Shown: positions 1-36,657, counted from the stretch's first letter. The stretch: 36,657 bases of DNA from Nitrospirota bacterium (GCA_040752355.1 JBFMHE010000029.1:1-36657), one strand, 5' to 3'. A program made the numbers and translations. The notes: generated by a model from the letters alone, not told the origin.

Positions 1-2
1 CA

Positions 3-2321
3 TGGTCTCCCGAGGTAAGCCAGGGTCTTACGGTCGAGCAGCCCTCGGTAGAGGTGATCGTTGACAACGGCGCTGCGGGCACCTCCTTCACCGGCTCCTG
101 GGCAGTATCGGGCGCCCCCAACCCCTATGGCGCCAACTCCCTCTACGGCCGGGACGGAGCGCTCTATAAATGGCGTGCAGCCCTTCCCCGATCAGGCCAG
201 TACCAGGTGTATATGTGGTGGACGGAGTGGCCGTCCCGTGCTGCCGATGTGCCGGTGACGATACAGTACCGGGACGGCTCCCAGACCGTCCGCGTCAACC
301 AGCAGCTCGATGGCGGGAAATGGAACTATCTCGGCGCCTTCATGTTCGATAATGCGTCGGGAGGAACGGTATCGATCCTCGCAGAGAGGCCCTCTCCCAC
401 GACCTACTCCGCCGATGCCGTGAAATTCGTCTATGTCCCCGACCAGCCGCCCGTTACTGAGGATATTTATGTGGCGCTGGGCTACAACTTCAAGAACATG
501 AAGCCGCCGTACGAGGAGATGCTCCAGGGCATGGGAGCGACCTATGCGAACGGGGTCTGGACCTACCATAACAGGGCACTCAACGAGAGCTTCCGGGTGC
601 GCTTCATCGAGGACATGGAGGCGTTCAAGCAGGCCTTGCGGACCGAAGGAGCGCACATCATCTACTCCGGGCACTCCAACTACGGCCTGGGAGCGGTCTT
701 CGGCACCCTGACCGAGACGGCCAGCCAGACAATCGAAAACATCCGCTATATCGACGATGCCCGGATCCTCAACACCTCGTCACCGGTGTTCCCGGTGAGC
801 ATGAAGAGCCTGAGGACGACGCAAGCGTTTCCCTACTGGTGGCCTCTGTTCCAGGACGGCACGAGCGGCATCATGCCTTACACCTTCGGCGACCCCCGGG
901 GAGCGCCGCCCTACAACTACTATATTACCTACCAGGTCCCGGGCGATCCCACCTTCTATAAAGTGGACTCGGCGCGGAGAAACCCGATCATACGGTATTT
1001 CGACTCTTCCACCCCTGCCTGGTACTCTTCTACGGGGACGCCCCCGGACCCGGCGAATACGGACCACCAGAAGTATTTCATAGTCAACACCGCACCATGG
1101 TATCCGTCTTTCGAGTCCAGTGGAGAATGGTATGAGACGCAGATAGTAAAGGAATACTTCTCGGAGAATTATATGTATGCACCACTGGGAGGGGTGACGA
1201 GCGAGGCGAAGTGGCTGTTCAAGCCTCTTCTGTCCGGAACGTACACCGTGTATGCCCTGTGGCCGTCCAGCACCTCGCGGAGCGCAAGCGCTCCCTACAC
1301 GATAGGGCATGCAGGGGGGAGCACGACGGTGGCGGCGGACCAGCGGTACAACGGCGGCAAATGGAACAGCCTCGGGCAGTTCTCGTTCAATGCAGCAAAT
1401 TACTCGGTGAGGCTGACCGGCAGCAGCAGCGGCACTGTTGCCGCCGATGCGATCAAGATAGCCCATGTCAGCAACCCTCCCATGGTGCTCCAGGCCAACT
1501 TCTACACCAGGACCAGGGCAGGGACAGAGCCCCTGGAGGTGGACTTCTACAGCAGGAGCACCGGGGATATCAGGGCGATGAAGTGGGACTTCGGCGACGG
1601 CTCGACCAGCACCCGGATGGATGAGGTCACCCGTATCTATAGTAAACCCGGCACCTACACGGTTACCCTGACGGTCTACGGTCCCCTGGGTAGCAGCACC
1701 AAGACGAAGACCGGCTACATCACCGTCGGCAGCACCACCGCTCCCCTGAGAGCCGAATTCAGTGCACGGGTGCGGGAAGGGGTCGCCCCCCTTGCCATCA
1801 GCTTCGTCGATGCGAGCACCGGCTCGATCAAATCGTGGTTCTGGGAGTTCGGCGACGGTACGACGAGCACCGCGGCGAACCCGTCCCATACCTATTCGAA
1901 GCCCGGCAACTACACCGTAAAAATGACGGTGACCGACACGAACGGGGCGAAATCGACGGAGGTGAAGGAGAATTTCATAAGGGCCGTGGTGTTCGAAAAG
2001 AACATCGACAATGTGGACTATCCCAAGACGCACTACGGTACCAAGACCGTCATCTCCCGGAAGGAAATGGATATCCAGAAGGAGGAGCTCAGGTACGGCA
2101 GGATGTTCTACGAAGCCTGCTACTCCGGCATCTACTACCTCGATATCTTCAACCGGGGGACGATGTTCTATTCGGTGGACCTCACGACCGAGCTCGGCGG
2201 CGTCCTCTACCTCAAATCCTATATGGAGGGCAAGAGCGACAACGAAATATGGCAGGTCATCCAGAACTATGAGCCCGTCTACGACTATTACTACTTCAAT
2301 AAAAAACCGTCGGAGCAGTAA
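3..2321 (+). CDS. Secreted multidomain protein, 5'-truncated: two golvesin/xanthan-lyase-type beta domains, two PKD domains, caspase-like motifs
   Basis: The frame is open to the left edge, so the true start and any signal peptide lie outside; numbering here is from the GTG at 54. Residues about 1-128 and 370-478 resemble each other and the golvesin C-terminal/xanthan-lyase carbohydrate-binding beta-domain (shared motifs such as GGKWN and the closing DA[VI]K). Two PKD domains follow, with the hallmark motifs WDFGDGS near 512 and WEFGDGT near 598. A hydrophobic strand ending YSGHS (His207) and a C-terminal strand ending EACYSG (Cys689) look like the His and Cys motifs of caspase-fold peptidases, with the carbohydrate and PKD domains inserted between them. 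Likely role: a cell-surface or secreted glycan-associated protein, perhaps a protease. Domain calls are by eye; the peptidase idea is inference. Confidence 0.8.
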   Translation, partial: WSPEVSQGLTVEQPSVEVIVDNGAAGTSFTGSWAVSGAPNPYGANSLYGRDGALYKWRAALPRSGQYQVYMWWTEWPSRAADVPVTIQYRDGSQTVRVNQQLDGGKWNYLGAFMFDNASGGTVSILAERPSPTTYSADAVKFVYVPDQPPVTEDIYVALGYNFKNMKPPYEEMLQGMGATYANGVWTYHNRALNESFRVRFIEDMEAFKQALRTEGAHIIYSGHSNYGLGAVFGTLTETASQTIENIRYIDDARILNTSSPVFPVSMKSLRTTQAFPYWWPLFQDGTSGIMPYTFGDPRGAPPYNYYITYQVPGDPTFYKVDSARRNPIIRYFDSSTPAWYSSTGTPPDPANTDHQKYFIVNTAPWYPSFESSGEWYETQIVKEYFSENYMYAPLGGVTSEAKWLFKPLLSGTYTVYALWPSSTSRSASAPYTIGHAGGSTTVAADQRYNGGKWNSLGQFSFNAANYSVRLTGSSSGTVAADAIKIAHVSNPPMVLQANFYTRTRAGTEPLEVDFYSRSTGDIRAMKWDFGDGSTSTRMDEVTRIYSKPGTYTVTLTVYGPLGSSTKTKTGYITVGSTTAPLRAEFSARVREGVAPLAISFVDASTGSIKSWFWEFGDGTTSTAANPSHTYSKPGNYTVKMTVTDTNGAKSTEVKENFIRAVVFEKNIDNVDYPKTHYGTKTVISRKEMDIQKEELRYGRMFYEACYSGIYYLDIFNRGTMFYSVDLTTELGGVLYLKSYMEGKSDNEIWQVIQNYEPVYDYYYFNKKPSEQ

Positions 2322-2361
2322 CGGCAAGGCCGAGCGGCTCCTCTTCCGCCGCCAATTCATC

Positions 2362-3858
2362 ATGGGGCGGCGTTTCGTGGACGGGATGCCTTCGTGGCAG
2401 AGGGTTACTGTCGACGACGAGCGCTGTCTCACGGTGCATCCCGATCTGCCGGTCTGCCAGGAGAGGAGCGGAGGGAAGGGGGTAACCCTGCTCGGATACC
2501 TCATCGATCCCGGGAGGCCGTCGGCTACTGACGCAGATATCCTCCGCGGTCTGCTCAGTGTCCTCTGCAATGGCGGCGCCTGCGATACGCTCCGGCAGCG
2601 CACCGCCGCCTATGGAGGGAGATGGATCCTCATCGTTAGCGACGGTGCAGCCGTTCAGCTCTTCACCGATCCTGCCGGCTTCAGGCAGGTCTTTTATACC
2701 GATGTGCGGTGGACCGATGAACTGTGGTGCGCCTCACAGCCCGGTCTTATCGCGGATATCCTCGGTCTTCAGGCCGACCGGGAGGCGATGGACTTCATCG
2801 TATCGTTCGAGAAAAGGGACTGCCAGTTCTGGTGGCCGGGCGACAGTTCTCCCTATCGAGAGGTGAGGCATCTCCTGCCGAACCACGCGCTCGATCTCTC
2901 GACCGGTTCGGCGGAGCGGTACTGGCCTGACGGCCCGCTCCCAGCGGTATCGTTCGCTGCCGCGGTGGAGCGGCTGCCGTCGATGCTGAAAGGGTTGATG
3001 GGGGGCGCCTTCAGCCGGTTCGATCCTGCCCTCTCGATGACCGCGGGACGGGATACGCGGCTCGTCCTGGCCGCATCGCGCGCATTCCGCGACCGCCTCT
3101 TCTGTTTCTCGATGAAGTACTGGGACATGACCGAGGAGAGTCCCGACATAACCATCCCCTCCCGGCTGCTCTCGAGGATGGGGATCGGGCATACGGTCAT
3201 CCCCTGTCCCTCCTCCATGGACAGACAGTTCGAGAGGCTCTATAACAAGAACGTGGCGACGGCAAGAGAGGTGTACGGCGTCATCGCACAGGGACTCGAC
3301 CGTCACTATCCGAAAGATCGCGTCTGCGTCAAAGGAAATGCTGTCGGTATCGCGAAGTGCTTCTATAAATATGCCCTGCCCGAAGCGGAGCGGACCAGGG
3401 AGGTAACCCCCGGTCTGCTCGCCCGGCTGGCGAATATGGGGGACCATCCCTTTGCGATCAGGCACCTCGACCGGTGGCTCTCCGGAGCCGATCTGTTGTA
3501 CAACGTCGAAGTCCTCGATCTCTTCAAGTGGGAGAACAGGGAGGGCAACTGGCAGGCGATGAGCCAGCTCGAGTGGGACATCGTGCAGGAGGTCTTTGTC
3601 CCTTTCAACTGCCGGGATCTCCTGGTCACGATGCTTTCGGTGGACGAGCAGTACCGGAGACCTCCTTCGTACGCACTCAACCAGGCGCTGATCGCCTCCC
3701 TCTGGCCTGAATTGCTCGACGATCCGATCAACCCGAGAGGGATAAAAAGCAGAAGCGGCTGTCTCAAAGACACGATGAAGTCCGCTGTAGAGCGGGTTCG
3801 CGTGAAAGCAGGAGAGTGTCAGTGGTGGAAAAGACTCCCGGATATACAGGAGCGCTGA
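2362..3858 (+). CDS. Asparagine-synthase-like amidotransferase with degenerate glutaminase domain
   Basis: 498 residues. The N-terminal part (about 1-170) has the look of a class II glutamine amidotransferase domain (GGRW, then FTDPAGFRQVFY), but the protein does not begin with the nucleophilic Met-Cys, so glutaminase activity is not expected. The C-terminal half resembles the asparagine synthetase ATP-pyrophosphatase domain, with TAGRDTR (227-233) where the PP-loop SGGxDS normally lies. In the family this domain adenylates a carboxylate for amide formation. Such proteins occur in O-antigen and XrtA-type loci, where they may amidate uronic acids; that substrate is inference. ATG 2362 is chosen as the first ATG after the upstream stop; no good Shine-Dalgarno sequence is visible and GTG 2377 or ATG 2386 are possible. 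Confidence 0.7.
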   Translation: MGRRFVDGMPSWQRVTVDDERCLTVHPDLPVCQERSGGKGVTLLGYLIDPGRPSATDADILRGLLSVLCNGGACDTLRQRTAAYGGRWILIVSDGAAVQLFTDPAGFRQVFYTDVRWTDELWCASQPGLIADILGLQADREAMDFIVSFEKRDCQFWWPGDSSPYREVRHLLPNHALDLSTGSAERYWPDGPLPAVSFAAAVERLPSMLKGLMGGAFSRFDPALSMTAGRDTRLVLAASRAFRDRLFCFSMKYWDMTEESPDITIPSRLLSRMGIGHTVIPCPSSMDRQFERLYNKNVATAREVYGVIAQGLDRHYPKDRVCVKGNAVGIAKCFYKYALPEAERTREVTPGLLARLANMGDHPFAIRHLDRWLSGADLLYNVEVLDLFKWENREGNWQAMSQLEWDIVQEVFVPFNCRDLLVTMLSVDEQYRRPPSYALNQALIASLWPELLDDPINPRGIKSRSGCLKDTMKSAVERVRVKAGECQWWKRLPDIQER

Positions 3859-3900
3859 ATATGCTCCCGGCAAAATTAATAATGCGTGGGGTGACCAGCC

Positions 3901-4953
3901 ATGAGTAAACGAATTCTCGTTACCGGGGGGGCCGGCTTTCTCGGCTCCCACCTCTGTGAGCGGCTTCTGAACGAGGGGCATGAGGTCCTGTGCGCTGATA
4001 ACTTCTATACGGGACGCAGGAGCACTATCGCCCACCTCATGGGCCATCCCTGCTTCGAAGTACTGCGCCACGACATCTGCTTTCCGCTCTATGTCGAAGT
4101 CGATGAGATCTATAACCTCGCCTGCCCGGCATCTCCGGTTCACTACCAATTCGACCCCGTACAGACCACCAAGACGTCGGTGCACGGCAGCATCAACATG
4201 CTGGGGCTCGCGAAGCGCGTGAGGGCGAAGATACTGCAGGCATCGACGAGCGAGGTCTACGGCGACCCCGCCCTGCATCCCCAGTGCGAGACCTATTGGG
4301 GCAACGTCAACCCGATCGGGGTGCGGGCCTGCTACGATGAAGGCAAGCGGTGCGCCGAAACGCTCTTCTTCGATTACCACCGCCAGCACAAGCTGCGGAT
4401 CAAGGTGGCCCGCATCTTCAATACCTACGGTCCCCGCATGCACCCCAACGACGGACGGGTGGTGAGCAACTTCATCGTGCAGGCGCTGCGCGGGGAGCGC
4501 CTCACCGTCTACGGCGACGGGAGCCAGACACGGAGCTTCTGCTATGTCGATGACCTCGTGGATGGGCTGGTCAGACTGATGAACAGCGCCGACGATATTA
4601 CGGGACCGGTAAACCTCGGCAACCCCTCTGAGTTCTCGATCGCCGAGCTCGCACGGAAGGTGATCGAGCTGACCGGATCGTCCTCGGCGATCTGCTTCAA
4701 ACCCCTGCCGCAGGACGATCCGCTGCAGCGCAAGCCGGATATAGCGCTTGCGGCGCGTCTCCTCGGCTGGAAGCCCGCAATGCCTCTGGAGGAAGGGCTG
4801 AAGAGGGCCATAGCCTACTTCAGGACTGTCGATGCGGGTAGCGCGGAGGGGCTGGAAAAGAAAGAGGAAAATAGGACCGGCCCTTCGAAGGGCGTGCCGA
4901 AGATCACCCCCATCAACAAGAAAAAACAGAAACCGGCGGGAGTAGGCACCTGA
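3901..4953 (+). CDS. UDP-glucuronate decarboxylase (UDP-xylose synthase) with a Lys-rich tail
   Basis: 350 residues, short-chain dehydrogenase/reductase of the UXS type, which converts UDP-glucuronate to UDP-xylose in the cytoplasm. Visible motifs: NAD-binding G9-x2-G12-x2-G15, catalytic T116-S117-E118, Y145-x3-K149, and the family motifs [19 protein letters not shown] and [10 protein letters not shown]. The residues are those expected of an active UXS rather than a 4,6-dehydratase. The core ends near residue 310; a hydrophilic, Lys/Pro-rich tail of about 35 residues is extra compared with usual family length. It sits just after the asparagine-synthase-like gene (42-bp gap) and before an acyltransferase. 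No UDP-glucose dehydrogenase is in the window, so UDP-GlcA must come from elsewhere. Confidence 0.93.
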
Positions 4954-4988
4954 TACCGCCGCTCAGATCCCGGTGGATCGCATTCTGG

Positions 4989-5657
4989 ATGAGGTTCGCG
5001 GGGCTGGGCCCGGCGGGCAGAATTGCAACCCGCCTTGCCGCCTGGTGCGCTCCCCCCTATACCTCACGGTACTATCTCGCCTGCCTGAACCGAAAGGGAT
5101 ACGTGGATCCACAGGCAATTCTCAACCATCCCTGTCTCACCATGGGAGAGAATGTGTTCATTGCGGACAGGGTAGTCATCAACCAGGCGCAGGGCGCAGG
5201 AGCGGTGGACCTGGGGGACCGGGTCCACCTGCTCCGCGATACGGTTATCGCCACCGGCGACGGGGGTGCGATATCGATCGGCGCCGACACCTACATCCAG
5301 CCCCGCTGCCAGATCATGGGATACAAGGGGCCGATCCGGATCGGCTGCGGGGTGCAGATCGCTCCCCATTGCGCATTGTACTCATATAATCACCGCTTCG
5401 AGCCCGGAGAGTTCATCCGCCTGCAGCCTCTCACGACAAAAGGGGGCATCACGGTCGGCGACGACGCATGGCTCGGATTCGGCGTGATCGTCCTCGACGG
5501 CGTTCGCATCGGCAGGGGCGCCGTAATCGGCGCCGGGTCGGTGGTGACGCGGGATATCCCCGACCACGCCATTGCAGCGGGGGTGCCTGCGCGGGTAATC
5601 AGGATGAGGGGCGAAGGGGTCTCGCGTATGGATCCCGAAGGAGCCCGGGAACGATGA
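4989..5657 (+). CDS. Hexapeptide-repeat (left-handed beta-helix) acyltransferase
   Basis: 222 residues. From about residue 45 the protein is a run of imperfect hexapeptide turns, ending in the family signature GAVIGAGSVVTRDIPDHAIA and the GVPAR motif typical of maltose O-acetyltransferase/WcaF-like trimers. The YSYNHRF segment supplies the expected catalytic His. It most likely transfers an acetyl group from acetyl-CoA to a hydroxyl of a sugar in the cytoplasm before export. The stop overlaps the start of the next glycosyltransferase (ATGA at 5654-5657), so the two are translationally coupled. The exact acceptor cannot be read from sequence. Confidence 0.88.
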   Translation: MRFAGLGPAGRIATRLAAWCAPPYTSRYYLACLNRKGYVDPQAILNHPCLTMGENVFIADRVVINQAQGAGAVDLGDRVHLLRDTVIATGDGGAISIGADTYIQPRCQIMGYKGPIRIGCGVQIAPHCALYSYNHRFEPGEFIRLQPLTTKGGITVGDDAWLGFGVIVLDGVRIGRGAVIGAGSVVTRDIPDHAIAAGVPARVIRMRGEGVSRMDPEGARER

Positions 5658-6667
5658 GGCGCGCCGGTGGACGCGGCATCCAGCCGCTCGTCAGCGTTGT
5701 TACGCCTGTCTATAACGGCGCAAGGAATCTTGCCGAATGCATCGAGAGCGTGCTCGGCCAGACGTATGCCAACTGGGAGTATGTTATTGTCGACAACCGC
5801 AGCACCGACCGCTCGCTCGCGATCATGCAGGAGTATGCGGCAAAAGACGGACGCATCCGTATCCATGCCAACGAGCGCCATCTGCCCATCATGCAGAACT
5901 GGAACCACGCGCTCAGGCGGATCGCCCCCGAAAGCGCGTATGTGAAGGTGGTCCATGCCGACGACCGGATATTCCCCGGGTGCATTGCTGAAATGGTCGG
6001 GATAGCAGAGCGGCATCCCGGCGTGGGCATCGTCGGGTCGTACCGTCTCGACGATACGCAGGTGAACTGCAACGGCCTCTCGTGTCCCGGCCCTGTCGTG
6101 CCGGGCAGGGAGGTCTGCAGCGATACCCTCCGCGAGCGGCTCTACGTCTTCGGGTCGCCGACGACGCTCCTGATCAGGGCCCCCCTCGTCAGAGAGCGCG
6201 AGCGCTTCTATAATGAGGACAACCTCCATGCCGATACCGAAGTCTGCTTCGATATACTCCAGCGCCACGACTTCGGGTATGTGCGCGAGGTGCTGTCCTA
6301 TACCCGGAGGGGAAAAGAGGCGATGACCTGTTTTGCCCGGCGGTGCAACACCTATCTCCCCAGCAGCCTCTACCTGCTCAAGAAGTACGGGCCGGTCTAC
6401 CTTCCGCATGAGGAGTGGACGAGGCGGTTCGAGGAGAAGATGCGCGGCTACTACCGATTCCTCGGCAAGAGCCTGCTCGGGGGAAGGGACCGCAGGTTCT
6501 GGCAGTACCACCGGAAAGCCCTCGGGGACATGGGATGCGAATTGAGCCTGGCAAGGCTCGCCTACTATGCAGCACTGGAGCTTGGCGAAACCCTTTCGAG
6601 TCCCGGCAAGTCTGCCGCGAAGCTGGTGAAGAAGGTCCGGAACCAGGCGGCGGGCGGCCGTAAATAA
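5654..6667 (+). CDS. Family 2 glycosyltransferase
   Basis: 337 residues, GT-A fold. The N-terminus shows VSVVTPVYNGARNLAECIESVLGQ followed by a VDNRSTD loop; the metal-binding acidic motif is HADD (101-104). No membrane segments are evident, so it acts as a soluble or peripheral cytoplasmic enzyme transferring a sugar from a nucleotide donor to a growing lipid-linked glycan. Start ATG 5654 overlaps the stop of the acyltransferase; longer in-frame readings would run back through that gene and are rejected. It is the last gene before a 116-bp spacer. Donor and linkage are unknown. Confidence 0.88.
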   Translation: MRRAGGRGIQPLVSVVTPVYNGARNLAECIESVLGQTYANWEYVIVDNRSTDRSLAIMQEYAAKDGRIRIHANERHLPIMQNWNHALRRIAPESAYVKVVHADDRIFPGCIAEMVGIAERHPGVGIVGSYRLDDTQVNCNGLSCPGPVVPGREVCSDTLRERLYVFGSPTTLLIRAPLVRERERFYNEDNLHADTEVCFDILQRHDFGYVREVLSYTRRGKEAMTCFARRCNTYLPSSLYLLKKYGPVYLPHEEWTRRFEEKMRGYYRFLGKSLLGGRDRRFWQYHRKALGDMGCELSLARLAYYAALELGETLSSPGKSAAKLVKKVRNQAAGGRK

Positions 6668-6722
6668 GCATAAGGCTCTGGCCGTCAAGTGAAATTTATT
6701 TGTGGCGCAACAGTGGTTCCTC

Positions 6723-6731
6723 TGCTATGAT
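6723..6731 (+). promoter_or_regulatory. Possible extended -10 promoter element upstream of the beta-barrel gene
   Basis: The 116-bp spacer 6668-6783 is AT-richer than its surroundings and holds TGCTATGAT, which matches an extended -10 element (TGn plus TATGAT). The best -35 candidate, TTGTGG at 6700-6705, is 20 bp upstream of the hexamer, longer than usual. This is a weak pattern match for a housekeeping promoter. Confidence 0.3.
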
Positions 6732-6772
6732 TTGTTGTATGAGTAAAAACAGACCCTTGTAAAGGACTGAAG

Positions 6773-6778
6773 AGGAGG
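6773..6778 (+). promoter_or_regulatory. Shine-Dalgarno site fixing a GTG start
   Basis: AGGAGG lies 5 nt before GTG 6784, which supports the GTG over the in-frame ATG at 6799 for the beta-barrel gene. Confidence 0.75.
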
Positions 6779-6783
6779 ACACC

Positions 6784-8085
6784 GTGTACAAACCTGTTAT
6801 GACCACCGGCATACTGCTGTGTCGGCGGGGGCGCGGGCTCCTGCCGTGGGCCGCTGTTGTGCTGGCGGCGCTGTTCCTGCCGCGCCCTGCTCCGGCTGCC
6901 GAGTTCGAGCTGCGCCCCTCGATCACCGTGAGAGAAGAGTACAACGACAACTTCTTCCTGAATGAAGACGACAAAGTCGATGAGTTCATCACGCGCGTGA
7001 TGCCCTCGATTCAGTTCAGGTATGGAGCGCCCCTCTGGACATGGGACCTGAAGTATACCTTTGATTATGTCTACTATGCCCGCGACAAACGGGATGACGA
7101 GATCCTCCACCATCTCACGCTCAACGGGCTTATCGAGGCGGTGAAGGACAGGGTCTTCGTGCGCGTTGCCGATGACTACGGGCGGGTCTCTCTCGATGTC
7201 ACGAGGGACTTTACCCGGGAGAGCACGTTCCGCGACCAGTCGAACCGCAACCTGCTCACCATTAACCCCTACTACGTCTTCAGGGTCTCGCCCCTGCTGA
7301 ACGTGACGACAGGGTATACCTATATAAACACCTGGTACGACGACGAGCAGGCGGTGGATAAGGACGAGCATATCGTCTCGATCGAGCCCCGGTACGAGCT
7401 CTCGCCCTATGTTTCGATCATCGGCGGTTACCGTTTTTCATATGTGGACAGCGAAGTAAACGACTATAAGCGGCATGACGTCTATATCGGCCCGCGCTAC
7501 GAATATTTCGACCAATCCTTCGTCTACGCCAGGGTCGGCAACAGCTGGACCGAGTACATAGGGCGGGAGAAGACCAGCAACATCTACTGGGCTGCCGGCA
7601 TTACCCATGCTTTTCCGACCTTTACCGGCTTTGTCGAGGCGGGAGTGGATTACACCGAAGATCCCCAGGGAACGGTGAGGAGGAGCACACGATACCTGGC
7701 CGGGGTGCGCTATGACCGTGAGCGGATAAACGCCAATGTCTCTCTCGGCCTCACTTCCTACAACAATGCCGAGATCTCCGTGGCGACCGGCGATCTGAGG
7801 CCCAGCAGCGACGATACCGACAAGTACGGCGCTACGGGCGCCCTCAAGTACGCGCTCACGCCGAACCTGACCGGGACGCTCGACCTCACGATCGAGCGGC
7901 TCGAACGGGACTTCCTCGACACCTACACGAGCCGTTTTCTGGGCGGGCTGCGGTTCGAATATCTGCTCCTCGAGGAGACGAGACTGGCGCTTTCGTACTA
8001 CTATACCGACAGCTATTCGCCCCGGCTCCCCGGCGACCGCTACGAGAACAACCGGGTCTTCGTCGAGATCAGCAAGAGGTTCTGA
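6784..8085 (+). CDS. Outer-membrane beta-barrel protein, BBP2 type associated with exopolysaccharide loci
   Basis: 433 residues. A signal peptide is clear: Arg-rich start, hydrophobic stretch about residues 20-32, and cleavage after PAPAA (near 39). The mature N-terminus (FELRPSITVREEYNDNFFL) is the typical opening of the putative beta-barrel porin 2 family found in XrtA/PEP-CTERM exopolysaccharide loci. The rest alternates aromatic and polar residues in many amphipathic strands and ends in Phe (ISKRF), the usual outer-membrane assembly signal. It probably serves glycan secretion across the outer membrane, though the family's function is not proven. GTG start with a strong Shine-Dalgarno site. 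Followed by the repeat-rich spacer 8086-8277. Confidence 0.87.
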   Translation: MYKPVMTTGILLCRRGRGLLPWAAVVLAALFLPRPAPAAEFELRPSITVREEYNDNFFLNEDDKVDEFITRVMPSIQFRYGAPLWTWDLKYTFDYVYYARDKRDDEILHHLTLNGLIEAVKDRVFVRVADDYGRVSLDVTRDFTRESTFRDQSNRNLLTINPYYVFRVSPLLNVTTGYTYINTWYDDEQAVDKDEHIVSIEPRYELSPYVSIIGGYRFSYVDSEVNDYKRHDVYIGPRYEYFDQSFVYARVGNSWTEYIGREKTSNIYWAAGITHAFPTFTGFVEAGVDYTEDPQGTVRRSTRYLAGVRYDRERINANVSLGLTSYNNAEISVATGDLRPSSDDTDKYGATGALKYALTPNLTGTLDLTIERLERDFLDTYTSRFLGGLRFEYLLLEETRLALSYYYTDSYSPRLPGDRYENNRVFVEISKRF

Positions 8086-8091
8086 GTAAAA

Positions 8092-8230
8092 GACAAGTAA
8101 GAAGTAAGAAGAAGGGGGAGCTTACGGGAGATCTCTTATTCTGGATTCCCGAAGCGGGTCTGCGCGAAGGGTCGCTCCGACTGGCTCCTGTCTTCACTTC
8201 CTACTTCTCAGTTCCCACTTCTTACTTGTC
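8092..8230. repeat. Inverted repeat, 14-bp perfect arms, filling the spacer before the deacetylase
   Basis: GACAAGTAAGAAGT (8092-8105) is the exact reverse complement of ACTTCTTACTTGTC (8217-8230), with 111 bp between. The 192-bp non-coding stretch 8086-8277 is thus purine-rich on the left and pyrimidine-rich on the right, and transcribed RNA could fold into a long hairpin. It contains no gene. Confidence 0.85.
8095..8125. repeat. Dispersed intergenic repeat, copy 1
   Basis: AAGTAAGAAGTAAGA (8095-8109) followed after 6 bp by GGGAGCTTAC (8116-8125). Both blocks recur in the same order at 28333-28357, 20 kb away. Similarity fades into GGA and CTCT after the second block. Confidence 0.8.
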
Positions 8231-8236
8231 AGCTCC
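8195..8236. repeat. Two tandem 21-bp units
   Basis: 8195-8215 and 8216-8236 are adjacent 21-bp units that differ at only three positions. A further 13-bp piece of the first unit (TACTTCTCAGTTC) recurs at 8237-8249. The second unit carries the right arm of the inverted repeat. Confidence 0.8.
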
Positions 8237-8277
8237 TACTTCTCAGTTCTTACTTTTAACCTTTTTTTCCTCTCCCC

Positions 8278-9123
8278 ATGATCAACGCCCTTACCATCGA
8301 CGTGGAAGACTACTTTCATGTCACCGCGTTCGAAAAGTATGTAAAAGCGGAGGAGTGGCCGCAGTATCCCTTCCGGGTATCGGACAACACGATGCGGATC
8401 CTCGATATGCTCGACGAATTCAGGGTAAAGGCGACCTTCTTCGTCCTCGCCTGGGTCGCCGAACGGGACCCTGCGCTGGTGAAAGAGATACGGAAGCGCG
8501 GGCACGACATCGCGTGCCACGGCTATGCCCATGAGCTCGTCTACCGGATCGGACCCGACCGGTTTCGCGACGATATCAGGAGGGCCCGCCGCATCCTCGA
8601 AGACCTCTGCGGCGCTGCGGTCAACGGCTACCGGGCGCCGAGCTACTCCATTACCAAGGCGTCGCTCTGGGCCTTCGACATCCTGATCGAAGAGGGCTTT
8701 ACCTATGATTCGAGCGTCTTCCCCATTGTCCACGACATCTACGGCATCCCGGACGCCCAGCGGTTCCCCCATGCAATCGAGAGGCCCGCGGGAGTCATCA
8801 AGGAGTTCCCCATGTCGACCATACAGATACGGATCTCGGGCGGCGAGTACCGGGTACCGATCTCGGGCGGAGGGTACCTGCGCCTCTTCCCCGTAGGATT
8901 GATCAGGAGGGCGATTCAGCACATCAACAGGGTCGAACGGCAGCCGGCAGTGCTCTACTTCCATCCCTGGGAGATCGACCCCGCGCAGCCGAGGATCGAG
9001 GCATCCTTCAGGTCCCGTTTCAGGCATTACCTGAACCTCGACAAGACCGCGGGCAAGGTGCGCGACCTTCTCCAGGGCCTCACCTTCGGACCGATGAGGA
9101 GCATACTCTATGACGCAGACTGA
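8278..9123 (+). CDS. XrtA-type polysaccharide deacetylase
   Basis: 281 residues, NodB-like carbohydrate esterase family 4. It begins MINALTIDVEDYFHVTAFE, the distinctive opening of the deacetylase subfamily linked to PEP-CTERM/XrtA exopolysaccharide loci. Catalytic and metal ligands are visible: D8/D11 region, H81 and H85 (CHGYAHE), the RAPS motif (119-122) and the YFHPWEID motif (228-234). It lacks a signal peptide, as is usual for this subfamily, so where it meets its substrate is uncertain. It probably removes N-acetyl groups from hexosamines of the polymer. Its 3' end overlaps the PaaK-like gene by 14 bp. No Shine-Dalgarno sequence is obvious; the start sits right after a T-rich repeat edge. 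Confidence 0.92.
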   Translation: MINALTIDVEDYFHVTAFEKYVKAEEWPQYPFRVSDNTMRILDMLDEFRVKATFFVLAWVAERDPALVKEIRKRGHDIACHGYAHELVYRIGPDRFRDDIRRARRILEDLCGAAVNGYRAPSYSITKASLWAFDILIEEGFTYDSSVFPIVHDIYGIPDAQRFPHAIERPAGVIKEFPMSTIQIRISGGEYRVPISGGGYLRLFPVGLIRRAIQHINRVERQPAVLYFHPWEIDPAQPRIEASFRSRFRHYLNLDKTAGKVRDLLQGLTFGPMRSILYDAD

Positions 9124-10495
9124 ACCGAACCAGGGCGACTTTTACGCGCCCGTTGTCCGGCGCATCATCGCCCCGCTCTGGGCGGCCAGGGAGCGGAGCC
9201 CCTACCTGAAACACTTCGCCTGCCTGAAGACCTCGCCGTACCGTCCGCTGGCAGAGGTGAGGGAGGAGCAGTGGCGGCGGTTCAAACGGCTCCTCGACCA
9301 CGCGTACGCCCACACCGCCTATTACCGGGAGCGGATGCGCTCCTGCGGCGTCGTCCCCGACGACCTGCGGTCATGGGAAGACATGGCCCGGCTGCCCCTG
9401 CTCACCAAGGATGACATCCGGAAGCACAAGGACAGCATGATCGCCCGTACGGTACCCAAGGAGAAATTGATGCCCAAGAAGACCTCGGGCTCGACCGGCG
9501 TCTCGCTCGAGTTCTTCGTCGATGAGGAGAGCCTCCAGTGGAAGCGGGCCTGTGCTCTCAGGCATGACCGCTGGACAGGGTGGGAGATCGGCGAGCGCAT
9601 CGGGGCCGTCTGGGGCAATCCCGAGTACAAGAAGAGCTGGCGGGGGTACGTTCGGAACGCGCTCCTCGAACGGTACACCTACCTCGATACGCTCAAGATG
9701 GACGAGCGGGCCATGGCCGACTTCCATTCCCGGATACGGCGGAAGCGTCCGACGCTGCTCTTCGGCCACGCCCACTCGCTCTATCTCTTCGCCCAGTTCC
9801 TCGAGGCGAAAGGACTGGCGGCCATACGGCCCAAGGGCATCATCAGCAGCGCCATGGTGCTCCACGACTTCGAGCGCGCCGCGATCGAGCGGGTCTTCGG
9901 CTGCAAGGTGACGAACCGGTACGGCTGCGAGGAGGTGAGCCTCATCGCCTGCGAATGCAGGGAGCACCGCGGCCTCCATATCAATATGGACACGCTCGTC
10001 GTCGAGTTCCTGAACGAGGAGGGGCGACAGGCCAGGGCCGGAGAGGCCGGGGCGCTCGTCATCACCGACCTCACCAACGTCGGCATGCCGTTCATCCGTT
10101 ACAGGATCGGCGATGTCGGTGTGCCCTCCGACCGGGTCTGCGCATGCGGCTGTACCTATCCGCTCATCGAATCGCTCGAGGGGAGGGCGGCGGACTATAT
10201 CGTGACAGCAGAGGGGAGCTTCATCTCCGGCATCTCGCTGACCGAGAACTTCGCGATGCTCCTCGGGGGCATCAGGCAGCTCCAGATCGTGCAGGAAGCG
10301 CTCGACCGCCTCGTCTTCAGGATAGTGCGCGGAGAGCGGTTCTCCGCGGCCGAGCTGAAGGAGCTCGACCGGCTCGTCGTGCAGCGCTTCGGACAGTCGA
10401 TGCGTTACTCGGTGGAGTTCGTCGATTCCCTGCAGCAGGAGCGGTCGGGGAAGTACCGTTTCTGCATATCGAAGGTCCGCAACCCTTTCTCGTGA
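9110..10495 (+). CDS. PaaK/CapK-like adenylate-forming ligase
   Basis: 461 residues, ANL superfamily, phenylacetate-CoA-ligase-like. The phosphate-binding loop TSGSTG is at 125-130, and the NRYGCEE and RYRIGD motifs of the adenylation core follow. It would activate a carboxylic acid as acyl-AMP, and possibly as a CoA thioester. Relatives are frequent in capsule and exopolysaccharide loci, usually with unknown substrate; aryl or hydroxy acids as glycan decorations are a guess. A CECREH...CACGC cysteine cluster (about 283-345) could bind a metal, as in some PaaK relatives. The start ATG 9110 lies within the 3' end of the deacetylase gene, so the two are coupled. Confidence 0.87.
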   Translation: MTQTEPNQGDFYAPVVRRIIAPLWAARERSPYLKHFACLKTSPYRPLAEVREEQWRRFKRLLDHAYAHTAYYRERMRSCGVVPDDLRSWEDMARLPLLTKDDIRKHKDSMIARTVPKEKLMPKKTSGSTGVSLEFFVDEESLQWKRACALRHDRWTGWEIGERIGAVWGNPEYKKSWRGYVRNALLERYTYLDTLKMDERAMADFHSRIRRKRPTLLFGHAHSLYLFAQFLEAKGLAAIRPKGIISSAMVLHDFERAAIERVFGCKVTNRYGCEEVSLIACECREHRGLHINMDTLVVEFLNEEGRQARAGEAGALVITDLTNVGMPFIRYRIGDVGVPSDRVCACGCTYPLIESLEGRAADYIVTAEGSFISGISLTENFAMLLGGIRQLQIVQEALDRLVFRIVRGERFSAAELKELDRLVVQRFGQSMRYSVEFVDSLQQERSGKYRFCISKVRNPFS

Positions 10496-10533
10496 CACAT
10501 CACTAACCTGCAGCGCTCAAGAAAGGCGACCCC

Positions 10534-11199
10534 GTGACTATACCAAGGCTTCAGAAGACCTGCAGTAACGTGGTATGGCATACCACACTCGTCACCCGCT
10601 CTCATCGGGAGCGGATGAACGGCCACAGGAGCGTCGTCCTGTGGTTCACCGGGCTTTCGAACTCCGGCAAATCCACCATCGCCCACCGCGTCGAGGAGCG
10701 GCTGCACCGCCTCGGATGCCGCACGTTCGTATTCGACGGCGACAACGTCCGCCACGGCCTCTGCTCTGACCTCGGGTTCTCGCCGGAGCACCGGAAAGAG
10801 AATATCAGGCGCATCGGCGAGATGGCGAGGCTCTTCATCGAGGCAGGGGTCATCTCGATCGCCGCGTTCATCTCTCCCTACGACCAGGACCGGAAGTGGC
10901 TCAGAACGCGCGCGGGCAGCGACAGCTTCATAGAGATTTATTGCGAGTGTCCCCTCGAGATATGCGAACAGCGGGATGTGAAGGGGCACTACAAGAAGGC
11001 GCGGCGCGGCGAGATCCCGGAGTTCACCGGCGTCAGCGCACCCTACGAGCCGCCCGAAAACCCGGAGATACATCTCACGACGCACGAGATGACGGAAGAG
11101 GAGTGCGCGGAGGCGGTGGTCGCCTACCTGATCCGCAACGCCGTCCTCTTCGACACCGGGAAGAACGAGCCGGAGGAGAAGAAGGCTATCTGCTCGTAG
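10534..11199 (+). CDS. cysC: Adenylylsulfate (APS) kinase
   Basis: 221 residues, close to the usual CysC length. The Walker A loop is GLSNSGKST (40-48); [10 protein letters not shown] (67-76) binds the substrate adenosine phosphate; the active-site Ser is S114 in FISPYD. The N-terminal [11 protein letters not shown] stretch is also typical. It phosphorylates APS to PAPS, the universal sulfate donor. No ATP sulfurylase (CysD/N or Sat) and no recognisable sulfotransferase lies in the window, so its place in a glycan locus suggests polymer sulfation with the other parts elsewhere. GTG start with AAAGG about 8 nt upstream. Confidence 0.92.
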
Positions 11200-11215
11200 C
11201 GCCGGTCCCCGTGCC

Positions 11216-12409
11216 ATGATCATTGTCGAGCTCATACTTATCGTATCCCTCACGGTCCTGAGCGTCCTGACGCTCTACCTCGTCCTGCTCGCCCTGGCGT
11301 ACTTCCTTCATCGGCCAGGGAAGGGGTATGAGCCATGCGCGCCGGAAATGCGTTTTGCCGTCATCGTCCCGGCGCACAACGAGGCGGCGGGGATCGGGGT
11401 GACACTGAAGAGTGTGAAGTCACTCGACTACCCCGCCCCGCTTTACGAAGCGGTCGTTGTGGCCGACAACTGTTCCGATGCCACCGCCGCAGTCGTCAGG
11501 GCAGAGGGCATGCGCTGCCTGGAACGAAACGACAGCGCGAAGCGAGGCAAAGGGCACGCGCTCGATTACGCGATCTCCCTGCTCCTCGGCGAGCAGTTCG
11601 ACGCCTTTATCGTCCTCGATGCGGATTCGGTGCTCGACCGCAATTTCCTGAACGTGATGAACAGCCGGATGCTCGCCGGACAGCAGGTGATCCAGGCGTA
11701 CGACGGCATAGCCAACCCCGATGCGAGCCCGCTCACCTACGTCTTCCTGGTGGGCAACAGCATCGAAAACAGACTCTTCTACGAGGCGAAGGCGCGGCTC
11801 GGCCTCTCCGTCAACCTCAGGGGGAACGGGATGTGCTTTGCCCGGAACGTCTTCGTAGAGCATCCCTGGACCGCCTACTCGATTGTAGAGGACGTCGAAT
11901 ACGGACTCCGGCTGATAAAAGAGGGGCTGCCGATCTCCTTCGCCTCCGAGACCGCGGTGCTCGCACGCCAGCCCGAAACCCTCGAGCAGGCGCATACCCA
12001 GCGGGTGCGATGGGCGTCGGGGAGCATGAAGGTATCGAAGACCTACGCCTTCCGCCTCATGATCGAAGGCCTCCATGCGCAGGACCGGACCCTCTTCGAT
12101 GCGGGCCTTACGCTTGCGGCGCTGAGCAAGCCCCTCCTGCTGCTGCTTTCCCTTGCAGCGGTCGCTGCCGCGCTGTTGTATCAGGGCGGAGGATATGAAC
12201 GGGGAGCGGTATACGCAGGATGGGCGTTGTTGCTCCTGGGGACGCAGGTCGCCTATCTGCTGACCGGGGTGCTGCTGGAGCGGCTCACCGCCAGGAGAGC
12301 GCTCTTTCTGCTCTCGTCGCCGATCCTCATCCTCTGGTTTTTCTTTATCACGGTCCTCGGCATTGCACGGTACCGCAGCAGTCTCTGGCTGCGGACCAAG
12401 CGCGTGTGA
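11216..12409 (+). CDS. Membrane-bound family 2 glycosyltransferase, processive-type motifs
   Basis: 397 residues. One transmembrane helix (about 5-31) precedes a cytoplasmic GT-A domain with VPAHNEA (51-57), DADS (135-138), an acidic VED (224-226) and QRVRW (262-266). The D-DxD-(E)D-QxxRW set is that of cellulose/hyaluronan-synthase-like enzymes. Two or three helices follow (about 298-322, 329-352, 365-388). Shorter than true synthases, so it may add single residues to a lipid carrier. It starts 16 bp after the APS kinase and ends 10 bp before the next GT4. Confidence 0.88.
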   Translation: MIIVELILIVSLTVLSVLTLYLVLLALAYFLHRPGKGYEPCAPEMRFAVIVPAHNEAAGIGVTLKSVKSLDYPAPLYEAVVVADNCSDATAAVVRAEGMRCLERNDSAKRGKGHALDYAISLLLGEQFDAFIVLDADSVLDRNFLNVMNSRMLAGQQVIQAYDGIANPDASPLTYVFLVGNSIENRLFYEAKARLGLSVNLRGNGMCFARNVFVEHPWTAYSIVEDVEYGLRLIKEGLPISFASETAVLARQPETLEQAHTQRVRWASGSMKVSKTYAFRLMIEGLHAQDRTLFDAGLTLAALSKPLLLLLSLAAVAAALLYQGGGYERGAVYAGWALLLLGTQVAYLLTGVLLERLTARRALFLLSSPILILWFFFITVLGIARYRSSLWLRTKRV

Positions 12410-12419
12410 GCAGGCCCCG

Positions 12420-13568
12420 GTGAAGCCTTTGCGCGTGGGACATATCATCGCGACCAATTTCTTCGGAGGACCCGAAAAGCAGATCGTCGAGCACGCGCAG
12501 CGGAGCGCGGGCAGAGACCTCTCCGTCGTGGTTATTTCGTTTATCGAGCGGTCCCGGAGAAACGAGCTGCTCGAACGCGCCGCGGACCTCGGTCTCGATA
12601 CCCATGCGCTGCATACGAACAGCCCCTTCAACCCGAAGGTCATTCCGGAGCTCGCTTCATTTTTGAAAAGGAACGGCATCGACCTGCTCTGCACCCACGG
12701 CTACAAATCGAATGTCATAGGACGGGCTGCGTCCTGGCTCGCCGGGAGGCCGGAGATCGCCTTCTCGCGGGGCTGGACAGGGGAGGACCGGAGGATACGG
12801 CTTTTTGAGCAGCTCGACCGGCGGTTTCTTCGCGCCGCCGATCATGTCGTCGCCGTCTCGCAGAGCCAGAGAGAGAGAGTGCTCTCCCTGAATGTCCCTG
12901 CCGGAAAGGTCTCGGTCATTCACAACTGCATCGACGCGGACCGCGCTGCGGCCCTGCCGAAACAGTCGATCCGCGCAGCCTTCGGCCTTCCGCGCGAGGC
13001 GGTCATCGTCGTCTCGGCGGGACGGCTCAGCCCTGAAAAGAACTTCGAAGGCCTGCTCGATGCCGTGCAGCTCGCTATGAAGAGGGACCCGCGGATTCAT
13101 TGCATCGTCTTCGGCGAGGGAGCGGAGCGAGAGAACTTGGAGGCGAAGAGGAGCCGCTATAAGCTCGACGGCCGTTTCCTGCTGCCCGGGTTCCGCAAGG
13201 ACATGATGTCGTTTATGGCGGACGCCGATATCTTCGTGCTCCCTTCCCTGACCGAAGGCCTCCCCAACGTGGTGCTCGAAGCATGCGCCCTGGGGAAACC
13301 GGTCGTCGCGACCGCGGTCGGCGGGACCCCGGAGATCGTGCGGCACGGGATTACCGGCTTCCTGGTCAAGCCGGGAGAGACGAGGAGGATGGCGGACTAT
13401 ATCTGCCGTATCGCCCGGCACCGGGAGCTCGGGGCCGCTATGGGAATGAGCGGACATGACTATATCAGGAGTCATTTCGGCTTCGACAAACAGACAGCGC
13501 AGCTCGAACATATCTATGGAGAGGTATATGCATCCTTTTATCACGGTCGTCGTACCGGTAAGAAATGA
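12420..13568 (+). CDS. Family 4 glycosyltransferase (GT-B)
   Basis: 382 residues from GTG 12420; the longer in-frame reading from 12363 runs through the preceding gene and is rejected. The N-domain opens with VGHIIATNFFGGPEKQI, a glycine-rich acceptor loop. The C-domain has SAGRLSPEKNFEGLL, FGEGAER and the E-x7-E donor motif (E279 to E287, within TEGLPNVVLE). A retaining, nucleotide-sugar-dependent transferase acting on the cytoplasmic face. Its 3' end overlaps the next gene by 41 bp in another frame. Confidence 0.88.
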   Translation: MKPLRVGHIIATNFFGGPEKQIVEHAQRSAGRDLSVVVISFIERSRRNELLERAADLGLDTHALHTNSPFNPKVIPELASFLKRNGIDLLCTHGYKSNVIGRAASWLAGRPEIAFSRGWTGEDRRIRLFEQLDRRFLRAADHVVAVSQSQRERVLSLNVPAGKVSVIHNCIDADRAAALPKQSIRAAFGLPREAVIVVSAGRLSPEKNFEGLLDAVQLAMKRDPRIHCIVFGEGAERENLEAKRSRYKLDGRFLLPGFRKDMMSFMADADIFVLPSLTEGLPNVVLEACALGKPVVATAVGGTPEIVRHGITGFLVKPGETRRMADYICRIARHRELGAAMGMSGHDYIRSHFGFDKQTAQLEHIYGEVYASFYHGRRTGKK

Positions 13569-14592
13569 GGCGCGGTTTATTGCGGATACGCTCCTGCAGC
13601 TGCTGCGGCAGGACTATCCCCGTGACCGGTTCGAGATCATCGTCGCCGACGGCATGTCGAACGACGGCACGAGGGAGATCGTCTTCAACCTTGCGCGGGA
13701 GTACCCCATGCTCAGGCTGATCCCCAACCGGAAGCGGTTCTCGGGCGCCGGCAGGAACATCGGCTTCGAGCACGGGAAGGGAGATATCTTCGTGGTCGTC
13801 GACGGCCACTGCCACATCGATCACAACGGGTACTTCACCGCCATCGTCGAGAGCTTTGCGAAGAGCGGCGCCGACTGCCTCGGCAGGCCGCAGCCGCTCG
13901 ACCCTCCGGGGCTGACGCTCTTCCAGAAGGCCGTGGCCCTCGCGCGGTCGTCGCCGATCGGACATGGGGGCGACTCGCTGATCTACAGCGACTACGAGGG
14001 GTACGCGAGCCCCGTGAGCAACGGCGCCGCCTATACGCGGAAGGTGATCGAGCATCTCCGGAGCGTGGACGAGCGGTTCGACGCCTGCGAGGACGTGGAG
14101 TTCAACTACCGTGTCGAACAGGCGGGCTTCACCACGTATACCAGCCCCGCCCTGGCGGTGCGCTACTATCCCCGCGAGCACCTGAAGGGGCTCTTCAGCC
14201 AGATGATGCGGTACGGGCAGGGGCGGTTCAGGCTCCTCGAAAAGCACGCCGGGACCTTCTCGCTGAATACGCTTGTACCGGCGCTTTTCGTTGCCGGCAT
14301 CGCGCTCCTCGCCGCCGCCGCCCTCCTGTCGCCGCTCTCGGCGCTCTTCCTCGGACTCTTCGACCTCCTCGCCCTGGTGTTCATTCTGTACGGGCTGCTG
14401 GTCACCGGGGAAGCGGTGCGCATCGCTTCGCGGAGCGGCCTCCGCCATCTCGTCTTTCTCCCGTTCGTCTTCATCGCCATTCATGCCGGTCTCGGCGCCG
14501 GCTTTCTCCGGGAGATGGCGAGGGCGGGGCACGCGGTACTCCTCCCGGCAGCGCTGAAGCGGGGCGCCCTCAAACGGACCGCGCTGCGATGA
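13528..14592 (+). CDS. ExoA-like family 2 glycosyltransferase with C-terminal membrane helices
   Basis: 354 residues. ATG 13528 is preferred because GGAG (13518-13521) lies 6 nt upstream; ATG 13516 is the alternative. The GT-A domain starts ITVVVPVRNEARFI. At the metal site it carries DGHCHI (92-97) instead of DxD, as in the succinoglycan ExoA-like group. The acidic motif CEDVEFNYR supplies the catalytic base region. The C-terminus (about 250-330) has three hydrophobic helices. It overlaps the previous gene by 41 bp and the next by 4 (ATGA). Confidence 0.85.
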   Translation: MHPFITVVVPVRNEARFIADTLLQLLRQDYPRDRFEIIVADGMSNDGTREIVFNLAREYPMLRLIPNRKRFSGAGRNIGFEHGKGDIFVVVDGHCHIDHNGYFTAIVESFAKSGADCLGRPQPLDPPGLTLFQKAVALARSSPIGHGGDSLIYSDYEGYASPVSNGAAYTRKVIEHLRSVDERFDACEDVEFNYRVEQAGFTTYTSPALAVRYYPREHLKGLFSQMMRYGQGRFRLLEKHAGTFSLNTLVPALFVAGIALLAAAALLSPLSALFLGLFDLLALVFILYGLLVTGEAVRIASRSGLRHLVFLPFVFIAIHAGLGAGFLREMARAGHAVLLPAALKRGALKRTALR

Positions 14593-15755
14593 TAAAGATC
14601 GCCTTCGTGATTGACACGATCGACTCCCCCACGGCAGGGACCGAGCGGCAGCTCCTCATGCTGCTGAAACACCTCGACCGCCGCCAGTTCGATCCGTATC
14701 TCTGCGTGCTGCGCTCCTCGGCCTGGCTGGAGCAGGAGTTCGACCTCTGCCCCCTGCATGTCGCCGGCATCCGCTCCTTCAAGCAGCTCGGCTCCTGGCG
14801 GCGCTTATGGCGGTTCGCACGGTTCCTGAAGCGGGAGGGCATCGCTATCGTCCAGACACACTTCAGGGACTCGGACATCGCCGGCATCATCGCGGCGCGC
14901 CTCGCCGGCACAGCGGCGATCATCGCAACGCGGAGAAACCAGGGATACTGGCATAAACGGGGAGAGGTGGCGCTCAAGAAGCTCCTGAGCCGCCGGGCCA
15001 CCGTCATCATCGCCAATTCGCAGAGCACGAAACAATGGACCGCAGCGGTGGAAGGCGTGCCGGCGGAGCGGATACGGGTCATTCATAACGGCATCGAGCT
15101 CGAGGCATACCCGGGCAGCGATCCCGTGCTGCGGGAGCGCTGCCGGAGGCAGCTCGGGCTGTCCGGGAATACCTGCTGCATCGGCGTCGTGGCGAACCTG
15201 AGGCCGGTAAAAGGCATCGATGTCTTCCTGCGGGCAGCGGCGCAGGTGGCGAGACGGGTCGACGACGTGCGGTTCCTCATTGCAGGAGAGGGCGAAGAGC
15301 GTGCCGCGCTCATGCGGCTCGCCGCCGAGCTCGGCCTCGGCGGGGCGGTCCGGTTTCTCGGGAGGAGGCGGGACGTTCCGTCGCTCCTCGCCGCCTTCGA
15401 CATCGGCGTCCTCTCTTCGCATTCGGAGAGCTTTTCGAATGCACTCATCGAGTACATGGCCGCCGGCCTGCCGGTCGTCACTACCGATGTGGGCGGGAGC
15501 AGGGAGGCGGTCGAGGACGGCGTCAGCGGGTTCGTCGTACCGGTGGGGGATGACCATCGCATGGCGGAAGCGATTATCCGCATAGCAGAGGACCGCACGG
15601 AAGGACTGCGCATGGGCCAAAGAGGACGGCGCTGCGCCGAGCAGCTCTTTTCATCTCAGAGCTGTATCGAGAAGAGCGAGGCGCTCTACCGGGCATGCGG
15701 GCTCTCACGCGTGCGGGATGCCCGGCAGGTATGCCGTGGTGGGGCGCAGGTATGA
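14589..15755 (+). CDS. Family 4 glycosyltransferase (GT-B)
   Basis: 388 residues. N-domain motif VIDTIDSPTAGTERQLLML; linker VIHNGIELE; C-domain VVANLRPVKGIDVFL, IAGEGEER and E-x7-E within SESFSNALIEYMAAGLPVV. These are the standard features of retaining GT4 enzymes of lipopolysaccharide and capsule synthesis. Start and stop are both ATGA overlaps with neighbours, so it is embedded in a coupled run. The Cys/Arg-rich C-terminal 20 residues are unconserved-looking. Donor unknown. Confidence 0.88.
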   Translation: MIKIAFVIDTIDSPTAGTERQLLMLLKHLDRRQFDPYLCVLRSSAWLEQEFDLCPLHVAGIRSFKQLGSWRRLWRFARFLKREGIAIVQTHFRDSDIAGIIAARLAGTAAIIATRRNQGYWHKRGEVALKKLLSRRATVIIANSQSTKQWTAAVEGVPAERIRVIHNGIELEAYPGSDPVLRERCRRQLGLSGNTCCIGVVANLRPVKGIDVFLRAAAQVARRVDDVRFLIAGEGEERAALMRLAAELGLGGAVRFLGRRRDVPSLLAAFDIGVLSSHSESFSNALIEYMAAGLPVVTTDVGGSREAVEDGVSGFVVPVGDDHRMAEAIIRIAEDRTEGLRMGQRGRRCAEQLFSSQSCIEKSEALYRACGLSRVRDARQVCRGGAQV

Positions 15756-17440
15756 AGCGCAGCGCACTGCCGTACGCCGCCGTGCCGCAGCCGCACTACG
15801 GACTGTTGGCAGGAGCCTTCCTGCTGATCGCCCTTACGCTGCACCAGGCAGGCACAGCAGTCCTCTTTGCCGCAGGCTGGAATCTCTCGCCTCTTCCGGT
15901 GTTTTTCGCGGTCTGCGCTGCCGTACTCATCGTATGGCGGCAGCTCGCCCTTTTTCCCCGAGAGAAGAGAATTGCAGCGTTTTCAGCGCTCCTGCTCACG
16001 AACGCCCTGATCGTCGCCCTCGCCCTCGCCCTGAGCGGGGCCTTCTATGACCTCTCTTTCGACGGGCAGAACTATCACCAGGAGGCGATCATCGAGCTGG
16101 CGAGGGGATGGAACCCGCTCCATGCCGAGCTCTCGAACAACGACCACGCGCTCTGGATAAACCACTATGCGAAAGGACCATGGATCGGCGCCGCAGCGCT
16201 CTCCCAGCTAACCGGAACTATCGAGTATGGCAAGGCCATGAATATACTCCTCCTCGCCGCATCGATGATGACCTGCTATGCGGCCCTCGCCGCAATGACA
16301 CGGATAGGACCTGAAAAGGCGGTCCCGCTCAGCATCCTGTTCGCCTGCAACCCCGTTGCACTGACCCAGCTCCTCAGCTTCTATGTCGACGGGCAGCTCT
16401 ATTCCGTGCTGCTGATGTTCCTCTCGCTGGCATATTTTGCTTTTACGAAGCCGCAGGGCATCGTCATGCTCATGCTCGCCTTCAGCACGATCATGGCCGT
16501 CACGATCAAGTTCACCGGGCTCGTCTATATCGCCGTGCTGGGTGCGGGAGTGTTCGCCGGGTTCCTGCTCTCCGGCAGAGCGGCAGCGGGGACGCGCTTC
16601 TTAGCGTATGTAGCGCTGGGTACCCTCGTGGGTGTTCTCCTGGTGGGGTTCAATCCTTATGTCACCAATTTTCTGAAGAAGGGCCATCCCTTCTATCCCC
16701 TGGCCGGAAAGGAGCCGGTCGACATAATTAAACCGAATACGCCGGGAAATCTGCTTTCCCGCAGTCGCGTCGAAGCGCTCGCCCTGTCGGTGTTTTCCCG
16801 CTCCGAGAATGCAACTGCAGCGAAGGCCGCGACTATCAAGATGCCGTTTACCGTCGCTTTTTCCGAGCTGAAAGCGCACCGGGGGGCCGATACGAGGGTC
16901 GGCGGATTCGGGCCTTTCTACAGCGGGATGCTCGTGGTGGCCCTGCTTATCGTCATGGTGGCGTTCCGGCATAACGCAAAGAAGACGGCGGCAGCGGTCG
17001 CCGGGGGCGCGCTCATCCTGGCATCTGCCCTGGTCAACCCTGCTCCCTGGTGGGCCCGCTATGTCCCGCAGCTCTGGATGCTGCCGCTCATCCCCCTCGT
17101 CCTGGCGCACCACCTGCACGGCAGCAGGCTGCTGCGCGTCCTCCCGGTCCTCCTCGTGCTCAGCGCCGCTGCCGATGTCGCGCTCGTTGCCGGCCCTTAT
17201 TGTTATGCACAGTACCGTGACAGCAGGGCGCTCGACCGGCAGCTGCTCTCGATCGCGGAGAGCGCGAAGCCGGTCGTCGTGGATTTCAACTCCTTCAGGT
17301 CCAACCGGCTCCGCCTGGAGAGGTACGGCATCAGGTATCATGAGGTCGATGCGGCGCCGTGCGGCCCGCGCATACGGCTTGTCGGCTCGGGAACGGAGCT
17401 CTGCGTCCCCGGAAATATCCCGCGAGGGACGGCTTTATGA
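15752..17440 (+). CDS. Polytopic GT-C-like membrane glycosyltransferase
   Basis: 562 residues from ATG 15752 (ATGA overlap); longer upstream readings are rejected. About ten hydrophobic helices are visible from residue 18 onward. The first large loop, after helix 3, carries SFDGQNYHQEAI (103-113) with Asp104, Tyr108 and His109, plus a second polar stretch NDHALWINHYAKGP. An acidic residue in the first periplasmic loop is the usual catalytic signature of GT-C enzymes (GT39/ArnT-like), which use polyprenyl-phosphate sugars as donors on the periplasmic side. I cannot assign a family with certainty. Its direct coupling to a HAD phosphatase and a UbiA-type prenyltransferase supports a lipid-linked pentose donor. 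Confidence 0.7.
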   Translation: MKRSALPYAAVPQPHYGLLAGAFLLIALTLHQAGTAVLFAAGWNLSPLPVFFAVCAAVLIVWRQLALFPREKRIAAFSALLLTNALIVALALALSGAFYDLSFDGQNYHQEAIIELARGWNPLHAELSNNDHALWINHYAKGPWIGAAALSQLTGTIEYGKAMNILLLAASMMTCYAALAAMTRIGPEKAVPLSILFACNPVALTQLLSFYVDGQLYSVLLMFLSLAYFAFTKPQGIVMLMLAFSTIMAVTIKFTGLVYIAVLGAGVFAGFLLSGRAAAGTRFLAYVALGTLVGVLLVGFNPYVTNFLKKGHPFYPLAGKEPVDIIKPNTPGNLLSRSRVEALALSVFSRSENATAAKAATIKMPFTVAFSELKAHRGADTRVGGFGPFYSGMLVVALLIVMVAFRHNAKKTAAAVAGGALILASALVNPAPWWARYVPQLWMLPLIPLVLAHHLHGSRLLRVLPVLLVLSAAADVALVAGPYCYAQYRDSRALDRQLLSIAESAKPVVVDFNSFRSNRLRLERYGIRYHEVDAAPCGPRIRLVGSGTELCVPGNIPRGTAL

Positions 17441-18099
17441 TCGCGCGGGGCGGGCGTGCCGCGTCCGGGGGCATGCGTCTCCCGGGCAGCGCTGAAGACA
17501 CTGCGGGACAGGCGATCGCTTTGTTCGATTTCGACCATACCGTTTCAGCGGACGACAGTCTCAAGGACTTTCTGCTGTATGCCGTCGGCCGCACGAGGCT
17601 GCTGCTCGGCGCGCTCGCCTTGAGCCCCCTGCTCGTCGCCTGCGCGCTGGGGCTGATTCCGAGAGAAATGGCGAAGGAGAGGGTCGTAAGTCATTTTTTC
17701 GGGAATTGGAAGTATCGGCACTTTGCGTCCATAGCCTCCGCGTACAGCAGGGAGAGGCTCCCGCAGCTCGTGCGGCCTGATGCCCTTGCGCGCATACGCT
17801 GGCACCAGCGCCGGGGCCACACGGTCGTCATCGTCACCGCCTCCCTCGAGGACTGGATCGAGGGCTGGTGCAGGGCACAGGGCCTCGGACTGATCGCAAC
17901 GCGGCTCGATGTCGAGAACGGCCGTGTTACGGGCAGGTTTCGGGGACGGAATTGCAACGGAGCGGAGAAGGTCAGGAGAATCGGACTGCAGTACGATCTC
18001 GGGGCGTACGATTATGTGTATGCGTACGGCGACAGCACGGGTGATAACGATATGCTCGCGCTGGCAGACGAGAAATACTATCGGTGGAAGCGTTTATGA
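17437..18099 (+). CDS. HAD-IB family phosphatase
   Basis: 220 residues from ATG 17437 (ATGA overlap). HAD motifs are complete: motif I DFDHT (31-35) with D31 and D33, motif II T134-A-S136, Lys178, and motif III GDSTGDND (198-205) with D199, D203 and D205. The hydrophobic stretch about 52-75 could be a cap element or membrane anchor. In the SerB-like IB subgroup the substrate is a small phosphomonoester. Because the next gene is a decaprenyl-phosphate phosphoribosyltransferase homologue overlapping by 4 bp, the likely role is removing the 5-phosphate from the lipid-linked phosphoribose. That role is inference. Confidence 0.85.
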   Translation: MIARGGRAASGGMRLPGSAEDTAGQAIALFDFDHTVSADDSLKDFLLYAVGRTRLLLGALALSPLLVACALGLIPREMAKERVVSHFFGNWKYRHFASIASAYSRERLPQLVRPDALARIRWHQRRGHTVVIVTASLEDWIEGWCRAQGLGLIATRLDVENGRVTGRFRGRNCNGAEKVRRIGLQYDLGAYDYVYAYGDSTGDNDMLALADEKYYRWKRL

Positions 18100-18965
18100 A
18101 CACGGCGGTCGTCCGGCTCATGCGGCCCCACCACTACCTGAAGAATCTCTTCATCCTCGCCCCGCTCTTCTTCGGGCTCAAGGTCTATCAGCCCGAGCTG
18201 CTGGCCCGGGCAGCGACCGCCTTTCTGGGATTTTCATTGGCGGCGAGCGCGGTCTACATCCTCAACGATTATTACGACCAGGAGAGCGACCGGGCGCATC
18301 CGGTCAAAAAGAACAGACCCCTCGCTGCAGGGCTCGTCACCCGGACCGAAGCGCTCCTGCTCATGGCAGTGTGCCTGGCCGGAGGCATGGCGATTACGTT
18401 CCTGGCGGGAACGGCTCCTGTGGCGTTGACGCTCGTCTACGTGCTCGTCATGATCGCCTATACGGTAAAGCTGAAGCATGTCGCCCTCATCGATGTCTTC
18501 ATCATAGCAGCGGGATTCGTCCTGCGCCTGTTCGTCGGCGCCGAGACGATAGGGATATCGCTTTCGATGTGGATCGTTCTCATCACCTTCCTGCTGGCGC
18601 TTTTCCTCGCCCTGGCAAAGCGGAGGGACGATTACGTCCTCTACAAGGAGGATGGCCGCAGGACCAGAAAGGTGATCGAGCACTACAACATCCCGCTGCT
18701 CGACGCAGCGATGGTCCTCATGTCCTCCGTTACGGTGGTCGCCTACATCATGTACACCATATCCCCTGAAGTGATCGCGCGGGCAAGGACCGACAAGCTG
18801 TATCTCACGGCAGGGTTCGTCATCTTCGGCATCATGCGGTACATGCAGCTCACCTTCGTGTACCGGACCAGCGGGTCCCCTACGAAGCTCCTGATGCACG
18901 ACGGGTTCCTCAAGGCGTCCGTCATAGGCTGGATCGCGGCCTTTGCGCTGTTGCTGTACCGGTGA
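18096..18965 (+). CDS. UbiA-family prenyltransferase, decaprenyl-phosphate phosphoribosyltransferase-like
   Basis: 289 residues from ATG 18096 (ATGA overlap); the in-frame GTG 18084 is less likely. A polytopic membrane enzyme with the aspartate-rich motif N57-D58-x2-D61-x3-D65 followed by HPVKKNRPLAAG, then YTVKLKHVALIDVF (122-135) and RKVIEHY. These match the DPPR synthase branch (Rv3806c type), which moves phosphoribose from PRPP to polyprenyl phosphate, rather than the ubiquinone or heme branches. In actinobacteria the product is dephosphorylated and epimerised to decaprenylphosphoryl-arabinose, the donor for cell-wall arabinan. Here it follows a phosphatase and a GT-C-like enzyme, suggesting a comparable Gram-negative pathway. 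No DprE1/E2 pair is in the window. Confidence 0.88.
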   Translation: MNTAVVRLMRPHHYLKNLFILAPLFFGLKVYQPELLARAATAFLGFSLAASAVYILNDYYDQESDRAHPVKKNRPLAAGLVTRTEALLLMAVCLAGGMAITFLAGTAPVALTLVYVLVMIAYTVKLKHVALIDVFIIAAGFVLRLFVGAETIGISLSMWIVLITFLLALFLALAKRRDDYVLYKEDGRRTRKVIEHYNIPLLDAAMVLMSSVTVVAYIMYTISPEVIARARTDKLYLTAGFVIFGIMRYMQLTFVYRTSGSPTKLLMHDGFLKASVIGWIAAFALLLYR

Positions 18966-18998
18966 CGCCTGCGCTGGCGGCACTCATGAGAGGGCAGT

Positions 18999-19865
18999 GT
19001 GCCTGACGGGAACGATAAATACGGAACGGTCGTCTATACCCCGGAGTCGCAGCTCCGCAGCCCGGTGCAGTTGCTGCGCACCATGGGGCGGGACCTGCTG
19101 CACGCGCGGGAGCTGGGGTGGCGGCTCTTCGTACGGGATACTTCCGCCCGGTACCGCCAGAGCATACTGGGCATCTTCTGGTCCTTTGTGCCCCCGCTCG
19201 TCACCGGGCTCGTCTTCATCATCCTCCAGTCGAAGAGGATCGTGAACTTCGGCGCCACCGACATCCCTTACCCGGTCTTCGCCATGGCCGGGACCATGCT
19301 CTGGCAGCTCTTTACCGAGAGCCTCAACGGACCGCTGGCGAGCGTGCGCGGCGCCCTTCCCCTGCTGGCGAAGATAAACTTTCCCCGCGAGGCGCTGATC
19401 CTCGCGGCGTTCTACCATATCCTCTTCAGTCTTGCCATCAAGATGACGCTGCTCCTCGGCATCCTTCTTCTCTTCGATATCCCCTTGACGTTCCGGCTCG
19501 TGCCTGCTCTCGGGGTCATCATGATGCTCATATTCCTCGGGATGGGCATCGGCCTCCTGCTGACGCCCGTGAGCATGCTCTATACGGATATATCGTCGCT
19601 GCTGGCGGTCGCGGTCCAGCTCGGCTTTTTCGTGACGCCGGTGGTCTATCCTCCGCCGACCGCTTTCCCGTACTCCCTGGTAACCGTCGTCAATCCGGCC
19701 GGCATTCTGCTGACGGCTGCGCGGGACCTCATGGCGAAGGGAGCGCTCACCGGCTCCGCGGTACCGCTTCTGCTGGTATGCCTCCTGACGGTCCTGCTCC
19801 TCTTCGGCGCCTGGATCGTCTACCGCGTCGCGCTCCCCCTCATCATCGAGCGGATGAGCTCCTGA
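18999..19865 (+). CDS. wzm: Polysaccharide ABC-2 exporter, membrane subunit (Wzm-like)
   Basis: 288 residues, GTG start with GAGAGG about 5 nt upstream. It begins with an amphipathic N-terminal region (RELGWRLFVRDTSARYRQSILGIFWSFVPP), the hallmark of Wzm/KpsM-type permeases, then six membrane helices with the typical FAMAGTMLWQLF and FFVTPVVYP segments. It forms the channel through which a completed, lipid-linked glycan crosses the inner membrane. The stop overlaps the start of the ATPase by one base (TGATG), the usual arrangement for such pairs. Confidence 0.93.
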   Translation: MPDGNDKYGTVVYTPESQLRSPVQLLRTMGRDLLHARELGWRLFVRDTSARYRQSILGIFWSFVPPLVTGLVFIILQSKRIVNFGATDIPYPVFAMAGTMLWQLFTESLNGPLASVRGALPLLAKINFPREALILAAFYHILFSLAIKMTLLLGILLLFDIPLTFRLVPALGVIMMLIFLGMGIGLLLTPVSMLYTDISSLLAVAVQLGFFVTPVVYPPPTAFPYSLVTVVNPAGILLTAARDLMAKGALTGSAVPLLLVCLLTVLLLFGAWIVYRVALPLIIERMSS

Positions 19866-21052
19866 TGTCCGACCTGCTCGTCACCGCGGAAGGGGTCCAT
19901 AAGAAGTTCTGCCGGAGCCTCAAGCGCTCCCTCTGGTACGGCATGAGCGACATGGGCGCCGAGCTCATGGGCCTGCGCGGGCCCGCGGGCTTGCGGCGGG
20001 ATGAGTTCTGGGCGGTCAGGGATGTCTCGTTCCGGCTGCGCAGGGGCGAGACCATAGGGCTCATCGGCCATAACGGGGCGGGGAAGACGACGCTCCTCCG
20101 CATCCTCAACGGGCTCATACGGCCGGACCGGGGCCGCGTCGAGGTAACCGGGAGGATGCAGGCGCTGATCGCGCTCGGCGCGGGGTTCAATCCCATACTG
20201 ACCGGAAGAGAGAATATCTATGTCAACGCCGCCGTGCTGGGCATCCCCAAGGCGGAGGTCGAGCGGCGGTTCGATGAGATCGTCGATTTTTCGGGGGTGG
20301 GCGAGTTCATCGACGCCCCGGTGCAGAGCTACAGCTCCGGCATGAGCGTCCGGCTGGGGTTCGCCGTAGCGGCTCACCTGAACCCCGACATCCTGCTCGT
20401 GGACGAGGTGCTGGCCGTGGGAGACTACGGGTTCCAGAGCAAATGCTACAACAAGATCGGGGAGCTGAAGAAGAACGGGGCCGGCATCATACTCGTATCG
20501 CACAACATGCATACGGTATCGACTTTTTCGGACCGGGTGATGCTGCTCAGCAGGGGCGAGTGCAGGCTGTTCGACTATGTCCCCGAAGGCGTCAAGGCGT
20601 ATACCAGCTTCTTCGCCGCCACGGACCAGAGCGACGACATCGAGAAGGTAGTGAGCGGCAACGACAGCATCAGCTTCGACGAGGTGGCGATAGAGAAGCG
20701 GGACCTGCGGCCCGCGGATTCGTTCGTGCTCTCGATGCGGTACGCGTCGACGAAGACCTACGAGGGGGTCGATATCGACACCCTCATGTACAGCAGCACC
20801 GACCCGTGGCTCTATTTCCAGAGCACGAACAAGGCGTACAACCGCACCGTCGATCTGCCGCAGGGATCGCATACCCTGCGCGTCGCCATAAGGGACATTC
20901 CGCTCAACAGTGCATCGGCGAAGATCGTCGTGACCGTCTGGACGAAACACCGGACCGAGAAGCTCTTCTGGTGGAGAGTCCCGGTCACCTTCGGCGGGGT
21001 CGACTATTCGACCGGGAACAATTTCCTGAAGGTGGAGTATGAGGTCGAATAA
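19865..21052 (+). CDS. wzt: Polysaccharide ABC exporter ATPase with C-terminal glycan-binding domain (Wzt-like)
   Basis: 395 residues from ATG 19865. Walker A GHNGAGKTT (68-76), Wzt-type signature YSSGM (156-160), Walker B ILLVDE (176-181) with D180/E181, and switch His213 are all present. After about residue 250 a separate domain of about 145 residues follows, with beta-rich, aromatic sequence like the Wzt C-terminal carbohydrate-binding module. In known systems that module recognises the capped non-reducing end of the glycan, so export depends on a terminal modification. Longer readings through the permease gene are rejected. It overlaps the next GT2 by 14 bp. Confidence 0.92.
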   Translation: MSDLLVTAEGVHKKFCRSLKRSLWYGMSDMGAELMGLRGPAGLRRDEFWAVRDVSFRLRRGETIGLIGHNGAGKTTLLRILNGLIRPDRGRVEVTGRMQALIALGAGFNPILTGRENIYVNAAVLGIPKAEVERRFDEIVDFSGVGEFIDAPVQSYSSGMSVRLGFAVAAHLNPDILLVDEVLAVGDYGFQSKCYNKIGELKKNGAGIILVSHNMHTVSTFSDRVMLLSRGECRLFDYVPEGVKAYTSFFAATDQSDDIEKVVSGNDSISFDEVAIEKRDLRPADSFVLSMRYASTKTYEGVDIDTLMYSSTDPWLYFQSTNKAYNRTVDLPQGSHTLRVAIRDIPLNSASAKIVVTVWTKHRTEKLFWWRVPVTFGGVDYSTGNNFLKVEYEVE

Positions 21053-22043
21053 CGGCGTGCCGTGCGGCGGGGGTGGAGAGAGGCGGCCGGACGTCAGCAT
21101 CGTCATGAGCGTCTACAACGGGGAGCGGCACCTCCGCGAAGCCGTCGAGAGCATCCTGGGGCAGACCTTCACCGGCTTCGAGTTCATCATCGTCGACGAC
21201 GCCTCCCGCGACCGTTCGCGGGAGATCGTCCGCTCGTATACAGACCCCCGGATCGTGCTCCTCGAGAACGAACGCAACCAGGGGATCACCCGGTCGCTCA
21301 ACAGGGCGCTCGGGCAGGCGAGGGGCGCGTACCTGAGCCGCCAGGACGCCGACGACATTTCGGAACCGGAGCGGCTGGAGGTCGAGCGGGACTTCCTCGA
21401 GCGCCGTCCCGAGGTCGGCCTGGTCGGAACGCATGCCGCCTTCATCGACCGCGCCGGAAGGGCTTTCAAGGTCTGGCGCACTCCCGAGACCCACGAGGAG
21501 ATCGTGAAGGGAATGCTGTACGGCAACTGCTTCTGCCACGGCTCGGTGATGCTGCGGAGGTCCTGCCTCGATGCTGTCGGGCACTACCGGGAGGAGTTCA
21601 GGTATACGCAGGACTATGACCTGTGGCTGCGCGTCTCCGAGCGCTTCGCAACGGCGAACATAGACCGTATCCTCTACCGGATGCGGAGGACGCCCGGGAC
21701 CATATCGCGCAACAGGCACGAGGAGCAGCTCGACTTCCACCTGCTGGCGCGGGAGCTCGCGCGGGAGCGCCGCCGCACCGGCAGCGACAGTCTGGCGGCG
21801 CTGAAGGGAGCGCGCATCGGCGAGATGCTGCGGACCCGGTATCGCCTGAGCGAAGCGGCGATCGCACAGTTCAAGGCGGAGATGTTCCTGGATAAATTTT
21901 CCGAGGCGCTGCTCACCGGCGACTACCTGAGCGCGGTCGCGTTCTGGGCGAAGGCCTTCACCTTCGAGCCCCGCTGGGGAACGATGAAGGCGCTCGTAAG
22001 GGACATTTACCGGAGCGTAGCGCCGCGGGTAAAGGCAGCCTGA
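21039..22043 (+). CDS. Family 2 glycosyltransferase
   Basis: 334 residues. VSIVMSVYNGERHLREAVESIL near the N-terminus, a VDDAS nucleotide-binding loop, metal motif QDADD (102-106) and a downstream acidic YTQDYDLWLR. GT-A fold, no membrane segments. First of six GT2 genes in a row behind the Wzm/Wzt exporter. Start ATG 21039 lies inside the 3' end of the exporter ATPase gene. After its stop, 22044-22149 (106 bp) holds no recognisable feature apart from the next ribosome binding site. Confidence 0.88.
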   Translation: MRSNNGVPCGGGGERRPDVSIVMSVYNGERHLREAVESILGQTFTGFEFIIVDDASRDRSREIVRSYTDPRIVLLENERNQGITRSLNRALGQARGAYLSRQDADDISEPERLEVERDFLERRPEVGLVGTHAAFIDRAGRAFKVWRTPETHEEIVKGMLYGNCFCHGSVMLRRSCLDAVGHYREEFRYTQDYDLWLRVSERFATANIDRILYRMRRTPGTISRNRHEEQLDFHLLARELARERRRTGSDSLAALKGARIGEMLRTRYRLSEAAIAQFKAEMFLDKFSEALLTGDYLSAVAFWAKAFTFEPRWGTMKALVRDIYRSVAPRVKAA

Positions 22044-22132
22044 TCCGCCGGGGAGGCGAGGAAGGGGATGGTCACCATAACGGGAGCAGTGAGCAGGTAC
22101 GGTGCAGTTGGAGCCGGGGCGCGCGTGCGCTG

Positions 22133-22140
22133 AAAGGAGG
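22133..22140 (+). promoter_or_regulatory. Strong Shine-Dalgarno site selecting the ATG at 22150
   Basis: AAAGGAGG ends 9 nt before ATG 22150, which argues against the in-frame ATG at 22102 that would place the ribosome binding site inside the gene. Confidence 0.7.
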
Positions 22141-22149
22141 CTGGAGGAT

Positions 22150-23100
22150 ATGGATATCTCGATACTGCTCGCAACCTACAGACGGCCTGATCTGTTGTCG
22201 AAGACGCTCGAGAGTCTCGGCCGCCTCGAGACGGGACCGCTCAGCTGGGAGGTCATCGTTGCCGATAACGCCGGGGATGAAGCTACCCGCGCCCTGGTGC
22301 AGCGGTTCGGCGGGAGCCTCAACGCCCGCTATCTCGTGGAGACGAGGCGGGGGAAGAACAACGCCCTCAACCGGGCCGTCCGCGAAGCGAAGGGAAAGCT
22401 CTTCCTCTTCACCGACGATGACGTTATCGCGGACCGGCGCTGGTGCGTCGAGATGTGGGAGGGGGCCGCGCGCTGGCCCGACACGGCGGTGTTCGGAGGC
22501 CGCATCATCCCCGCGTTCCATTCGGGAAGGGCGCCGCTCTCCCGGAAGCATCCCTTCTTCAAATTCGCCTATGTGCACGCGGAATGGAAGATCGAGGAGG
22601 GCCCCTACGAGGCGTCGCATGTATGGGGGCCGAATATGGCGATACGCGCCGAGCTGTTCAGGAAGGGCTGGAAGTTCAACCCGAACATCGGGCCGAACGG
22701 CAAGAATTATGTCATGGGGAGCGAGACGGAACTGACCATCCGTCTCGAAAAGTCGGGATACCGGCCGGTCTACCTGCCGAAGAGCCTCGTCCATCACCAG
22801 ATACGGCCGGAACAGCTCAAAGCGCGATGGCTCTTCCAGCGGTCGTTCAGGGACGGCAGGCAGCGGGCCGTCTGCCTGGGGCTGCCCGACGTGCCGCTCC
22901 TCTTCGGCGTCCCCCGCTACATGGTGCGCAAGCTCGTCGAGAACAGGATCAAGCACTTCATTTTCTTCTACGACCGCGAGCGGTCGATCGACTTCGGCAT
23001 CAAGTACTGGAACCTTCGGGGTATGCTGTATCAATACCGGCAGGGGCTATCCGGGACGCAGCAGCCGCCGGCGGTCCCGGAGCTGTCCGACCGCAGCTGA
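22150..23100 (+). CDS. Family 2 glycosyltransferase with TDDD metal motif
   Basis: 316 residues. ISILLATYRRPDLLSKTLESL, the ADNAGD loop, TDDD (88-91) and the GPNMAIR segment put it in the GT2 group that includes the gene at 25090 (both share the G-x-N-x-A-[LVI] and FGGRIIP or IGGKIIP segments). It acts on the cytoplasmic face in glycan assembly. It has an unusually strong ribosome binding site among its neighbours and is separated from the previous gene by 106 bp, so it may start a translational unit. Confidence 0.88.
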   Translation: MDISILLATYRRPDLLSKTLESLGRLETGPLSWEVIVADNAGDEATRALVQRFGGSLNARYLVETRRGKNNALNRAVREAKGKLFLFTDDDVIADRRWCVEMWEGAARWPDTAVFGGRIIPAFHSGRAPLSRKHPFFKFAYVHAEWKIEEGPYEASHVWGPNMAIRAELFRKGWKFNPNIGPNGKNYVMGSETELTIRLEKSGYRPVYLPKSLVHHQIRPEQLKARWLFQRSFRDGRQRAVCLGLPDVPLLFGVPRYMVRKLVENRIKHFIFFYDRERSIDFGIKYWNLRGMLYQYRQGLSGTQQPPAVPELSDRS

Positions 23101-23143
23101 ACGCAACGGGACGTCCATACGTCCGGCAGGACGCCTCAGTTCA

Positions 23144-24073
23144 ATGACCATGCCTAAAGTGAGCGTTATCATTCCCACCTACAACAGGGAGCATTGCATC
23201 GCCGAAGCCATAGAGTCGGTGCTGGCGCAGACCTACGGCACTACGGAGATCATCGTCGTCGACGACGGCTCGACCGACCGTACGGCCGAACGGGTGGCCG
23301 CTTACGGAGACCGGGTCACGTATATTCACCAGGAGAACGCCGGCCCCTCCCGCGCCAGGAACAGGGGTATCCGGGAGAGCTCGGGAGAGCTCATCGCCTT
23401 TCTCGATTCCGACGACCTCTGGCTCTCGACCAAGCTCGCGCGGCAGGTGGAGGAGTTCCTCAAGGACGATGAGCTGGGGATCGTCGCCACGCCGGTGGTC
23501 TTCCGTTTCCCGGGCCGGAAGATGCGGGCGAACATCGGGAGCATGGATACGGCCGCCTTGCGGGAGCACTTCCTCGATACCTTCCTGATGGTGACCTCGA
23601 CGGTGATGGTCAGGAGGCGGTGCCTCGAAGAGGTCGGGCTCTTCAACGAGGCGCTCTGCTATGCCGAAGACATGGACCTGTTCTACCGCATCGTGCGCGC
23701 CTACGGCGCCAAGATGCTCGGCGACTACCTGACCGTCAACAGAAGGGCGCCGAACAGCAATCTCGTAACCGACACCTCCCGGCGGGAGCGGCTCGTGGCC
23801 GACTCCCTCGTCTGCATCGACCGGATATTCTCCTACCCCGAAAACAGGAATAAGGAGCGGAAAAAGAGAGACCGCTACCGGACCTTTTTCCGCTGGATCG
23901 GCATGAGCGACGTGCATGCGAACCCGCGCTTTGCCCGCACGTATCTCTGGAAGGCGCTTTCCTATAAACCATGGGACTACCGGCTCTATTGGCCGCTCGC
24001 CCTGTCGTTTCTCCTGGCCGGAAGGCTCCGTCCGTACCTGAGGAAGGCCAGGCTGAGGTTCTCCCGGTCATGA
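23144..24073 (+). CDS. Family 2 glycosyltransferase
   Basis: 309 residues. VSVIIPTYNREHCIAEAIE, VVDDGSTD (38-45), LDSDD (87-91) and the acidic YAEDMDLFYR. A typical single-domain GT-A enzyme. ATG 23150 is an alternative start; neither has a clear Shine-Dalgarno sequence. Its DNA shares exact stretches with the next paralogues (23 bp at 23216-23238 with 24181-24203), which suggests duplication or conversion. The stop is within an ATGA overlap with the following GT2. Confidence 0.88.
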   Translation: MTMPKVSVIIPTYNREHCIAEAIESVLAQTYGTTEIIVVDDGSTDRTAERVAAYGDRVTYIHQENAGPSRARNRGIRESSGELIAFLDSDDLWLSTKLARQVEEFLKDDELGIVATPVVFRFPGRKMRANIGSMDTAALREHFLDTFLMVTSTVMVRRRCLEEVGLFNEALCYAEDMDLFYRIVRAYGAKMLGDYLTVNRRAPNSNLVTDTSRRERLVADSLVCIDRIFSYPENRNKERKKRDRYRTFFRWIGMSDVHANPRFARTYLWKALSYKPWDYRLYWPLALSFLLAGRLRPYLRKARLRFSRS

Positions 24074-25071
24074 CACGGAACAGGGGAGAGATACGGTCCG
24101 GCGCCGCAGGGGAGCAGCCTCTCGCCTCGGTCGTTATTCCCGCCTATAACGCGGCCCCGTACATCGCCGCGACGGTCGAATCGGTGCTGGCGCAGACCTA
24201 CGGGGCAGTCGAGGTGATCGTGGTCGACGACGGCTCGACCGACGAGACAAAGGCGCTCCTCGCCGGGTACCGGGCGGCAGAGCGGATACGCTACTGCTAC
24301 CAGTGCAATACAGGACCCTCTGCGGCCCGGAACCGCGGCATGCTCCTTTCCCGGGGCGCGTACCTCATCTTTCTCGATGCCGACGATCTCCTGTCCCCCG
24401 GCTATGTCGATGCCGCGGTGCGGTTCATGGCGGAGTACCGGCAGGTAGATTTCGTCTTCTCGAACTACGAGCTCTTCGACGAGGGCGGCGTCGTCGCGGC
24501 CTCGGGAGTGGACCGCTGGAAGATCTTCAGGAGTATCCCTCACTTCACCGTCGGCGGCGGGCGATGGCTCTTCGCGGAGTCGCTGACGCGCTCCATCATA
24601 CAGTACGGCGGCTTCATGACGACGAGCAGCGTCGCCTTCAGGAAAGAGGCGCTCGGGAACGAGCGGTTCAGGGAGGGCTTCTTCTACGGCGAGGACGACG
24701 AATTCTTCGCCCGGGTCAACTACCGGAGCAAGGCGGGCTACATCGACCGCGTCCTGGTGAGCAAGAGAGTCCACGGCCGGAGCATCATCCACGACCGGAG
24801 CAAATCCCTGAGGAACGCCGCGCATTTCATCGCCCTCGCTGAGCTCCAGCGGGTGTACTATCGCGAGGACCCGGCCATTCGAGCGGTCCTGGAACAGAAG
24901 ATCCCGGCATTGACCGCCGATTACTGCTGGCATCTCATCGACCGGGGGCAGTACCGGGCCGCGCAGGAGATGCTCGCGCAGACCCTGCGGCGCTACCCGA
25001 AAGCCTATCCTCTTTATAAACTGCTGGTAAAGAGCTATCTGCGCCGTATATACCGTGCGGCGGGTGCGTGA
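24070..25071 (+). CDS. Family 2 glycosyltransferase
   Basis: 333 residues from ATG 24070 (ATGA overlap); the reading from 23971 would begin inside the preceding gene and is rejected. SVVIPAYNAAPYIAATVES, VVDDGSTDET (51-60), LDADD (102-106) and GEDDEFFARV. The C-terminal ~80 residues are helical and may form a small TPR-like tail (RGQYRAAQEMLAQTLRRYP). Closely related to the genes at 23144 and 26040. Confidence 0.88.
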   Translation: MTRNRGEIRSGAAGEQPLASVVIPAYNAAPYIAATVESVLAQTYGAVEVIVVDDGSTDETKALLAGYRAAERIRYCYQCNTGPSAARNRGMLLSRGAYLIFLDADDLLSPGYVDAAVRFMAEYRQVDFVFSNYELFDEGGVVAASGVDRWKIFRSIPHFTVGGGRWLFAESLTRSIIQYGGFMTTSSVAFRKEALGNERFREGFFYGEDDEFFARVNYRSKAGYIDRVLVSKRVHGRSIIHDRSKSLRNAAHFIALAELQRVYYREDPAIRAVLEQKIPALTADYCWHLIDRGQYRAAQEMLAQTLRRYPKAYPLYKLLVKSYLRRIYRAAGA

Positions 25072-25089
25072 GGGAGAGCGCTGCGCGCC

Positions 25090-26043
25090 GTGAAGGCAAG
25101 TGTTGTCGTCTGCACCTATAACCGGGCCGTGAGCCTGAAGCGGACCCTCGCGAGCCTCGCGGCGATGGCGCCGCCCGATGATGCCGAGTGGGAGCTCCTG
25201 GTCATCGACAACAACTCCCCTGACGCCACGAGAGAGGCGGTCGAGGAGTTCGCCGGAACGGCCCCGCTGACGGTCCGTTACGTCTTCGAGCCGCAGCAGG
25301 GGCTTTCCTATGCCCGTAACCGGGGTGTGCGTGAGGCCCGGGGGGAGATCATCGCTTTTACCGACGACGATATCGTCGTCGATGCCCTCTGGCTCAGGAA
25401 TATCGTCAGGGCGTTCAGGGAGCATGACGCCGGCTGCATCGGCGGCAAGATCATTCCCCTCTGGTCGCAGCCGAGGCCCGCGTGGTTCACGAGCGAGCTC
25501 TTCTGGTACCTGGCGCTCCTCGACCTCGGAGACGAGGTCCGTATCCTGACCGAGCCGCAGCTCTGGGGAGCGAACTTTGCGGTGAAGGCGTCCCTGTTCT
25601 CCCGGTACGGGTATTTCAATCCCGCCGCAGGCCGCATCGGGGAGAAACTGTATGCCGGGGAGGAGACGCAGTTCATCCGGACGCTGATCGGCAACGGGGA
25701 AAAGGTCTGCTATGTTCCCGACATCGTCGTTCATCACGTCGTGCCTGCCGAGCGCATCAGGAAATCCTATTTCCGGAGGACGATCTTCGACCGCGGCGAG
25801 CAGCTCGCCCTCGAGACCGAAACAGGCGGCGACCCGACGCTCATGGGGGTCCCGCTGCAGGAGCTCCCGTCCGTAGCCGGGAAGCTCTGGAATTACCTGC
25901 ATGCGCTGATGAGGCGCCAGCGCCGCGCTTTCAACGAGCAGCTGGACCTGGTCGGCAATATGGGATATATCGTCGGAAAGATCAAATACCGCAACCGGAG
26001 CTCCAAAGCGCTCCGCAAGAGATCCAAAAGGGAACCGCTATGA
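25090..26043 (+). CDS. Family 2 glycosyltransferase with TDDD metal motif
   Basis: 317 residues, GTG start. SVVVCTYNRAVSLKRTLASL, the IDNNSPD loop, TDDD (91-94), GANFAVK and GEETQFIRTL. It resembles the gene at 22150, so the six-gene block contains at least two sub-types (TDDD and LDxDD). Basic C-terminal tail (KIKYRNRSSKALRKRSKREPL region). Stop overlaps the next gene by ATGA. Confidence 0.88.
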   Translation: MKASVVVCTYNRAVSLKRTLASLAAMAPPDDAEWELLVIDNNSPDATREAVEEFAGTAPLTVRYVFEPQQGLSYARNRGVREARGEIIAFTDDDIVVDALWLRNIVRAFREHDAGCIGGKIIPLWSQPRPAWFTSELFWYLALLDLGDEVRILTEPQLWGANFAVKASLFSRYGYFNPAAGRIGEKLYAGEETQFIRTLIGNGEKVCYVPDIVVHHVVPAERIRKSYFRRTIFDRGEQLALETETGGDPTLMGVPLQELPSVAGKLWNYLHALMRRQRRAFNEQLDLVGNMGYIVGKIKYRNRSSKALRKRSKREPL

Positions 26044-27068
26044 GCATGCCTGCGACGAGCCGGAGAGTATCGGTAATCATTCCGACGTACAACCGGGCCC
26101 ATTACCTCAAAAAATCGGTAAAGTCGGCCCTGCGCCAGACCTACGGCAACCTCGAGGTGATCGTGGTCGACGACGGCTCGACCGACAACACCCGTGCGGT
26201 GCTCCAGCCGTACATCGACGACCGCCGTATCATCTACCTCTACCAGAACAACGCGGGCAGTCCCGCGAAGGCGAGGAACCGCGGCCTGCGTGCCGCATCG
26301 GGCGACTATATCGCCTTCCTCGATTCCGACGATGTCCGCATGCCGGAGAGCATCGAGAGGAGCGTGGCGCTGCTCGACGCTTCTCCCGAGGTCGGCATGG
26401 TCTGCGCCGACTGGCTCAACTTCAAACGGTACCACAGCGTGCGGCGCGACCGGAAGCCGTCGTGGATAACGAAGGCCGGCTACATAGAGAAGCTCCCGGA
26501 TGAGTTCGTGCGCGAGAGAGGAGAGGACTTCCTGATCCTCGGAGAGGACTTCATCTACGAGCTGTTCAACACGAACTTCGTTTTCACGAGCAGCGTCGTT
26601 ACCCGCCGGGCCCTGCTCGACCGGGTCGGGTGGTTCGATGAATCGTTGACCATCGGAGAGGACTGCGACCTCTGGATGAGAATATGCGAGGTCGCGTACC
26701 TGGCCTTCCTTACCAGCCCCCTCGTCTATCGGCGGGTCCACCGGGGGAGCATAACGAGCTCCCTGGCGCGTAATATCATGGACGATACCAGGGTGCTCGA
26801 GAAGTTCATGAGCAAAAGAAGACCCCTGCAGCCGTACGTGAAGAAGCGTTTTCACCGGAGGCTCGAGAACTTTTACTCCCGCTCGGGCTATTTCTTTTTT
26901 ACCCGCAACAACCTGGCGGAGTCACGGAAGCGGTTCATGAGAGCGATACGGTACAACCCCTCGGCCTACGCCTATTACCGCTATTTCGCCCTCTCGCTGA
27001 TGCCCATGGACCTGTTTCTCCTCGCGAAACGGCTGAAACAGCGGATGAGCCGGTCCGAATATGCCTGA
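26040..27068 (+). CDS. Family 2 glycosyltransferase
   Basis: 342 residues from ATG 26040 (ATGA overlap); the much longer in-frame reading starts inside the previous gene and is rejected. VSVIIPTYNRAHYLKKSVKSAL, VVDDGSTDNT (42-51), LDSDD (94-98) and the acidic GEDCDLWMR. It shares a 35-bp identical DNA stretch (26152-26186) with 24209-24243 of its paralogue. A helical C-terminal region resembling a degenerate TPR (NLAESRKRFMRAIRYNPSA) follows the catalytic domain. Overlaps the next gene by 8 bp. Confidence 0.88.
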   Translation: MSMPATSRRVSVIIPTYNRAHYLKKSVKSALRQTYGNLEVIVVDDGSTDNTRAVLQPYIDDRRIIYLYQNNAGSPAKARNRGLRAASGDYIAFLDSDDVRMPESIERSVALLDASPEVGMVCADWLNFKRYHSVRRDRKPSWITKAGYIEKLPDEFVRERGEDFLILGEDFIYELFNTNFVFTSSVVTRRALLDRVGWFDESLTIGEDCDLWMRICEVAYLAFLTSPLVYRRVHRGSITSSLARNIMDDTRVLEKFMSKRRPLQPYVKKRFHRRLENFYSRSGYFFFTRNNLAESRKRFMRAIRYNPSAYAYYRYFALSLMPMDLFLLAKRLKQRMSRSEYA

Positions 27069-28338
27069 ACGGACAGCGGCGGTGCGCCGCACGCACATCG
27101 GGGATGCCATGGACAGCATCGAGAACATGACCGCGGGGCTCTCGATAGCGGCAGAGCTGTCCGGCGGCGGGCGGGCTTTTGTGGTCGTCGACTCCCTTTA
27201 CCACGGCACGAGCTCCGGCGGCGTCAGGGTCGCGGAGAATATCGAGCTCGGGGAGGTGCAGGCCCTGGCCCGGGAGATGACCCTCAAGTTCCGCTTCATA
27301 GGGCTGCCGCGGGGAGGGGCCAAGAGCGGGATCAGGATGCCGGCAGGGCTCTCCCCTGACGGGAAGCGGAGGCTCCTCGAAGAGGTCGGGCGGCGGTACG
27401 CTCCCCTCATACAGACCGGGCTCTACTATCCCGGTATGGACATGAACTGCGGCCCCGACGACCTGCGCGCCCTCTACCGGGGGGCGGGCATTGCGCTGGG
27501 AGCGGTTACCGACACCTCCTACTTCACCGCCCTTTCGGTAGCCAATGCCGTCATCGCCTGCAGCGACGTTCTTGCCGGGGACGGACGGCCGCTCACCGTG
27601 GCGATCGAGGGGTTCGGAAGCGTAGGGCGCTCCCTCGCCGAACGGCTTCCGGCGGAGCGCTTCCGCATCGTCGCCGTCTCGACGATGAAAGGCGCTGCGG
27701 TCGACAGGAGCCGGAAGGGATTCTCCGCACCCCTGCTGTCGTCCCTGCGAAGAGAGTTCGGCGACGACTGCGTGAGCATGATCGGGGGAGCGCGGACCGA
27801 GCGTGAGCGGCTCCTCGAGGCCGAGGTGGATATCCTCCTGCCCTCGGCCCGGACCTGGGTGATCGATGAGAACACTGCACGGAACGTCAGGGCGCGGTGC
27901 ATCGTTCCCATAGCCAACGCGCCCTATACGAAAGAGGCCGTGGGCCTGTTGCATGAGCGGGGTGTGGTCTGCCTGCCCGGCTTTGTCACCAACTCCGGCG
28001 GGGTCTACGCCTCCTCTCTCTACGACAGCGGGGTTCCGGGTGAACGGATAGAGCAGATATCGGCCACGCTATACCGGAGAATTGTCGGCCTCCTCGTGAG
28101 AAAAGCGGCGGAGCTCCGGCAGTCCCCGGTCGTCCTGGCCGAAGCCGTCGCCCTGGAGCGGCTGAGAAGGGCGCATGAAGGGCACGGGCAGGGGCAGGGG
28201 AGCGCCGGGCTCGTCCGGAGGATCGGAAAGCTGCTGCGCCGGAAGGGGATCGTACCGAGGGCCTGGCATGCCCGGGCCTTCGAGGCGCGGTTCATCAACA
28301 ATCTCGAGCAGCTCCTCAAGGAGATAGAAGAAAAGTAA
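27061..28338 (+). CDS. Glu/Leu/Phe/Val-type amino-acid dehydrogenase
   Basis: 425 residues. Substrate-domain motifs MTLKFRF (Lys76) and PRGGAKSGI (Lys88) correspond to the substrate-binding and catalytic lysines of glutamate dehydrogenases; Asp127 (YPGMDMNCGPDD) fits the catalytic aspartate. The NAD(P) domain has GFGSVG (184-189). The family reversibly deaminates an amino acid to a 2-oxoacid and ammonia. Its specificity is not readable here. An amino-acid dehydrogenase inside a glycan locus is unusual; it could supply an amino acid or oxoacid for decoration, or ammonia. ATG 27061 overlaps the GT2 by 8 bp; ATG 27109 is an alternative. The stop codon lies within the dispersed repeat. Confidence 0.85.
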   Translation: MPERTAAVRRTHIGDAMDSIENMTAGLSIAAELSGGGRAFVVVDSLYHGTSSGGVRVAENIELGEVQALAREMTLKFRFIGLPRGGAKSGIRMPAGLSPDGKRRLLEEVGRRYAPLIQTGLYYPGMDMNCGPDDLRALYRGAGIALGAVTDTSYFTALSVANAVIACSDVLAGDGRPLTVAIEGFGSVGRSLAERLPAERFRIVAVSTMKGAAVDRSRKGFSAPLLSSLRREFGDDCVSMIGGARTERERLLEAEVDILLPSARTWVIDENTARNVRARCIVPIANAPYTKEAVGLLHERGVVCLPGFVTNSGGVYASSLYDSGVPGERIEQISATLYRRIVGLLVRKAAELRQSPVVLAEAVALERLRRAHEGHGQGQGSAGLVRRIGKLLRRKGIVPRAWHARAFEARFINNLEQLLKEIEEK

Positions 28339-28357
28339 GAAGTAAGAGGGAGCTTAC
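28333..28357. repeat. Dispersed intergenic repeat, copy 2
   Basis: AAGTAAGAAGTAAGA (28333-28347) directly followed by GGGAGCTTAC (28348-28357), the same blocks and order as 8095-8125 but without the 6-bp insert. It supplies the TAA stop of the upstream dehydrogenase gene. Confidence 0.8.
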
Positions 28358-28369
28358 AGGAAACTCTCT

Positions 28370-28382
28370 GGAGTTGAACTCC
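28370..28382. repeat. Short perfect palindrome in the 28339-28427 spacer
   Basis: GGAGTTGAACTCC has 6-bp arms around a single central G. It has no T-tract after it, so it is not a standard intrinsic terminator. It could be an operator half of unknown meaning or part of the repeat element. Confidence 0.5.
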
Positions 28383-28391
28383 GGCTCCCGG

Positions 28392-28419
28392 CGCTTGGCG
28401 CTCAACGCTTCACGCTCGA
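28392..28419. repeat. Four tandem 7-bp CGCTYnn units
   Basis: CGCTTGG, CGCTCAA, CGCTTCA and CGCTCGA stand head to tail, ending 8 bp before ATG 28428. The region occupies the position where a ribosome binding site would be expected, and none is seen. Confidence 0.7.
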
Positions 28420-28427
28420 TACGCATT

Positions 28428-29507
28428 ATGAAAATCGCAATCCCTTCGCATATAGCTCGTGACTACGGCGCTCATCTGAGGAGAGCCTATCCTGATGCGG
28501 ACATTATCCCGCTTGCTATCCACCGCCGCGAATCTCCGTTCCGGAAGGTCTTGCGGCGGTGCGCGGAGTACGGGCTCCCGTATCACACCTATGAGCGGCT
28601 GCAGCCGTGGATAGGGCGGCGGCCCTCGTTCAGTTTTTCGCTCGATGGAAAGCCGCTCTCGGCGCCGGCAAGCGACGTGCAGGGGCTGCTCGCGACATGG
28701 ATGATGGAGTATGACTCCCTCAAGCAGCTGCTCCCGCTGCTGCCCGGGCTCCGGTGGCTCCATTCCACCAAGTCCGGCGTCGAGCATCTGCCCGGGGAGT
28801 GCCTGGGCAACCGGAGCCTCACCGTGACCGCCTCGCGCGGCGCGCATTCCCGCCGCATCGCGGAGTTCGTTATGGGTCTCATTTATTGCTTCGGCAAAAA
28901 CTACCTGGGGCACCGCGCCCTCCAGCAGAAGCGGCGGTGGGACCAGCTGCCGTCGCTCGATATCGAAGGAAAGCAGGTAGCGGTGCTCGGCGCCGGGAGC
29001 ATAGGACGCGAGGTGGCGCGGAAGGCACGGGCGGGCGGCATGCGCGTCTCCGGGGTGAGCCTGCGGGGAAGGCCCGACCGGCTTTTCGAGAGGGTCTATC
29101 TCCCGGAGCAGCTCGGCGATGCGCTGCGGGGGGCTGATTTCATCGTCGTCTGCCTGCCCCTGACCAGGGAGACGACGGGTTTCATCGGCGCCGAAGCGCT
29201 GGCACGGATGAAGCGCACGGCGTACCTGATCAACATTGCCCGCGACCGCATCGTCGACCGGGAAGCCCTGGTCCGGGCGCTGCGCACGGGCGCGCTGGCG
29301 GGCGCGGCGATCGACGCGGTCGCCGACGATTTCCTGCCGAGGAGCCATCCCTATTATCGGCTCGATAACCTGCTTATCACGCATCACTGCGCCTACCGCG
29401 GCGAGACCCCGGCTGCGGCGCTCCTCGGCAGGTTCGAAGAGAACCTTGGGCGGTTCCTCGCGGGCGAACCGCTGATAGATACGATCGATCCCGAAAAAGG
29501 GTACTGA
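28428..29507 (+). CDS. D-2-hydroxyacid dehydrogenase family protein
   Basis: 359 residues from ATG 28428; the longer reading from 28374 would translate the repeat spacer and is rejected. The NAD-binding loop GAGSIG (188-193), the Arg-containing INIARDRIVD (268-277) and the catalytic His in ITHHCAY (His319/His320) are those of D-isomer-specific 2-hydroxyacid dehydrogenases. By eye, the catalytic Glu position (the E of the usual EPLP motif) is Asp301 in ADDFLP, and the Gly after the conserved Arg is Asp. It would interconvert a 2-oxoacid and a D-2-hydroxyacid with NAD(P)H; the preceding amino-acid dehydrogenase makes 2-oxoacids, so they may work in series. Function in the glycan pathway is unproven. 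Confidence 0.83.
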   Translation: MKIAIPSHIARDYGAHLRRAYPDADIIPLAIHRRESPFRKVLRRCAEYGLPYHTYERLQPWIGRRPSFSFSLDGKPLSAPASDVQGLLATWMMEYDSLKQLLPLLPGLRWLHSTKSGVEHLPGECLGNRSLTVTASRGAHSRRIAEFVMGLIYCFGKNYLGHRALQQKRRWDQLPSLDIEGKQVAVLGAGSIGREVARKARAGGMRVSGVSLRGRPDRLFERVYLPEQLGDALRGADFIVVCLPLTRETTGFIGAEALARMKRTAYLINIARDRIVDREALVRALRTGALAGAAIDAVADDFLPRSHPYYRLDNLLITHHCAYRGETPAAALLGRFEENLGRFLAGEPLIDTIDPEKGY

Positions 29508-29530
29508 ATAAAAGAGAGGATACTTCATCG

Positions 29531-30697
29531 ATGGCAAAGAGACCTAAAGTGATGATAATTTTCGGGACGCGGCCCGAGGCGATCAAGCTCGCCCCGGTGG
29601 TGAGGGCCTTCAACGATGACGGAGGCTTCGCCACGGTGACGCTCGCCACGGCGCAGCACCGGCATATGCTCGACCAGGTGCTCGACCTCTTCGGCATCGT
29701 ACCCGACTACGACCTGGATATCATGACCGCGAACCAGGGGCTCCCCGATGTGACGAGCAGGAGCCTCCATGGCGTAGACGGGGTGCTGCGGAGCGAGCGG
29801 CCCGATATGGTCCTGGTGCAGGGAGACACCACGACGGTCTTCGCCGCAGCGCTGGCAGCCTACTATAACCGGATCCCGGTCGGCCACGTGGAAGCGGGCC
29901 TCCGGACCTCGGATAAATACTCGCCCTTCCCGGAAGAGATGAACCGGCGCATGGCGACGGTGCTCGGCGATCTCCACTTCGCCCCCACGGAATGGGCGCG
30001 GAACAACCTCCTGCTCGAAGGGGTAGCGGAGGAGAGCATCCACGTTACAGGAAACACCATCGTCGATGCGCTCCTCGGTGTTCCCCCGCGCTCTTTTCAT
30101 GGCGAGGACGGCCTCCCCGAGCTGAGCCTCTTCCTCAGGTCGGTCCCGAGGATGGTCCTCGTCACCGCCCACCGGCGGGAGAACTTCGGCCAGCCCTTCA
30201 GGGAGATGTGCGCTGCGCTGCGCGAGCTCGTCGAGATCAATCCGGACCTCGGCATCGTCTATCCCGTCCACCCGAACCCCAACGTGCGGAATGTGGTCAC
30301 CATGATGCTGGGCAAGCATCCCCGGATACTCCTGATCGACCCCCTCGACTACGGGACCTTCGTCAATCTCATGCGGTATGCCTATCTCATCCTCACCGAT
30401 TCCGGGGGGGTGCAGGAGGAGGCGCCGAGCCTGAAAAAGCCGGTGCTCATCATGAGAGAGAACACGGAGCGGCCGGAGGGTGTCTCCGCAGGAGTGGCCC
30501 GCCTGGTCGGAACACGCCGGGAGTCGATTGTCGGCGAGGCGATGCGGCTGCTGCATTCGGAGCAGGAGTACGGCAGGATGACGAGCGGGGTGAATCCCTT
30601 CGGCGACGGGAAAGCCTCGGAGCGGATCGTCGCCGCCGTGAAGGACATCCTCGCCGGCAGCGAGCCGCGGGTGCTCGCCGCGCGGGAGAACGCATGA
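29531..30697 (+). CDS. wecB: UDP-N-acetylglucosamine 2-epimerase
   Basis: 388 residues, the usual length. GTRPEAIKLAPVV at the N-terminus, D99 (QGDTTT), E121 (HVEAGLRT), E135/E136 (FPEEMNRR) and H214 (TAHRREN) correspond to the known catalytic residues of non-hydrolysing WecB. It converts UDP-GlcNAc to UDP-ManNAc in the cytoplasm. No ManNAc dehydrogenase (WecC) is in the window, so ManNAc itself may be incorporated, or oxidation occurs elsewhere. GAGAGGA lies about 11 nt before the start. Overlaps the next gene by ATGA. Confidence 0.95.
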   Translation: MAKRPKVMIIFGTRPEAIKLAPVVRAFNDDGGFATVTLATAQHRHMLDQVLDLFGIVPDYDLDIMTANQGLPDVTSRSLHGVDGVLRSERPDMVLVQGDTTTVFAAALAAYYNRIPVGHVEAGLRTSDKYSPFPEEMNRRMATVLGDLHFAPTEWARNNLLLEGVAEESIHVTGNTIVDALLGVPPRSFHGEDGLPELSLFLRSVPRMVLVTAHRRENFGQPFREMCAALRELVEINPDLGIVYPVHPNPNVRNVVTMMLGKHPRILLIDPLDYGTFVNLMRYAYLILTDSGGVQEEAPSLKKPVLIMRENTERPEGVSAGVARLVGTRRESIVGEAMRLLHSEQEYGRMTSGVNPFGDGKASERIVAAVKDILAGSEPRVLAARENA

Positions 30698-31941
30698 GGC
30701 TCTTCGCCGTCCTGTACTGCTATCCTCCGCTCCTGACGCCGGCGACGATGTGCTACCTGAAGCTCCTGGCGGGACTGAGGGCGATGGGGCACACGGCGGA
30801 CGCGCTCGCCGTCGACGTCGGCTCCTACCACGGTCCGATGGGCAATTATACCGACCTCTCCCTGCTGCAGCTCGTGCCCGAGGGGGTCGGCGTGCATACG
30901 GTGCGGTCATGGGAGCGGCATCCTCTCATGAAAATGCTGAAGGACATCGAGATCGGAAGGAGGCTACTCTACCCGCTCTTCGAGCCGCAGAAAAAGGAGT
31001 GGTACTTTCCCGCGGTGCGGCGCCTCAAACGGCAGGACCTGAGGGGGTACGACGCGATTATCAGCTGTTCGCAGCCGCACGCGAATCACCTCATCGGCGA
31101 GCGGTTGAAGAAGCTGACCGGGAAGCCCTGGATCGCCTATCTGAGCGATCCCTGGACGGATAATCCCTGGGGAGAGTACCGGTCGAAGCGGATACGCGCG
31201 TACAACCTCGCCCTCGAGAGGTCGGTCATAGAAAAGGCGGATGCCGTGCTGTTCACGTCCGAAGAGACGCTCGCGCTCGTCATGAAGAAATATCCCGACC
31301 GCCTCTCCACGAAATGCGGTGTTCTGCCGCACTGTTATGTTCCGGAGTGGTACCGGCTCGGCGCCAGCAGGGGACGCGACGGCGGAGGGAGGACGAGGAT
31401 ACTCCATACCGGCCACTTCTATGGCCTGCGGTCGCCGATGCCGGTCTTTGCTGCGCTCGAGGCGCTGAGCAGGGAGACCGATCTGGCGGAACGAGCGGAG
31501 CTCCTCTTCTTCGGCACGATGGAGGCGCGCTACCGCGAGTTCGTCCGGGAGCGGAAACTGGACCGGGTCATCAGGATCATGGAGACCGTTCCGTACCTCG
31601 ACGCCCTCTCGATGATGCTGAGCTCCGACTACCTCCTGCTGGTCGATGCTCCTCTCAAGAACACCGCCGAGAGCGTCTTTCTCCCTTCGAAGCTGATCGA
31701 CTACCTCGGCAGCTTCAGGCCGGTGATCGGTATAACCCCGTCGCGGGGGACCAGCGCGAAGGTGCTGAAGGAGACCGGCGGCGCCTGCTGCGCTATCGAG
31801 GACGACCGGGCGGTCCGCCGGACCCTGCGCGAGGCACTCGACCGCTCGCTCGCCGCAGCGCCGGTCAGGAGCGCGGTCGAACAGTATGACTATAGAACCG
31901 TTGCGCAGAAGCTCAATTCCCTGCTAAAGGAGATGATCTGA
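30694..31941 (+). CDS. GT4-like (GT-B) glycosyltransferase
   Basis: 415 residues from ATG 30694 (ATGA overlap); the longer reading through wecB is rejected. N-domain YCYPPLLTPATMCYLKLLAGL, DAIISCSQPHANHLIG and the DPWTDNPW segment; C-domain ILHTGHFYGLRSP and LLLVDAPLKNT, then LPSKLIDYLGSFRPVIGI. This is the pattern of the GT4 relatives in which a K-x-[IF]-[ED]-Y-L motif replaces the standard E-x7-E region. Probably a cytoplasmic-face glycosyltransferase; donor unknown. Confidence 0.78.
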   Translation: MRLFAVLYCYPPLLTPATMCYLKLLAGLRAMGHTADALAVDVGSYHGPMGNYTDLSLLQLVPEGVGVHTVRSWERHPLMKMLKDIEIGRRLLYPLFEPQKKEWYFPAVRRLKRQDLRGYDAIISCSQPHANHLIGERLKKLTGKPWIAYLSDPWTDNPWGEYRSKRIRAYNLALERSVIEKADAVLFTSEETLALVMKKYPDRLSTKCGVLPHCYVPEWYRLGASRGRDGGGRTRILHTGHFYGLRSPMPVFAALEALSRETDLAERAELLFFGTMEARYREFVRERKLDRVIRIMETVPYLDALSMMLSSDYLLLVDAPLKNTAESVFLPSKLIDYLGSFRPVIGITPSRGTSAKVLKETGGACCAIEDDRAVRRTLREALDRSLAAAPVRSAVEQYDYRTVAQKLNSLLKEMI

Positions 31942-31943
31942 CT

Positions 31944-33218
31944 ATGCTATGGCTCGTGATCGGGTATATGTTTCTCTTCGTCTTCAGGCCCTTCGAGTAT
32001 TGGCCGGTGCTGGGGACCTACCGCATCGAACGGGTGTATATGATCGCGCTCCTCGTCGTGCTGTTCCTCTGGCAGGGGAAGCGCCATCTTACCCACTCCA
32101 TCAATAATTCCATCCTCTTCTTCCTGGGGGTTATGGTGGTGTCGTCGGTGTGGGCGTTCAGCACGGATGATGCCTACCAGGCTACCTTCGACTACTTCAA
32201 GCTGGTCGTCTTCTATTTCGTCATCGTCCTGACGATCAGGGACGAGCGGCAGCTGAAGATATTCATGGTCGCGTACATCGCCGTCCTGTTTCTCTACGTC
32301 GGCAAGTCGGCCTGGGAATTTTTCGTCCACGGGAGATACGTGTACAACATGGGCATAAAACGAATGCCGGGTCTCGATACCACCTACGGCGACCCGAATG
32401 CCTTCGCCGCCTCCATCGCCTACTCGCTGCCGTTCCTCTGGGCACTGATCAAGTACCGTTTCGAGCAGCCGCTGATCCGTAAGATGCTCTGGGCCTATGC
32501 GCTCCTAGCCGGCGTCTGTATCATCGCCACCGGCTCGCGCAGCGGCATGGTGACGTCGCTTCTGTTTCTCCTGCTCGTATTCTTCAGTACGTCCCGCAAG
32601 GTCACCGGGGTCACCCTGCTCCTCGCGCTGCTCGCCTTTGTGTGGAATGTCATGCCGCTCGACTATCAGCAGCGGTTCAAGTCCGCCTTCTTCCGGGGTG
32701 TCGCTCCCCAGGCGCAGGCAGCCGATGCCTCTGCCCAGGGCCGGCTCGAAAGCCTGAAACAGGGGATCAAGATGTTCATGGAGAGCCCGCTCCTCGGCAT
32801 CGGACCGGGCAACTTCAAGTACGGGTGGGATCACGCCCCGGTCGGTCCCAGCGCGCACAACCTCTACGGCGAGCTCCTGGGCGAGACGGGTGTCATGGGG
32901 CTTTTGGTATTCTCCGCCCTGGTGATACTCATCGTCAGGACGCACCGAACGATCATTGAGCGGGCAACACTCTTCCTGACCGTACATGCCGCCAACGCCC
33001 CTCCCGCATCCGTGGACAATATGCGCCTGCTCCGGCTTCTTTCTTCAGCCTCGGTGCAGGTTGTTGTGCTCCTCCTGTTCAACGGGAATTTCGGCCGCAA
33101 CCTGTATCGGTACAACTGGCTCTGGATCGGCGCGATCGCGGTCCTTTCGTTTCACTTTCTGAACCAGGAGCTCAAACGATCCGGTGCAATAGCCGGGCTG
33201 AAGGCACGTCGCTCGTGA
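31944..33218 (+). CDS. O-antigen ligase/polymerase-like membrane protein (WaaL/Wzy_C family)
   Basis: 424 residues with about 10-12 membrane helices. Family motifs are visible: GSRSG near residue 196, and in the long periplasmic loop the sequence ESPLLGIGPGNF followed by AHNLYGELLGETG near 305, which holds the conserved His used by ligases. Such proteins either ligate a polyprenyl-linked glycan to lipid A core or protein, or polymerise repeat units. Because Wzm/Wzt is also present, ligase is the more natural reading; sequence alone cannot separate the two. Two bases after the previous stop. Confidence 0.85.
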   Translation: MLWLVIGYMFLFVFRPFEYWPVLGTYRIERVYMIALLVVLFLWQGKRHLTHSINNSILFFLGVMVVSSVWAFSTDDAYQATFDYFKLVVFYFVIVLTIRDERQLKIFMVAYIAVLFLYVGKSAWEFFVHGRYVYNMGIKRMPGLDTTYGDPNAFAASIAYSLPFLWALIKYRFEQPLIRKMLWAYALLAGVCIIATGSRSGMVTSLLFLLLVFFSTSRKVTGVTLLLALLAFVWNVMPLDYQQRFKSAFFRGVAPQAQAADASAQGRLESLKQGIKMFMESPLLGIGPGNFKYGWDHAPVGPSAHNLYGELLGETGVMGLLVFSALVILIVRTHRTIIERATLFLTVHAANAPPASVDNMRLLRLLSSASVQVVVLLLFNGNFGRNLYRYNWLWIGAIAVLSFHFLNQELKRSGAIAGLKARRS

Positions 33219-34198
33219 GCAGAGAAAGGGAAGAACGCCTCTCACGGAACTTTGCGGTGCTCAAGCCGCTGGCGATCCTCTGCGTGGTCGTCGCGCACTT
33301 CCTGAGCGCCGCGCTGCCGATACTGTGGGTTCCCGCAGCGTTCGGGCTCCATATCTTCGCCTACTCCTCGGCATACTTTACAGCGCGAAAATACCGGGAC
33401 CGCTTCGGCCTTCGCGCCTACTGGCGGCAGAAGCTCTACCGGCTCGGCATCGATCTGATGGTGATAAACGTTTTTCTCGGAACGCTCTTCATCATCGAAG
33501 GCAAACGGGGCATCGTGAGCTGGCATACCGCAGTCAACCTCGTCGGACTGAACGGGTTTCTGAACTGGTTCCGGATCCCCAACGCGAGTCCCTTCGGAGC
33601 GGGCATGTGGTTCTTTACCCTGCTCCTGCTCTTTTACGGGATATACCCGGTGTTGAATGCGCTCCTCAAGAGCACGACCGCCCTCGGCCTCTTCTTCGCC
33701 GGCGCCGTGGGGGCGCTTTACTGGCTGAATCTGAACGTCGCCTACGGACACACCCTCTGGCTGACGGCAGGCGGTTTTGTCTTCGGCTTTGTCGTGGCAA
33801 AAACCGGGTTCAGCCTGCCCCGGAATGTCTGTATAGGCGCCATGCTTGCGCTGGGAGCCGGCCTGGGGTTCCTCTACGTATCGAAAAGCACGGCGGTCCC
33901 GACCGTGATCTTGCTCTTTCCCCTCTTCTGCTTTTCGGTGCTCCTCATCGAGCACCTGCACTTCGAGAGCGCTCCCGTTGCACGCCTCTCACGGTACGTC
34001 TTTCCTGTCTACCTCATACACATGTACCTCTTTGTCAAGATCACCGGCAACGACTATCTCAACGCGGCGATATCGCTGCTCATTGTGGCGCCTGCTGCAG
34101 TTCTGCTTGCAAAGGTTTCCGAGAAGACGAGGGAGGTTTTGCTGACCGCTCCGGAGCAGCACTCCGGGGCCGTACCGACTCTCGGCAGGGAGAAGTGA
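33215..34198 (+). CDS. Acyltransferase-3-like membrane protein
   Basis: 327 residues, GTG start overlapping the previous stop (GTGA). About nine to ten hydrophobic helices. Helix 1 carries VVVAHF with the His expected in OafA/acyltransferase-3 proteins, and the late helix LSRYVFPVYLIHMYLF matches the family's closing IYLIH motif. These move acetyl or other acyl groups onto sugars at the membrane. The sequence is shorter and less canonical than OafA, so the call is moderate. The 71-bp spacer after it (34199-34269) holds only an AAGGAGAT ribosome binding site candidate. Confidence 0.65.
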   Translation: MSREREERLSRNFAVLKPLAILCVVVAHFLSAALPILWVPAAFGLHIFAYSSAYFTARKYRDRFGLRAYWRQKLYRLGIDLMVINVFLGTLFIIEGKRGIVSWHTAVNLVGLNGFLNWFRIPNASPFGAGMWFFTLLLLFYGIYPVLNALLKSTTALGLFFAGAVGALYWLNLNVAYGHTLWLTAGGFVFGFVVAKTGFSLPRNVCIGAMLALGAGLGFLYVSKSTAVPTVILLFPLFCFSVLLIEHLHFESAPVARLSRYVFPVYLIHMYLFVKITGNDYLNAAISLLIVAPAAVLLAKVSEKTREVLLTAPEQHSGAVPTLGREK

Positions 34199-34269
34199 GA
34201 ATGCAGATGCTGAAGAGACACCGCCATCCGTGTGCCTCATAGGGCACGCGGAAGGAGATACACGCTTTC

Positions 34270-35430
34270 ATGGCTCACCAGAAGCCGATAAGACTGCTCG
34301 TCGTTGCCCACTGGCCGTTGGGAGGCATAAGGACGTATATGAAATACGTCTATAAATACCTTCCGGACAGGCCGGAGCGGTACGCCATTACCATACTCGC
34401 CTCGTCCACCCCGGAGGATGGGGCGCTGAAAAGGGACGCGGAGGAGGTCGGCGCCCGCCTCATTACCTATGACCCGCACGGCGGCAAAGGACATCCCTCC
34501 CGGATCATCTTCAGAGAGATGCTCAGGAACAGCTATGACCTGATCCAAAGTCAGGGGTTCATCTCATCGCTTCACGTATACCCGGCAAATCTCTTCTTCA
34601 GGGTCCCCCATATCCTGACGGTCCACGGCATACTGGAGGAGCGCTTCTTGAAGGGAACGACGGCGCCGCTCAAACGTGCGGCTCTTTCCTGGGTCATACG
34701 GCATGTGGATGCGCTCTATGCGGTAAGCAACGATATCATGGAGCATCTGTATGACAATGTTCCCTCGCTCAGGACCGCGCGATGCAGGAGAGTGGTGATC
34801 AAGAACGGCATCGATGTCCAGTCGTTCACGTCTGCACGGACAGGAAACGGCGATTTTCGGAAAAAGCTGGGCGCCGGACGAGAGGTCTTTCTTATCGGGT
34901 TCCTCGGAAGGTTCATGCAGCAGAAAGGATTCGACTACCTGATCGATGCCGTCGAGGAACTGGAGCGGAGCCGTGCAAGGACCAGGGAGTTCAAAGTGGC
35001 GGCGGTCGGTTCGGGCGACTATCTCGAATGGTATAAGCGCGTAGTGAGAGAAAGGCGCCTGGAGCACCGGTTTGCCTTCATCCCTTTCCAGAGCGATGTC
35101 CTCGCGCTCTACAGGGATTTCGACGTGGTGGCGATGCCCTCGATCTGGGAGGCGAGCGGCCTGCTCGCCATGGAAGCCCTCTGCGCAGGCACTCCCCTGA
35201 TCGCATCGGACTGCATAGGACTCAGGGAAACGGTGCGGGACACCCCTGCCCTCGTCTTCGAGAGCAGGAACGCTGCAGCGCTGGCACAGGCACTGCATAA
35301 TCTCATGGCGGTGTCGCACAGCGAACAATTTGACACGTTTAGGAGCAGGGCGGTCGAGCAATTCGATGTGCGGAAGACCGCCCGGGAGGTCGACAGACTT
35401 TTTACCGCCCTCTCTGCCCGCAGACTGTAG
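34270..35430 (+). CDS. Family 4 glycosyltransferase (GT-B)
   Basis: 386 residues. Acceptor loop HWPLGGIRTYMKYV, linker VIKNGIDVQSF, donor-domain FLGRFMQQKGFDYLIDA, and E-x7-E within WEASGLLAMEALCAGTPLI. AAGGAGAT lies about 12 nt before ATG 34270. This is the last biosynthetic gene; its stop codon lies in a palindrome (35425-35444), and a 237-bp spacer with a sigma-54 promoter follows, so the main transcription unit probably ends here. Confidence 0.88.
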   Translation: MAHQKPIRLLVVAHWPLGGIRTYMKYVYKYLPDRPERYAITILASSTPEDGALKRDAEEVGARLITYDPHGGKGHPSRIIFREMLRNSYDLIQSQGFISSLHVYPANLFFRVPHILTVHGILEERFLKGTTAPLKRAALSWVIRHVDALYAVSNDIMEHLYDNVPSLRTARCRRVVIKNGIDVQSFTSARTGNGDFRKKLGAGREVFLIGFLGRFMQQKGFDYLIDAVEELERSRARTREFKVAAVGSGDYLEWYKRVVRERRLEHRFAFIPFQSDVLALYRDFDVVAMPSIWEASGLLAMEALCAGTPLIASDCIGLRETVRDTPALVFESRNAAALAQALHNLMAVSHSEQFDTFRSRAVEQFDVRKTAREVDRLFTALSARRL

Positions 35431-35444
35431 GGAATTCCCTGCAG
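35425..35444 (+). terminator. Stem-loop across the stop codon of the last GT4 gene; possible terminator
   Basis: AGGGAATTCCCT is a perfect 12-bp palindrome, and with one G-T pair the arms extend to 8 bp (CTGTAGGG and CCCTGCAG) around AATT. No run of T follows, so intrinsic termination is doubtful; an mRNA 3'-end stabiliser or a protein site is also possible. Confidence 0.35.
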
Positions 35445-35537
35445 CATAACCGGCCTTGCGTTCATAGAAAAAGCATCGTTCCCTGTATCATCGTAAGTAC
35501 CTGTAGGCAATACTGTACACAAAACGGGGTCTCGGCA

Positions 35538-35551
35538 GCATTGAATAATGC
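35538..35551. promoter_or_regulatory. Possible upstream activator site (inverted repeat GCATT-n4-AATGC)
   Basis: This perfect dyad is centred about 73 bp upstream of the start site predicted from the sigma-54 promoter, within reach of an enhancer-binding activator. Three CTGTA words (35483, 35501, 35513) lie further upstream. Both are only patterns. Confidence 0.3.
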
Positions 35552-35591
35552 CAATAGCAGTAATTCAGGCACTTGCAGCATAGCGCTCTCC

Positions 35592-35607
35592 TGGCACGCC
35601 CTTTGCT
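35592..35607 (+). promoter_or_regulatory. Sigma-54 (RpoN) promoter
   Basis: TGGCACG-n4-TTGCT matches the -24/-12 consensus exactly, with GG and GC separated by 10 bp. Transcription would start near 35617, giving a 5' leader of about 50 nt before the beta-helix gene at 35668. It lies in the only large spacer downstream of the biosynthetic genes (35431-35667). Confidence 0.82.
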
Positions 35608-35655
35608 ATACGGTCCGGTCAGCCTGTTTTCACAGTGTAACAGCAGAAGGAGTAA

Positions 35656-35661
35656 AAGGAG
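35656..35661 (+). promoter_or_regulatory. Shine-Dalgarno site of the beta-helix gene
   Basis: AAGGAG lies 6 nt before ATG 35668, an optimal spacing that fixes the start. Confidence 0.75.
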
Positions 35662-35667
35662 AGTATT

Positions 35668-36657
35668 ATGAAGAAGTATCTGATCATCGGGGTTCTTGCG
35701 ATGGTCCTGCTCGTGGCGGCATCGGTAGGGTATGCGTACGAGCTGGGCACCAGGGACATGGTCACGGGAGCGGGAAGGGCGACCGTAGCGAAACCCGCCC
35801 GCACCTACACCAAACAGATCACCGCACCGGGCGTATTAAACCAGTCCAACACCGAATACGTCCTGATGAACGATGTCGTGGCTAACGGCACCGCCTTCAC
35901 CATCCAGGGCTCCAACATCACCCTGAACCTCAACGGCAAGAAGGTCACCTACCTCAACGCCAATGCCTCGACCGCCTACGGTGTCAAGATCGACGGCTAT
36001 GCACGGAACAATATCGCTATCGTGAACGGTACGATTCAGCAGGGGGCAGGGACGTGCTCCGGCAATCAGAACGGCTACGGCTGCAACCCCCTCTATGCCT
36101 ATGACAGCTGGGGCCTCGAGCTGGGCGGCCTCGACATAACCTGGAGGGCGGCGGACACCGGGGGCATCTACCTGCACTGGGGCGGCAAGGCCAACATCCA
36201 CCACAACACCCTTAATGACCTGGGCTCCACGGTCGTCAACCGGCACCAGGGCATCGATGTGATCAAGGCCGCCAATCATGCCAACTCCGTCATCAGCCAC
36301 AACCTGATCAAGCGGGCGCGCCACCGCGGGATCATGTCGGGGCCGAGCAACAAGGTGTACAACAATGACGTCTACATCGACAGTGTGGTGACGAACTCCA
36401 CGGGGGTGTCGATCAACAGCGGCGAGGCGCACCACAACCGGATATACGGCAAGGGGGTGCACCCGATCGGCATCTGGCCGGGCAACAACGTGAAGGTCTA
36501 CTCCAACTACGTGGAGGTACAGAACACGAAGTGGGGCAGCGAGTACGGGGACACGGGCTCTGCGGGGCTCAGGATGACGTGGGGCAATAACAATGTGGAG
36601 GTGATGTACAACACCTTCATCGTGAAGGCCTCGAACAACTATAACGGCACGGGAGTG
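35668..36657 (+). CDS. Secreted right-handed parallel beta-helix protein, 3'-truncated
   Basis: The frame is open from ATG 35668 to the right edge (330 residues seen). A clear signal peptide, MKKYLIIGVLAMVLLVAASVG then YA, is probably cut near residue 23. From about residue 50 the sequence is a chain of short beta-turn units rich in Asn and Gly (NITLNLNGKKV, NIAIVNGTI, NIHHNTLNDLGS, VISHNLIKRARHRGI, NVKVYSNYVEV), the pattern of pectate-lyase-like, NosD or mannuronan-epimerase-like beta-helices. Such proteins bind, cleave or epimerise polysaccharides outside the cytoplasm. No catalytic set can be named. It has its own sigma-54 promoter and strong ribosome binding site, so it is regulated apart from the upstream genes. 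Confidence 0.87.
   Translation, partial: MKKYLIIGVLAMVLLVAASVGYAYELGTRDMVTGAGRATVAKPARTYTKQITAPGVLNQSNTEYVLMNDVVANGTAFTIQGSNITLNLNGKKVTYLNANASTAYGVKIDGYARNNIAIVNGTIQQGAGTCSGNQNGYGCNPLYAYDSWGLELGGLDITWRAADTGGIYLHWGGKANIHHNTLNDLGSTVVNRHQGIDVIKAANHANSVISHNLIKRARHRGIMSGPSNKVYNNDVYIDSVVTNSTGVSINSGEAHHNRIYGKGVHPIGIWPGNNVKVYSNYVEVQNTKWGSEYGDTGSAGLRMTWGNNNVEVMYNTFIVKASNNYNGTGV

Follow-up and report, generated by a model that had tools for sequence, protein, structure and literature searches.

A predicted ribofuranose-donor and transfer module in a Wzm/Wzt polysaccharide locus of a Nitrospirota bacterium

The window analysed here is a stretch of 36,657 nucleotides from a Nitrospirota bacterium (GCA_040752355.1, JBFMHE010000029.1:1-36657). 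Three of its genes, occupying positions 15752-18965, are joined by 4-bp overlaps (Table 1); the first-pass annotation had both their coordinates and their ATGA joints right. At 15752, 17437 and 18096 each start ATG overlaps the stop of the gene before, and the first of these joints couples the three-gene module translationally to an upstream GT4 glycosyltransferase gene. We predict that the GT4 protein is a backbone enzyme, outside the donor pathway. A Wzm-like permease gene starts 33 bp downstream of the UbiA gene and is followed by the gene of a Wzt-like ATPase, whose top NCBIfam matches are the ATPases of teichoic acid and galactan exporters, all under cut-off. A horizontal origin of the module was considered and rejected; in GC and GC3 its genes are like their neighbours.

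Table 1. The three-gene module and the genes that flank it
Gene product	Coordinates	Strand	Length (aa)	Profile match or remark
GT4 glycosyltransferase	14589..15755	+		PF00534, 135.3 bits; ATGA overlap with the module
Polytopic membrane protein, predicted periplasmic GT-C-type pentofuranosyltransferase	15752..17440	+	562	
HAD-IB phosphatase, predicted polyprenyl-P-(5-phospho-ribose) 5'-phosphatase (PRP)	17437..18099	+	220	
UbiA-family protein, predicted polyprenyl-phosphate phosphoribosyltransferase (PPPRS/DPPRS)	18096..18965	+	289	
Wzm-like permease of a glycan ABC transporter	18999..19865	+		NF050109, 52.1 bits (cut-off of 380 not reached)
Wzt-like ABC transporter ATPase with C-terminal extension	19865..21052	+		PF00005

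The UbiA protein is predicted to be a polyprenyl-phosphate phosphoribosyltransferase, and several lines of comparison agree on this, as the earlier DPPRS-like assignment had proposed. The DPPRS motifs that had been claimed for it are present (N57-D58-x2-D61-x3-D65, H68-PVKKNR-P75 and Y122-TVKLK-H128). It reaches 234.3 bits with NF008977, the NCBIfam model of decaprenyl-phosphate phosphoribosyltransferase, at a cut-off of 234 (a margin of 0.3 bits), whereas its scores with the models of UbiA proper (35 bits) and heme o synthase (33 bits) are far lower. Since NF008977 is passed and the other two scores are low, the motifs are not a product of chance. The best PDB match by sequence is 8j8j (E 2e-32), which together with 8j8k represents the mycobacterial Rv3806c. 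A structure model built from eight sequences (pLDDT 82, pTM 0.78) has the same entry as its top hit in Foldseek (E 2.4e-10) and in VIA-align (Z 24.6, 269 residues, rmsd 3.9). Further UbiA folds reach Z 22.6 and lower in VIA-align, so fold alone cannot separate the UbiA families; the residues do.

For the residues we used 14 positions of Rv3806c, namely 13 contacts with PRPP or the lipid phosphate (PMC10994848) and the fourth Asp of the motif. The window protein is identical at 12 of them. Lys28, Tyr70 and Lys191 are kept, and are missing in the control UbiA proteins, including the two that the genome itself encodes. At the two remaining positions Tyr157 of Rv3806c is replaced by Phe141, a residue common among relatives, and Gln135, a ribose O3 contact, by Met119. 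Relatives examined have Asn, Gln or Thr at the latter position and none has Met. Both Met119 and the 0.3-bit margin over NF008977 count against the best explanation.

A maximum-likelihood tree places the window protein with those of genomes G050, G016 and G132 (98/96), in a set to which Rv3806c also belongs, and apart from the paralogues L001 and L003 of its own genome and from the UbiA proteins that G164 and G176 encode (98/97), on a sampling in which the paralogue branches are long and E. coli UbiA, COX10 and MenA themselves are left out. The phylogeny proposed with the first-pass annotation thus bears out the grouping with DPPRS-like proteins, for a tree without those three reference enzymes.

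The HAD protein matches PF12710 (119.6 bits) and TIGR01490 (111.7 bits, cut-off 98.3). Its catalytic residues, D31-x-D33-x-T35, S136, K178 and D199/D203, are all in place and invariant in an alignment of six members, so that the active site is complete, as had been noted; with both profiles matched, these motifs are not fortuitous either. UbiA and HAD genes that are likewise separate and side by side occur in three other loci: in Prevotella oral taxon 299 (UbiA identity 46%), in MT837543, a fecal contig labelled phage (47%), and on the Lactococcus cremoris plasmid pF27D (32%). The window HAD is 34-36% identical to its counterparts in the first two and 26-28% in the third. Unlike the window, these loci carry a GtrA-like or SMR/EamA gene beside the pair; the one in Prevotella encodes 135 aa, which by eye we take to be GtrA. 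Their large membrane proteins (DUF6080 in Prevotella, DUF6044 in MT837543, no family in pF27D) are unrelated to that of the window. Relatives of the window HAD were found neither in viral contigs nor in genomes G050, G132 and G016. Because the top PDB matches of the HAD profile are 3fvv and phosphoserine phosphatases, the PRP assignment follows from gene pairing and not from structure. With its complete catalytic set and its pairing with UbiA, the enzyme may well stand in for the PAP2-type phosphatase of mycobacteria, as had been suggested.

More caution is needed with the membrane protein. A Pfam search assigned it to no family, its NCBIfam match to LIC_10190_fam is weak (20.8 bits), and hydropathy indicates about 11 hydrophobic segments. 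An alignment of four relatives keeps D104 (part of the motif YDLSFDGQNYHQEA), G105, H109 and R436 invariant. The acidic motif itself (D104-G105..Y-H109), described earlier as a GT-C-like acidic first loop, is indeed conserved; its place by hydropathy is after approximately the third hydrophobic segment, so that a position in the first loop is doubtful. A single-sequence AlphaFold2 model is poor (pLDDT 47), and a four-sequence profile compared with the PDB found no GT-C. Given the missing Pfam family and the poor model, the GT-C fold is only putative, which also counts against the best explanation.

Relatives of this protein are rare: they occur in three of the 395 genomes of the phylum, its own counted, and on three Cereibacter plasmids; none was found in viral contigs. 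What accompanies them is informative. On pORIO1 of Cereibacter azotoformans a relative (29-30%) shares one cluster with a PPPRS, as in the window. Unlike in the window, the HAD and UbiA parts are fused there and genes of GtrA, a DprE1-like (FAD) and a DprE2-like (SDR) protein are present; the predicted sugar is arabinofuranose. The relative in genome G176 adjoins a 119-aa EamA/SMR-like gene, and a HAD-UbiA fusion stands beside DprE1 on another short contig of that genome. This co-occurrence with pentofuranose genes on pORIO1 and in G176 is in line with the pentofuranose role first proposed and supports the prediction that the protein is a polyprenyl-P-sugar-dependent GT-C. In G164 the relative sits in a Wzm/Wzt glycan locus, and no DPPRS in that genome scores over the cut-off (best 37.9 bits), so the family may not be pentofuranose-specific, a further point against the best explanation. 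The window protein is probably specific for pentofuranose, though not necessarily so.

The first-pass annotation regarded the joint pathway as inference. It has in fact been published: in 2024 it was demonstrated biochemically for Citrobacter youngae, with a HAD domain performing the 5'-dephosphorylation (PMC11127046). The O1/O2 systems of C. youngae have three components, ORF15 (PRP-PPPRS), ORF14 (flippase) and ORF12 (GT136) (PMC11127046). Here too a PRPP-dependent UbiA synthase, a HAD phosphatase and a putative GT-C, all predicted from genes, lie in a Wzm/Wzt polysaccharide locus. The differences are that HAD and UbiA are separate genes in the window, that its GT-C-like protein reaches no named family where ORF12 belongs to GT136, and that a flippase gene is absent. 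The mycobacterial DPA pathway (Rv3806c, Rv3807c, DprE1/DprE2, Emb/Aft) is a second point of comparison. The window UbiA is homologous to Rv3806c and like it in PRPP residues and fold; unlike in that pathway, the HAD replaces the unrelated Rv3807c, DprE1/DprE2 are not in the window, and the glycan would be exported by Wzm/Wzt.

The flippase deserves a comment, since the module had been credited with the parts needed to make and use a lipid-linked pentose. That credit has to be withdrawn for this step. The module contains no dedicated small flippase, whether EmrE/ArnE-like or GtrA. The genome has no SMR gene and no small EamA (every frame with an EamA match is 284 to 432 aa long), and its sole GtrA is a GtrA-GT2 fusion on another contig. 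This absence counts against the best explanation, although a transporter of another family may do the work. GtrA and SMR are likewise absent from G050 and G132. With this step unfilled we do not count the window among the complete 'three-component systems'; it belongs to a broader kind, the polyprenyl-P-pentofuranose donor pathways. One might speculate that the PPPRS clade of the window, G050 and G132 uses an unrecognised flippase of other than SMR, ArnE or GtrA type, and that Met at the ribose-O3 contact reflects altered donor handling. We consider this a long shot.

The following order of events can be suggested. In the cytoplasm the UbiA protein would move 5-phosphoribose from PRPP to polyprenyl phosphate, a step for which sequence and fold argue strongly. 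The HAD enzyme, judging by its family and its gene pairing, would then remove the 5'-phosphate, giving polyprenyl-P-ribofuranose. A transporter encoded outside the module would have to flip the lipid into the periplasm, and this is the gap in the scheme. Finally, the GT-C protein would pass the pentofuranose on, either to the exported glycan or to a different periplasmic acceptor. Since the genome lacks DprE1/DprE2, ribofuranose should remain the sugar throughout. Our preferred reading is accordingly a module predicted to make a ribofuranose donor and to transfer the sugar to a polysaccharide exported by Wzm/Wzt, and we put its probability at roughly 0.78.

The acceptor is where this reading is most exposed. 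If the donor is made as proposed, the GT-C protein could still decorate a protein or a lipid instead of the ABC-exported glycan, the link to the polysaccharide being one of gene order only. In some loci PPPRS proteins from the same order do have type IV pilin genes and PMT_2/TPR proteins close by, and a related pathway has been proposed to arabinosylate pilin in Pseudomonas (cited in PMC11127046). We nevertheless think another acceptor unlikely when the module is coupled translationally to a GT4 gene and stops 33 bp short of Wzm, and when the GT-C relative of G164 is found in a Wzm/Wzt locus as well.

The next question is which pentose is delivered. In published systems arabinofuranose goes with DprE1/DprE2 and xylofuranose with an additional SDR epimerase, while ribofuranose is the default (PMC11127046). 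Neither DprE1 nor DprE2 genes are in the window. The genome search for them that the first-pass annotation had proposed was negative: in the 100%-complete genome the best scores are 35 bits for DprE1 and 38 for DprE2, against 414-434 and 180-189 bits, respectively, in the controls G050 and G132. Copies elsewhere in the genome are thereby ruled out. The genome has four FAD_binding_4 proteins, which, reading them by eye, we take to be GlcD, a vanillyl-alcohol-oxidase-like protein, a sugar-lactone-oxidase-like protein and MurB. Of the two sugars originally offered for the exported polymer, ribofuranose or arabinofuranose, we therefore keep the former and regard the latter as unlikely; the delivered sugar is likely to be ribofuranose, as predicted from gene content.

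Two other pentoses could come from the same donor pathway. In C. youngae O2 the SDR epimerase ORF13 converts lipid-linked ribofuranose to xylofuranose (PMC11127046), and an NAD-dependent epimerase/dehydratase gene at 3901-4953 in the window could be thought to do likewise, its product being 25% identical to an SDR inside the MT837543 module. That similarity (E 1e-5) is merely the common one among SDRs, the gene is 11 kb from the module, and its top NCBIfam matches, under cut-off, are LegB and dTDP-glucose 4,6-dehydratase; xylofuranose is thus quite improbable. Arabinofuranose, made by unrecognised epimerases, seems to us less probable again. It would agree with the company kept by the nearest relatives: in two of the three closest, which are the nearest with assignable neighbours (L052, 57%; L054, 51%), homologues of DprE1 and DprE2 come immediately after UbiA, and of the three further genomes with a GT-C relative that we looked at, two have DprE1 as well. 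Against this stands the absence of both proteins from a complete genome under strong controls. That the UbiA protein is instead a quinone, heme or archaeal-lipid-type prenyltransferase, in the locus by chance, would suit its general UbiA fold and Asp motifs but has hardly any probability left in view of its NCBIfam scores (234 against 35 and 33), its place in the tree and its substrate residues (the K/R cluster, Lys28 and Tyr70), on which grounds we rejected a quinone or heme enzyme.

The logic of the pathway is already known, and the predicted ribofuranose module of the window is very probably a further example of it, not a new kind of system. Its interest lies elsewhere. It points to a GT-C-like family for which there is no Pfam model, and to a flippase step that is still unsolved. 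It extends an experimentally shown route of pentofuranose decoration to another lineage, and the absence of DprE1/DprE2 turns it into a testable prediction about the sugar, which should be ribofuranose and not arabinofuranose.

The window locus resembles exosortase-A exopolysaccharide loci, since it encodes an XrtA-system polysaccharide deacetylase and a Wzy_C/O-antigen-ligase protein. The adenylylsulfate kinase gene hints that the polymer made there is sulfated. The two dehydrogenase genes are uncommon content for a glycan locus. Elsewhere in the same genome, the GtrA-GT2 fusion (L094) and a second membrane protein encoded next to it are a separate putative periplasmic glycosylation set.

Genes of the window and of its source genome (G000)
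Feature	Position	Remark
XrtA-system polysaccharide deacetylase	window 8278-9123	391 bits (cut-off 276)
Adenylylsulfate kinase	window 10534-11199	within glycan locus; 283.6 bits (cut-off 163)
Glu/Leu-type and D-2-hydroxyacid dehydrogenases	window 27061-29507	amid glycosyltransferases
Wzy_C/O-antigen-ligase protein	window 31944-33218	weak similarity to PEP-CTERM-associated ligase
GtrA domain fused to GT2 domain (L094)	G000:C8:102760-103107	one 488-aa frame

On the tree, the polyprenyl-phosphate phosphoribosyltransferase (PPPRS) nearest the window UbiA protein, and 56% identical to it, is that of locus L053 (genome G016). Its gene adjoins genes for a 302-aa and a 590-aa protein, and neither HAD nor DprE was found in this neighbourhood. 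A full cassette (UbiA, HAD, SMR, SDR epimerase and a DUF6044 protein) is present on L086, a 6.6 kb fecal scaffold (MT837543.1) for which "Bacteriophage sp." is a record label only.

In three genomes of the same order as the window genome (G035, G079 and G070), type IV pilin-like genes lie 1.4 to 5.4 kb from PPPRS-like UbiA genes (loci L066, L067 and L071, respectively). The pilin-like genes were recognised by the motif GFTLIEL, with an N_methyl match at L067 and L071. PMT_2+TPR membrane proteins are also encoded near these UbiA genes, and no DprE1/DprE2 genes were found in these neighbourhoods. Pentofuranosylation of pilin is possible at these loci.
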